From the NCBI GenBank assembly GCA_949752735.1, contig OX457038.1:63649470-63713469 (forward strand): a stretch of 64,000 bases of DNA. The letters are read 5' to 3'. The notes beneath the pieces are model-generated. The model was not told where the DNA came from. It did no database searches and saw nothing but the letters and a program-made list of their open reading frames with translations. Numbering within the stretch: position 1 is the first letter of the stretch; the number at the start of each line of letters is the position of its first letter. The DNA is from Lumbricus terrestris (taxonomy: Eukaryota > Annelida > Clitellata > Crassiclitellata > Lumbricidae). Both the position numbers and the translations under genes were made by a program. Positions 1-64,000 of the stretch are shown piece after piece.

Positions 1-388
1 TGTCACGAAACCACACGATAATATCCGACAATAATTATCAACAACTTGCGACCGTTCAAACTTCGGCCACTACGTTCTTCCTCTCCAGACTGAAGATGCT
101 CAACGCGCAGGCGCAGCAGCCGATCCTTTTATCCGCATCTCATTGGCTGATGCCGTGATTGATCATTGTTATATTCCGCAATGTTTACCCCTATTTAATA
201 TATATTTTGCCCCTAAGTACTGGTTATAGCCCTGGTCAATTAATTAAACAGAGCAATGTGAAATTTCTCAATCAAATTATTAATTAATCATCAACTAGGG
301 CCTCTGCCTAACTTAACAGGTGTAATTAACATTCAACAATATATATAGCAGGGTAAGAACGTACGGGTGGAATCAAGGATATCGCTAC
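1..388. other. intergenic, no gene recognised
   Basis: AT-rich sequence with no open frame of interest. Polymerase homology of the neighbouring fragment stops abruptly near 389, so this is probably sequence brought in by a deletion or insertion breakpoint. Confidence 0.5.
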
Positions 389-1223
389 AGGAATACAATT
401 AATTTTCTCACAATTCTCACCTCGCAATTTCTTCACGAATAGATGGCTGTCGTATCCGGATAGATTATGGAATACTACTGGGAAAAACTTGGGGACTTTA
501 TAGTTTATATTACAGCTGTTATGAGCGGCGCCTCTGAATTTACCGCTTAAATGGCAATGATCTCTAACTCGATCCTCGCCTAACTCTCCTCCGCAGATAT
601 GGCAGTTAGCACTTAGCAGCTTCATCGAAACATTTCCTCTCAGTTTTGCCGAATATCATATTCTTAGGGAATTTAAACTCGTTATATATTCGTTTTATAT
701 TTTCTACAAGAGAATCTACGAATATCTGAGCGACATCGTCGTCTTCGTTTTCAGCCGCAAACTTTACAGCATCTTGTGAAAACACGCCGTCGTCGGAGCA
801 TTTTATGTGGTAACAAAACGAGCTAGGCGTATGTTTCTGGTATTTATTGGTGTACGACGTGCTAGGATCGGGCTGACAAGTATCGATCGGTTTAATGAAA
901 GATTCGAAATCCGCATAGACGATAAAAGGTACTCTCATCGATTTAAAATAATGTTTAAAACTTAACATAGTACCAGGTTCCGGCATTTCAATTCGTTGGG
1001 CGTCCTGCTACGAACAGTACTCGCTGTGCTTAGTAAGCGAGTCTATCGATCTGTAACCGATTAAACATCTTTCACAATAGTGCATCGAATTTACAGATTT
1101 TTCAGTTCGTGCCGCCATCAATCTATTAAAGTTCTTGATCCAACAATAATGCTTCTTTTCTGCGTCGGAAATAAGCAGTAGTTTTACGCGGGTATCGCTT
1201 TCATGCTTCGATATATATAATGG

Positions 1224-1831
1224 GTTCCACGACAACTGGTCTACCGACAACTCGTCTACCGACAACTCGTCTCCGGACAATTGGTCTAACGACAACTGGT
1301 CTACAGACGAATAGTATTGATGAAATAGAAGCCGGATTTATGAAAATGGTTTCTTAGCTTACATGAAAGCTGGATCGATGATTTTATTCATGTATTTCGA
1401 CATGCATCCAGCTTCTACTTCAGATCTAAAAATACCTTCATCCAGCTTCTATTTTTCACCCGTTATTTTCGTCAATCCAGCTTCTATTTCAGATATAAAA
1501 CAATACCCTTATCCTGCTTCCATTGCTTAAGCGTTTTTCATCAATCCAGCTTCTATTTCAGATCAAGAAATACTTTCATCCAGCTATTATTTCCCATACG
1601 TTATTTTCGTCAATCCAGCTTCTATTTCACCTGTAAAAGAGCCATCATCCAGATTTAATTTCTCTTGCGTTTTTTCATCAATCCAACCTCCACTTCACAT
1701 GTAAAAACTTTCATCCAGCTTCCATTTCTGAAGCGCTGGATCAGTTGTCTGTAGACCAGTTGTCGTAGACGACTTGTCCAGAGACCACTTGTCGTTAGAC
1801 GAGTTGTCGGTAGACGAGTTGTCGTGACACC
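1224..1831. mobile_element. MULE-like foldback element, copy 1
   Basis: A 608-bp element flanked by the 9-bp direct repeat ATATAATGG (1215-1223 and 1832-1840). Each end is an inverted array of 15-bp units close to CGACAACTSGTCTAC, about five per end. The interior holds degenerate direct repeats of CATCCAGCTTCYATTTC roughly every 50 bp. There is no transposase. A 9-bp duplication with long inverted ends suggests Mutator-like transposition (inference). It splits the PolB pseudogene, and the duplicated target reads as repeated PolB codons. Confidence 0.8.
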
Positions 1832-1865
1832 ATATAATGGGTATACGTCCTTTTCATAGCCGAAT

Positions 1866-2114
1866 CATCATCATCATTGCTCTCCTCCGTCCGGCCGCGC
1901 CGACGATGAGGCTTTTACATGGCGTCTCCACGCTGCTTTATCCTTGATGGTATCCATGGCATTCCTCATATCCATGTGCCTTTCCTCTAGATCTTCTCTT
2001 ATGTTGTCGATCCATGTTTTTCTTTGACGTCCTCTACTTCTCCGTCCCTCCACATTGCCGTGTAGAGCCGCAGCTGGCAGTCTTCTGTCGTCCATTCTTG
2101 ATACATGTCCAAAC
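1866..2114 (-). mobile_element. 5'-truncated LINE, extreme 3' end
   Basis: A 249-bp insertion in the PolB pseudogene, flanked by the 11-bp duplication CATAGCCGAAT (1855-1865 and 2115-2125). On the minus strand it encodes the typical C-terminal tail of a LINE ORF2 (GRRSRGRQRKTWIDNIREDL) and ends in an (ATG)n tail. Heavy 5' truncation with a variable-length target duplication fits target-primed reverse transcription. Confidence 0.85.
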
Positions 2115-2880
2115 CATAGCCGAATAGGTTAACGCTAATGTTATTGTCTCGCTCAAACTTTTTTAATAATATTATCATCAACAGCAACCGGGAATTCGAT
2201 ACCACTCCAATCGAGCTTCTTATATTGTTCTTTTAGATCTCTCGTGATTCTCGCCGGGTTGCAATCAGTTGGGTTCAACGCTCTAGTAATACACCATTTA
2301 AAACATTCATCGTCGTCGTTTTTCAGGTTAATAATAGCCTTTTTATTGGCTAAATACATGGGAAGCGGAATATAAGAACTACCTTTCAATGGCTTATATA
2401 CCACTGTATCGATATCCAACTTCATAACGGCTCTGAATCTCCAATTACTGCCCCGCATCTGAAAACTTGCCATGCTCTCCTTAATTTTATCCACTGCGTT
2501 GCTATATATTTCGCTCAAATCGGTTGCTTCTAAAATAATATCAGTCTTTGATTTAAAATTAGGTTCGGCCATTACTACTTCACCGGATTTCATATCTACT
2601 TTCTCCATTTCGCAATTAAGATTGAGTTGAACTTTTACCCCTCGATTTTTCGCCAACAAACTGACTACCTGCGGTCTTACGGCATTGTGAAAAGACGTTG
2701 CATCGATCCCGCTTGTTCCATCGATCGTGTATCGCTTAGTAAATCCTTGAATAGCCTTCGCAGTCTCTCGAATTTCGAACTTATTTTGATTAATTTTACT
2801 AAAATTACCCGAAACCTTTGTCTTCAACGATTCTAATTTATCGTTGACGGTCTTTTTATTTGCGGAGGCACGTAGTTAAT

Positions 2881-3410
2881 CAACCAGTCTGAAAAAGAAT
2901 TAATTTCAGACCTCGCCTTCTTTTTCAACGATTCTATATCAACATTATACCATTTCTACGGAGGGGATTTACTCGGTGTGAGGATCGAAGCTTTAATATC
3001 CGGAACATGCGCGTCGAGCAAATTATCTACATTTTCCGTAGCTCCTCTGAATACAACATTGACATTGTTTGCTTCTTCAGCAGCCCGAATGGTCTCAAAC
3101 AATTCCGCTTTTCGCAGTCTTGAGTATCCTTTTAGACCTCTTTGTCTGGCGATATTTCGTAATTCAACAACGGTATTTTGCGAGTAGCCCATTTTATTAT
3201 GGTTATCTCTTCCTTTAAGCCCTTTCATGAAATCAGGTTTTATGGGGAAATCCCCTTCACGATGAGTTGAAGGCACACGTTAGGTGGTTTGGTGTTTTGA
3301 CCCTGTGATATGCTGCTATGTAGTTGTATCTTTGTAATCGCGGCTAAGATGATTGTCGTTGTTATGAGCGGAGACTTAGAGGGAGACAGAGGGCCGGTCC
3401 CCATCAATGG
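2881..3410. other. broken PolB 5' end and upstream flank
   Basis: The PolB frame is interrupted by stops in 2828-2955, although the residues SDWLINYVPP remain readable. From 3277 to 3408 no coding signal or inverted repeat was found that would mark the end of the original element. Confidence 0.4.
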
Positions 3411-3417
3411 TGATTAT

Positions 3418-4026
3418 GGTTCCACGACAACTGGTCTACCGACAACTCGTCTACCGACAACTCGTCTCCGGACAATTGGTCTAACGACAACTGGTCTACA
3501 GACGAATAGTATTGATGAAATAGAAGCTGGATTTATGAAAATGGTTTCTTAGTTTAAATGGAAGCTGGATCGATGATTTTATTCATGTATTTCGACATAC
3601 ATCCAGCTTCTACTTCAGATCTAAAAATACCTTCATCCAGCTTCTATTTCTCACCAGTTATTTTCGTCAATCCAGCTTCTATTTCAGATATAAAACAATA
3701 CCCTTATCCAGCTTCCATTGCTTAAGCGTTTTTCATCAATCCAGCTTCTATTTCAGATCAAGAAATACTTTCATCCAGCTTTTGTTTCTCATATGTTATT
3801 TTCGTCAATCCAGCTTCTATTTCACTTGTGAAATAGCCATCATCCAGATTCCATTTCTCTTGCGTTTTTTCATCAATCCAACCTCCATTTCACCTGTAAA
3901 AACTTTCATCCAGCTTCCATTTCTCAAGCGCTTTATCAGTTGTCTGTAGACCAGTTGTCGTAGACGAATTGTCCGGAGACCACTTGTCGTTAGACGAGTT
4001 GTCGGTAGACGAGTTGTCGTGACACC
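3418..4026. mobile_element. MULE-like foldback element, copy 2
   Basis: A 609-bp copy very similar to the one at 1224-1831, with its own 9-bp duplication GGTGATTAT (3409-3417 and 4027-4035). The inverted ends made of 15-bp units and the internal CATCCAGCTTC repeats are the same. The high similarity suggests recent or shared activity. Confidence 0.85.
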
Positions 4027-4114
4027 GGTGATTATAGCTATGTGAACGCCGTGCTTGGTTATTTTGGTTATTTTGAAGGCCGTGCTTGGTCGGATGCACT
4101 AGTTTATTCAATTT

Positions 4115-4305
4115 GCTACTACTAACACACCTCGCTCATTTCAGGTTTTGTCCGGTCTGGCCTGGTCCTCACCCACAGTTGCTGGCCATTTGACCCCAAG
4201 GCAGTCGGACCTATGCTATTGGATGGTGGTAAGAAATTACTCGGAACATCAGGAAAATATCCTTGAACTTTGGAAAGGTTTTCAAAAGCACCATTAGGTA
4301 GCATA
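4115..4305. repeat. dispersed repeat, copy also at 13320-13575
   Basis: Shares CATTTCAGGT, GGCCATTTGACCCCA, GGTAAGAAATTAC and GCGCCATTAGGTAG-type segments, in the same order, with 13320-13575. The family is unknown. The second copy has an extra block between CATTTCAGG and GGCCATTTGACC. Confidence 0.6.
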
Positions 4306-4840
4306 GACGGAGACTTCGTCTAGAAGTTGGGGAGGGACGAACGAGCGGCCTAAGAACGATCGCCGAGGCACGACATTTTTTGCGAACGGTTGAGTCGCCC
4401 AAATTATCTGACGACTTTTTAAAGCTGAAAATAATAGAAGCTGGAGTGTTGAAAAACGTTTGAGAAATGGAAGATGAATAAATGGTTTATACATTAAATA
4501 GAAGCTATCGGGCGTACGAACCTTCCAACTGGCAGAGCAGAACATGGTGTTGACATTAAATGGAAGCAGGATACAAAAATGACGCTTGATAATAGTCGGA
4601 TGCTTGTTCCCATTATGGATCAGTACAACTCTGAGGCGCCTAGATGAACAGATGTCAATGAAGAGACGCCACTCGTTCGAGTTGCAGTCGATTCCAGTTG
4701 CCTCGAAAAGACCAGTCACTTTCTGGCAAAAGCAGAGTCCATCTTGACTGGTAAAAAAGCTGGATAAAAACTTGGGCGCGCTTCCTCTAATCTGAACTGC
4801 ATGATTGATTAAGGAGACCTGTATTTATACTACTACTAGC
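4306..4840. other. non-coding, scattered CATCCAGCTTC-type motifs
   Basis: No gene seen. The stretch around 4430-4600 has several diverged copies of the GAAATGGAAGCTGG motif found inside the MULE-like elements, so it may be an old relic of that family. Confidence 0.4.
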
Positions 4841-5060
4841 TGGGGTACCTGACTGTGCCCGGGAAATTTAGGATTCGACCCGCTCCGGCCACAACCCCAC
4901 CACACCACACACACCCCACCACACCACACCACACTCCGAACTCCACCTGTACGCCACCCGTGAAATTTGGGTTTTCGGAAAAATTTCCGCTCCCACCCTC
5001 ACCCCCACCCCAACCCTCCACCCCACCCCTACCCCCACCCGCACCCCACCCCACCTCCTG
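4841..5060 (+). repeat. dispersed repeat with CTAGCTGGGGTACC terminus
   Basis: Starts with CTAGCTGGGGTACC, then GCCCGGGAAATTTAGG and GATTCGACCCG, followed by a degenerate C-rich (CCACCCC) tract. The same start occurs at 7551, 10990 and, inverted, at 9890. The class is not identified. Confidence 0.6.
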
Positions 5061-5252
5061 CGGACCGATGTGTGTGTTGGGTGGAGGCGAGGTTACCCGT
5101 GTAAAAATCTATCTATCCGTTACGTTTCAGGTGAATAAGTGTGAATATATGCATGGCAACGGCCGAAAAAGTAACGGAAATGAGGGTTTTGCACCCCACC
5201 CTGGCCCCCATGGTGGCAGAGATTCGCGAACCACTCCACTGGGTGTCCCATG

Positions 5253-6340
5253 CAGGGCTGGATTAAGGCATGTTCGACATGTTCGGCTGAACAGGGCCCC
5301 ACACTTAAGGGGGCCCACACATGCAATAGGAATTTTTTCATGATTGTTAGTTATAATAGCAAACATGAGCTGATTTTTAGCATTATTCAACTTTTGCACA
5401 TGTGTGGAACCCTTATTGCAGTTTTCAATGCCATGCAGATTGGTCTTAAAATCAATCAGAATTGCTGTTTAGAGGTTTACGTTTTACTGCTTATTTAAAC
5501 ACTTAATAGGCCTACATTACCTGATCGGAACTCAAGTGATATGTGAGTGTGACGCATTATATATATGAGATGGTGTTACTTTGGCATAGGCCCTAATTAC
5601 AAAATTGAGTTGGTCTACAACTCTACATGCACCGTATATAGGCTCAGTAATCCTACGCACTCTTTTTTACGAATTCAATAAATCAATCACATAAATTTAT
5701 ATAGCGCCCCGTGAGATTGTCACTCAGACACGCAGGCGTTGTCAAACAGCAAAACCTTAAGAAGAAAGAATGAGCCAGCAGAGTCGCGTGAAGCGACAGG
5801 AGAGCCACAGGGAGGCCATTCCAGATAACTGGACCCATTACCGAGAATGCTCTTCCTTGCATGGTCACAGCACACGAAAAAATAGCAAAAAGTCTCCACA
5901 GTCGGATTAGCGCAATGAACGGCTGTCCAGAGAGACAGATGCCGATGTGAAACCTCGCATGGGTACGATGGAGCTTGAGCCAAGGTTTACTACTGGCGTG
6001 ACCGTTAAAATAGGTTTAATAGGGCCTGTATGCCCTATATTTCAGTTTGTAAACAGTGGCGGCGCCATGCACAGCAGGGCAAATCGGGCCAAATGCCCTG
6101 GTAAAAACTCTGCCTTGGTCGTTGTTCTGCCGCAGGACTACCAGAAATTTTCACTGCCAAGAATTTATTTGGGACATACATGTAAAATTGCTTCTTCACT
6201 GTTGGCTTGTACGAGTGCTATGCTCTGGTTAGGAGAATGTCTGACTATGAATCACTTTAGTATTCTTAGGCCGTTAAAAATGTGTCAGTACTTTAACACC
6301 AAACTGTAATATTAAAAGACCTGTTGATATTGTAAAAAAC
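5253..6340 (-). mobile_element. hAT-like composite element, inverted copy, one end missing
   Basis: Begins CAGGGCTGGATTAAGGC and matches, inverted, the elements at 11933-13156 and 18688-19647. It contains a minus-strand LINE ORF2 tail (5990-5683, with RAFSVMGPVIWNGLP). The distal inverted end is not found; homology fades near 6340. Confidence 0.6.
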
Positions 6341-6593
6341 CGGATAAAGCCACTGCTATGTGTAGGCAGGAAATGTTGACCTAGATTTTTGATTGAATTT
6401 ATCTTTTACCAGTGGCTATTTCGAGCACTGTCTGTGCATACTCTGTCGAATAATGTTCATTTTGCCCTGACAAGATAATTTGCTTATTCAAAGAACGTAT
6501 TATTTTATGCTAAAAGTTGCTTTTGTTGCAATTTAATGATGATAACAGTGTCAGTGTTACTGTTGTTGCTATTGATGTTGATATAGCTCATGG

Positions 6594-6595
<2 letters not shown>
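6341..6595. other. intergenic, nothing recognised
   Basis: AT-rich sequence without long open frames or repeats. Confidence 0.4.
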
Positions 6596-6675
<80 letters not shown>

Positions 6676-6676
6676 T
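6596..6676. repeat. (ATT)n microsatellite
   Basis: About 27 perfect ATT units, followed at 6890-7020 by imperfect ATT-rich sequence. Confidence 0.95.
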
Positions 6677-7019
6677 CATTTCGTTGATCATTTATTTTAC
6701 CATTATGTGGGTCGTTGGCTATGTAGGCAGCAAACTGCAATTTTGTATAATCGACTTATGCATCTCTGATGTTAATTTCCGAAGTACTCTTTACTAGACT
6801 GACACTGTTGTTAATGCACCCTGTCATCGGTGCTTATGGTGATGACATGCAGTTCTGCTGTCATTATTTTGTTGCTGTTTCTAATAATATCATTATGTTG
6901 TCATTATTATTATTTTATATTTTATTATTATTGTATTATTATTATTATTATTTTTATTATTATTATTTTAATACAAGTATTATTTTTTATTATTATACTT
7001 ACTTTATTATTTTTAGTAT

Positions 7020-7550
7020 AAATAATTTGGATAATAGTATAAGTATTAGCATTATTATAATTCATTCCAAGAGGAATTATTATGTTCATCACTGTTGCTT
7101 TCTTAATTAAGTTCTAGTTAAGTTATACGTATCTTATGAAATCATTCATGATTATTAATTGGAAACAGGGGTCAGGATAATATAAGCTACTAGCTTTTAC
7201 TGGCTCCTAATTGCATTTGTACTGTACTTAGTCATTCATGATTGTGTAACCAGAGTTGAAGTGCAATAAACCGATTTTAAAAAAAATAGAAGTAATGAAT
7301 TATTATTAATAGATGAATATTCGCTGAATACAACACGTCCTGTGTGTAATTTTGCCGTGCTTCTGTAAGGTTTGGGCCAAGCATGGTTTACTGAACAGGG
7401 CTCCCACAATAATTATTGTTAATCCCACCCTGGTCCCATGCCGAGACGGACACACAGTAGTGAAGGTTTGGAACGAAAGCTCAAAAACTGTTGAAATGCA
7501 TCCCGGACAAACAGACACACAGAATCTTTTCTTCATTTATATAGATTTAC
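7020..7550. other. intergenic with LINE-like 3' tail duplicate
   Basis: 7435-7550 (GCCGAGACGGACACA, GCTCAAAAACTG) is repeated at 8270-8390 with about 85-90% identity by eye. The first copy runs directly into the CTAGCTGGGGTACC repeat. It may be a retroelement 3' end, but the class is unclear. Confidence 0.5.
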
Positions 7551-8060
7551 TAGCTGGGGTACCCGGCGTTGCCCGGGAAATTTAGGATTCGACCCGCCCC
7601 GGTCACAAGCCCTGGAACCCCACCACACTACGACCTCCACAGGTAAGCCACGCGAGAAATTTGGGTTATCGGGAAATTTTTTCGTCCCAGCCCCCCCACT
7701 TCCACTCCCACCTCCACCCCAAGCCTCCCACCACACCCCCGCCCCACCCCTCATCCAACCGCCCACCCCACCCACCCCTCCACCCACCCCACGATCTCCC
7801 ACCCACCGCTCCACCCCAACCCCACCTCCGCCCCAACCCCCAACCCCCTCAACCCCCTCCAATCCCCTCCACGCCCCCTCCAACCCCACACCAACCCCTC
7901 CACCTCCTCTCCATCTCCCTCCACCCCCACCCCACGCCCCCCACTTTCCCACCCTAACACTCCGCCCCCACCCCATCCCACCTCCCACCACTTCTCCGCC
8001 CCACCCCAATACCCCTCCATCCCTACCCCTCCTCCTCCGACCACCACCAGTACGCGACCC
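7551..8060 (+). repeat. CTAGCTGGGGTACC repeat with 360-bp C-rich tract
   Basis: Same terminus as at 4841, followed from about 7690 to 8050 by an almost purely C/A/T-on-plus tract of degenerate CCACCCC units. Long reading frames here are compositional artefacts. Confidence 0.75.
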
Positions 8061-9464
8061 GTGAAATCCGTACTGGCAAAAGAGCTGACCTTAAACACCT
8101 CTAAAACGGTGTCATCCGATGTTTTTATGCGTAATTGCGTATGGGACCGAAAGAAAAGTGCAGTGATAAGCCTGTGAGGGCAAAGGCCAACATAGAAAAT
8201 GAGGGGTTTTGGCCAACCACGCTGGCCTCCATGGTGGCAGATATTCGCGAAACCCTCCACTGCGCGTACGATGCCGAGACGGACACAGTAGTGATGGTTT
8301 GGAATGAACAGCTCAAAAACTGTGGAAACGCATTCTGGACAAATATATGCACATCCTTTCTTATAGATATAGATATGTCTGGAAGGTTCTCACACATTCT
8401 TGAATATTTGCGAAAGTTGTCGAAAGTTCTACAGCTACTTAAAGTTGACTCGCCGCTGAATTCCTATTGCATGATCCGAAGAAGAAGTTAAATTTCAGAA
8501 TAATTATTAGTATCCTGGTCACAAAAGCAAAATTATTGGAGAATAATGACCATTTTCTTACTTTTGAAACAGGAGCAAGTAGGAAATAGCAATTAATGAC
8601 CAAGAACAAAAGAGAGAAAATTTATAGCGAGTTATAATTATTTTCGTGACACTATAATGTTCCCATGCAGGCTACAGGTGCATGGGATTTATCGGCGATT
8701 CGAGTTGATTTCCCTCAAGTAGCCTAGGCCTGCGTACGTCGTTAAGTTTCAAGCCAGTTTGTCGCACACCTGTACGCTACAGCATTAAAGTTTTTGTTAT
8801 CGCATTCAGCTTTTCACAACGTTTTTAAATAAAAGCAAAGTTTCAGACCTAATCTCGTCCTTAATATGACAGTTTTTAAAAATTAGATGCGATGGAGAAT
8901 TGCGCCTTGTTATACGTTGCCGTTGGTGATTGTTGTTTCCAACCACGAGTGCTATTTTGGACATAACACGTTCGACAGGAAAGTTTGCTCAGTTAGTAGG
9001 CCTATTTATAAAATCCGAACATTGGACCTTCTGGTTTAGTATAGAGGCTTAAACTACTTGCTACTTGCTGAATGAGTGGCTCATAATATAAGGAGGATCG
9101 TAACTGGTTAAAACCAGTTGCAGATCTTCCGAGATAGCCTACGACGGTCATTTGATCCTGATAGTTATATTCACGTAGGCCTACTAAAGACACGAAGTTA
9201 CAATTACACAATAGGCCTATATACTAGACTTTTGATGATAGCTATGTGGTAGGCCAGACAGTACCGCGTTTTAAAAGTTTATTATAACACCAGATGATTA
9301 TTTCGCTAGCTTCACACAATCGTTGGTCGCTGAAAAATGGCAGGTTGGTACACGTTTCAAGGCGGGCATTCACGGGTTATTTTCTGCTTTTCTAGCGACC
9401 CTTTAAGACGAGGAAATCTTTTGTGACGAGGATGCTTTATAATATTTAAATGTAATCTTAAATT
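8061..9464. other. intergenic, no gene recognised
   Basis: Apart from the 8270-8390 duplicate of 7435-7550, no coding signal, RNA gene or clear transposon end was seen. Several TAGGCCTA palindromes occur near 9000-9215. Confidence 0.5.
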
Positions 9465-9989
9465 ATAAAACAGAAAGTTTGTCCTTCCAGATGTGTGTGT
9501 GTGTTGACTCTTCGTAACAAAATAGACTCGGAAATGAAACAGCGTCAGTTTAACAAAATATTTGCAATTGATTCTTACCCAAATTATAAGGTCAACGCAA
9601 CTATTTTCAGCTTTTAATTCAATTCAAAACCAGAGTTATTAGAGTTTTAAGACAGATTTCATCAATCACCGCTCACGCCCGGCTTTAGTAGAGCCTACAG
9701 GCCGCACGACGTCATACCCGCCCAGTAATAATTTCCGTAGCGCCCCGCAGGGGCGGGTCACGTTTGGCTTTTTCGGGAAGCGGGGTGGGGTGGAGGGTTG
9801 GCGAAAACCCGAAATTTAGCGGTCAACGATGGGTACCACAGTGGAGTAGTGTTTAAAATCGTAAATTTCCCGGGCGAAGCCGGGTACAAAAGCTAGTACC
9901 ATATAAACCAAAGTGCAGAATAAATTGTTGGCCATTAAAAGAACTTTTTTAAATTTAAAATTTATATTGGATTTGGACTTAGGATTTTA

Positions 9990-10702
9990 GGCAATCCTGT
10001 CAACGGCGGTTTTAAATTATTTCACACTCAAATTCAGATAAATTATGTTCGCCGATGACTCTGCTTTGTGATGTAATGTAGGCTACTTGTTTATGACAAC
10101 ATCCGGAACAGCAGAGAAATAATTTTGAAAATGGCAGGGAGACCGCCTGCACCAATAGTCATAACTAATAATGTGTTGCAACGTAATGTTTTATAGGAGG
10201 CTATGTATAGGCCTATATGCCACACAGACTTCAGAAAATAACGCTTGAGAAATGGAAGCCGGTTAATATATTTTTTATAGCTTCAATGGAAGCTGGATCG
10301 ATGAAAAATGGTTGATTGATAGACGCATGGTAAAAGAAAGCTGACTTCATCCAGCTTCCATTTCTTAGGCGTTTTATCATTCATCCAGTTTCTATTTCAG
10401 TTTTTCAGATATATAAAACCTTCATCCAGCTTCGATTTCCTTAGCGTTTTAACCTTCATCCAGCTTCCATTTCTTAGGCGTTTTATAGGTATTTTTAGAC
10501 CTGACAAGAACCTTTATTGACGAAAACAACGCTTCAGAAATGGAAGCTGGATGAAGGTTCTCTATAGGTGAAATGGAAGCTGGATGAAGGTACATTTAAA
10601 TTTTGCGCCTAGTGTATTCAGACATACATTTCATGTTGTTTATTTGTCAATTGTTGTACTTTGAGTGTGAAATAATTTAAAACCGCCGTTGACAGGATTG
10701 CC
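9990..10702. mobile_element. non-autonomous TIR transposon, 8-bp TSD
   Basis: A 713-bp element between 8-bp duplications GGATTTTA (9982-9989 and 10703-10710). The inverted ends are about 44 bp and begin GGCAATCCTGTCAACG. The interior is built from CATCCAGCTTCCATTTC motifs in both orientations, the motif also seen inside the MULE-like elements. There is no transposase. Confidence 0.8.
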
Positions 10703-11204
10703 GGATTTTATGCTATTCTAAAACACTTTGGCATTTATTGGATATAGAAATTATGTACGTTTGTTTATTATACTTTGTATGTACACCAAAATGCGGATAG
10801 CAATTGGTATATTAAAGAATATTCTTATCTTTATCTTATCTTAGTTGACTCATCCAGTAATGTACGAATATAATTATTATATGGAAATGTAACGTTATGC
10901 AGGTGACTGTTCAGACGCGTAATCCGATGCAGAGAAAATTAAGTCTCTCAAAATCTTGGCTTCATCTTGCTTTTATCGTACTACTAGATGTGCTACCCGG
11001 CGTTGCCCGGGAAATTTAGGGTTTTCAACACTACTTCTCTGGGGTACCCAGCGTTGACCGCTAAATTTCGGGTTTTCACCACCCCTCCACCTCACCCCCG
11101 CTTCCCCAAAAAGCCAAACTTGACCCGGTTGTGTGTTGACTGTGGCCTAATACAATTATTGCAGGCTGTCTGTTGTGTTAGTATAATTAATATTTCTGTG
11201 AACT

Positions 11205-11440
11205 GCGTTCTTGTGCATAATTGTACACTGTAACCGGTTTCGATTTGTCAACCGGATTGTTGATAAACGGAAATCATTATTGGGCGAGAATGACGTCATG
11301 CGGACTGTCGTCTCTTTACCAATAGTATTTCCGAGATCTCCGTTCTTGTGCATAATTGTACACTGTAACCGGTTTCGGTTTGGCAACCGGATTGTTACGG
11401 AAATTATTATTAATGACGTCATGCGGACTGTCGACTCTTT
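11205..11440. repeat. 133-bp tandem duplication
   Basis: CGTTCTTGTGCATAATTG through CAACCGGATTGTT and GACGTCATGCGGACTGTCG occur twice in tandem, offset by about 133 bp. No gene. Confidence 0.75.
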
Positions 11441-11716
11441 AGTAATGCGGCACGTGGCTGATTAAATCTGTCTTAAAACGCTAATAACTCGGGTTTTAAA
11501 GTGAATTAAGACTGAAAATAGTCGCGTTGACCTTAAAGTTTGGGTAATAATCAATTGCCAATATTTTTTTTAACCGACGCTCTGTCATTTCCGAGCTTTT
11601 TCTAGGACGAAGAGTCAAAATACAAAGGGACAAACTTTCCACCTTATAATATGGATATATTCCTGACCATTATATTGCCGTCATGTAAGCCGCAACATGA
11701 CTTTAGATAGGGAAGG

Positions 11717-11800
11717 GGCCTGGTAGCGCAATGGATAACGCGCTGGCATGGAGACTTGGCGCCCCAGAGGTCGATTTCTGCACCAAACCATCCTCGGCAG
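11717..11800 (+). other. tRNA-derived SINE head
   Basis: GGTAGCGCAATGGATAACGCG resembles a tRNA A box, and GAGGTCGATTTC about 35 bp later resembles a B box. No full cloverleaf can be drawn, so this is a SINE promoter relic, not a tRNA gene. A related head lies inverted at 20100-20222. Confidence 0.5.
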
Positions 11801-11932
11801 GGCTAAATAAAATTATTCTCGGATGTGGCAGGACAACGACCAGGACAAGTGTCTTTTCGATGGCATTTGACCTGGTTTGCCCTTCTTTAGCGCCGCCACT
11901 TAAGTGGCCATAGGCAAGTTTAGAAATCCTTA

Positions 11933-13156
11933 CAGAGTCGGATTAACAAATGTGGGGGCCCTGTTCAGTAAAATTGTGGGGGCCCCAACCTTATAGAAGG
12001 ACGACGAAAATTACCCACAAAACCTAACTGTTGTAGGCCTATTCAACGAATCAGCATTCGTCTATTATTCATTATTTCTATTTTCACGATCTCAACATGT
12101 CTTGTAGTATACCAGTCTAGTGTCAAAGTATACATATGTTACAGCTCAATGATAATTACTACAGTGATTCATGGTCAGACATTTTTCTGGAATGGCCAGT
12201 GCACTGCATGGTACAAGCATACAGTGCAGAAGCGATTTTATGCCACAAATAAATTCTTGGTAGAGGAAATTTCTGGCGATCTGGTGGCAGGACAACGACC
12301 ATGGCAGGGCAAAGTTTTTTTACCAGGGCATTGACCCTGATTTGCCCTCGTGTAGCACTGTAACTTATTACAAAACTAGCATATATTGCCACGCTTTCTC
12401 CAGTGGGAGACCCTGGCTCAAGCTCCATCCCACCAATGTGAACTTTCACCCCGCTTCTGTATCTCTGTATGGGCCGCCTTTCACTGCGCTCAGCTACCCG
12501 TGGAGACTTCCTTGCCACTTTTTAGCGTACTATCACCACGCAGTGAGGAACATTTCTGGTAATGGGTCTAACTATCTGGAATAGCCTTCCTGTGGGTCTC
12601 ATCTCGCTTCTCCATGACTCTGCAGGCTCTTTCTTTCGTCTTCTTAAGGCTTTCCTTTTTGACCAAACCTGGGTTGGGAGTGCCTCTGAGTCGATTTCCT
12701 AATATGGACTCTATGTAAATTGATGTGATTGATTGTTTGAATTCGTAAAAACATGTATACTGAGCCCGCAGCATACACAATAATTAATTATAGACCTAAT
12801 GACTCCATTTCATAATGCGTTGCATGGCACTTGACTTCTGATCTGAATAGGCAAACCGTAAGTGTTTAAATAAGCAATAAAACTTATAGCTGTTACTAGC
12901 ATTTCTCACCGATTTCAATATCAATCTGCCTGTTAATGGAGACTGCATAAGGGCCCCCACACATGTACAAAAGTTGAATATGTTAAAAATAGTAGTTTTT
13001 GAATAAGTTTGCAATTTGTTCAGAGATTTAAGCTAATTTTTGCTATAGCAATATTATAAACAACGATGAAAATATTCCTATTGTATTTGTGGGGCCCCCT
13101 AAAGTGTGGGGCCTCTGTTCGGCCGAACATATTGAACATGCCTTAATCTGGCCCTG
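11933..13156 (+). mobile_element. hAT-like composite element with captured LINE tail
   Basis: Ends are CAGAGTCGGATTAAC on the left and TTAATCTGGCCCTG on the right. Related to 5253-6340 and 18688-19647. It carries a diverged LINE ORF2 tail in plus orientation near 12400-12680. A clear 8-bp target duplication was not found, so the hAT assignment rests on the ends only. Confidence 0.6.
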
Positions 13157-13319
13157 GCGGCTCCTAAAGAGTACCAGGGGCACTAACTAGACTACATTTG
13201 TTCCGTTTTAAATCAACACCAGCCACTATAGTATACCGCAGAAAAATTATTAGGTCACCTAAAATTCTTGGCGACACTCAGATTGCTCAGATGGGCGCAA
13301 TGGGACCAGTTCGTACTCT

Positions 13320-13575
13320 TTCAGGATCTGACAAGGCTCCCTCATTTCAGGTGTTGTCAGTTCTTTGCCTGCATACGTGATGCGTTGTGCTGGTTGCCTG
13401 TAACCAAAAGTATCTAGTATCCTTAGTTTAGTGCCATCTTACCAACGCACAGTTGCCGGCCATTTGACCCCAGTTATGCCTATGCTATTGGATTGTGGTA
13501 AGAAATTACCCGGAGCATCAGGAAAGCGCTCTTGAACTTTGGATAGGTTTTCGAAAGCGCCATTAGGTAGAACTA
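13320..13575. repeat. dispersed repeat, second copy of 4115-4305
   Basis: See 4115-4305. This copy contains an inserted block (13364-13452) that recurs inverted at 16264-16351. Confidence 0.6.
13364..13452. repeat. 88-bp repeat, inverted partner at 16264-16351
   Basis: CTTTGCCTGCATACGTGATG through ATCTTACCAACGCA is found inverted with nearly perfect identity 2.8 kb away. The pair encloses the LINE debris at 14.2-16.3 kb. No target duplication is visible. Confidence 0.7.
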
Positions 13576-14165
13576 GGCACCATAAATGAACCTTGCAGAA
13601 CTGTTTGAAAGCAAACATTGTAACGAAAATTCAATTCATTACTATATAGCTGGGTGTCAATGGGAAAACCCGGAAGGAACCAAGATGATCCTGTTGTACA
13701 GAATTAGTCAAACTGGAACAATATGAAACTGACTATATTTGACAGAATTAAATATTGCAGAAAGTTCAATATCCATAGTCAGAACATTCACAGGATCACT
13801 GGAAAATTTCCAATACCATGTCAGGGATAATTACTGTACGATATCAGAGGAGAAAATCCTATATGCCATTCATGAACGGCTGCAGTTTTCTCTGGAGAGG
13901 GAACAAAGTCGTGTTTCTCTGTTTTTCCAGCTATAAAAACCCATTTGTATAACTTTTCATCGTGTCATTGTGTTATCAAATCGGTACATAATAATTGTGC
14001 ATTTACAATAATTATATACATTTATTTATTCATTCTGTGAACCTATATATCCCCACTTCAAGAAAGCCACTCAGGTGCGCTCCCACCCAGTCACGAAGAA
14101 GGTAAAAAGACTTCCGGGATTTATGAAACAAAGTTTGACTTTTTCATTCATTCATTTCAAGAATT
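13576..14165. other. intergenic, nothing recognised
   Basis: No coding or transposon signal beyond short AT-rich stretches. Confidence 0.4.
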
Positions 14166-14188
14166 TATATAGCGCCTCTTCAAGAAAT

Positions 14189-16030
14189 TCACTCAGAAGC
14201 GCTCCCAGTCCAACCACGGTGAAACAAAAAAGTTTTAAGGAGCTTGCAGAAGAGTGATGAGTCAACCCTTGGTAGCAGGCGCACCTGCAACGGGAGACTA
14301 TTCCAGACAGATGGACCTACAACTGAGAAAGCACGACGCTGACAGGTTGAGATTTCAACACGTGGGACCAAAAGCTTCCCGCTAGAGGCAGAGCGAAGGG
14401 CTATGCGAGCCAGGACAACAGATACTGGACAGCAGAGCTCAAAAAGATAAGTCCGAGCACAGCCAAGGAGACAACGCCAAACCAGTGAAGCAATTCTGTA
14501 CTCGATGCGCTGTGATATAGGTAGCCAGTGTAGAGTATCACGCATGTATGATGAAACAGAGGCATATTTAGGGATTCGCCCAATAAGCCGGGCTGCAGAC
14601 CGAAGAACACGGTCAAGTCGGGATATCAATAATTGAGGCAAACCAGCAAGAATAGAGCAACAGTAGTCCAAGCGGCTGGTGACAAAAGCATGAACAAGAG
14701 TAGCAGCAGAATCCTCTAATAGGGAGCGAGAGATGACCCGTAGCTGAGGAATTTGGTAGTAACAGCCACGAGTCAGCTGATTGACATGTTTTGAGAAACT
14801 AAGTTCTTCATCCAGTGTAACACCCAAGTCCCGGACAGAATAAAAAAGGTAACACGGGGAAATGCTTTAGCCACGGCACTATCAGATAGTTTAAGTACCC
14901 CTCTCGGTACTAAGGGCTAGAGGTCCCTGTGTTTGGGGAGGTACGGGGAAGATCTTACTTGCTAACTCACAATGATAGCCTAGCTAGTAAAGAAGACACA
15001 AGATTAGTTTTCATATAAAAGTATTATTATTATATCAACTTCAGATCAATTCAGCCCAGCAAGAGTATCATCTGCAACTTGCTAGTCTAAACTCATCCTA
15101 TCAGTATTAATTATTAATATTTATTTCCTTAAGCTAATTCACACCGTTCTTACCCCTAAGTCTTAGAACAGGCTACCTAACTAATGCTAGTATTAAGTAG
15201 CGACTCAGATTAAGAACGAAGTTGTTACTCGTGATGAACCCTCAACTCTGTCTGCTACAGACGGTTTGTCTTACCACTAGGTATCAAACTCCTATCCCTT
15301 CCTTTATCCAGGCTGACCGCCTGGAATTATCGGTTACATGGCCTTATATATCATAGCTACTTGTATAGCGCACAGTTGACAGCCAATCGTGTTCTAGAGC
15401 TGTTCGCCATTGGATCTGTGTCCTGGCTTCCCCGCGCTACAGCCAATGAAAATAGACGATGTATGCTTGTGTGTTCCCATGATTGACACTATGTATATAT
15501 ACTCTGTATCCCACTACACTCAAGTTATGCATCCCTATCTATTATGTGTGTTCCCTACGTCTGCCTATTTTCTCCTCATTATAGCACAACGATCAACATT
15601 TGCCAGTCGCCTACGTCCACCCAACCAGATGAATTGAGTTTTGGAAGCATTAAGTATATGAGGCGGTTAGAGGCTAACCAGCTAGCCAGCTTATCCATAG
15701 CATGACACATTTGCTGGACCACTGTCAGAGCATGGTCAGGGTGGCAGTGGGTATACGCCTGAACATCATCTGCGTACAGCTGGTGAAAAAGACCACAAGA
15801 TGTCAGCAGTGATCCTATGCCAGACGTATAAATAATATAAAGCAATGGTTCCAAAACAGAACCCTGAGGGACTCCAAAAGGGGCAGGAACCCAGGCAGAT
15901 CTGGGTGTACCAAAGCAACAGAATTGGTGCGTTCAGATAAAAAAGAATGAAGCCATTTAAGAGGCTGATCCACAAAGCCAAAAGAGGTAGAAAGGCGTTG
16001 GAGGAGTATGTTATGATCAACGCAGTCAAA
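14189..16030 (-). pseudogene. LINE ORF2 reverse transcriptase, C-terminal half, interrupted
   Basis: Reading leftward: the palm region (16030-15577) has LFDCVDHNILLQRL and the catalytic YADD motif (YADDVQAY). After an insertion (14871-15576) the tail follows (14870-14189) with LGVTLDEELSFSKHV, SRLDYCCSILAGLP and RRAFSVVGPSVWNSLP. The upstream endonuclease is missing and the palm contains frameshifts, while the tail is open over 212 codons. The pattern fits the CR1/L2/Rex group of LINEs (inference from motif style). It is a dead 5'-truncated copy. Confidence 0.85.
14871..15576. mobile_element. about 700-bp insertion in a LINE, unclassified
   Basis: LINE codons end near 15577 and resume near 14870, so this block is an insertion. 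It has no reading frame and no clear terminal repeats or target duplication. Confidence 0.5.
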
Positions 16031-16089
16031 AAGCCGAGCTGACATCAAATAAAGCCAGAAGAGAGATGCGGCCTGTATCCATAGTTGTG

Positions 16090-16262
16090 AAGTATAATAA
16101 ACACAGCCTTGACGGCGCCCATTCCAGATGGACTGCCCTACAACCGAGAAAGCTCGGCGCTGCCTGGCAGCTATGCGAACCCATGGAACTAGGAAATGCC
16201 CCATCATAACGGAGCGAAGAATCCGACGCCCCTCAACGTCCGAGATTGGGCGGCAGAGATTG
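16090..16262 (-). pseudogene. second LINE ORF2 tail fragment
   Basis: The minus strand reads GHFLVPWVRIAARQRRAFSV and then VVGQSIWNG, the same C-terminal motif as in the adjacent LINE. It is a separate short fragment fused to the palm region of the neighbour. Confidence 0.7.
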
Positions 16263-16464
16263 CGTTGGTAAGATGGCACTAAACTAAGGATACTAGATAC
16301 TTTTGGTTACAGGCAACCAGCACAACACATCACGTATGCAGGCAAAGACGAATTTAGGAATTCGTCCAATGAGCCGAGCAGCCAAGCGCTGAACCATCTA
16401 ATCGTGCCAGGACGATTATTAGGCCTGTAGTTACCATATTTTCTTTTACTTTTTTCTTGTATAG

Positions 16465-16794
16465 AATGCAGCAGTGGTCGTCCTTCCAAGTCCGAGAATT
16501 TACGGATACGCAACGAAGTCGTCAACATGTACAAGTCGTTCGTGTCCGAAGTTGATCCGAAGGACGTCCTTGATCTTCTCATTCAGAAGAGGGTCATCAG
16601 CATCGAGCGGAAGGACGAGGTGATGAGCAAGGTGACTAAGCAGGACAGATGTAGAGCTCTACTTGATCAGCTGTTCATGTGCTCCAACGATGAGGCGTTC
16701 CTGGTCCTGAGGCAGGCACTCGATGAACATTATCACTGGTTCGTCGAACGCATCGATGTGTCAAAGTCTGCAAACAACGAAGTCATCAGTTCAG
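16465..16794 (+). CDS. internal exon encoding a CARD (death-fold) domain
   Basis: A good acceptor (pyrimidine-rich tract ending TTGTATAG at 16464) and donor (TCAG|GTGGGC at 16794/16795) bound an open 330-bp exon. It starts and ends in phase 1, so it can be spliced without frame change. The product has the helical pattern of a caspase-recruitment domain: DPKDVLDLLIQKRVISIERK, then DRCRALLDQLF, then FLVLRQALDEHYHWFVERI. CARDs act as adaptor modules in apoptosis and innate immune signalling. The next visible exon with matching phase and codon style is 26095-26403, which encodes a coiled coil. CARD plus coiled coil recalls CARD9/CARD11-type or BCL10-linked adaptors, but orthology cannot be claimed. 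The first exon and remaining domains are not in view. Confidence 0.7.
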
Positions 16795-17123
16795 GTGGGC
16801 GTACATGCATGGTTGCCGTTGGTTACTCCTTGTGTTTATAAGCTTTGTTTCCAGGCATTTTTTTCTCTTAATATCTTACTTTTGTGTACCAATAGCCTAA
16901 TCATAAGAATAATTACAAATAGGAAACACAATCGCACTCTAGAGTATTATCGTCGGATCCATACAAAACAAAACTTTTGCAAGGTTAGGTTCCACTATAT
17001 AAATTGTATTCGTTATTAGTATTCAGATATCATGATGAAAATAGTCCAAATCTTGTATGTATATATGCATGCATGCATGTATGTATGCATGTATGTATGT
17101 CTGCATGAATGTATGTACGTATT

Positions 17124-17124
17124 C

Positions 17125-17157
<33 letters not shown>

Positions 17158-17278
17158 TGTATGTATGTATGTATGTATGTATGTATGTATGTATGTATGT
17201 ATGTATGTATGTATGTATGTATGTATGTATGTATGTATGTATGTATGTATGTATGTATGTATGTATGTATGTATGTAT
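17124..17278. repeat. (ATGT)n microsatellite
   Basis: Near-perfect ATGT tetranucleotide array. Long MYVC/IHTY frames here are artefacts. Lies in the CARD-gene intron. Confidence 0.95.
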
Positions 17279-17850
17279 GAATTGTAGTATCTTAGGTCTG
17301 CAGGATGATGGATGATATAGTGCGGCAGAGAGAGAGAAAGGGAGATTGAAGGACACAGGGAGAAGGACAGAGTGAAAGAGTGGTAAAGGAAGTAGGTTAT
17401 ACGGCAGATGAACAGGACAGAACAGGTCAGACAGGCACAAGAGAGAGAGAGAGAAAGAAAGGAAGTGAGAGAAAGAGAGGTAGACAGAAGAATAGACAGC
17501 AAGGAGGCAGAAGGATCGGGCTGCAGGCCAATTGGAAGCAAACGGAGGTAGGCACTACTATTGATTGGCAACGAGGCAGAAAGGCTAAGAGTGTGCAGTG
17601 TGGATGGAGTGACAGGAAGCCAGCGGCCAAATGAGGGGGTTTAAAAGGGCACAGCAGAGCAGAAGAGGGTGGTGAATAAGTCGAATTAGAAGCCTTGTAA
17701 CAGTCAGCGAGTTGGGTCGTCTGAAGTAGTATGAATACTGTCGAGAACGTCATTTAAAGATATGAAATAAACTCGTAAAATCAACCAGAGTTAGTTCCTC
17801 AGCAATCTAGTCAACTAAACTCGTATTCGCCGAGTGACGAGAGAGACAGT
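17279..17850. other. purine-rich intronic sequence
   Basis: GAGA-rich sequence between two ATGT arrays. No gene seen. Confidence 0.4.
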
Positions 17851-17852
17851 AC

Positions 17853-17854
<2 letters not shown>

Positions 17855-17883
<29 letters not shown>

Positions 17884-18110
17884 TGTATGTATGTATGTAT
17901 GTATGTATGTATGTATGTATGTATGTATGTATGTATGTATGTATGTATGTATCTATGTATGTACGTATGTACGTATGTACGTATGCATGTATGTATGTAT
18001 GTATGTATGTATGTATGTATGTATGTATGTATGTATGTATGTATGCATGTATGTGTATGTATGTATGTTTGTATGTATGTATGTGCATGTATGTATATAT
18101 GTATGTGTCC
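17855..18110. repeat. (ATGT)n microsatellite with interruptions
   Basis: Second ATGT array, about 255 bp, with GTAC and GCAT variants near 17960-18100. Confidence 0.95.
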
Positions 18111-18117
18111 ATGTGTG

Positions 18118-18650
18118 GCGGACTGCCGTTGAGCCCGACGTCTAAGCGCTCACGGCCCGGAATCAACTCTCCATTACCAGGACACCGGGAGCCACCCGAA
18201 TCGTAGCCTTGCATAACTAAAGTGTTAAATTGCGTGAGGTCCCTACCTACAGTGACGGTGGAGGAAGGCCCTAGTTCGATAGCCTCTCGAAGGGGAGAAA
18301 CACTATAAAGTTCGTTTTCGGACTCCCACGCTTCTTCTTTCTCAGTCGCCGGATGGGCAACGTCCTGAGGATGGCCAACCTCCAGAACAGGTTTCGCTGG
18401 GCTACGCTTAGTGCTTCCCATGGATCTTACTACGAGCTTTTTCTTCCTACTCAAATAATCATAACCTCTACGCACCATAATGTCGCAACCAGCGGGATTT
18501 CGCCAATAACAGGAGACACCAAACGCTCTCTATCCACCGATGACCAGAGGAGCCTAAAAAACATCCACTTTACGGGGCTCAGTGCTAGGCTTCGCCGCGG
18601 GTACATTGCTACCTATTCGACAATTACCAACTAGAAGAAAACCATACTTA
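18118..18650 (-). other. open stretch of unknown origin
   Basis: On the minus strand 18478-18118 is open for about 120 codons (starting MVRRGYDYLSRKKK), with balanced composition, before running into the microsatellite. Nothing similar is recognised. It could be a retroelement gag fragment or chance. Confidence 0.3.
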
Positions 18651-18687
18651 GCTATCCCTAGGCAATACCGGCAAAATCAATCAACAC

Positions 18688-19647
18688 CAGGGCCGGATTA
18701 ACAAATGTGTGGGCCCTGTTCGGTAAAACTGTGGGGGCCCAAACCTTATAAATTCTTGGCTATGAAAATTTCTGGTAGACCTGCGGCAGAATAACGGCCA
18801 CTCGGCCAGGGCAAATGGTTTTTACCTGCAGGGCATTTGGCCCGCTGTGCGTGGCGCCAACACTATTTACAAACTAAAATATATTTTCGCGGTTATGCAA
18901 GTAGTAGACCCTGGCTCGAGCTCCATCCTGCTTATTTGCTTTCACCCCGGTGTCTGTCTCTCTGGACAGTCGTTCACTGCGCTCAGCTGCTCGTGTAGAA
19001 TTCCTTGTTCTTTTTTCGTGTGCTGTGACCATGCAAAGACGAGCATTCTCGGTAGTGGGTGCAGTTATCTGGAATAGCCTCCCCGTGGTCCTTTCGCTTC
19101 CTGTGACTCTGCTGGCTCTATCTTTCGTCTTCTTAAGCCTTTTCTTGTTGACAACGCCTGCGTTGGGAGCGCCTCCGAGTAAAAATCTCTAGGGGCTCTA
19201 TATAAGTGTATGAGATTGATTGAATTCTTAAAAATAGAGTGCATATTGCATGTGGACATAGTCAATGTTATTATCACGCCATTTCACAATGCGTAGTATA
19301 GCACTTGAGTTCCGATCGATCAGGTGATATATTAAGTGTTTAAATAGCCTAAGCAATAAAACGTATAACTTTTAATTACTAGCATTTCTGACTGATTTTA
19401 AGATCAATCTGCCTGGAAACGAAAACTGCAATAAGGGCCCTAACACATGTACAAAAGTTGCATAATGTCAAAGTCAGTAGTTTTTGAATAATTTTGAATA
19501 ATTTGACAATTTTTTCATAGATTTTAAACTCATTTTTACTATTATAATTAGCAATGATGAAAAATTCCTTTTGCGTGTGTGGGGCCCCCTAAAGTGTGGG
19601 GGTCCCTGTTCGGCCGAACATGTCGAACATGCCTTAATCCGGCCCTG
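18688..19647 (+). mobile_element. hAT-like composite element with captured LINE tail
   Basis: Ends CAGGGCCGGATTAAC and AATCCGGCCCTG form an inverted pair. Contains a LINE ORF2 tail (about 18950-19190, RAFSVVGAVIWNSLP). Related to 11933-13156 and 5253-6340. The right flank is an ATA microsatellite, so a target duplication cannot be confirmed. Confidence 0.7.

Positions 19648-19726
<79 letters not shown>
19648..19726. repeat. (ATA)n microsatellite
   Basis: About 26 ATA units abutting the composite element. Further shorter ATA tracts at 19861-19890 and 19964-20001. Confidence 0.95.
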
Positions 19727-19728
<2 letters not shown>

Positions 19729-20099
19729 TATGCAATTAGTATGCAATTGTGGGAAAACAATTAGCACACTATGCTAGTGTTTTGCTATAAGCGTTCACTG
19801 TTCATCAGGCACAACCAGTTGGTATTGCACAGTTTGAATTGGAAATAAATGATGCTTTTCATAATAATAATAGTAGTAATAATAATAATATAGTACTCTT
19901 CGGAGTAGATGTAATAGTAGGAACTTGTCTGTTTTGCAATAAAGGAAGTTGCTCGTATTAGTAATAATAATAATTATAATAATAATAATAATAATAATAA
20001 TACTTTTCTTTAATGAAACGCCTGCAAACGCACTGCGTTGTACATGCATAAGTTAAATAACAATCATAATTAACCTAACATTAATCTTAAAATACTAAC

Positions 20100-20222
20100 A
20101 GAACAGACAGCCTGCAATAATCGGCCTTAATAGCAGCCTACAAAGCATGTCCGCCCTACGGGGCTTGATCTCGCTACTTCTCGCTCTCCATGCCAGCGTG
20201 TTATCCAATGAGCTACCGGGCA
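20100..20222 (-). other. tRNA-derived SINE head
   Basis: On the minus strand, CCGGTAGCTCATTGGATAAC resembles an A box and GAGATCAAGCCCC a weak B box. ACGCTGGCATGGAGA is shared with the SINE head at 11717. Not a functional tRNA. Confidence 0.5.
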
Positions 20223-20667
20223 TATAGAAATTCCGAGACACAGTATAATACAATATAAATTGTATTGTATTATACAATACAATAATTATAACAGAATCTG
20301 TGGCGTACGCGTAGGCCTACCCGCTCCTATAGGCCTACTCAGTATTTGTCGACGTCGCCTGTCTTAGGCCACACAAAACGTCGTTAAAGTTTAACGTTGA
20401 AAGCTGAACTGATATAGGGCCTACGTGTAGCCTCGTCCATTTCTGGATGCATGCAGACCTAAGTCAGAACAAATGAAGACCAGAGACATTAATTACAGTG
20501 GCGACTTGTGTAGGTGAAGTAAAGAATAATATTATCTTTGCCGGAGGACTATATGTTCGGACTTCGGACTGCTTCCGAAAAGTATTCCACTCTCTTTATA
20601 CGTGTTAATTGTGACCTCTTTCAATCAACAACAAACCGTTTTATTCTCATCGCTCCTTGCATTGCAA
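20223..20667. other. intergenic, nothing recognised
   Basis: Contains a short palindromic ATACAATATAAATTGTATTG tract near 20250 and two TAGGCCTA sites. No gene. Confidence 0.4.
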
Positions 20668-20675
20668 CTCCCACC

Positions 20676-23015
20676 CAGGGACGTCATTTGGGGGGGGGGG
20701 GCAGGGGGGGGCATTTGCCCCCCTGAATTTGACCGATTGTTCTTACACATGACATATTTTGCATTGCTTTGCAACGCCACACGTTGTTCAAAATTCCAAA
20801 AGGCCTGTGTCTTCACGATGACCTCTGTGGTTTTGTATGTTCGGGCAGATTCAAGCTGCACACAGTGCACAGTTCATAGCCACAGATACATGTATCAACT
20901 TATGTGTATATTGTGATATTGTCTGCACAGGGAATGAGCTCAGGCTGATACTCCAAAGACGTACAGCTTGTTCCCCCTAGATAAAGTCCCAGGTCAGTAT
21001 AAGGTCACCAGATGTGTGGGTCCTGTCAGCCACACATGTAGTGCAAGCCGACCAATACCCAGTTATAACATGAAGCAGCCAGGCATCTGATGCATGATTC
21101 TCCCTCTGAGCCTTATAAGCACTAGGCCTATAAGCACCCCACCCCGTCTGACCAGACCTGGATCGGATTCGTCAGCCTCCAACACCGGCGACCTCTAGGG
21201 CAAGTAGCAGGCAAAGGACAATGAGCGGGAAGTTCTGAAAGAACACAGCAGAAAGATGTATTACAAGGGCTGACTGCATGCATCAGTTGGGGGAGAGGTA
21301 TGAGTGTGGATTACCAATGTAATGACGGTCAGTAGAGCTGATGATTGGGCTTTCCTGAGAACTGAAGCGAGGATAAAAACGGACCAAAGGACATGAGAGT
21401 TCATCCTGTAAACACTCACAACGATCCACATTCCACACGGTAGGCCTATTATGTGACATCCAATTGAACTGGAAATTTACACAAACTGACTGTTTTTAGT
21501 GCAATGGTTATAGGCAGGTTACTTTTTATACATGAAATCCTGGATTTAAAAAAAAAATTCAGTCATATCTTTTCCAGGTTGATATGATCACAAGCCATTG
21601 ACCACCACTTGAATGATCCCATAGGCACAGCTATAGATAATAACAGTCATTAACCCAAAAGCAAAAATAATTATTGCAGACTTAGTGCATGCAACATGCA
21701 ATATTGCTATGTGAATTGTTATTAAAGACAAATTAAAGCAGTGTCTAATCTGGACCCCTCCTGGGGAGGGGATGTGCCCCCTGCCTGCAAGAAATTTGTT
21801 TGAATTTCCACGGTGCAATGACACCATTTTAGGCTATGGTCTGAACAAAATTGCTCTGTTTGAGTGCTGCTAAGAGTGGTCTAAGGCTTCAAAAATATAG
21901 GTCCACTAAAAATAATAGCAAATTCTTGTTGAGCTTCCACATTGTAATCATAGCATGTAGGATGTTATCCTGACAAAATCACTATATTATTTCAGTGCTG
22001 ATAAAAAGAGCGGTTTAATATATCAATATCAAAATGTAATTATAATTGCAATAATAATTTCTTTGTGTATCAGTTTAGGCAATTCTGTTCTGTTGCTAAT
22101 GGACTATTACAATGAGTAACAGCAGCAGACTGGAGTATAATAATTATTATGTACATGTAAGCTTACTTTGTTGTACTGGAATAAGCTTATCCTTGTTGTT
22201 CAAGACAACACAATTAGTAGAAATGGTTAAACATGGTATACATAGTAAGCAAGAATTGCCAAAATACCAAAATTGGGAAGCATATGTAATAATGATGTTG
22301 TTTTACTAAGTGTCTCAAGGAACAAAACATTTTGAAATCTGACAGTTTGAAATTTGAAAGATTACACTGGATAGTGGAGATAAGACATTTAATGGTAATT
22401 TTTTATTTTTGCAAGTATTAACAGTAAATTATTTTCCATTTCATGATGATGTCATCTATTAGACTATTATTATAGTAAGTAATATCATTATAATTATATA
22501 ATAATCAATAATATTATGGTAGATTATAATGGTCCAGCCCGGTCTATGTAATACAATTCTATGTAATACAATAATGTAAACTGGAACAATGGCCATTATA
22601 ATGTTTCAAATTTTTCTGTGGGTGAAGGTTATTTCTGTTATTTTAATTGTATAAAAATAGTTTTTGTACAAATATTAACAATAAATCCTACTCTTTTAAT
22701 ATGATACTATCATATATCATAGTAAATAATACCATTATTATAATCATATAATGGTAAATAATATCGCGGTATATAATAACAAGTGCAAAACATTTAATTA
22801 TAGTTTATTTAAAGTAGTAGGCATTTAAAATATACCTCATCACTGAATCAAAAAGGCCTATAAGTAGATTTAATAAATATGAGCATGAATAAAACATCTC
22901 ATTTAAGCACAGTTTCGCACATGTTGGCTAAATACAGAATTTACGAAGCTTGTGGAGTTTGGACCCGCGAAAATTTTTTTGCCCCCCCCTGAAAAAAGCT
23001 GAAATGACGTCCCTG
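20676..23015. mobile_element. hAT element, 2.34 kb, non-autonomous
   Basis: Exact 8-bp duplication CTCCCACC (20668-20675 and 23016-23023) and inverted ends CAGGGACGTCATTT, each followed by a run of G (or C on the right). No transposase frame; the interior is AT-rich. The 383-bp copy at 31278-31660 is an internally deleted relative. Confidence 0.85.
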
Positions 23016-23129
23016 CTCCCACCCTTCAACGTGTAGTTAATGTCTAAATAATAGTATTCGCTCATTGCAGCAGTAGGCCTGCTATTTTTTTATCAATACA
23101 ACTCCTAAAGCTTGAGACGAATCCCGATC

Positions 23130-23934
23130 CATAGATTGAGTATTCGCATATTACGAATATTAAGATTTTCAAATATTCACGAATATTAACGAATATTAAA
23201 ACTGCCAACGAATATTATATTCGTAAATTATTATAAATGTTCTTTCAAGAAATTCTTTATTCTTAATTCTTATTTTGTTATTCTTGAAAATGTTTAACTT
23301 TTGCACAAAAATGAATTGTACAAAATTGAGTTAGTCTGCGCATAGACATATAGCCTATCAGTAGGCCTAAGTGACAATAACTTTAATAGATTTATTGTTA
23401 AAAACTTCAAGGTCTCTGCTTGATCTGGCCAATGTGACCATGCGGCATTCATATCACATTCGATACTTAATGTTAGTCACTTTGCCTGGCTTTTGACCAT
23501 CCTCCCCAACTGAAAAGGGGACAGAGCCACCGATTGCAGTTGGTAAGTAGCAGCAATAGTAGGATAAATTATAAATAAACTTTAACTGCCTATAATAGTA
23601 ACTGCACACTGATCAAGTAGTTTTATAACAGTGTAGCTAGATGAGTAAAATATAAATGCCAACGGAGTAAATATAAGTGCCAAGCAAAAATGATCCCGAT
23701 CTCAGCATATTAGGCGCATTGCATATTTTAATCCACCCACGCCCTGGGTACGAGTGAATGTCGTAGAGACATACAGAAACTTAAACTGCTTTAATACCGA
23801 GTAACATTGCGGTTTCGATGGTTGACCTTAATTCGTTAACGAATATTTGTGAATATTTACGAATATTAAAAAATCTTAATATTCACGAATATTTACGAAT
23901 ATTAAAACCTAAAGTCACGAATACTCGATCTATG
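23130..23934. mobile_element. hAT MITE with ACGAATATT subterminal repeats
   Basis: 8-bp duplication TCCCGATC (23122-23129 and 23935-23942). Inverted ends CATAGATYGAGTATTCG. Both subterminal regions hold several ACGAATATT copies, the kind of clustered motif bound by hAT transposases. 805 bp, no coding capacity. Confidence 0.8.
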
Positions 23935-24244
23935 TCCCGATCACAGATCTACCGTCTGTTTAGATAAAAATTCGTTTAATCAATCCCGCTTCTGTTTAGA
24001 CAGCAATTATTTTTCCTCAGTTCTATTCAAAAAAACAAATATTGTTCATCAATCCGACGGAACTTTTTGTCAATCCGACAATACGACCAACGCTGAAACC
24101 CATCCAATGGGGAATAATTTACGACGCTAAAAAACACGTTTACCCTCATAACCGTAATCGTAATCGTAATCTCCAAACTTCTAAAAGTCTCACTGACTTT
24201 CTACCTCTGTCTCTGTCTCTGTCTCTGTCTGGCTCTGTCTGTCT

Positions 24245-24520
<276 letters not shown>

Positions 24521-24541
24521 CTTTCTGTATGTATATACATA

Positions 24542-25707
24542 CAGGATGCGCCAAAAAAAGTAATCTCCTACGGTTTTCAGCCCATATCTTGGCCAAAAAT
24601 ACGAATTTTTAAACGAAACTTTACAGTCTTAAAGGCAATTCATATTTACGTACAACGGTCAAATTACAAAAAATATTTCAAACAGAACAAAAGTTATATC
24701 ACTTTTAGTGAGGCCACCCACCGTTTTTTGACGATTCAAAAACGCGACGCAAGAAAAAGAAACAAAGAACCAGTTTTATTATTCTGGGAAATATCTTGGC
24801 CGAAAGTAAGAATTTCGAAATGAAATTTTATAGGCTTAAAGACAATTCATATCTACATATGATGGCCAGATTTCAGCAAAATATTTGAAACAGAATAAAA
24901 GTTATGGCACTTTTAATGAGGCCACCCACCGTTTTTTGACGATTCAAAGACGTAACGCAGCAAAAAGTATCAAAGACACGATTTTATTAAGTCTCATCTC
25001 AAATAATTTTTATCAAATAGGCTTTGATAAGGCCAGATGATCATTATTATTACTATTTAAAAAAGGAACAAGGCACCAGCGTAGCTGCACGTCACTGAGA
25101 AGTCACTTAGCAAGATGACAATGAAATTGGTAAATAAGAAATCTGTCAGATTAATCAACAGGTCCATCAAGAACTTTGCAAAGAGCTTCAAAAGAAGTTT
25201 TGGCACTAGTGGTGGGCACATTGAACACAAGTTGTGAATCACTGTCAATTTCAGTTCCAAACAGCTATTTGAGATATGACTTGATAAAATCACGTTTTTG
25301 TTACTTTTTGTTGCGTTACGCTTTTTAATCGTCAAAAACGGTGGGTGGCCTCACTAAAAGTGGTATAACTTTTGTTGTGTTTGAAATGTTTAGATGAAAT
25401 CTGGCCATCATGTGTAAATATGAATTGTCGTCAAACCTGTAAAGATTCATTTTGAAATTCTTACTTCTGGCCATGATATTAGCAAAAACATATTTTTTTG
25501 CGTTTCGTTTTTGAATCGTAAACAACGGTGGGTGGCTTCACTAAAAGTGATATAACTTTTGTTCTGTTTGAAATATTTTTTTTTAATTTGACCGTTGTAC
25601 GTAAATATGAATTGCCTTTAAGACTGTAAAGTTTCATTTAAAAATTCTTATGTTTGGCCAAGATATGGGCTGAAAACCATAGGGGATTACTTTTTTGGCG
25701 CACCCTG
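24542..25707 (+). mobile_element. mariner-like foldback MITE, 1.17 kb
   Basis: TA duplications (24540-24541 and 25708-25709) and inverted ends CAGGRTGCGCCAAAAAA. Each arm is about 480 bp and itself contains a tandem duplication of about 220 bp (GGCCACCCACCGTTTTTTG occurs twice per arm). The 200-bp centre keeps, in plus orientation, a relic resembling the C-terminal end of a mariner transposase (SIKNFAKSFK, then GTSGGHIEH), which ties the MITE to a mariner parent. Confidence 0.8.
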
Positions 25708-25718
25708 TACATATACGT

Positions 25719-25759
25719 CTGTCTGTCTCTATCTGTCTCTGTCTCTCTCTTTCTCTCTT

Positions 25760-25848
<89 letters not shown>

Positions 25849-25925
25849 CACACACACACTGTCCTCTCTCTGTCTTCCTCTCTCCTCTCTCTCTCTCTTT
25901 CTCTCTGTGTGTGTTTGTCTCTCTG
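25719..25925. repeat. compound microsatellite (CTGT)(CT)(CA)(TA)
   Basis: Compound simple repeat. Together with 24245-24520 it suggests the mariner MITE inserted into a pre-existing CT/GT tract. Confidence 0.9.
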
Positions 25926-26094
25926 TCTTTCTCTGCATAATCACACATCGCCTAGCTCCACTGCAGCTCGATAAAGCGCCAATTTTTCAACTTGAAACTG
26001 TAAACTCCCGTTTATCAAGCTTTAGTGAAGCTTCAACCATAGCTAAAAACAATATTCTGACGACGGCTGTGCTGTAGTGCTGTGGTTCTTTTAG

Positions 26095-26403
26095 GTAACC
26101 TTGAACTGTCAAAGAACAGCGAGGTCACGCTGATCCGGCAGCTGGACGAAACCAGTCAAAGGATCACGGAACTGGAGGAAGAAACGATCAAATATCGAAG
26201 GAGAAATTTGGTGCTCGAAATCGAGTTAAGATCCCTACAGGGTTCATACGATGAAGCGCTGAAACGCGAGCTGAAGCTCAAGGACCAGCTGGCAACTCTC
26301 GAGGACCGGACGATTTCGACCGAAAGTGAAGATGACCTCATCGATGCATCGAAGCTCGCGGTCAAAAAGACGCAAAGTGGAGGAGGTTCAGAGAAACCAC
26401 TGG
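26095..26403 (+). CDS. internal exon encoding a coiled coil
   Basis: Acceptor TTCTTTTAG (to 26094) and donor CTGG|GTAAGA (26403/26404) bound a 309-bp open exon, phase 1 at both ends. The product has a strong heptad pattern over its first 60-70 residues (TLIRQLDETSQRITELEEET, RRNLVLEIELRSLQ, KRELKLKDQLATLED), then an acidic, Ser-rich linker with TESEDDLIDASK and a Gly/Ser stretch. Phase and strand match the CARD exon 9.3 kb upstream, so the two can be joined without a frame change. The order CARD then coiled coil is typical of filament-forming signalling adaptors. The similarity is by architecture only; no specific family motif is recognised in the coil. Later exons are not in this window or were not recognised. 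Confidence 0.7.
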
Positions 26404-26569
26404 GTAAGATATCGCAACGAAACTCTTCATCGTATAATTGATTGATTGATTGATAATGCTCCGACGTAATGTTAACTGCGCTGTAGGGAATTAATTGGGT
26501 CATAACTTTTCGAGTTAAGCTGAAGCTAACGATGTTTATTATTATTACATAAATTTCTTATGCGCGCAA

Positions 26570-27310
26570 GGTCACACCGAAATGTAAATCTGAGGCGTGG
26601 ATACTCAGCCACCAGAGGAAGATGCAATTAGATAGCCAAGCACTTAAAAGCCAAGGAGAAATATAATGAGTTTAGAGCCGTTTTTTTAAGTTAGGGAGTC
26701 CACTTGAGCTTGATGATCGCAGGCAACGAGAAGGAATGTAAAGAGTAAGCAGTGACTGAAGGTATGGAGGTGTTCCGGTGGAGAGGGATTTGTAGGTTAA
26801 ACAGTCCAATTTAAATTTTATTCTGAAGCGAACATGGACCGATGTCTAAGATAAATGTGGATTTATGAAAACGGCGCGCCATAGAAGTCATTAGCTCGTT
26901 ATTATTTAACAAAGACTGGATTAAACGAGTAATAGTTATTTACCAACGTAGCCAACAGAACCAACAGTGACTTAAGGTATTCCGGTGGAGAGGAATTTGT
27001 AGGTTAAACAAAAAACAGGTCAATTTAAATTTTATCCTGAACTCAACAGGAAGGCTGATGAAGTAAGACTGAAGAACTATAGATCGTAGTGGAACGCGCA
27101 GCACAACCCGAGCTAAAGAATTTTTGAATGTGTTGCAGCCTATGTAGCTCATAGTCTGAAATGCCAACAAAAATCGCATTAGCATAATCAAGGTCACACC
27201 GAAATGTGAATCTGAGGCGCGGATGGTCAGCCACCAGAGGAAGATGCAATTAGATAGCCAAGCACTTAAAAGCCACCGAGAAATAGTGAGTTTTGAGCCG
27301 TTTTTTTAAG
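26570..27310 (-). pseudogene. duplicated LINE ORF2 tail fragments
   Basis: AAGGTCACACCGAAATGT through CCGTTTTTTTAAG occurs at 26570-26700 and 27190-27310, and the segment with TTCCGGTGGAGAGG at 26770 and 26975. The minus strand of 27250-27043 reads LRFTFRCDLDYANAIF, a LINE tail motif. Degenerate, with stops and frameshifts. Confidence 0.7.
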
Positions 27311-27366
27311 CCTATGCTGTGATGCTGTTTAGCTTACTGTGATTTGGATGCACAACACGTAATGTA

Positions 27367-28400
27367 CAGGGTGCGGCCAAAAAAAATAACCCATTACGAA
27401 AATTGCGATTTCTCAAAAACCGCTGAATATTTTGTTACATAATTTCGCCAATCTATTTGACACATATATATGTACAACTTGGATAAATCTAATGAAATTC
27501 GATTCATGAACACCAAAATGGTGCAACCCTGAAGTGAAACAATGTTATTTTCGTTTCAACAGACATTTAGTGACAACAATAACAGCAATAAGTAACAAAG
27601 TAGCGACGCAAACAGATATGTAACAAAGCGCAAGGTTACTTATTGTTGTTGACAAGATTAGGCCAAACTGTTAAGTTTTGTGCAATGAATGTTCGAAGTG
27701 ACTACCGTTTGCTTTTACGCAAGCTTGCAGGCGTTTTCGAAAGCCCATGGAGAACAGATTTCTGAATGGTCTCAAGTGGAAAGTCATTCCAGATGATTTG
27801 CAGCGTAGTTTTCAGTTCAGAAATGTTCTTTGGCTTTGTGGGAAGTTTGTTGTAAGTCTCAAGCATTGCACCCCAGACAGCATAGTCGAGTGGGTTCATA
27901 TCTGGGGAATTTGGCGGCCATGATCCTTGTCGATGAAGTCCGGACAGTGACTTGTTAACCAATCTTGGGCCAGGTTAGCGTCGTGAGCGGGTGCTCCATC
28001 TTGCTGAAAAGTGAACTGATTCCCAAGACAGTGACAGTCATCGACAAGCTTAGGAAAAGATTCTCCACGTAGTACTTAGCATTGACTTTAGCCTGATCTA
28101 TATGACTTCCTTGACGAAATCTGGCGTTATAGTCCTTAGCAAAACTCGCCTTAACAACTCGTATGTCTCCCACTCATGCCATGGTCTCGTTGGCAACCGT
28201 GCTCCAGGGCTTTTTTAGCGTGCAGTTCTGCACCAAATGCGCTGTTGTAAATTAATTTGTGCAGTTGCAAAGGCAATATTGTGCAGTGAGAATCATTAGA
28301 AAAGGGTACCTGCAGTCGATTTATCAAGGTAGGGCGAAATGGAACTAAGGGTACCTGCAGTCGATTTATCAAGGTAGGGCGAAATAGAACTAAGGGCCTT
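27367..28400 (-). pseudogene. mariner-like transposase, decayed
   Basis: Starts after TA with CAGGGTGCGGCCAAAAAAA, a mariner-type end. Minus-strand frames hold KVNAKYYVEN (near 28080) and the final catalytic block PPNSPDMNPLDYAVWG (near 27910). The block around the second catalytic Asp is in another frame. A 45-bp tandem duplication (28304-28393) sits at the upstream side. No second terminal repeat was found. Confidence 0.8.
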
Positions 28401-28433
28401 GTAAAAAGGACAAACTGAAAGCGGATGACTAAA

Positions 28434-28981
28434 AAAGAGTCATCAGATTATCAGAGTTTATGCACGCAGAGGTGACTTGCAACTTCTCTCGGCAGAACTT
28501 TGGACATTCCTGGGAAAAGTTAATGACAAACTTAAGGACTAAAAAGGTCATCAGATTTTTCGTCGTCGGCGACTGCTCCGCAAACGATTTTGCCGGTTGT
28601 GCAGTTATAAAATTTTCTCTACAAAAGCCCTGCCGTGCTCCAATCTTAACACATCGCTCGTTCATTATGCTAGTGACCCGCGCTTAGCTTTGGACCAGCA
28701 CCATAGAAATGTTGGTTCTTCTTATTGAGCGCATCACAGGTTTCGAATGTGTACCGAACATCTCCGTTCGTTGTGTCATGTCCTTACTATCATTCTGGTT
28801 GATTCTCCACATTGTAATCTCATAATTTCATCAGTAAATATTTTAGCTATCATCGTTTTAGGTTTCGTCTTTAAAATTTTGCTTAACCTTTTAGCCTATT
28901 TCCGTGCAGAAAAAGATGGATTTCAGATTTCAATTGGCCTAAATATAAAAATTAGAACAATAATTTATCTAGGAGCCTACT
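28434..28981. repeat. tandem repeat unit A, interrupted
   Basis: GTCATCAGATTATCAGA through ATTTAGGAGCCTACT matches 31981-32476 plus 34518-34575 (unit B) at about 90% by eye. Unit A is broken by the insertion 28982-31917 and resumes at 31918 with AGCCCACTTATCAA. The two units are therefore adjacent copies of one sequence, each split by a different transposon. Confidence 0.75.
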
Positions 28982-29109
28982 AGAGCCCTGCGTTGGCCGC
29001 GCCGCGCAGTCGCCGCCGACATTTCTTTAGCGCCGCCGCCGCCGATTTTTGCTGATCGGCGCGCCGCCGCCGCCGAAAATTTGTCGGCGCGCCGCTGATG
29101 CCACCCTGA

Positions 29110-30170
29110 TGAGTTTATTTCTTTTTGTTGTGTTTTTCATGTCTTGTATGATTTCGCCATAAAATTGCCGGTCAGTGCGAAATAGGCCTATTTTTCAAAT
29201 TTTCTACTCAGTGTGTTTTGACAAGAGAAAATTGAAGCGGCCTATAATAACTTTTCTATACCGAATTATCATTATCGACTGGGTGGCTGTTTTGTTTACA
29301 CTTGTGTGCTAAGACATCTTACGGGCATAACTTCGCCTGTCAGCGCAGATAACTCAGATATATTGGAAGATAATTTGCATGGTCGTCGCTCGGATATAGT
29401 TTCTGAGACACGATGAACATTGCAAATGATGTGTTTCACCTCGATAAAACGACACGAGAATGGGTGTGTTGAGTCACAGAGAGACGAGGTTTCCTCCCAC
29501 CACTACCACCCCCAAATGTCGGTCTTTGTGTGTCTTACGTCCTTGCACTTAGTACAGAATGAAGGAAGGAAAAAGAGACGCAGGGACTTTCAGCCATTAA
29601 TATGAGTAATAATACAGGCAAGAGGGAGATAAAATAATGCAGGACTATTAGACATGACATGCATGCAGTGTAGTTTCTTGGGGCCCTTAAAAGACATGTT
29701 TGCGATTTTCAAATTAGACCTATATTGCCGTTTTTCTACCTCTTCGAATACAGTCAGAATGCGGTATGTGGTAGGGAGATCGTCAGACAGATAAGCGAAT
29801 ATGTTATAGGCCTATTCTTAATGTCTATAATGGCTGGCTGTATAAGTATATAACTGGAGATAGCAGATTAAGATAATCAGACAGCCTGGGCTAAACCAGG
29901 TTTGCATATCGGGTAACGCATAGACTCCCTCCACTCATCTCTGTCCATCGCCAACTGCTTCCCCTCCTCACAACGGTGCACCCCTCACACCATCCCCAGA
30001 CTTCTCCGAACATCACAAGCCTCAGAATTACATTCAGGGTGATATCTCTCATCAGCCTATTAACTCCCCACGCACAATCAGCTTTCCTGCATGGCGACAG
30101 GGCTGCAATAATATCGAATCGTCGTCCGTAGCCATATAAAGCTGGGCAGCTGTTAGGGCATAAAGCTCTC
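29110..30170. other. interior of the 2.9-kb element, nothing recognised
   Basis: No coding capacity; moderately AT-rich. Confidence 0.4.
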
Positions 30171-30330
<160 letters not shown>

Positions 30331-31269
30331 TAGCGCGCTCGCCATATTCCGGTAATTTATAGAAGGCAACCCTACTTATAACTGAGTCTGGAGTCACTTA
30401 GATGAACTGAATTACACATTAGACAAACAGCCAGACTGAACCAGTCGCTCAACCACACAGTTTATCTCTATAATTATATGCCGACATAATGATGAATGCC
30501 ACTGCTTGTGATTTCTTGACATTATGTCTCACAATACAAGTCCACGCTGTATACACGCAGGCCTACCCTGTATGAGTGTAATCTCCTTCCCATCACCTTA
30601 CACGTAGGCCTATGCAGTACTATATGTAAGTCCTTCCCATGCCGGCCTGCACATCAGACTACGCATCCCCACCACTCGTCTCTGCCCATCGTATGCTGCT
30701 CCGCCTCCCCCTCAACTCCTCCTTACACTGTATACCAGCGTCAGAATCAGGATGAAAGCCACCATCAGATTACCTCTCAAACACATTTAGGTTTTCAAGT
30801 TTTACACCAGGGACAAAGACATCTATATAAAATGAAGCTATTGTATAGAAGTCCTTGCCATGGTTTGTAGTGCGTCTGATTTATAGCAACCGCACCAAAA
30901 GCCGAGGACCAGTTTACGTTGAGACCTCCGTGCCTAAGTCCACGAACCTCGCTTAACACAAGCAAGTTGTGGCATGCATTGCTATTGCCGTATACCCTAT
31001 GGCTAATGCATTTTGGTCGCCAACATTTACACTGCTGTTTCAATCTTTTGGATGGACAATGCGGCTAATGAATAATAGGTCCTGTAATCTTATGATACAT
31101 CTTGAGCCCACATGTAGGTTTCGAACTGTAGCTGTCAGATCAGCATCTAAAAACTGAACCTTTTGAGGGTTAGCTCATAGTTTGTTCGTCTAGCATTAGA
31201 GATTTGATTCTGAAGTAAAAGTTTTTTAATTTTATGCATATTTGATTTAATCCATATATCTTAACACGC
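30331..31269. other. interior of the 2.9-kb element, nothing recognised
   Basis: No gene or repeat boundary seen. Confidence 0.4.
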
Positions 31270-31277
31270 TGCCTCTG

Positions 31278-31660
31278 CAGGCACGTCATTTGGGGGGGGC
31301 AGGGGGGGGGCATTTGCCCCCCCTGAATTTTGCCGATTGTTTATTTTACATGTGACATATTTTGCAACGCCACACGTTGTTCAAAATACCAAAATACCTA
31401 GGTAAATAATATCATGGTATACAAGTGCAAAGCACTTAGTCTATTTAAAGTAGGCTTGTAAAAGTTGTATATATAGGCATTTAAAATATATCAATCACTG
31501 AATAAAATATAGTAAGAAATAAATAAGAGCAAGAATAAAACATCTCATTTAGCTGCAGTTTTGCAAATGTTGGCCCAAGACAGAACTTAAGAAGCTTGTG
31601 GAGTTTTGACCCGCAAAATTTTTTTGCCCCCCCCTGAAAAAAACTGAAATGACGTCCCTG
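31278..31660. mobile_element. hAT MITE, 383 bp
   Basis: 8-bp duplication TGCCTCTG (31270-31277 and 31661-31668). Same ends and subterminal G/C runs as the 2.34-kb element at 20676, and shared internal segments such as TTGCAACGCCACACGTTG and CATCTCATTTAG. An internal-deletion derivative. Confidence 0.9.
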
Positions 31661-32589
31661 TGCCTCTGTAATTTTTTGCTCCTATTTCATTATCTTTCTT
31701 CAGCTTCAGAAGACCTTCGTTCCTCTGACCTTCGAGGTCCCTTGAGGGCCTCTCCAGATGACCCTAGACCAATTTTGGGGCAGTATCTTCTTATGCCCCA
31801 CGACGCTGCGCTGCGCCGCCGCCGCCGACTTTTGATGGTCGGCGCGCCGCCGCCGCCGCCGACCAAAAATGACCGGCGCGCCGGCGCCGGAAGTACCAAG
31901 TCGGCGCAGTGCTCTGGAGCCCACTTATCAATAGGTTTATTGTAATCCGACGACAAATTATATTAGAGAGCAACAGCTCTAAAAAGTCATCAGATTATCA
32001 GATTTTATCCACACAGTGATGACTTGCAACTTCTCTCGGCAGAACTTTGGACATTCCTGGGAAAAATTAATGACAAACTTAAGGACTAAAAAGGTCATCA
32101 GATTTTTCGTCGGCGACTGCTCCGCCAACGATTTTGCCGGTTGTGCAGTTCTAAAATTTTCTTTACAAAAGCCCTGCCGTGCTCCAATCTTAACACATCG
32201 CTCGTTCATTATGCTGGTGACCCGCGCTTAGCTTTGGACCAGCACCATAGAAATGTTGGTTCTTCTCATTGAGCGCATCACAGGTTTCGAATGTGTACCG
32301 TTGTGTCATGTCCTTAATATCATTCTAGTTCTTGTTGATCATCCACAATTCCCCATTGTAATATAATAATTTCATCAGTAGATATTTTAGCTATCATCGT
32401 TTTAGGTCTTGTCTTAAAAATTTTGCTTAACCTTTTAGCCTATTTCTGTGCAGAAAAAGAGGGATATCAGTTTTAACCCTTTAACTACCGGAGATAAAAA
32501 AAATTCTCAGACCGAGGAATTATCTGGAAATATTATGTGTGTTTATGTGTATATATTATGTATGTATAATTGTATATGTATAGTATTAT

Positions 32590-32668
32590 ATGTATGTATA
32601 TAATTATGTATGTTTGTATGTGTGTATGTATGTATGCATGTATGTATGAATGTATGTATGCATATATT

Positions 32669-32702
<34 letters not shown>

Positions 32703-32804
32703 TGTATGTATGTATGTATGTATGTATGTATGTATGTATGTTTGTATGTATGTATGTATGTATGTATGTATGTATGTATGTATGTATGTATGTATGTATG
32801 TATG

Positions 32805-32835
<31 letters not shown>
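32590..32835. repeat. (TATG)n microsatellite
   Basis: About 200 bp of TATG units inside the piggyBac-like element. Imperfect at the edges. Confidence 0.95.
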
Positions 32836-33388
32836 TATGTATGTATGTATCATGTATGTGCTATGTATGCATGTAGCGTATGTGTAACAGAGCCCATACA
32901 AATGCTTTAGAATTAGAACCTAACTTGCGAATTGTATGATTATCCAAGGAAGATAATTAGTGAGAGATCCACATATGACTTGTCGTTATGTATATATACA
33001 TTTATGTATGTGTATGTATACGTTTATAAATATGGACATGTATATATGAACGCTGTACCGTATGTGTAACAGAGTCCATACAAAAAAGTTATAGAATTAG
33101 AACCTGACCTGAGAATTGTATGGTAAACTAAGGTAGATAATAAGTCAGACATCCACATATAACTCAACTGTATAATTTAGATATGTGGAAGGCTGGAAGC
33201 AAAGATTTTGGCAATAGATTCAATTACTTTGTCAACACTTTATATTACGAAGGTGCTTCATCAATGCTTCATCGACTGCCTGATACAGTATGTTGTCGTG
33301 CTGACATCTGGGGAACACTGAGTCAGAACAAATGTATGCCGATTTCTCACCGTACACATCAATACGCCTAATGTAGGTGACCGTAAGC

Positions 33389-34371
33389 CAGTGGTTCTCA
33401 AAGTGGTGGTCCGCGGACCGGTGCCGGTCCGCGGAGTCCTGATCACCGGTCCGTGAAGGAACCTCAGAATTTAAAGTAAATTATAATTATTAATATTTAT
33501 ATATTTGAAATTGTGAAATTATGCGAATTGCTGTTCCAAATTTATTCAAAATTCAGTCTCAAAATTTAAAATAAATTACCAATGCCTTATTTTAACTTGC
33601 CAATGGCTATTCAATAAAAAAAAGGTTCGTTCTGAACTTTCTGCGTCTGTCACGGTAGTCAGATTCGTGTTTATTTCTGCGGATCTACAATTGTGAGCGA
33701 TCAAACAATAGGCCTACTGGCGGTGTTTCTTTTGATTTTATAATATAATATAATATTTTAAATATAAACAAATGTGTTTGAAACACTTAAAAATTAGCGA
33801 AGCGCAAACAAGCCTGTCTGAATATTGTTTTGAATGAAAGACCAGTGAAAGAGCGTGATCGCCCAGGCAATCTGAGCGAAAAAATGATAATTCTAAACAG
33901 GTTTCCTATTCGAACAAAACAATAAAGCTCGAAAAGAATTGAACGTTCACACGAAAATATGATCCACAAGATTTAAAATATGGTGATATTATTATTTCTG
34001 TGTTTTAATTCAAGCAAGTGTTTCCATCATTAGGGTACAATCTTTGTAATGTGACTTTAGCTATGTTTTTTCAGGCCCACTTAGTCCAACTATAACAAAG
34101 TTCTAATCTCGTTTGAAACTCAGAGTTTAACATTTTAAATGCAAATAAATAAGAATTAAAATGATAAATGAAGTAAGTGCAATTAGAGATATTATGTTTT
34201 AAATAATAAAACAAATACATAATTATATATAGCCCTATTATTGCAGTTTTTTTTTATAATAGCCGAGAGTTCGCTTTTCTTTGCGCATACGGTACCATTT
34301 AAGTTAGCGGTCCGCGAGCTTCAAAATTTTTTTTTGCCGGTCCGTGGTCTGCAGAAGTTTGAGAACCACTG
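33389..34371. mobile_element. hAT element nested in piggyBac-like element
   Basis: Ends CAGTGGTTCTCAAA and TTTGAGAACCACTG, the classic hAT start. Flanks CCGTAAGC (33381-33388) and CCGTAACT (34372-34379) are an 8-bp duplication with two mismatches. Subterminal GGTCCGCGG motifs. No transposase in 983 bp. Confidence 0.85.
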
Positions 34372-34575
34372 CCGTAACTTCCCGTAAGCAACGTTAAAAC
34401 GCAAGCCGACGTTATATGACAGGCAGCGTTCTATTGCCGGATATATCCGGCGCCCATGGGATTACGAATTATTTTTCTGCCGGATAGGCCTATATCCGGC
34501 GCTTGGTAGTTAAAGGGTTAAATAGGCCTAAATATAATAATTAGAACAATAATAATTTATTTAGGAGCCTACTTA

Positions 34576-35114
34576 TCAAATTCAGCAATTTGGTTCTGCT
34601 GTGCTTGATCGCTCTTCGTTTTGGTTGCAGATTGTGGTATTTCTCCAGCATAACTCTCCACGCTTGATAATCCATTGGGCTCAAATCCGGATACTTAAGA
34701 CCCATTGGTTCTTCTCAATAACTAGGACAATAATAATATTATTGATTTGAGCCGATCTCCTTTCATCAACTGCATAAATTAATTATTCCTTAGCTGTCAA
34801 TTTAGCTCTTAATTTCTGTGCTCTCATGCACTGTTTATCAGAGAAAGCGGTGATTAGGGCTTTAGCTCCAGGATCTTGCTCATCATGTGCGCCCGCCGAA
34901 ACTTTTGCAGCAGGGAACAAAACACGATTGTGGCGGTGACAATTTTTAGTAGCCAGAGCTTGAAAATTGCAAGGCTAAATTTCTTAGTTTCACTTTGTGT
35001 ATAGTTTTTAAAATTTTAATAATAATGAATAGTTCCTTTAGTGCGAACCAATTTGTGAAAAATCTAAAGGCAGAAGTTCAAAAGTAGGTTTTTGAAGGGA
35101 CGCTATGCAACTCC

Positions 35115-35118
<4 letters not shown>
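34576..35118. other. intergenic, nothing recognised
   Basis: No gene or repeat boundary seen. Confidence 0.4.
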
Positions 35119-35209
<91 letters not shown>

Positions 35210-35255
35210 CAATTTATATGGCGCCGTAACGCGGCCATACCGCTACAAGGGCGCC
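35119..35255 (-). repeat. (ATA)n with conserved retroelement-like tail
   Basis: An ATA array (35119-35206) followed by ACAATTTATATGGCGCCG and CGGCCATACCGCTACAAGG. The same pair occurs inverted at 49041-49514, split there by a hAT element, so the ATT array is probably the 3' tail of one retroposed family. Confidence 0.65.
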
Positions 35256-35457
35256 TCACAAACGAGTGAGTGAGTGAATGAATGAATGAATGAATGAATG
35301 AATAGATGTCAGTTTTTAAGGTTCAACTGTTCAAGTAGTAGGCCTACTCCCTTTTTGTCTCTATGTGCTGGCGCCCATGCCTTTTGAATATCAATAGTCA
35401 CTCGCTTTCTAACCTAATGAAACCTAGTTAGGCCTACTTTTATAGGTTCTATATTGT

Positions 35458-35720
35458 AATCGTAATTTCTAAACTTCTTAACCGTCTTTGAAAGAAAATG
35501 GGATGGCACCAGCCTATTCACGAGCGCTGCATCGAGTCAGAGGGCTCTCCAAAGGGTAGTCAAAAATAAGTCGAGTCCGGTTGCCAGAGTGCATGGCAGA
35601 GGGGGCAGAGTAGGGCTAGCTGTTAAGGCGAGTTGTTGATTGGGGTTGGAATGCAGAGGATCAGACGAGAGTGGGGGCATGAATTCTTTTGAACAGGCGA
35701 TCAGAGATGTCAGTTTTACG
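35458..35720 (-). repeat. LINE 3' end fragment
   Basis: CACCAGCCTATTCACGAGCG and following sequence match 40680-40910. Both are preceded by (TCGTAA)-type hexamers, as is 24149-24190, so the family appears to end in a (GATTAC)n tail. Confidence 0.55.
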
Positions 35721-36542
35721 TGTTGATACTGAGTCGTGATAATAATAGGGACAGATCAAAGTGTCTCTGCGGCTTGACCTCCCTAGATTCTTTACCGGCA
35801 GCAAAATGAACAAAAGCCGTCTGGCTTTTGCTGAATAATTGATTTGTATAACGCTGGTGAATAAGCAGGCCCCGTAGCGCAGTTTAAAAATTGTTACATT
35901 AGTGTTATTTATTTATAATATTATGTTCAGTTGTGAGAACTTGCATTACAGGGAGATTCGTGTCAAGTAGGCTATGGGTCTAATCAATACTATTTTGTAT
36001 GGGCGCCCTCAGGAGAGGTAACACTATGGAGCCTAATCCTATGGTCACGGTTAAAGTTTTTAGCAAAAGCTTGAGATGCAAATCAGAAAATTAAGAATAT
36101 GCTTATTTTCATGGAGATTTCTAAACGTAGATTTCTGAGTTACACTTTATGTATTATTATGGTGTCATTAGCTTTGGCGCGAAATTTTTTTAAAACCCAA
36201 AAGTAGTAGTTATACAAATTTATGGTACCCGATTCTCTTTTAAATGGTAGGCCTAATAATAATTATTGCTTGGCAATAGCAAGGCAGTTAATTTTGATAA
36301 CAATTATTTTAGACGAGACTTTATAAAATATGTCTTTTGTTACTGGAAGTATAGTGAAATTCCTTGCATAGAGATGCTCACATTAAACTCTGCTTGTGCA
36401 CGTGTATCGTGCAAATGGTACTAAAGTAGTATGCCTAAGAAGATTTTATCGAATAATCAAAATTTGAAATTTTTGAATTGAGCATTGAAAAGTCAGATAA
36501 AAGTGGACAAATGAAAAAATAAACGATTAATGAACCGAATGG
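35721..36542. other. intergenic, nothing recognised
   Basis: No gene or clear repeat seen. Confidence 0.4.
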
Positions 36543-37560
36543 ACAGTGGCGGCGCCAGAGGGCTAGGGGGCTAATTCCCCCCCCCCCCCCAATGAGTCTC
36601 AGCTCCCTCCCCCAATGCAAAAAGCGGAAAATGTCAATAACGGCTTACTTCGTAATATGGAAACTAGACAATGACCAACGGCAGCAAAATCAACTATATT
36701 ATCATAACGTAGATGCTTTTGCCAGTGGCGGCTCCAGAGGGGAGGGGCTAGAGGCTAAGCTCTAAATGTGGCCCAGCCCACCAAGTAAAAAGCGAAAAAT
36801 GTCTATAACGGCTTACTTCGTGATAAGGAAACTAGACAATGACCAATGGCAACGATATATCGACTATATATTATCATAGCGCATATGCTTATGCCAGTGC
36901 TGCGCCAGAGGATAGGGAACTAAGCTCCAAATTGGCTCGCCCCACCCCAAGCAAAAAGCGCAAAAAGTCTTTAATGGCTTATTTCTTAACAAGGGAACTA
37001 GACAGTGACCAACGACAACGAAATCATCTATGATATTATCAGGGCTTAAAGTGTGCCGGGACGGTCAGGGACGGCGTCCCGGCACTTATTTTCGAGGCGG
37101 GACGCCGTCCTATGACTTATTTGGTTAGCACTGCCAGGACGGTCGTCCATGACTGCAGTTACGCAGTTACGTCCCTGCAGTTACGCGGACGGTCGTCCAT
37201 GACGGATGTATTGGTATCTTTTCCCCGGAAAAGGTCCCTTTTTCCTGTTTTGCCTGAAAAATTTTGGCGGATGACTAAAAAAAAAGGTCATCAACTTTTT
37301 GGCGGCGGAATCGGTATCTTTTTCCTCTTTTGCCCGAAAATTTTGGCGGGCGACTAAAAAAAAAAAAAGGTCATCAACTTTTTGGGCTCTTTTGCCCGAA
37401 AATTTTGGCGGATGACTAAAAAAAGGTCGTCAATTTTTGGGGGGGCGGTAAGTCTCCGTATACAATACAGCGTCCTGGCACTTCTTTTTTTTACACTTTA
37501 AGCACTGGATATTATCATAGCGTAGATGCTTATGTAAATGAATAAACCGCAGATAATATG
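36543..37560. repeat. three tandem units of about 175 bp
   Basis: Units start at 36545, 36723 and 36895 (CAGTGGCGGCGCCAGAGG-like), share ATAACGGCTTACTTCGT and AACTAGACAATGACCAA, and the third is interrupted by the hAT element at 37040-37507. Confidence 0.8.
37040..37507. mobile_element. hAT MITE carrying hairpin repeats
   Basis: 8-bp duplication GATATTAT (37032-37039 and 37508-37515). Ends CAGGGCTTAAAGTGT and ACACTTTAAGCACTG. The interior has three tandem copies of GATGACTAAAAAAAGGTCATC-like hairpins (37262-37435). 468 bp, no coding capacity. Confidence 0.85.
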
Positions 37561-38082
37561 ATATCAATCATGCCGCTGAGCCGTGATGAGCTTATGTGCA
37601 CCATAACCTCACTGTGCGGCCCGCCGGCTTCCTGAGGGGCTTCGCCGGTATAGGCCTAGTCCTGTACAACTAGCCTACATGTACATTAGAAAATATGGGT
37701 GTTCAATTAGCACCAGCAATTTTGTTACGACGACAGAGAAAAAAATGCTCCCTCTGCAGTGTGGAAAATAAAAAATTTATACGACGTGGTCGAGACATTC
37801 ATTGAGCTCTTAAACCATTACATTTTTTCAGCAATGAAATAGTTACGAGAAATTTGTTGAGATGACAGCTTAAAATGTTACTACTGGAGTGTGGACATGT
37901 ACAAAATTTTAAACACTACAATGGTTCACTTTTGAAGTCATAAACCGCGACTTTCAGCATTGAAATGATAAGCCGTTTCGTTAAAATGACAGCCTACAAT
38001 GCTACTACTGCAATGTGGAAATTCATCAAATTTGACCATTGGAGAGGGGATATTTGTTGAACTCTTAAATCAAATCTTTCAG
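37561..38082. repeat. dispersed ~140-bp unit (TAAAATGCTACTACTG type)
   Basis: Several diverged copies of a unit with GAGATGACAGC, TAAAATGYTACTACTG and GTGTGGAAATTC. The same unit is seen at 21830-21990, 38745-39480, 40400-40600, 42770-42995 and 63530-64000. Confidence 0.55.
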
Positions 38083-40044
38083 CAGGGGCGCAACCAGAAC
38101 ATTTTCCTGGGGGGGTGCTCAGAATTATTATTGTAAGCGCCGAAGGTGCGAAGCCTCAGTTGCAGCGAGCAGCGAGTGCCGAAGGCACAAAGCCAATAGC
38201 GACTAGGGCAGTGGCGTATAGCCAGGAATTTCTGATAGGGAGATTTATGGCCGGATGTTTTTTCTTTCTTTTATAATTGAACGCCTTAAAAAAGTATTTT
38301 TCCTAAGCCTAAGCCAATGGGGGTTTAAGCCCCCAAACCCATTGTCTACGCCACTGGACTAGGGGGTGTGGGGGAGCGTCGTAAGCGGGGTCTAAGCCAC
38401 CGCATTTTTAAACTTTTGACATAAGCTAGAGTACGTTTCAGGACCTTGTTTGCCAGCTGCATTTATGAGCGATAAAGTCATGAAAACTTCTGAAAAACAT
38501 GGTTTAAGACTTCAAAATTTCCCTTCCCATTTGTTAAGCCAAAGGGTCTTAGGCCCATAGCTCGCGAGTGGCAGAATTAATAACCAGTGGTTAATTTAGC
38601 CCCTCCCCAATAACCAGTGTTTTATCTAGTAGGCCTACCTTCTCTGGGAATCAAGGTTTCTGGGGAAAAGCGAGCATCCGAAGGAATAGGGCAAGGGTCT
38701 TTGGGAGGGGATGTGCCCCTCCACATCCGAAATTTTATAATTTCCACATGGCAGCATTTTAAGCCATTTAAAGCAAAATTGCTATACTTTCAGTACTGAT
38801 AAGAGTGGTCTATATGCTACTTCAATGAATATACCGTACTCACAATTATCATTTTTATTTGAGTTTCCGCGTTTATTATGGTACCATTTTAAGATGCCAA
38901 CTTAGCAAAATAGTTCTATTACTTCAGTGATGATAAAAAAAGTAACTTCAGATTACAGCATCGGCCTAGCAGGGGAAGAGGTTTGGGCAGAGGATGTGCC
39001 TCCTCCCAACATAAATTCTTTTATATCCACACTGCAGTAGTATCATTTTAGGCTGTCATTTTAACGAAATTTATCATGATTTCATTGCTTTAAGACTTGG
39101 TGTAGGACTTCAATGCCCCTCCCCATTGTTTATTGTTTTTAAATTTCCATGCTGCAATGGTAGGCTTTTAAGCGGTCATCCTAATAAAATCGCTCATTTT
39201 CAATGCTGATATATAGACCTAATCATAGATTTTAGTTTAAAATTTCAGAGTGCTTCCTCACAATTACTTAATTTTTTGAATTTGCACAGTACAGCGTGAC
39301 TTCTAAGGCTGTCATTTTGACTAAATAACTCATTATTTTAGTACCCAGAGACGTGATGTAGGATTTCAATAAATGTTCCCTCTCACCGTTTAAGAATTTT
39401 TAAAATTTAGCCTACACACACTGTAATGAGAGCATTTTAGGCTGTCGTCTTAACAAAATTGCTCATTATGATAAACACTGTAAACAGTAGGCCTAGATAA
39501 CAATGCATAAATTTATAATAACATTGATGACATTTTGTGACATAATTATGTTCGATATATTATAAGCATCTCCGACCTCTGACCACAAACCTTGGGGTTT
39601 TAAAACTTCAGAGTGTTGTCTCACATTCACTTAGGCCTACATCTCTCCTATCGCCCTAAATATCCGCCCATGACAGTAAGTTATGCACATTATAATATAC
39701 GATAGTATCATAACTATAGTATAATAAATAATAAAATTATAATTATATAGTAAGAAATAAGATCATGGTATAATATGACAGTTTATGTAATACAATATAA
39801 TAAACTGCGACTAAAAGCTATCAATTTGTGAAATATTCTGGGGACAAATTTTCATTTCTAGGGAAAATGTTTCTTTCTCTCCGCTGAAAATGTCTAGATC
39901 AAACAAAACTGAATAAAACTATATATTATTATGATAATAATTTGAAGGAAACAATTCTTAACTGGGCCTAAATAAAATAGCACACACGGTAATTATGTCG
40001 TAACATATTATGATCAATAAATTGGCGGGACACTGTAATGTAAA

Positions 40045-40089
<45 letters not shown>

Positions 40090-40391
40090 TATAGGCTATC
40101 ACTTACGCTTTAAATTCATGAGTAGGCAAATTCTCGAGACCCAGACAAACTCAAACTCAATTCGACCATCCAAACACTGAAATCTAGTGCTTTATGAACC
40201 AAGAATTTGACCAAGATCATAAAACAGAAGAAATAAGAAACTTGCTTGATTGTGTAATCGAAAGACCCCTACCCCCCCTCCCCCCAACCCCTCCCCACAA
40301 AAACTCATCGGATTTGGAAAAATTGCGTGGGTCACATTTTTAGCCCTGGGGGTGCTCAAGCACCCCCAGCACCCCTCTGGTTGCGCCACTG
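38083..40391. mobile_element. hAT element, 2.31 kb, non-autonomous
   Basis: 8-bp duplication TCTTTCAG (38075-38082 and 40392-40399). Ends CAGGGGCGCAACCAGA and TCTGGTTGCGCCACTG, each next to a G/C-rich stem around GGGGGTGCT. It inserted into the dispersed 140-bp unit. The interior holds more copies of that unit, a 148-bp MITE and an (AT)n tract (40050-40085). No transposase. Confidence 0.85.
38209..38356. mobile_element. 148-bp hAT MITE nested in hAT element
   Basis: 8-bp duplication GACTAGGG (38201-38208 and 38357-38364). Ends CAGTGGCGTA and TACGCCACTG. Confidence 0.9.
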
Positions 40392-40649
40392 TCTTTCAGC
40401 AGTGAAATTACGAGAGATTTTGCTGAGATGACAACCTAAAATAATACCATTACAGTTAGTAAATTTGACAGATTTAAACAATAGGACTAGACACTTTTGA
40501 AGTCGTAAACCACGACTATCGATCAGCACTGAAATGAACATATTCGCTATAATGACATGAGCTAAAATGCTACCATTGCAGCGTGTAAATTCAAAAACAT
40601 CTTGATAACGGGTATGGGCATATCTTCTCCACCAAACCCCTCCCTCTGC

Positions 40650-41200
40650 TAGTAATCGTAATCGATCGTAACCGTAATCTCCAAACTTCTACGGCACTAC
40701 TCGAAAGCCAAGCGTGGGGCACCGGCTTATTCACGAGCGCTGCGTTGAGTCAAAAGGGTTGTCCGTAAGAGTAGTTCGAAGGTGGTCCGGGTCGAATTAT
40801 CAGAGGATCAGAGGGGCGGGACAGCTATTAAGGCGAGTGTCGTCTGGGCCGGGAATTTGAAGGTGGAGGATCAGATGAGACATAGTAAGAGTTTTTGAAA
40901 AGGTGTGACTTCATTTTCGAATGAAAAGTCCGAGGTGTGATTGATAGAGGAGCCTGAGGAAGGTGATGGTGTGATGAGTAATGATGTTGGAGGAACTGAA
41001 AAAGATCGGAATTCAGAAGGCAGATCATTCCAAAGGCGTGGTGCTGTGTTGGATATGCCTCGGTTGGAGAACTTGAGATGACTTGGAAGCGGCGGTCGAG
41101 AGAGAGTAAGACAGACGGATGATCGGGTACGTAGAGCGGGTTGGCTGGATGGTGAACAGTTCGCGAAGATAACTGTGCTTGGAGCACTATAAAGAGTTAT
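40650..41200 (-). pseudogene. LINE ORF2 C-terminal end and tail
   Basis: The minus strand from 41187 is open for 119 codons, with a low-complexity Ser/His/Pro-rich end typical of one LINE tail type (HHAFGMICLLNSDLFQFL is the frameshifted form of a RxFSxAxPRLWNxLP-like motif). Ends in GATTAC-type hexamers at 40650-40680. Confidence 0.55.
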
Positions 41201-42689
41201 AGGTTAAGGAGAGAACTTCGATGTGGATTCGCTCCGGGATTTTCAACCATGGTAAAGTGACTTGAGGTTATAGTGCTAGTGGCTCAACGCTAAGCAATGG
41301 TTGCAAAATAGCCTACACAAAGTATAGGCTAAGACCTTCATAGAATTAGTTTTAATAAATTAGGAATTCAAATTACACATTTTGGGTTGGTCGAGCTGGT
41401 AAAACCCATAACGAGTTTTCCTATACGGTACCCTTCGGGCAGTAAACTTATAAACTTGTTATAGGCCTAAGCTTTTAACTTTTTGTGATTATGATAGAGA
41501 CGAGACCCATTTCTCTTACAATAAAACTTTGACTTTGTTATCCTGATAATCTGCTACTCTGCGAAAGTCTTATTTTTGAAGTTTTCATGACTTTATCGTT
41601 TATAAATAGCTGGAAAATAAGAAACTTAAAACGGACTCCAGTTGAGGTCAACACACCTAAAATGCGTTGTTCGCTGGGGCTCCGCCTCAGGCCCCGCTGG
41701 GGAGCTTACGACGCTCCCCCTTGTCGGCACGAGCTTCGTGCCTTCAGCGCTCGCTGTTTCGCGCCTTCGTCGCTTGCAACATGAGCAACCTCAAGGAAAT
41801 GTTCTAGTTGTGCCCCTGGGAGGGAGGAAGAGCTTGGGGCTTCAGCCCCCCCCGCCAATCCTGAAATCCTGACGCCGCCACTGAGAATGGATTGATATAC
41901 AAATAGTTGGGTGATGGTTAGATGGTGGATGGATGATTGGATGCACGTACGAATTACATATGGATGATTTGATGGATGAATAGATGAGTTGATGAGTGGA
42001 TGGTGGGTTAGTTGTTTAGTTTAGAGGGGTATTAGTTTGGAAGTTTAGTATGATTTTCATTGTTCAACGATGCGCTGCTCTTATCTGTTTAATCTACTTT
42101 CCAAGAAATCTTTTGTACTTTACGCAGCTACTCCTGCGCTGCCCAGAAGACCAACCAACCAAGTGGAACTTAATAAGAACTCAATGGAACCGGGTTAGTA
42201 CTATGGCGATTCCCTTCCCCCTTTTTCTTTTAGGGGTTTCTTCTGCGTAGTGTAGCCTATATCTACCTATGTCTCGTCTATCTAGTCTGTCTGTACACCG
42301 TTTACCAAGTCTACACATCTTCCATCCACCTATTAACTCCTCTACCTATCTACCGTATACCTGGGCTACCAATCTGTACCGTTTAACTAAGTGTACCCTG
42401 TCTACCCATCTAGCATCCATTTACACCTTGACGTACATAAGACAGAATATAAGGAGATTTACTTGCCACACTTAAGAGTGGTGGTCTGGAGATTGGACTT
42501 GAGTCTCAGCCTTAAACCAGGCATCGGTCTAGAGATTCGACATATGAATACAGATACCAGTCGTCAGTCGTCAAGTTGCTGGCGTGCAGTGTTTAATCTA
42601 GTCCCCTCCTATGGGGGGGGGGGGGGTGGGAGGAATTGAGGTTTCTGGGGGAAGACATTGAGCGTCCAAAGGACGCTCGTGATGCGCGT
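41201..42689. other. intergenic, no gene recognised
   Basis: Contains a GGATGGATGA-rich stretch (41890-42010) and a poly-G run at 42613. CTGACGCCGCCACTG at 41868 looks like the right end of a hAT whose left end was not located. Confidence 0.45.
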
Positions 42690-42769
42690 AGCACCGAGAC
42701 TGGGAGGGGAGGGGTATGGAGAGGGGATGCGGCCCTCCCCATCAGACATTTTTTGAATTTCCACATTGC

Positions 42770-42995
42770 CCTTCCCCATCAGAAACTTTTTGAATTTCCA
42801 CATTGCAATGGCAGCATTTTAAGGTGTCATCTTAGCAAAATAGCTGTACCTTTTCAGTGACCCATTGGAAACGTTTTGAATTTCCACATTGCAATGGCAG
42901 CATTTTAAGGGGTCATCTTAATAAAATAGCTGTACTTTTTCATTGACCCATTAGAAACTTTTTGAATTTCCACATTGCAATGACAGCATTTTAAG
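42770..42995. repeat. tandem ~85-bp repeats
   Basis: Three or more units of CATTRGAAACTTTTTGAATTT, CCACATTGCAATGGCAGC and ATTTTAAGG. The reverse-complement array closes the window at 63740-64000. Confidence 0.85.
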
Positions 42996-43475
42996 TTATC
43001 ATATGAAAACAGTAACTACAAACTAATATCATTTCGTCAAATTTTTCTGGGGGGCGAAATGTCAATCCTGAGGGAACTTCCCCCCCAGAGACGTCTAGAT
43101 CAAACACTGGCTGGCGTGGTTACATTTTCGTTGAATTGACGCCAATGCGAACTGAACTATTTTACAGTGTATACAAGCTGTTGAAGCTGCAGTTGATAAA
43201 GGCAGACATTTCTTTTTCTTTGAACAATGTGTTTAGGCCCTAAGTTTTATGGCTAGTCTAGAGCCCACAACTGAAGCCATACTCAGCGGACTGACAAGAA
43301 GGCACCCTGACAACCGGAGCTGGTAGTGGTCATCCTGATAGTTTGCCCAACCTTGGTACCGTAACAGTTCTTATTAGATGCACACCTGTTTGAGTTAGTT
43401 TAGGCCTATAGCTAACAGTGCGTAAAATTCTGTGTAGTACGAGAAAAAGCATTTATGGGGAAAGCTGTAGCCTAT
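42996..43475. other. intergenic, nothing recognised
   Basis: No gene or repeat boundary seen. Confidence 0.4.
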
Positions 43476-44997
43476 ATAGTCCAGGCAATCTAGATCAAAC
43501 ACCGTCAACCTGAGCAAAATTGGATCATAAGCTTTTTCAACGGTTTTCAGATCAGAATTTGTTGCTGAACAATATATCCAAAATCTGCCACAATCCGACC
43601 ACGGGGTCACTCCCCAAAATGGGGTTTAAAATATGATGGTCTTTCGTGCATTTTTGCAATGAATATCTGGCTGCTAGTACAGCGGCCTGGTTAAAAATTG
43701 TTCACTTTGAGATACAAGCATGATATTTGGCACATTCTACGAACATGTCATCAGAAAAAGATTTGGCTACTCTGAAAAGGTGCATGTATTGCCAGGCTTC
43801 AGTATGTTGACTATGGCGGCTCCATCTAGTATAAGAGCGTCAACAATTGGAACACCCAGTGAATGACCTGGTTGGATATCTGCCGTAGCCCCATTTGTTG
43901 AAGTAGGAATTAGTTCTTCTAGGCAACTCGCAATGTCTGACTTAGTTCCTAGCCGTAATTAGCCCATATTCGAGAGTGATGGTAGACGTGTCTGGTTCTC
44001 GTATCCAAAAAATTCGTCCAGATCTCCTTCTCGTGTCTGACAAAAATTGTACAACCTGTAGATTAGTGAACAGACTCTCTTCACTGATGACAAATGTCGC
44101 TTTGCTCATGACTTGTCTCGTACAGGTGGACAACAGAAGAGAGGGATATCATTTCCTTTTATCGGACCATTGACGGATCGCGTTTGATTAATGAGACGTT
44201 CCTTGACAAATGTTTCGTACTGCTCTTGTCCAGTTTTCTCGAGGTTGCACAAGGTGTTTATGACTGCTCGGACGGCCAGATATCTGGTATCCAGGACATG
44301 TAGGTCATTGCTGTCGATGGCAGAGATACTTAAAAGTCCGTATTTTGGTGGGCTATTTTGGAAAATGACCACCATTGAAGCTGCGGTTAACATTTGCAAT
44401 GGCTCTGTTGGAATCTTCGCCCCTAACTATGTATGTTTAGACACCAAGATGACGTTTCTATGTGTACTGGAAGCTGAGATATTGAAAATTTCGTAATTTG
44501 GACGGCCATTTTGGAAAATGGCCGCCATTGAAGCCGTTGGGAACATTTGAAATGGCTCTGTTGGTATCTTCGCTCCTAACTATGTATGTTTAGACACCAA
44601 GATGACGATTGCAAGTGTACTGGAAGCTGAGATAATTTAAAATCTGTCAACCGGGGGCCATTTTGAAAAATGGCTGCCATTGGGGCCAGGGGTCAAATAT
44701 GCGATGGCCCTATAGCCAAATCTTTTTCTGATGACATGTTCGTAGAATGTGCCAAATGTCATGCTTGTTTCTCAAAGTGAACAATTTTTAACCAGGCCGC
44801 TGTACTAGCAGCCGGAGATTCATCGCAAAAATGCACGAAAGACCATCATATTTTGAACCCCATTTTGGGGGTGACCCCGTGGTCGGATAATGGCGGATTT
44901 TGGATATGTTGTTCAGCAACAAATTCTGATCAGAAAACCGTTGAAAAGGCTTCTGATCCAATTTTGCCCAGGTGAAACTGCAAATTGCCTGGACTAA
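43476..44997. mobile_element. foldback element with ~290-bp inverted ends
   Basis: 43476-43775 and 44710-44997 are inverted copies starting AGTCCAGGCAAT. Between them is a minus-strand open frame of 97 codons (44399-44106, with FVKERLINQTRSVNGPI) and tandem copies of GGCCATTTTGGAAAATGG. A 3-bp ATA flank is possible but not certain. The protein family is not recognised; it may be a transposase remnant. Confidence 0.65.
44106..44399 (-). CDS. hypothetical protein in foldback element
   Basis: A 97-codon frame inside the inverted-repeat element. A central helical stretch is followed by EQYETFVKERLINQT and KGNDIPLFCCPP. The frame begins inside a tandem repeat segment that is repeated at 44500-44600, so the start is doubtful. 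No catalytic motif is visible. Function unknown; it is most likely a leftover of the protein of an autonomous parent. Confidence 0.35.
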   Translation of the reverse strand: MQMLTAASMVVIFQNSPPKYGLLSISAIDSNDLHVLDTRYLAVRAVINTLCNLEKTGQEQYETFVKERLINQTRSVNGPIKGNDIPLFCCPPVRDKS

Positions 44998-45459
44998 TAC
45001 CAATAGTTGTTTAAAAGTTTTTTTTTATTTTCCAAAGGCGTCGTTTTTAATTTTTTAAATTTTTTATCGTTTTTTTCCGTTTATTTTATTATTTTTGTAA
45101 CTTTATATATTTATTTACTGTGTTATTATTTTCCTATCATTTTATTTTGTCTGATATATTCATTACGTTTTCATCATAGCCTAGCCTACTCTCAAGGATT
45201 CGACACATTAAAGTCATTATTCAGTTGTTTAACGTCATAGTTTGATAAATACATGTTGGCCTAATTACAGTAGTAGGTCCCTACAAGAAATGAAATTTAT
45301 AAGAGTCATCTTGATATTAACTTCTTAGACCTAGACCTTTACAATAAGATAAGATAAAATAAGAATATTCTTTAATTCACCAATAATATTGATAGCCACA
45401 TTTTGGTTTACAGACATGGTACAGCAAAATGAAATATAGTTAACATGCATAGCGGAGTA

Positions 45460-45740
45460 ATGGATAAAGGAGTCCGGTTAATTTCCATGTTTTAAGAAGA
45501 ATTTGTCATGTTAGAAGTCCGTGAAGTAGATTTCAAAAAGTATTATTTAATTTGATTTCTATGTACCGGTACGTCCAGTTGAGAAGAGCATGGCCTGAAA
45601 AACACTAGGCAACAGTACTCCATGATGACGGTGAGACGGTCCGAGAGAGGACCAAAGACCCAGTACCAAAGTTGTCCAGTTTGGAAAAGTAAATACAATA
45701 ATGCAATACTGTAGATCGCACATGGATCCTGTGACCAAAA
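45460..45740. repeat. diverged copy of the 48640-48900 repeat
   Basis: TATTTCAAAAAGTATTATT, GTACGTCCA, CATGGCCT and GATGACGG occur in the same order at 48705-48850. Unknown family. Confidence 0.55.
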
Positions 45741-45792
45741 TGTCGACTAGTACAGCGCCTGTGAGGCTGTGACGTAGGCCTATACGGCGTAC

Positions 45793-46385
45793 GTGACATA
45801 CATCTTTGCTATACACGTGGCCATACCGAGTCACCATGCACCAACCATTGCCGGAGTAGATCGTGTCTCAAACATGAAGATTCTGGGAGTGACTGTACGA
45901 GATGATCTGGACACTTCATCACACATTGCTGGAGTATTGGGGACCTGCTCCCGCTCCTTGTACGCTCTCATAATCCTTAAATCCTATATACGGCCTCCCT
46001 ACAACCGTGCAGCATGATGTCGTAAGAGCAACGACAGTATCCCGTCTCCTCTATGCGGTGCCTGCTTGTTGGGGCTTCACTAAAGCTGAGGACAAGACAA
46101 GGCTCAGCAAATTTTTACAAAGAACTAGGCGAATGGGCTACCTGCCAGACAATACGCCAGACGTCTCGGACATGGTTCGCGAAGCTGATGACAAGCTGCT
46201 TGTGTCAGTCTGCAGCAATTCATTCCATGTCCTGCGTAGTTTGTTTCCGCCTGTAATAAAGCGTCGATGCGGTCTGCGCCCGAGATCTCATAACTTTGAA
46301 TTGCCAACTAAAGATGATAAGAACTTCATACCTACAGTACTTTACAATAGCTTAAAACAAATGATAAAAATAAGCGATTAGTTTA
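45793..46385 (+). pseudogene. LINE ORF2 C-terminal fragment
   Basis: First frame 45830-46010 has MKILGVTVRDDLDTSSHIAG, second frame 46007-46381 has VSRLLYAVPACWGFTKAEDK, a long cysteine-poor tail and DDKNFIPTVLY. A frameshift near 46005 separates them. This tail type differs from the WNSLP type elsewhere in the window, so it is a different LINE clade. The 3' UTR runs to about 46500. Confidence 0.85.
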
Positions 46386-46518
46386 AAATTAATAAATAAA
46401 GCAACTCGTGAACAATGTACAAACATTTTTTTATATATATACAACTATTTTTCTGTCCATCTTGTAACTGTGTTGCGGTTTGTCAACCTGATTTCTGATT
46501 AAATGAATATATATATAT

Positions 46519-46909
46519 ACAGCAGTGGGTTCGGTAGCTTAACACTAATAGCCTAAGTGCTGGATCACTCCTGGTTCGGCCAAGCCAGAAGTGGGAAGGG
46601 CTATCTTATTTTCCGCAGAACCCGGGTCAAACAACACAACAGAAAAGCGCCAATGGCAGCTAACAGAAACTATAATAAATTAATGCCCTGAGCGAGGCTT
46701 GAACCCTGGTTGCGTGGATGACACTCAGTTTAACGACCAGCGCTCTCTCAACTGAGCTACGGAAGCCCCCCCCCCCCCCAAGAGTCCAGCTAATTTTCTT
46801 TTTTCAGACGAATTTACATTGTTGAAAGTCCATGAAGCATATTTCAAAAAGTATTATTAGCATTTGATTCCGTTGTACGTCCAATTAAAAGCAGCATGGC
46901 CTAAAAACG

Positions 46910-46912
<3 letters not shown>
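46519..46912 (-). repeat. 394-bp direct duplication, copy 1, containing a SINE
   Basis: Nearly identical to 48394-48785, differing mainly in the length of a poly-C run. Contains a tRNA-derived SINE on the minus strand. An (AT)n tract (46913-46962) follows this copy. Confidence 0.85.
46685..46766 (-). other. tRNA-derived SINE head
   Basis: Minus-strand GCTTCCGTAGCTCAGTTGAG carries a good A box and D arm; GGGTTCAAGCCTC is a good B box. The anticodon and acceptor stems do not pair properly, so it is a SINE, not a tRNA gene. The second copy is at 48560-48641. Confidence 0.75.
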
Positions 46913-46965
<53 letters not shown>

Positions 46966-47135
46966 CTATCAATTCCCTCCTCTTCGCCCGTATAGACAAA
47001 CTACGTTATGCAGGCCATTCTTATATGCAGGCGGTCACCGGAACTACTTTTGAAAATGGTAACGATTGTATTTGTAAGTGACGTAGGAACTCGCTGTCAT
47101 ACTGCAGGCGCGAGCGTGTTATGCATAACAGAGTA
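46913..47135. other. (AT)n tract and short flank
   Basis: About 50 bp of AT repeats, then 170 bp without a recognised gene before the LTR. Confidence 0.5.
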
Positions 47136-47139
47136 ATAA

Positions 47140-48275
47140 TGTGGCGGGGGGGCTATTTGAACGGCCTGAAGCACTCCTATCTCTTCGCACCAAAAACCAG
47201 GGATGACCGGTGCCTAGGAGGACGTGTGTAAGTTCGGCCTTCGTGGTCTATCGAAGGGCTTAATGTTTCTGTTTCCCCGACGACAGCAGAAATCGACAGA
47301 CGACACGAGTTCTCTATTTTCAACCGTCTTTAATAACTCGTTGCGATCACAGTACGAAAGAACATCAACAGACACTGGCGACATGCACTGTCTTGACTAA
47401 GCATCCTCGCAAGCCCTTAACTAAGCTGACGGACCGAACTGCGGACGGCTAACTCTGCTGACTGAGTCAGACTGACTCACTCTACTACGCACTTATCTAC
47501 GGACGTCTGTCGCTAGAAAAACCTTAGGAACCTCTGACTTCTCAACTTCATCTATTAGCTCGAAAACCTTAGGAACCTACCTACTGCTACGGGCAGAGCT
47601 ATTTATACCCGCCAAGGAACTTAGGCTACGGAACATGGGCTAAGGGGGCGTGGCCTAAACGAACATGGGCTATGGAACATGGGCTAGGGGGCGTGGCCTA
47701 AAGGAACAAGGCTATGGAACATGGGCTAGGGAGAACATGGGCTACGGAACATGGCCTAGGAGGCGTGGCCTACCAGAACATGGCCTAGGGAGTAAGAGCT
47801 ATGGAACATGGGCAATGGTACAAGGCCTTGGAGCGGCAGAACTATCGGCCGTCGGAGGCGACTCACCAAGGCACCCAAATCGCCGCCGCGTCCCTCGGAA
47901 CACGGGCCACCTAAAGGAACATGGGCAATGGTACAAGGCCTTGGAGCGGCAGAACTATCGGCCGTCGGAGGCGGCTCACCAAGGCACCCAAATCGCCGTC
48001 GCGTCCCTCGGAACACGGGCCACCTAAAGGAACATGGGCAATGGTACAAGGCCTTGGAGCGGCAGAACTATCGGCCATCGGAGGCGGCTCACCAAGGCAC
48101 CCAAATCGCCGTCGCGTCCCTCGGAACACGGGCCACCTAAAGGATCCTTACAGGAACATGGGCAATGGTACAAGGCCCGGCGCTGCAGAACTATCGGCCG
48201 TCGGAGGCGGTTCGCCAAGGCACCCAAATCGCCGCAGCGTCCCTCGAAACACGGGCCACCCCCAGGATCCTTACA
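47140..48275 (-). mobile_element. solo LTR of an LTR retrotransposon
   Basis: 1,136 bp bounded by TG and CA ends on the minus strand (TGTAAGGATCC at the start, CCGCCACA at the end), with 4-bp duplication ATAA (47136-47139 and 48276-48279). A TATA box (TATAAATA, 47600-47607, minus) lies downstream of GC-rich tandem repeats containing GGCCACGCC. No internal genes follow, hence solo. The ends are inferred, not proven by a second LTR. Confidence 0.6.
47803..48263. repeat. 113-bp tandem repeat, about four copies
   Basis: Units starting near 47808, 47921, 48034 and 48154, the last diverged with a 12-bp insertion. They lie in the presumed U3 part of the LTR. Since 113 is not a multiple of three, a frame in each unit shifts into the next; the apparent proteins are artefacts. 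Confidence 0.9.
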
Positions 48276-48393
48276 ATAACAATCTTCGTTCTTCGTTTAA
48301 TGACTCAATCTGACCAACCTCAGAATGGTTACAGGTACAGGTTATACGAAATACGGCCCACTAGACCTATAGCACGACACGCAGGTCGGCTTT

Positions 48394-48785
48394 ACAGCAG
48401 TGGGTTCGGTAGCTTAACACTAATAGCCTAAGTGCTGGATCACTCCTGGTTCGGCCAAGCCAGAAGTGGGAAGGGCTATCTTATTTTTCGCAGAACCCGG
48501 GTCAAACAACACAACAGAAAAGCGCCAATGGCAGCTAACAGAAACTATAATAAATTAATGCCCTGAGCGAGGCTTGAACCCTGGTTGCGTGGATGACACT
48601 CAGTTTAACGACCAGCGCTCTCTCAACTGAGCTACGGAAGCCCCCCCCCCCCAAGAGTCCAGCTAATTTTCTTTTTTCAGACGAATTTACATTGTTGAAA
48701 GTCCATGAAGCATATTTCAAAAAGTATTATTAGCATTTGATTCCGTTGTACGTCCAATTAAAAGCAGCATGGCCTAAAAACGCTA
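48394..48785 (-). repeat. 394-bp direct duplication, copy 2, containing a SINE
   Basis: See 46519-46912. Beyond 48785 this copy continues into sequence related to 45600-45740, so it is probably the original and copy 1 the truncated duplicate. Confidence 0.85.
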
Positions 48786-49050
48786 GGATCAACACTAACG
48801 ATGCCACGATGACGGCCCGAGAGAAGACCAAAGAAGCAAGACGAAAAACTGTCCATTTTGAGAAATAAATGCAACAGTAGATATGCGGCTACTTTACACG
48901 CTTGAACAACAAAATGGAACTGAACCACTTTAGAGCTATAGAGTCTGATAAGAGTGGCCCAAGACTTCAAAAATATAGGCTATACTTACTAAATAAGTTA
49001 TTTTTTAGTTTTCACATTGTAAAGGTACCATTTTTAGGCGCCCTTGTAGC

Positions 49051-49400
49051 CAGGGCTGTACTGGTAAATTTTGAGGTGAGTATACGCTGATCTCGGGGAA
49101 AATTTTCTATTTTGCCGTCTGAAAAATCTGACGACCTTTATTTATTTTTTTTTAGTCATCCGGCCAATTTTTCAGGAAAAAGATACCAGATCAGCCGCCA
49201 AAAGAGTTGATGACTTTTTTTTAGTCATCCGGCCCAAAAACATCTTAAACAGCCGTATGCGCCTGATTTACTAGCGTATACCGTAAACCTGCTTTTCCCC
49301 CGCGTATACCCTACTTTTCGGGAGGTGAGTATACGATGCCGTTTTTCCCCGGAGGTGAGTATACGCTGTATACCCGCGTATACCCTTGATTACAGCCCTG
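49051..49400. mobile_element. hAT MITE, 350 bp
   Basis: 8-bp duplication CTTGTAGC (49043-49050 and 49401-49408). Ends CAGGGCTGTA and TACAGCCCTG. Contains two inverted copies of the GATGAC...GTCATC hairpin (49130-49235) and repeated GAGTATACGC motifs. It split the retroposed tail family also seen at 35206-35255. Confidence 0.9.
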
Positions 49401-49442
49401 CTTGTAGCGGTATGGCCGCGTTACGTCGCCATAGAAATTGTC

Positions 49443-49514
<72 letters not shown>
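49443..49514. repeat. (TTA)n microsatellite
   Basis: About 24 TTA units, probably the 3' tail of the retroposed family at 49020-49442. Confidence 0.9.
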
Positions 49515-49516
<2 letters not shown>

Positions 49517-49649
49517 GATGTCATTAATTTTTCTAAAAATTACTCATTTAAGCCAGTATTGATAAAAAATGTTTTAACATTTCAATAAATATAATTATGA
49601 TTACAAATTTACAATTATAAATTCAAGCCCCCGACCATTGCCCCCACCC
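49515..49649. other. intergenic
   Basis: No feature seen. Confidence 0.4.
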
Positions 49650-49769
49650 CATGTAGGATATTTCGCAATCATGTGAATTTGTGTTCAAATCACAATATTC
49701 TGCCTGATGAATTTGCTAATCTGTTTAAGTCAAGCTTACACTTTTATTCGTATTGTTGAAAATTTTGTG

Positions 49770-49800
<31 letters not shown>

Positions 49801-50440
49801 CTGTCCTGTCCTGTCCTGTGTCTACGTAGACCTGGCCTGTAGTGGGCGTAACCTGTGTAGACCTGCCTGTGTCTACGTAGACCTGGCCAGTAGCAGGTGT
49901 AGACCTGCCTGTGGTTACGTAGACCTGGCCTGTAGTGGGCGTAACCTGTGTAGACCTGCCTGTGGTTACGTAGACCTGGCCTGTAGCAGGTGTAGACCTG
50001 CCTGTGGTTACGTAGACCTGGCCTGTAGCAGGTGTAGACCTGCCTGTGGTTAGGTAGACCTGGCCTGTGGTTACGTAGACCTGCCCGGTCTACCGTAGAC
50101 CTGGTCTGAAGTGGGCGTGGCCTGTAGCAGGTGTAGACCTGCCTGTGGTTACGTAGACCTGCCCGGTCTACCGTAGACCTGGCCTGAGGGGGCGTGGCCT
50201 ACGCGTGTGCTTGGCCTGTAGCAGGTGTAGACCTGCCCGGTCGACCGTAGACCTCGCCTGAAGTGGGCGTGGCCTGTAGCAGGTGTAGACCTGCCCGGTC
50301 TACCGTAGACCTGGCCTGAGGGGGCGTGGCCTACGCGTGTGCTTGGCCTGTAGTGGGCGTGGCCTGTGTCTACGTAGACCCACCTGGTCTACGTAGACCT
50401 GGCCTGAGTAGGCGTGGCCTACGCGTGCAGAGGCAGGGTA
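49770..50440. repeat. minisatellite in LTR U3 (GTCTACGTAGAC palindromes)
   Basis: (CTGT)n and then about 600 bp of irregular 35-60-bp units with GTAGACCTGGCCTGTAG, GTCTACGTAGAC (a perfect 12-bp palindrome) and GGGCGTGGCC. Ends just upstream of the TATA box. Confidence 0.9.
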
Positions 50441-50446
50441 TATAAG
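50439..50446 (+). promoter_or_regulatory. TATA box of LTR
   Basis: TATATAAG directly after the GGGCGTGGCC-containing minisatellite. Confidence 0.65.
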
Positions 50447-51941
50447 GAGGCTTGCCTCACTGTTGAGATAGTCTGACATTTTGGGGCTATAAGGCTGTTG
50501 AATTGTCTGGCTCGACTCGTGGTAAAACACGCTTCGAGTGATAACTGCTTGTAGAGCGGAGTAAGTCCTGAAACGGCCTTGAGCTAGGCGTCGGTCTTGA
50601 ATGTTCAGGTTTCCCTCTACGTGACTGAGGTTCGGTCTCCGACAACCAACACCTCCTGACGAGAACGACCGCTGGGATCCGCTGCGACGACGGTTCTACT
50701 CCGGGCGCTGCTACGACGGGTCTACTCCCTGCGCAGCCATGACGGTTCTACTCCTGGCGCAGCGACGACGGTTCTACTCCGGGCGCTGCTACGACGGGTC
50801 TACTCCCTGCGCAGCCATGACGGTTCTACTCCTGGCGCAGCGACGACGGTTCTACTCCTGGCGCTGCCACGACGATTCTACTCCTAGCGCTGCAGCGACC
50901 CCTGACGTTCTGCAGGCGCTATCGACGCTGCTGCGATCTTAACGACGAATTGACGTTCCGCATTGACAATTGCTGCGAACAGTGGTGCATTAATCCGGAC
51001 TGTGGCGCTACAGAAACTGCTCCGAACATTGCTCCGAACATTGCTCCGAACCATGGCGCTACAGAAATTGACTGTGAAAACTGCATAGACCTTTTTGTTC
51101 TTCAAATAAATGAGCTTAAGCCTAGTCGGCTAGTCTTCAGTCTACAGCTGAAGCCTGATCCCGCGGACAAGACGACGATACCCTGACGACTAGGGCTGGT
51201 GTTCGGCTCCTGGTGTTTTTGCCCAGCCCTGGTCCGCTACAGTATGAAACAAGAAATTCGCTTTCTTTAAGAGCTGAATTTGCCAGAACAAGCTCCCGTA
51301 AATTTTTTATAAGGTGTAGGGGTCGTTTGTTATGGAATAGTTTGCCACAAAGCCTTAAAGCTTCTCCTAATATTAACCTATTTAAAATAAACCTACGAAA
51401 ATGGCTAATAGATGCCCATAACTGATATTAAATACTTCATTTAAATACGCTCTCTCTGTATAGTGAGTTGGATCGATGTGCCTGTCTCCTTGCTGTGATG
51501 TTATGATAACCGTGATTAACTCTACTCATCTACTGTTACTTTGATTTTTCATCAAATTGTGGTGTGTATCTGTCAAAATTATTTAATAGATTGTTTGGGG
51601 GCCCTTCTAGCGGGATTTCCTACCTTCTGGGTCTCCATTTGTGTCCACTATTGCACGAGTTTTTTTTATAACCTCGCATTCCAGGTCTAGGGATAATTGT
51701 CCGCACTGATATCACTTAGCCTTAGAACCACTAGGTTTAAACAATCCTTACCTGTGTGAATAATTTATGTTAACTAATTAAGTTATTGGATTGATTAATG
51801 TCTAACAACTTGGTGATACTTGAAATGTTTCGTGTAACTTTTGTTCTTGACTTGGTGTGCTTGTTGTTGTTACAAACGGACCAATAAAAATTGATTGATT
51901 GATTGATTGCCTGCCATTCCTTCGCCGCCATTCAATACACA

Positions 51942-52272
51942 AGTAGGGGACAACTGGATCAGATAAACCAAGACAAAAGAATTGCGGGGGGTCAGAGGTC
52001 AAAAGATAAACCAACAATAGAATGCGAAGATAAACCAACAATGGGCGAGAAGTAAGACCAACAATAGAAGCATGACGTCAGCAACAGATGTGGTAATCGA
52101 CACCCCTTTTAATGCCTGGATTTCTTAGACCAGTGGTTTATAAATCGACACACTTGACTGAGCACTGGAGGCTGAGGTGGCAGGCCCCACCCCCACCCCA
52201 CCCCCACCTGGCTTCGCCAGGGGGAATTTCTGCTGATGCGGCAGATGCTGCAGCTGCTGTAGCAGCTGCTAT
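51942..52272. repeat. left terminal inverted repeat of Polinton-like element
   Basis: 331 bp matching 60917-61239 inverted. The outer 41 bp and the 51940s-52140s part are nearly identical; a segment about 42-90 bp from the end has diverged. The inner end is rich in GCTGCTG. Contains an inward-facing TTTATAAAT. Confidence 0.92.
52137..52145 (+). promoter_or_regulatory. inward TATA-like box in left TIR
   Basis: TTTATAAAT, also present in the right TIR (61044-61052, minus) facing the gene block. On this side it faces non-coding repeats. Confidence 0.4.
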
Positions 52273-52960
52273 GGGTATAGCTGTTTAAAAACCAGTATTA
52301 TAATATTTGATGATACATAGGCAGACAAACAGGCAGTGACACGAATCTAACCACAGATACCCGCTCTACAGTGGTATTGTCTGAACCACCTACTGAAATC
52401 GAGCCCCATCTCCACCCCACGCCCCCACCCCACGCAGACTGGCTGGATTGACCAGCGGTATTTCCCATTCTGCTGCAGCTTCTGCTGCTGTAGCGGCCTT
52501 TGCTGCATCATGGGTATAGCTTTTTTAAAAACCACCATTATAATAGACGAAAAAACACAGGCAGACAAACAGGAACTACCACGCACGTAACCACAGACCA
52601 ACACACAGACTCTACGGTGGCATTGAACCACCTGCCGAAATCAATAGCATTACTAATGACTGCTGATGCGGGTCAACCCCGCTGGCAAAGGATAAGCATG
52701 GTCGCACAGCGCTTTTGATCAGCTCTTTGCACTGTAACGCCACAGTTGATGTACTTGAGCATGCATAGACAGACAAGCGGTAATACTGAACGACACACAC
52801 ACACACACACCTTCTGCCGCTCGAGCTGCAGCAGCCAAGTCAAGCATGGATGCACAGCTCTTTTGATCAATTCTTTGCATTGTAACGCTGCATTTGATGT
52901 AGCTGTACATGTATAGACAGACACACATTAATAATGGCCAACACACACGAACACACACAC
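52190..52960. repeat. subterminal imperfect tandem repeats
   Basis: Unit 52190-52400 is repeated at 52400-52650 (GGGTATAGCT, AAAAACCA, CAGGCAGACAAACAGG, TCTACRGTGG). Two more degenerate units of about 150 bp follow (52670-52810 and 52815-52960; CAGCKCTTTTGATCA and TGCAYTGTAACGC). Found only at this end of the element. Confidence 0.8.
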
Positions 52961-53385
52961 ACACACACTATGAGCTGTCATTGCATTTCCAATCATTTGC
53001 TTAGGACATAGAATCACGATTGTAGGAAATGACATTGGTCATCCACATAATTTAAAAAAAATCAGACATTTTACAAGAAGCGCTAAGACCTGCATACACA
53101 AGGGCATTCATTCGAGCTATTTCCCCTCTACCCTAGCTCTTGCAGCAGTAGCACAGACAGCCCGCATTTGTGTATATATATATAAATAGACACGCTATTA
53201 TAGAGTAGAAACACCATCACAATGTCACAAGACACACGGTAAACGTATAATTATAATACAGAGCGAATACGCGGAGCTAATGAAAGATCCAGCCATTATG
53301 ATGTGAAGCGATCACCTTACTTTTTCTACATACTAGCATATATTTCAGAATCATATAAGTCCTTTCTTTAACACATGCTAATACG
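52961..53385. other. non-coding part of Polinton-like element
   Basis: No open frame; lies where a polymerase gene would be expected if one had been deleted. Confidence 0.6.
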
Positions 53386-53690
53386 CATTTCAATGTAATC
53401 GCGAAAGACCCCAACAGCATAGCTATATGGCAGACGTATGGTATTTGTATATACAATATCCCTTATAGGGCTTTTCGTGCCATATTATAATACACATTTC
53501 AATGTAATCGCGAAAGACCCCAACAGCATAGCTATATGGCAGACGTATGGTATTTGTGTATACAATATCCCTTATAGGGCTTTTCGTGCCATATTATAAT
53601 ACACATTTCAATGTAATAGTGAAAGACGCCAAAAGCAACGCTCTATGGTATATGGCTAGTATTTGTACATACAATGGTAGAAATCACCAC
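53386..53690. repeat. 109-bp tandem repeat, about 2.5 copies
   Basis: CATTTCAATGTAATCGCGAAAGACC starts at 53386, 53495 and 53604 (109-bp steps). Each full unit ends with TATCCCTTATAGGGCTTTTCG. Immediately downstream of the protease gene. Confidence 0.92.
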
Positions 53691-53783
53691 CGTCACAAGA
53701 CACATGGCAAACGCAATGAAAGAACACAAAGCTTTTATTTTCAACAGCGTTTTATTGGTACATCTTAGAAACAAAGCGATGCG

Positions 53784-54203
53784 TTAAAAAGTCATTAAGA
53801 CCGGTGTCGCTTGAGAACATGTTGCAAACGGCATTAACATTGTAACCTCTACATCTATGCATTGCATAAAAATGCAATAATGTCCACAATATCTACTGCT
53901 TATACTCTGGAGCTGGTGACCAGTGTAGATCCAAGACGAACAATGTCTGTGTAAAAATGTTCTGAATGGTATGTCTGGGGCTCTGCCAAAAGAGTCAAAA
54001 AATTCGCCATATGTGGAACTTTCGATGTACAGCACTACCCAATGTATTCCCGGTTGACCATATCTATCTGTATTGCATACAATGATACTAGGTTTATTTC
54101 TATGGATCCTAGTCGGAAGGCGGTCGCTAGCGAAAACGCCCAAGAACATGGAGGAGCACTTTTTATCTCTTCGCAAAAACTTTTCTAAGGTGAGGCCATC
54201 CAT
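53784..54203 (-). CDS. adenain-like cysteine protease, frameshifted near the C-terminus
   Basis: Maturation protease of the adenovirus/Polinton (C5, Ulp1-like) type, which cleaves capsid precursors inside virions. The catalytic set is visible: His54 (GIHWVVLYIE), Asp70 (EFFDSFG), Gln99 and Cys106 (QSISSRYCGHYC). The seven-residue step from Gln to Cys equals that in adenain (Gln115/Cys122). The core up to residue 118 is normal. Near residue 119-121 (about 53840-53852) the frame appears to shift: another minus-strand frame continues with family-like sequence to a stop at 53752, overlapping an AATAAA signal (53751-53756). The annotated 139-residue frame therefore ends in unrelated residues. All catalytic residues lie before the break. 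It is the last gene of the block, 14 bp after the capsid gene. A sequencing error could explain the shift. Confidence 0.85.
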   Translation of the reverse strand: MDGLTLEKFLRRDKKCSSMFLGVFASDRLPTRIHRNKPSIIVCNTDRYGQPGIHWVVLYIESSTYGEFFDSFGRAPDIPFRTFLHRHCSSWIYTGHQLQSISSRYCGHYCIFMQCIDVEVTMLMPFATCSQATPVLMTF

Positions 54204-54217
54204 CTTGTTCTTCTTCT

Positions 54218-55540
54218 TTAGTTGGTGTAGTCGAAAAGAACGTTGCGAGATCTATCTATTTCCAATATGTTTTCAAATTCTGCGAAGGCTATAACATTGA
54301 TGGTAGCTTCCAAGGGCTGGGCAAATTTAATATCGACTCTTACATTGCCACTTTTCAGAAGGTTAAAATGGCCGCCCTCTGCTAAATCGGGTGTTAAATC
54401 GAATGCGTACAAGCAATAGCCGTGCGCGTAATCTTCTCTGCTTATGTCGTTGTCTTCGTTTCTCTGCCACTTGCCAGTGCCCATAAAGAGCGAAGCATAT
54501 GCATTCACAAACTGCCTAGTTGCAAAGTTAGTTTCCAAAGGTTTTATACTTTGCTGCTGACCGTCCAGGTATACTTTTAATTGAGATAGATTCATGTGTT
54601 TGAAATTGAATGGATTCTTCGTGTAGCTCCCGTTGAATGAGTCATTATCGATGCAACCAAAAACAATGCGAGTCGGAATCTGACCGGTGAAAAGACACTC
54701 TTGCGTAACATCCAGATTCCCTCTTGGAACCGTAAAAGTCTTGCAAACAGCCCTTCGAATGGGAAATTTCAGATTTCCAATCTCTAAAGCTTTGGCGTGC
54801 GCGAGAAAGACTGATGGACTTAACTTGACTTTTCTGACGTACAATTTACATTCCAATATTTTTACTTTGTATGCAGCACCAGCCGCCGAGGACATCAGAC
54901 AGAATGAATCTTTATTTCTTACGAACCGTATTTTTATATTAATGTCATTTGGCAAGAACTTTTCCTGGAAGAATAGATCGCTGTGAATGCCACCCAACAT
55001 ATCCACAACACGGCCTCCATCGGTCAGAGCGCTACGCTTTTTGAAGCCTATATTGGTACCGGCATCGTCGTGAGGATTGGTTTCTTCGAAGCGGCTGGCA
55101 GTGTCCTTGTAAAAGAGAGCAGAGGTGAGTTGAGAATTTTTGCTTGCTGCGCCATAGCTGAGCAGGGTCTCGAGATAACTTCTATACGCATACGTGTTGT
55201 TTGATGAAGTGACAAGAGTGTCGTTTAGAGTGATGTCACCTTCGGAAAAAAGGCTGTGTAGGAAAAGATTGACTGGCCCAACATCATCTCCAGCATCTGT
55301 AGCATCATTATTCGCCCGAACGATAGACGCTCTGACGTACAACTGTGTGTTAGACAGATCCAGGTAATCTTGACCTGCTCCCGATATGCTAAATTCTATA
55401 GGCGTGCCCTGTGATATCGTTGCTATTGGATTATATTCCACATACGAGCCAGATTCTATGCTGGTCTGCGTAGGGGGAACGCTGAAAAGGTCCAGTTCGC
55501 TCTTTGCACACTCGCAAGATTGGGGGTGAACGAAGGCCAT
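54218..55540 (-). CDS. major capsid protein (Polinton hexon-like)
   Basis: A 440-residue protein of the family annotated in many invertebrate genomes as F54H12.2-like, which in Polintons corresponds to the double jelly-roll major capsid protein. It forms the shell capsomers. Family features visible: N-terminal SELDLFSVPPTQTSIESGSY, then GAGQDYLDLSNTQLYV, NTYAYRSYLETLLSYG, and C-terminal YCLYAFDLTPDLAEGGHFNL with NVRVDIKF and a Tyr-rich end. The beta-rich alternating pattern fits a jelly roll, but the fold is inferred. It follows the VI-like gene after 2 bp. A TATA-like TATAAAGGC (minus, 55658-55666) lies about 120 bp upstream, inside the previous gene. No break is seen; the length is full. 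Confidence 0.8.
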   Translation of the reverse strand: MAFVHPQSCECAKSELDLFSVPPTQTSIESGSYVEYNPIATISQGTPIEFSISGAGQDYLDLSNTQLYVRASIVRANNDATDAGDDVGPVNLFLHSLFSEGDITLNDTLVTSSNNTYAYRSYLETLLSYGAASKNSQLTSALFYKDTASRFEETNPHDDAGTNIGFKKRSALTDGGRVVDMLGGIHSDLFFQEKFLPNDINIKIRFVRNKDSFCLMSSAAGAAYKVKILECKLYVRKVKLSPSVFLAHAKALEIGNLKFPIRRAVCKTFTVPRGNLDVTQECLFTGQIPTRIVFGCIDNDSFNGSYTKNPFNFKHMNLSQLKVYLDGQQQSIKPLETNFATRQFVNAYASLFMGTGKWQRNEDNDISREDYAHGYCLYAFDLTPDLAEGGHFNLLKSGNVRVDIKFAQPLEATINVIAFAEFENILEIDRSRNVLFDYTN

Positions 55541-55542
55541 TT

Positions 55543-55947
55543 TTAAACTATGCCAAATATATCTTCCTTGATTCTTTTCTTATTTCTTCTCAGTGAACGC
55601 TTACGTCTCTTCCGTCCGCTCCCACTCTGAACATTAAAATCTTTTGAAGATGTAAAAGCCTTTATACCTTCTGGCACGCGACGCTTGGCGGCCTCCATGA
55701 TCGGATCGCCATCCGCCACATCGTTCGCAATCTGAAGACCTGTTCTCAAGGCTTGTTTACCAAGGGCTTTAGCACCAGTCTGTATAAGTGGCCATGCACT
55801 TCTAAAGAGCCCGCTAAGAAAACTACCAATTCCATGACCGCGCTGAAGGCGTGCACCCTGAAAAAATGGCATGCCATTTCCGCTTTGCTGCATATAGTAG
55901 TCTTCGTACGCCAAACGACTTGCATCACAGCAGAATGGTTTTTTCAT
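55543..55947 (-). CDS. protein VI-like minor capsid/membrane-active protein
   Basis: 134 residues. Residues 40-72 form an amphipathic/hydrophobic stretch (GSFLSGLFRSAWPLIQTGAK) followed by ALGKQALRTG, the arrangement known from adenovirus protein VI and its Polinton counterparts. A basic tail follows (residues 112-127, RKRRKRSLRRNKKR). The pattern Gln-x-Gly-x-Gly occurs three times (residues 21-25, 35-39 and 107-111) and resembles the adenain cleavage rule, so the element protease probably trims both ends. The start codon overlaps the stop of the upstream penton-like gene (ATGA). TATAAGG (minus, 56037-56043) lies about 90 bp upstream. The role is by analogy; it could also be called pX-like. 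Confidence 0.65.
   Translation of the reverse strand: MKKPFCCDASRLAYEDYYMQQSGNGMPFFQGARLQRGHGIGSFLSGLFRSAWPLIQTGAKALGKQALRTGLQIANDVADGDPIMEAAKRRVPEGIKAFTSSKDFNVQSGSGRKRRKRSLRRNKKRIKEDIFGIV
55658..55666 (-). promoter_or_regulatory. TATA-like box before capsid gene
   Basis: TATAAAGGC on the minus strand, about 120 bp before the capsid ATG and inside the VI-like gene. Confidence 0.4.
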
Positions 55948-56768
55948 TGTAAAAGATATGGAATTTTACAGTGTCTGAAATGTAGTGTAACGATGCACTT
56001 TCCACTTTCGAATGAAACTGGTTTGCCAGTGTCCGTCCTTATATGCAATTCTATAGAGTCGAAATTCTTCTGCTGCAGAGGTTTGTAAATGGGCTTTTCG
56101 TAGATGGTGCGCACGTTGTCGCCTGCATTTCCACCGATGTTAACGATTCTGAGTAATGGCGCCTTTGTATCCCCAACAGGGACATGTTCAAGTACGTCAC
56201 AATAAATATATAAAGAAGAAAAGCCACGATTTATGTCGCAAGTTCTATCACCAACAAACTCGAAAATGGCCTCGTCGTCCTGGCCGTAGTTGAGAATTGG
56301 CATCTGCTCAGCATCGATGCCAAGTATCGAACATAATGCACGCGAAAAATGAATCTTTGTTCCTTTGTTTATATCGCCCGTCAATCTTTTCGATACGATA
56401 TCGTATCTAAATTTTGGAAATTCGAGCAAATAATTTTCCTCGGCAACCTCTCTTATAAATTTGTTTATGTAATCGATAAGTTGCTGCGCTGTTTCGTAGT
56501 AGCCGGCCGGAATCCAACGTCTTTTAAATATAGGATTGCTTTGCATCGATCCACTTTCGGTGAACGTGGCGTGCGTGTACGTTATTCCGCCTTCTTGGCG
56601 TTCTAAATTGTTCCACGTATGAGGATAATATATTTCCAGAAGAGCAACCTCCCAATCGCCGCTTAGAGAAATGGGATTCTCCAGACGCGTTGTAAATTGC
56701 GCGACAGTATTATTCGGGTAAAATGCCGTGGAGCTGTTGCTAGGCAGCGTCAGATAGAAGTGCGCCAT
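55944..56768 (-). CDS. penton-like minor capsid protein, paralog B
   Basis: 274 residues, clearly homologous to the adjacent gene 56772-57641. Shared segments: HFYLTLPSNSS at the N-terminus, GDWEVALLEIYYPHTWNN, AGYYET, a C-terminal block with GDTKAPLLRIVNIGG, QQKNFDSIELHIRTD and VTLHFRHCK. The family recurs in Polinton-like elements next to the major capsid gene and is the best candidate for the single jelly-roll vertex protein. That assignment is inference. Only 3 bp separate it from paralog A, and 4 bp overlap with the VI-like gene. Compared with paralog A it lacks about 15 residues in the middle (around an acidic, Trp-rich loop in A). Intact. Confidence 0.65.
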   Translation of the reverse strand: MAHFYLTLPSNSSTAFYPNNTVAQFTTRLENPISLSGDWEVALLEIYYPHTWNNLERQEGGITYTHATFTESGSMQSNPIFKRRWIPAGYYETAQQLIDYINKFIREVAEENYLLEFPKFRYDIVSKRLTGDINKGTKIHFSRALCSILGIDAEQMPILNYGQDDEAIFEFVGDRTCDINRGFSSLYIYCDVLEHVPVGDTKAPLLRIVNIGGNAGDNVRTIYEKPIYKPLQQKNFDSIELHIRTDTGKPVSFESGKCIVTLHFRHCKIPYLLQ

Positions 56769-56771
56769 TAT

Positions 56772-57641
56772 TTACTGAAGACTGAAATTTTTGCACTGTC
56801 TGAAATGAAGCACAACGAACGACTTCCCATGCTCGAATGGAATGACATTACCATTATCGCCTCTCATATATATTTCTATCGATTCGAAATTCTTCTGCTG
56901 AATAGGTACGTATATAGCGGACTTGTACAAGACGTGCACATTATCGGCGCTTTTATCTTCTATATTAACTATGCGAAGTAAGGGGGCTTTCGAATCGCCA
57001 AGCGCGACAGATTCAACCAGATTGCAATACATGTATATATGTGAAAAGCTCGGATTTATATCGCATCCGTAATCAGATTCCCAGTCCCAATCTGGAACCT
57101 CCTCCCAAGCTTTAATATAATCCTCGTAACGCTCATGGTAAAAATAAGTGCCGTAATTGTTGTTTTCGACAACTTTATGTCTTTCCTCTATACCTAAAAT
57201 ATTGCACAGATGTGATGAGAAGGTTACGCGCGCAGCGAGATTGATCTTGCCATGGACTCTTTTAGTTATCGCATCATATCTAAATTTCGGATATTTCTCG
57301 AGCGAATGCAATTCGGCAGCATCCTCTATATTCTTATTTATCGCATCTACTATAGCATGAATATTTTCGTAATATCCGGCGGGCAGCTGCCAAGAGTGGT
57401 GAATCGTTGTGCATACTGCGTCGATGCTTCCTCTTTTAGGAGCTTGGTCAAATGTAAAGCCGCCCTGGCCACTTTGCACGTTGTACCACGTGTGCGGGTA
57501 TTGCATTTGCAGAAGTCCGACTTCCCAGCGACCTTTGAGGGAGATGGCATTTTCCAACTTCGTTGTAAAGTGGGCTGTAGTATTGTCGGGAAAATGCTGC
57601 ATGGAACTTTTGCTTGGAAGAGTAAGATAAAAATGCGACAT
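56772..57641 (-). CDS. penton-like minor capsid protein, paralog A
   Basis: 289 residues from the Met of MSHFYLTLPS; an upstream in-frame Met at 57653 adds four residues not matched in the paralog. Shares with 55944-56768 the N-terminal FYLTLPS, the WEVGLLQMQYPHTWYN block and the C-terminal GDSKAPLLRIVNIED, QQKNFESIEIYMRGD and VVLHFRQCK. It has an extra acidic, Trp-rich loop (AWEEVPDWDWESDYG) before a conserved CDINPSFSHIYMYC segment. A tandem duplicate kept in the element; the difference in the loop suggests the two proteins have separate jobs, for example vertex base and fibre-bearing form, or a heteromer. Function assigned by position and family only. Lies 39 bp downstream of the integrase gene. 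Confidence 0.65.
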   Translation of the reverse strand: MSHFYLTLPSKSSMQHFPDNTTAHFTTKLENAISLKGRWEVGLLQMQYPHTWYNVQSGQGGFTFDQAPKRGSIDAVCTTIHHSWQLPAGYYENIHAIVDAINKNIEDAAELHSLEKYPKFRYDAITKRVHGKINLAARVTFSSHLCNILGIEERHKVVENNNYGTYFYHERYEDYIKAWEEVPDWDWESDYGCDINPSFSHIYMYCNLVESVALGDSKAPLLRIVNIEDKSADNVHVLYKSAIYVPIQQKNFESIEIYMRGDNGNVIPFEHGKSFVVLHFRQCKNFSLQ

Positions 57642-57680
57642 TGTCGTTCGCACACTCTGACAGACTGTGCGAAATTCTTG

Positions 57681-58709
57681 CTAGACTTTGAATATATCCT
57701 GAGTCCACGAGTTGAACTTGTCTTCGTAGCCTTTCCATTTGACAAAATACTCTGTCTTCCCGCGCCGCTTACGACTTTTCAGAATTTTTTCGATCGTGTA
57801 AATATCATCTTCCTTTAAAATTCTTTGCAACTCAAACTCGTAGAATTTACCCTTTATTTTTTCGCCACTTAAATCTTCGAGCTCATTGGTTACGGGGTCT
57901 GTAGGCACGCGACTTACAATCTTAAAGATTTCCGTCGACCAGCTCGGCAAGTATCCCTTCTGGAATGCTATCCTGGCCTTTGCGATTCTAACCTTATCGT
58001 TCACTTCGTATTTCCTATTGGCAGGGCGCTTCTTCTGGCCGTACAATCGTTTTATAATAATATTTTCGTTATCCTTAGAAACCTGGTTGGGTGGCATGGC
58101 TATAGATCTATGATGTGTGTTGTTGTACGAATGAATGAGATCTTGTAAAATATCTATATACCTATACGTATTCTTATAAGTAAAGTATTTCCACATCCTG
58201 GTCTTAAGAGTTCTATTGAATCGTTCGACCACAGAGGCCTTTATGTCACTATTTTCGGACGTGTAAAAGCGAATGGAATTTTTACGTAGCATGGATTGAA
58301 AGCTTTTATTAAGAAATTCTGATCCCTTGTCAGTCTGCAAATTAGCCGACTGTCTATCTAAAAGAATGGATGAAAAGGCCTCGGTCAGGTCCGCACCGGA
58401 CTTTGTTTTTAGCGGGACAGCCCAGGCATATTTAGACAAGACATCTATACAGGTTAAAATGTATTTATTTTTATCGTTATGTTTCGCCAATGCCGAAAGA
58501 TCGGCCAAGTCCGCTTGCCACAGATTGTCAATACCTGGCGCGAAAGTTTTTCGCCTTCTAAAGTTAAGCCTAACAGGTTTATGTAACGTGAATGCATCTT
58601 GTTTAATCAACCAATTTTTAACGTCTTTATTTTTAAAGTCAGAATGTTTTTTAAATGTTGACAAGCCGGCGAAGCTTCCGGGCGTCTTGGGGTCGAAGTA
58701 CGACTCCAT
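57681..58709 (-). CDS. Polinton integrase (DDE, chromodomain)
   Basis: 342-residue retroviral-type integrase that inserts the element and makes the 6-bp target duplication. The catalytic triad is visible: Asp67 (LWQADLADL), Asp127 (LQTDKGSEFLN) and Glu162 (ASVVERFNRTLK). An SH3-like basic region follows (KYEVNDKVRIAKARIAFQKG). Residues 302-342 are a chromodomain (YTIEKILKSR, EYFVKWKGYEDKFNSW) with cage aromatics Tyr304, Trp325 and Trp335, so insertion could be steered to methylated chromatin. A zinc-binding HHCC head is not obvious in the first 60 residues. Its ATG overlaps the stop of the upstream gene by one base (TGATG). Full length and without breaks, which suggests recent activity. Confidence 0.95.
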   Translation of the reverse strand: MESYFDPKTPGSFAGLSTFKKHSDFKNKDVKNWLIKQDAFTLHKPVRLNFRRRKTFAPGIDNLWQADLADLSALAKHNDKNKYILTCIDVLSKYAWAVPLKTKSGADLTEAFSSILLDRQSANLQTDKGSEFLNKSFQSMLRKNSIRFYTSENSDIKASVVERFNRTLKTRMWKYFTYKNTYRYIDILQDLIHSYNNTHHRSIAMPPNQVSKDNENIIIKRLYGQKKRPANRKYEVNDKVRIAKARIAFQKGYLPSWSTEIFKIVSRVPTDPVTNELEDLSGEKIKGKFYEFELQRILKEDDIYTIEKILKSRKRRGKTEYFVKWKGYEDKFNSWTQDIFKV

Positions 58710-59097
58710 CAGTAAGTCAGCCAGGCCGAAGAAGATGATGTTAAGGAGGGAAGCTGCTGTTTACCGTGAATGCTCTTTGTCGTAACTGCTGTCGATTCGT
58801 CTGTGAATTCGTTAATATAGGACCAGCGTTCTTGATTTCCTATCAGCTCGCGAGGTATGTTTGAATCTTTGAGAGCGTCGGCCAAGAGTCGCCAACCGGT
58901 TGGTGGCGAAGATGTTGTGCGTTTTCTCATAAGATCGTTCACCAAATCGACCATGTGTGTTTTCGGAATAGTTGCATCCTTCAAAATAAGTTCACCTTTA
59001 GAATTCCAGGCCACGTCGGGATTGTTCTTCATGTGCGATAAAAGACGAGCAGCCTGTGTTTTCCATTTCTTTGGAACTGTTTCCAAGACTTGTTTCT

Positions 59098-59133
<36 letters not shown>

Positions 59134-59404
59134 AGTCTGTAGATTCGTCAGAGTTCGCCGCCGCCGCCGCCGCCGCCGTCTTTTCTTTGGTTTCGAATTT
59201 TGCAACTATGCTGAGTTTGTCAATGTTCAAGTAACGATTCAAACTGTTGGTATACAGTTTGGCCTTATCATCGTCTGCAATATTCCTATGCAGAATATCG
59301 TACATCTGTGTGTCCAATTTCGATAGTGTTTTATCTAGCATAGTCTCCTTCCATTTCTCTATCTGCCTAGGTTCCACCAGAACCATTTTCTTCGTATGCT
59401 CCAT
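58709..59404 (-). CDS. conserved Polinton protein of unknown function, Ser/Ala-rich
   Basis: 231 residues. The N-terminal 75 residues are helical and charged (MVLVEPRQIEKWKE, DKTLSKLDTQMYDIL). Then follow an Ala run (encoded by CCGCCG on the plus strand near 59160) and a Ser run (CTGCTG near 59105), i.e. two trinucleotide-repeat tracts that may vary between copies. The C-terminal part (KKWKTQAARLLSHMKNNPDV, GELILKDATIPKTHMVDLVN, TGWRLLADALKDSNIPRELI) looks globular and is typical of an uncharacterised protein found next to the integrase in Polinton-like elements of invertebrates. Function not known; a DNA-binding or virion core role is possible. It directly abuts the small basic gene (1-bp gap) and overlaps the integrase start. 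Confidence 0.6.
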
Positions 59405-59405
59405 A

Positions 59406-59735
59406 TTATATTTTATTACTCAGCAATGTACCCAGAAAAGAAAGTACAGGAGTTAACAATGCTCCTATGAATCCGCCCGTCTGCACTATACGCTTCTTGA
59501 TTTTTACACGCGTCTTCTTGGATGCAAGCTTTCTCAACTTGTGTTTGAAGCGACCGAGTCTTTTCTTCTGAGCGTCTTTCAAAGGTACAGTTCCTTTTAA
59601 AATGTTGAGTGCACACTCGCAAAGGTAGCAAAGCAGAGAAGAGTTGCAGTCTTTTAAAATTCGTTTCCTTACTTTAGGCGAAGATTCTTTAAGCAGTCTG
59701 AGTTTCTCAAACTTCTCCTCAATGGGTTCGGACAT
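59406..59735 (-). CDS. small basic protein with hydrophobic C-terminus
   Basis: 109 residues if started at the Met of MSEPIEEKFEKL, preferred because it lies just after the ATPase stop and 33 bp downstream of TATAAACG (minus, 59768-59775). Two upstream Met codons (59780 and 59837) would overlap the ATPase gene. The product has a Cys pair (CYLCECALNILKG), a strongly basic middle (about residues 55-82) and a hydrophobic end (89-105, FIGALLTPVLSFLGTLL) after Gln-Thr-Gly-Gly, which resembles an adenain-type cleavage site (XGG|X). This is a recurrent small Polinton/adintovirus protein, perhaps a DNA-condensing or membrane-active virion core protein. Function inferred. Confidence 0.6.
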   Translation of the reverse strand: MSEPIEEKFEKLRLLKESSPKVRKRILKDCNSSLLCYLCECALNILKGTVPLKDAQKKRLGRFKHKLRKLASKKTRVKIKKRIVQTGGFIGALLTPVLSFLGTLLSNKI

Positions 59736-59776
59736 TTTGGTTGAATGAGAGATGCTGCTCGAGTAGGCGTTTATAT

Positions 59777-60391
59777 TCATTTCCTTAAATTGACATGATG
59801 CATCTCGCCTGGGAAAATGTTTGTTCTTATGCGGCAACGTTCATCAGTTTCCGGTCTCAGATCGATCAAAAGATATCCGAAAGGTGCCATAGTGGCATCT
59901 TGGAAGGCTTCTATTATGAAATTTGCCTTGCCTGGAAACATCTGACGGGCGAGTATTGCAACCTGCGTGCTGTCTCTAACATTTTTGAAGAGTACAAAGT
60001 AATATGCATTCAAACTGATTGTTCTTGTGTGCTTTCCACTATAGAAAAGATTCTGCGTCAGGTAGAGTATAGAAACGTTCATATGATGGCTAATCTTTGT
60101 AAATAATTTGGTAACCCTCTCGTCAGTTTCACTCATAAGATCGTCTAAAATGAGCGGAGTCTTTTGCTTGCCATCGAAAATAGCCAAGTCGGGCAATCCT
60201 TCGTGAAATTGGACGTGGGTGTATTTATCAAAGATTTCTTGGTATATGCCAAAACACCAGATAAGTTTTTCTATTGCAGGTTTGACCATATAGTCTAAAT
60301 GATCTATAAATCGTAACGTGAAGTTGGTTTTTCCTGATCCACTAGGCCCGCTGATTATTGCAGAGAATGGATGCCTCCAAGTTGGGTCCAT
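59777..60391 (-). CDS. FtsK/HerA-type genome packaging ATPase
   Basis: 204 residues from the Met of MDPTWRHPFS. An in-frame Met further upstream (60514) would run through the RING gene and is not favoured; TATAAAAAG (minus, 60426-60434) sits 35 bp before the chosen start. Walker A GPSGSGKT is at residues 15-22 and Walker B LILDDL at 80-85, followed by a sensor-like YLTQNLF. Related ATPases of Polintons, adenoviruses' relatives and virophages pump DNA into preformed capsids. The C-terminus (RCRIRTNIFPGEM) is complete. No damage is visible. It is the clearest sign that this element makes, or made, particles. Confidence 0.92.
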   Translation of the reverse strand: MDPTWRHPFSAIISGPSGSGKTNFTLRFIDHLDYMVKPAIEKLIWCFGIYQEIFDKYTHVQFHEGLPDLAIFDGKQKTPLILDDLMSETDERVTKLFTKISHHMNVSILYLTQNLFYSGKHTRTISLNAYYFVLFKNVRDSTQVAILARQMFPGKANFIIEAFQDATMAPFGYLLIDLRPETDERCRIRTNIFPGEMHHVNLRK

Positions 60392-60425
60392 TTTAAAAAG
60401 TAAATATCTTTTGAAGCATACAGCT

Positions 60426-60434
60426 CTTTTTATA
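60426..60434 (-). promoter_or_regulatory. TATA-like box before ATPase gene
   Basis: TATAAAAAG on the minus strand, 35 bp before the chosen ATPase start. Supports the 204-residue form. Confidence 0.5.
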
Positions 60435-60753
60435 CGAGGTATATTCTTACAGTTCCAAGGATACGCTCGTCGCATGAGGGACAGTGTGTTGCAATGTCCG
60501 CACAAGGATGGCACATATTCACATGCCTACACGGAAGAGATAATGACTGCACTTGCTTTTCTTTACAGAGTATACAAGTAACTGATTTCTTCAGCTTTTC
60601 ATTCTCCGCTTTAAGTTTCATAGTGCTATACTTTACAACGTTTTCGTCTTCGCTGTGAATGCTCACCTCGTCGTCTTCACCTTGACACATTATACATTCA
60701 CATTTGTAGTTTCCACAGACATCCATTTCGCATTTACTAATTTTAGGACACAT
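60430..60753 (-). CDS. RING-finger protein, probable E3 ubiquitin ligase
   Basis: 107 residues. A C3HC4 RING is visible at Cys60, Cys63, Cys75, His77, Cys81, Cys84, Cys91 and Cys94, of the compact C-terminal type found in IAP and MDM2 proteins. The N-terminus has six further Cys (C2, C8, C13, C18, C20, C23), possibly another small zinc site, then an acidic linker and a short Lys/Glu helix (KLKAENEKLKKS). No BIR domain. This is the first gene after the right TIR, with TATAAGAG (minus, 60820-60827) about 70 bp upstream. RING proteins are not part of the Polinton core set; large DNA viruses use them against apoptosis or restriction factors, so a host-interaction role is plausible but unproven. 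Confidence 0.8.
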   Translation of the reverse strand: MCPKISKCEMDVCGNYKCECIMCQGEDDEVSIHSEDENVVKYSTMKLKAENEKLKKSVTCILCKEKQVQSLSLPCRHVNMCHPCADIATHCPSCDERILGTVRIYLV

Positions 60754-60819
60754 ATCAATAGCCGTTGCTGCTCTTTAGAAGGTTTCAATATGAAATGCCT
60801 GTTAATGAAAAAAGAGGTG

Positions 60820-60827
60820 CTCTTATA
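60820..60827 (-). promoter_or_regulatory. TATA-like box before RING gene
   Basis: TATAAGAG on the minus strand, about 70 bp before the RING ATG and just inside the right TIR. Confidence 0.45.
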
Positions 60828-60916
60828 GCGCCCGCCTTATGGTGCATACAATGATATACTAGTCTATGTTCTATATATAAAAAATATTCTGAACAAAGAA
60901 TGATGACTAAGCATGT

Positions 60917-61239
60917 ATAGCAGCTGCTACAGCAGCTGCAGCATCTGCCGCATCAGCAGAAATTCCGCTGGCGCAGCCAGCTGGGGGTGGGGGTGGGGGT
61001 GGGGACTGCCTCCTCAGCCTCCAGTGCTCAGTCAAGTGTGTCGATTTATAAACCACTGGTCTAAGAAATCCAGGCATTAAAAGGGGTGTCGATTACCACA
61101 TCTGTTGCTGATGTCATGCCTCTATTGTTGGTCTTACTTCTCGCCCATTGTTGGTTTTACTTCATAATCTATTGATGGTTTTAGTTTTCGCGCCAAAAAT
61201 TCTTTTGTCTTGGTTTATCTGATCCAGTTGTCCCCTACT
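60917..61239. repeat. right terminal inverted repeat of Polinton-like element
   Basis: 323 bp, inverted match of 51942-52272. Contains CAGCTGCTACAGCAGCTGC at the inner edge, a (GGGGGT)n tract and TTTATAAAT (61044-61052) facing the gene block. Confidence 0.92.
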
Positions 61240-61245
61240 TACACA

Positions 61246-61482
61246 TGTTAGGTTCTATATTTTGTTTCTCTACTTCTATTTACATTTTATGCCAGTTAGC
61301 TGCGCAAAATAAAAGACTAATTGCCATTAATTAATAAATAATTAAATCATTTTATTTGCTGTTAATTACTACGTGTTAATTGTCTGTATGTATATTGACA
61401 CTTCAGGCCAGTAAACCGCAAAAGTTTTGGGTTATTTGCGCAACAGATTCACATCTCGTTACAAATCTATTTATTTAATAGC

Positions 61483-61484
<2 letters not shown>
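61246..61484. other. flank of Polinton-like element
   Basis: AT-rich; no gene. Confidence 0.4.
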
Positions 61485-61524
<40 letters not shown>

Positions 61525-61540
61525 TATTATTATTATTATT
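61485..61540. repeat. (AAT)n(ATT)n microsatellite
   Basis: AAT units turning into ATT units, forming a short palindrome. Confidence 0.9.
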
Positions 61541-61624
61541 ACTATAATCGTATATATCAGATATATACAAACTTAGATTTTGTATGCGATTCTATACGTA
61601 AATAGCCCACAACTTTTTGTTATG

Positions 61625-61850
61625 TACGGTTCCCGGACAATTCGTCGCCGGACAATTAGGAGAGGACAATTCGTATCCGGACAATTCGGAGCGGACAATT
61701 CGGCGCGGACAATTCGGAGACAGACAATTCGGAGAAAATTTTGATGAGGACAATTTGGACCAAGACAATTTGGAGCGGACAATTCGGAGCGGACAATTCG
61801 GAACCGGACAATTTGGACCGGACAATTCGGACCGATCAATTCGGAGAGTG
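61625..61850. repeat. 14-15-bp minisatellite (CGGACAATTCGGAG)
   Basis: About 15 units of CGGACAATTCGGAG and variants. The unit resembles in length and core (GACAAYT) the tandem 15-mers that form the ends of the MULE-like elements. No inverted partner array is seen. Confidence 0.85.
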
Positions 61851-62067
61851 CTGTAACGAATGTTACATTTTACGATTTAATTGCGATTTTATATTAATAT
61901 TAATGGCGATTATACCGGTTAAAATACACGGGGAAGGCCTACAACGCTAAATTTATTAATATATGTTTTCGCCGTGAAACGCACTCAAGGACCTGTTGAC
62001 ATTAAACACGCAGTAATATTTAATAACACGCAGAGATACGCAACGATACGCAGCAGGACATTTAGAC

Positions 62068-62564
62068 GGTTCCACGACAACTGGTCTACCGACAACTCGT
62101 CTACCGACAACTCGTCTCCGGACAATTGGTCTAACGACAACTGGTCTACAGACGAATAGTATTGATGAAATAGAGGCTGGATTTATGAAAATGGTTTCTT
62201 AGCTTAAATGGAAGCTGGATCGATGATTTTATTCATGTATTTCGACATGCATCCAGCTTCTACTTCAGATCTAAAAATACCTTCATCCAGCTTCTATTTC
62301 TCACCCGTTATTTTCGTCAATCCAGCTTCTATTTCAGATATAAAACAATACCCTTATCTAGCTTCCATTACTTAAGCGTTTTTCATCAATCCAGCTTCTA
62401 TTTCAGATCGAGAAATACTTTCATCCAGCTTTTATTTCTCGTGCGTTATTTTCGTCAATCCAGCTTCTATTTCACCTGTAAAAGAGCCATCATCCAGATT
62501 TCATTTCTCTTACGTTTTTTCATCAATCCAACCTCCATTTCACCTGTAAACACTTTCATCCAGC
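62068..62564. mobile_element. MULE-like foldback element, copy 3, truncated
   Basis: Left end and interior match copies 1 and 2 closely. The right end is cut at 62564, where CAGTGGCGTCTACC, a hAT-type end, begins. Confidence 0.85.
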
Positions 62565-63529
62565 CAGTGGCGTCTACCAATGGGGGGGTTGGGAGAACGT
62601 TCTCCCACGGTTTCTGAAAGTGGGGGGTTTGACGTTTTTCGGGTGTAAATTGGGGGGGTTGGTGCATTTCTATTAAATAAAGGCCTGGAATACGAAAATT
62701 ATTATTTGTGCATCATTTATGTATCGAAAAACATTATTACCTTGAACTAACGAACCCACGGTTCGCTTGAAATCACTTATATATTGGTAGGGAGCAGGAC
62801 AACTCATAGACACTAGTGTCAGTCAGGTCCCTGGCATACAAGGGTGGAACACACCCATTCGGGATTGACCTCTTATCGCTAATCACGTTTACTGACGGAG
62901 CCAAGCCGAAGCCCCACCCTTGGCAGGTGATGAAGGCAACAAAATTAATGATTGCGACGGTCGCGCAGCAAGAATCAAACGACCCGTTTGACACTTGCTG
63001 TGCACGTGTAGCCTACCCCAGTCTTCGGACAGTGGTCCCTTCTGTAAAAGTAGCCTAAGCCTAATGAAGCTAATAACAGATGTTTCGCATTAGATTCCCA
63101 GCCAGCATATCGCTGAAATGGATAAGAGCAGCTCTGATGTAAAGCAGAGTCTTTCCATGCTATAGAGATGCAGCCGTAAAGTGCAGGAAGATAGATGGTA
63201 GTCATTATACATGTAGGTCTACCATAGACAACCGAATTTTACTGTCTGTGTTATAAGTTTTTCTTATTTCACGAAGAGTTGCATCGACATCAGCAGGAGT
63301 TGTCACTTGTCAACAGCTAAAGGTCTGCCTACACAGAGAGTTTCTGTGGAGAATTCGAATTATTAGCTTTCAGCTTCTAAGCGCATGGACGGAGATTTGA
63401 AGGGGTGGCGGAGATGCCTATATCGCCCCAATGTTTCAGAAATATTTCGTAAATATCATTATAGTTTTATTCATTGAGCTTATTTATCTATAATGAAAAT
63501 TCGTCTAAGATGGCAACTTAAAAGCCGCC
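62565..63529. other. possible hAT end, otherwise nothing recognised
   Basis: CAGTGGCGTCTACCAATGGGG at 62565 resembles the hAT ends at 38209 and 36545, but no inverted right end with a matching duplication was found. No gene in the rest. Confidence 0.45.
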
Positions 63530-64000
63530 ATCACAGTCTGCAAATTTTAAAAAAATTATAAGCATTGGGAGCGACATTTATTGAAGTCTTGAACCACATA
63601 TCTGAGCCCTGAGATCATGACAGCTTAAAATGCTACGTACGGCAGCAATGTGCAAATCCAAAAATTGCATGTAATTGGGAGGCGATCGACACTCTAAGGT
63701 CTCAGCCCATGGCTAGGCTAGTAGCAGCATGGAAAAAGAGTACCGGTAATTTTATTAAGACGACACCTTAAAATGCTGCCATTGCATTGTGGAAATTCAA
63801 AATGTTTCTAATGGGTCACTGAAAAAGTACAGCCATTTTGTTAAGACGGCACCATAAAATGCTGCCATTGCAATGTGCAAATTCAAAAAGTTTCTAATGG
63901 GTCACAGAAAAGTACAGCTATTTTGTTAAGATGACCCCTTAAAATGCTGCCATTGCAATGTGGAAATTCAAAAAGTTTCTAATGGGTCACTGAAAAAGTA
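63530..64000. repeat. tandem ~83-bp repeats running off the window
   Basis: Units with CATTGCAATGTGGAAATTC, TTTCTAATGGGTCAC and TTTTGTTAAGAYGRC, at least three in 63740-64000 plus diverged ones from 63530. Reverse complement of the array at 42770-42995. Confidence 0.85.

What the first reader, a model, noticed from the sequence alone, without database searches (positions are those of the whole stretch)
51942..61239. A complete 9.3-kb Polinton-like element with all capsid and integration genes but no DNA polymerase
Both ends and the 6-bp duplication can be read exactly, and ten packed genes lie between. The replicative PolB, part of the standard animal Polinton set, is absent, not merely broken. 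The element keeps an intact integrase, packaging ATPase, capsid protein, two penton-like proteins and a protease core (with one frameshift after the catalytic residues). This points to a satellite-like strategy: own particle and integration, polymerase borrowed from a full Polinton, virus or host.
Basis: partly seen in the sequence, partly recalled or inferred. Interest (0 to 1): 0.9.

Follow-up and report, generated by a model that had tools for sequence, protein, structure and literature searches.

The report
Polymerase-less Polinton family, high copy
This is one copy of a large, recently mobile family of virus-like jumping elements that carry their own integration and shell genes but no DNA polymerase, in a genome that also holds relatives with a polymerase, so they probably borrow one.

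Summary
In detail: 51942-61239 (9,298 bp), ~325-bp inverted repeats, 6-bp duplication TACACA, ten packed minus-strand genes, no PolB. The host genome (1.06 Gb) decides between deletion derivative and lineage. An ATPase search scored 150 of 817 candidates, all 85-100% identical. In 68 of 68 copies examined, a RING gene, not PolB, stands before the ATPase (one partly unreadable, one displaced). Of 20 read at both ends, 14 have exact 6-bp duplications and lengths of 8,237-9,864 bp. The capsid-gene candidate is under purifying selection (median dN/dS 0.06 in 95 of 190 pairs). Two copies on different chromosomes differ at 1 of 2,933 bases. The genome also holds 16-kb Polintons with PolB and a second PolB class without Polinton genes near the one copy examined. 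None of the 150 compact copies lies within 20 kb of a scored PolB. So this is a stable PolB-less lineage; taking PolB in trans is the best inference, not shown. This copy's protease is frame-shifted; 16 of 19 sampled sisters keep the frame there.

The parts
51936..51941 (.). left target-site duplication TACACA
   Evidence: sequence
51942..52270 (+). left terminal inverted repeat, starts AGTAGGGG
52271..53783 (.). non-coding region with tandem and dispersed short repeats (109-bp x 2.7 etc.); largest ORF 94 aa; no PolB trace
53784..54203 (-). adenovirus-type C5 protease, C-terminal part frame-shifted in this copy; most sampled sister copies keep the frame
   Evidence: Pfam PF00770 26 bits
54218..55540 (-). 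major capsid protein candidate, 440 aa
   Evidence: gene order, 24% identical over 348 aa to a protein of the 16-kb Polinton, purifying selection; fold not confirmed
55543..55947 (-). 134-aa protein in the PW position
   Evidence: ORF, position
55944..56768 (-). penton-like (minor capsid) protein 2
   Evidence: paralogue of the next gene, 46%; position; fold not confirmed
56772..57641 (-). penton-like (minor capsid) protein 1
   Evidence: as above
57681..58709 (-). integrase, rve core plus C-terminal chromodomain
   Evidence: Pfam PF00665 41 bits, PF00385 39 bits
58709..59404 (-). 231-aa protein in the PZ position
   Evidence: ORF, position
59406..59735 (-). 109-aa protein in the PM position
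   Evidence: ORF, position
59777..60391 (-). FtsK/HerA-type packaging ATPase (Pox_A32)
   Evidence: Pfam PF04665 25 bits
60430..60753 (-). RING-finger protein, first gene, in the slot where Mavericks have PolB
   Evidence: Pfam PF13920 37 bits; upstream of the ATPase in 68 of 68 copies examined
60919..61239 (-). right terminal inverted repeat
61240..61245 (.). right target-site duplication TACACA
   Evidence: sequence
329..3279 (-). decayed N-terminal part of PolB of a separate, conventional Polinton that runs off the left end of the window; not part of the element
   Evidence: continues in L049

Best explanation
The element belongs to a stable, diversified, recently mobile lineage of compact Polinton-like elements that keep integrase, packaging ATPase, protease and capsid genes but have no polymerase. 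Shown: integration with 6-bp duplications, AGTAG-ended inverted repeats, no PolB in the parts read of any copy examined, purifying selection on the capsid-gene candidate, near-identical copies on different chromosomes. Inferred: a linear copy is made by a polymerase supplied in trans, most likely the PolB of co-resident Polintons (or an infecting relative), then packaged in its own particle and integrated by its own integrase, like a satellite that keeps its own shell.
For: 150 scored ATPase copies, 146 without an inner stop. RING upstream of ATPase in 68 of 68 examined; no PolB match in 88 fetched family pieces. Both ends read in 20 copies: 14 with exact TSD, 8,237-9,864 bp, right ends all AGTAG. 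ATPase-to-protease spacing 6,136-6,216 bp in 18 of 19, so no room for a 3.3-kb gene. MCP dN/dS median 0.06 in 95 of 190 pairs, dS saturated between the deepest subfamilies. Copies on C5 and C15 with 1 mismatch in 2,933 bases. PolB sources in the same genome: 108 scored class-1, one read as a 16,352-bp element with AGTAG ends; 150 scored class-2. 0 of 150 compact copies within 20 kb of either.
Against: No experiment or expression data. Terminal similarity between compact and PolB-bearing elements goes little beyond AGTAG, which resembles the general Maverick end motif. Only 150 of 817 candidates were scored and 68 examined, 48 of them only near the ATPase, and rank 81 is partly N, so a minority with PolB could be missed. 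Selection was measured on one gene only. An unrecognised replication protein among the ten genes is not excluded.
Confidence: 0.62

Rival explanations
1. Deletion derivative: compact elements arose by loss of PolB and are mobilised by close PolB-bearing sisters with the same ends; selection acts in those sisters.
For: Loss of PolB from a Maverick-like ancestor is the simplest origin: gene order fits the two Maverick modules minus ppolb. Only 150 of 817 candidates were scored.
Against: Same layout, with the same RING gene before the ATPase, in every subfamily examined (68 of 68), so not repeated independent deletions. None of 150 compact ATPases lies within 20 kb of the 108 class-1, 78 PF03175 or 150 class-2 PolB hits. 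The conventional Polinton read here has only distant homologues (MCP 24%, ATPase 33% over 73 aa, protease 30% over 94 aa, integrase 45%).
Confidence: 0.15
2. Host-polymerase or cut-and-paste element: the integrase moves the element as a Ginger-type DNA transposon and host polymerases copy it; no helper is needed.
For: Integrase with chromodomain and TIRs is all that such a transposon needs (Ginger recalled, title and abstract start seen).
Against: It does not explain purifying selection on the capsid-gene candidate nor retention of ATPase and protease.
Confidence: 0.13
3. The element has its own unrecognised replication protein (for instance the 231-aa protein).
For: PMC10120064 warns that replication enzymes of such elements may go undetected (passage). 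The 231-aa protein has no Pfam match over cut-off.
Against: Its place fits PZ of Mavericks, which have PolB as well. No polymerase or primase hit in the ten proteins; the only helicase-like hits are sub-threshold ones in the ATPase (RNA_helicase 17.8 bits against a cut-off of 21.5; a DnaC-like PHROG at E 0.016), probably its P-loop.
Confidence: 0.07
4. Dead fossil: a decayed insertion in one locus.
For: Protease frame-shifted; the two TIRs differ at 7 of 230 inner columns besides gaps, and more in the 58 columns outside them.
Against: Nine other ORFs open over 2,141 codons; 150 scored copies, a near-identical pair and unbroken proteases elsewhere.
Confidence: 0.03

Closest known systems
Polinton/Maverick (vertebrate Mavericks, PMC8097293: section 7 read, other passages seen)
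   Same: 6-bp duplication, AGT-type ends, TIR length, integrase-mcp-PW-MCP-protease and ATPase-PM-PZ gene order (PM, PZ, PW and the capsid genes by position only); both modules on one strand as described for Xenopus tropicalis
   Different: No pPolB; 8.2-9.9 kb against 12.7-24.6 kb; RING gene in the PolB slot; two penton-like genes instead of one minor capsid gene
Tlr1 element of Tetrahymena (PMC4642659, passages seen)
   Same: Integrase, packaging ATPase and capsid proteins without DNA polymerase
   Different: Tlr1 has a PIF1-like helicase and lives in a ciliate; none of the ten genes here matches a helicase family over cut-off
Adintoviruses (PMC11071296, passages seen)
   Same: rve integrase with chromodomain; duplicate pentons occur
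   Different: Adintoviruses are defined by PolB plus hexon; PolB absent here
Polinton-like viruses and virophage-type satellites of protists (PMC4642659, PMC10120064, PMC11071308, passages seen)
   Same: Many lack a detectable polymerase; some depend on another virus
   Different: PLVs mostly lack rve integrase and lack the protease, both present here

Membership tests
Polinton/Maverick | 6-bp target-site duplication | tested here: met
   window; 14 of 20 sampled copies
Polinton/Maverick | terminal inverted repeats with AG/AGT end motif | tested here: met
   right ends of all 14 start AGTAG; the script required AG at both ends
Polinton/Maverick | rve integrase (with chromodomain) | tested here: met
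Polinton/Maverick | packaging ATPase and C5 protease | tested here: met
   protease broken in this copy, frame kept at that place in 16 of 19 sampled sisters
[quoted passage not shown]
   no family hit for MCP, only an unknown-function PHROG for a penton; models too poor; gene order fits
Polinton/Maverick | protein-primed PolB in the element | tested here: not met
   hence not filed as a Polinton in the strict sense
Adintovirus | PolB with N-terminal OTU-like domain together with hexon | tested here: not met
   no PolB
Tlr1-type element | integrase, ATPase and capsid without polymerase | tested here: inconclusive
   integrase, ATPase, no polymerase; capsid only by gene order
Tlr1-type element | PIF1-like helicase | tested here: not met
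   no helicase family over cut-off in ten proteins
Satellite of a PolB element | replication depends on PolB in trans | not testable with these tools
   only the presence of PolB elements in the genome was shown

The most novel reading that the evidence does not exclude
A split Polinton: in one animal genome the capsid-plus-integrase half (this family) and a polymerase half (the high-copy class-2 PolB units, with no Polinton gene found within about 1.7-2 kb of the one copy examined) live as separate mobile elements that need each other, the polymerase half being carried in the other half's particles. This would be a two-part virus system inside a genome.
Probability: 0.13. Interest if true: 0.93.

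Novelty: new variant of a known kind. Interest (0 to 1): 0.77.

Why it matters
Polintons are described as self-synthesising because they carry their own polymerase. A large, recently mobile lineage in which the capsid and integration module is kept and the polymerase is gone, next to abundant polymerase-bearing relatives, makes helper dependence between Polintons of a multicellular host testable, as virophages did for protists. My searches showed no paper describing such a lineage in animals, but only open-licence papers are held, most listed papers were seen only as listings, and passages or one section were seen in six.

Tried and rejected
Tried without result: viral-contig scans with MCP, ATPase, integrase, the 109-aa protein and an MCP alignment (no relatives); structure prediction of MCP and of the penton pair (too poor to search with); PDB by sequence; Pfam and PHROGs on class-1 PolB pieces (no polymerase family hit). 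Class 1 is therefore called PolB from recalled motifs and from 47% identity over 176 aa to the class-2 PolB, which passes PF03175.

Rejected: that the PolB gene was deleted from the left non-coding region (no trace; and Maverick order puts PolB beside the ATPase). That the head-to-head pair at C14:24446662/24452787 is an inverted dimer element: the palindrome runs on into the flanks, so it is a genomic palindrome or assembly artefact. That rank 81 has a 1,148-aa fusion: the frame runs through a stretch of N.

Not resolved: ends and gene content of the class-2 PolB units; whether any of the unscored ATPase candidates sits in a PolB-bearing element; the host's name.
Full report
What is in the window. 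The element runs from 51942 to 61239 (9,298 bp). Its first base after TACACA is A of AGTAGGGG and its last base is T of CCCCTACT, followed by TACACA again. The terminal repeats align over 330 columns with 298 identical: outer 42 all identical, next 58 only 35, inner 230 with 221. Ten ORFs lie on the minus strand between 60753 and 53784. Pfam gives, over its curated cut-offs, a RING finger, a Pox_A32-type ATPase, an rve integrase with a chromodomain, and an adenovirus C5 protease. The capsid candidate, the two penton-like paralogues, and the 134-, 231- and 109-aa proteins have no Pfam hit over cut-off. Their names come from position. Reading from the right end the order is RING, ATPase, 109 aa, 231 aa, integrase, penton 1, penton 2, 134 aa, MCP, protease. 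Section 7 of PMC8097293 (read whole) gives for vertebrate Mavericks module 1 = pPolB, ATPase, PM, PZ and module 2 = integrase, minor capsid, PW, major capsid, protease. The order fits except that pPolB is missing, a RING gene stands first and there are two penton-like genes. Structure models were too poor to test the capsid folds.

No polymerase. Seven PolB pieces from the conventional Polinton next door and the C-terminal part of a second PolB class find nothing, at E 0.01, in five pieces that cover the element. Controls in that call: the palm, motif-C and class-2 pieces match PolB-bearing loci; the five N-terminal pieces had no control there, but the first of them matches four class-1 elements. 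The 1.5-kb non-coding stretch beside the left TIR has ORFs of at most 94 aa, and repeats.

The family in the host genome. The window is C4:63649470-63713469 of a 1,056,305,194-bp assembly. The ATPase search scored 150 of 817 candidates; all 150 match over at least 202 of 205 residues at 85-100% identity, and 4 carry an inner stop. I examined 68 of these 150 (the window's own included) at the right end: 8 loci, 20 spread down the ranking, and 40 more. All 68 have the RING gene upstream of the ATPase, in nearly the same place. Exceptions: rank 81, where only its last 30 residues are readable and the rest is N; rank 17, where it lies about 0.5 kb further away; rank 23, where only its first 66 residues match. 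No PolB piece matches any of the 88 fetched family pieces.

Both ends. For the 20 spread copies the other end was fetched too. MCP and protease are found in 19; in rank 56 retrotransposon-like ORFs lie there (by eye). The ATPase-to-protease spacing is 6,136-6,216 bp in 18 of 19 (6,825 in rank 24; 6,188 in the window), so nothing the size of PolB sits in the unfetched middle. Fourteen of the 20 have inverted ends beginning AG on both sides (AGTAG on the right) with an exact 6-bp duplication; their lengths are 8,237 to 9,864 bp. Ranks 9 and 68 have inverted ends but no exact duplication; ranks 56, 81, 113 and 150 show no convincing paired ends in the fetched pieces. The TIR sequences differ between subfamilies.

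Selection and age. For the MCP candidate (window plus 19 copies) 95 of 190 pairs have dS between 0.02 and 1.5; their median dN/dS is 0.062, range 0.016-0.275. The other 95 pairs are outside that range (dS saturated or too small); among them the close pair of ranks 68/74 (dS 0.01) has dN/dS 1.6, and rank 74 is broken. Between the deepest subfamilies dS is saturated while the MCP stays about 84-85% identical. Copies L004 (C5) and L008 (C15) differ at 1 of 2,933 bases. The other genes were not tested for selection.

Protease. The window copy is frame-shifted near its C-terminus. Of 19 sampled copies with a protease, 16 read in frame from the catalytic part to or past the conserved tail; one of these, rank 30, has another break upstream, so 15 are unbroken. 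Rank 24 has an early stop, rank 74 ends early, and rank 88 reads in the shifted frame like the window.

Polymerase-bearing neighbours. Window 329-3279 holds decayed PolB pieces (Rho_N N-terminus over cut-off, an endonuclease VII-like stretch just under it). The rest of that Polinton lies left of the window (L049): its integrase is 42%, protease 29% and ATPase 28% identical to the compact ones; its PolB is not recognised by Pfam. Its PolB finds 108 scored of 1,215 candidates, roughly two thirds (by eye) in open frames of 1,200-1,316 aa. One of these, C14:27912341-27928692, has 468-bp TIRs (97.4%), the duplication TCTGTC, AGTAG ends and a span of 16,352 bp (handled as separate pieces). Its proteins are distant from the compact family's: integrase 45%, ATPase 33% over 73 aa, protease 30% over 94 aa, MCP 24% over 348 aa. 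A second PolB class passes PF03175 (78 matches among 91 scored of 957), and its tail gives 150 scored of 1,057. Around the one class-2 copy read, no compact-family protein matches in 1.96 kb downstream or about 1.7 kb upstream; two copies are 88-92% alike over more than 1.2 kb upstream, so the unit reaches further than I could read.

Linkage. None of the 150 compact ATPases lies within 20 kb of the 108, 78 or 150 PolB hits; the closest is 25 kb. By my estimate random placement of 150 by 150 sites would give about one such pair, so the two are simply unlinked. These lists are capped, so they do not cover all PolB genes.

How it most likely works. Shown: integrase-type insertion, copy number, recent spread, a kept capsid-gene candidate, no PolB. 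Inferred: replication of the linear genome by a polymerase supplied in trans and packaging in its own particle. The conventional Polintons are the obvious donors; the solitary-looking class-2 PolB units are a bolder candidate.

Known or new. PolB-less elements with integrase and capsid genes are known from Tetrahymena (Tlr1; passages of PMC4642659), and many protist proviruses lack a detectable polymerase (passage of PMC10120064). PMC11071296 reports adenovirus-class virion genes in genomes without recognisable PolB and integrase (passages). PMC11071308 (passages) says that PLVs mostly lack pPolB and rve integrase. In the passages I saw, none describes an animal lineage with integrase, protease, ATPase and capsid but no PolB. 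Because a defining feature is not met, I call it a PolB-less Polinton-like lineage, not a Polinton.

Noticed in passing
G000 C2:70108595-70111954 and 150 scored hits; L097, L098, L099: A high-copy second class of PolB (many open frames of about 1,110-1,170 aa) with no compact-family gene found in the nearest 1.7-2 kb of the one copy examined; ends not reached.
   Followed up: partly
window 1-3279 and L049: Decayed conventional Polinton straddling the left end of the window; its PolB carries a Rho_N/SAP-like N-terminus and an endonuclease VII-like stretch.
   Followed up: partly
window 1223-1831, 3418-4026, 62068-62564: A 609-bp repeat with inverted subterminal 15-mer arrays (CGACAACTGGTCTAC), three copies about 96% identical (the third shorter), one of them inside the PolB remnant; by eye flanked by 8-9 bp direct repeats.
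   Followed up: partly
G000 C14:24445062-24455001 (L054, L055): Palindrome with a compact element's right end on both sides (0 of 827 element bases differ), running on into the flanks: genomic palindrome or assembly artefact.
   Followed up: partly
L049 against L094: The two conventional Polintons read here differ in the orientation of the ATPase module relative to PolB, so module flips seem to occur within one genome.
   Followed up: no
window 15582-15932: Reverse-transcriptase fragment just under the Pfam cut-off; the window also holds many simple and tandem repeats.
   Followed up: no
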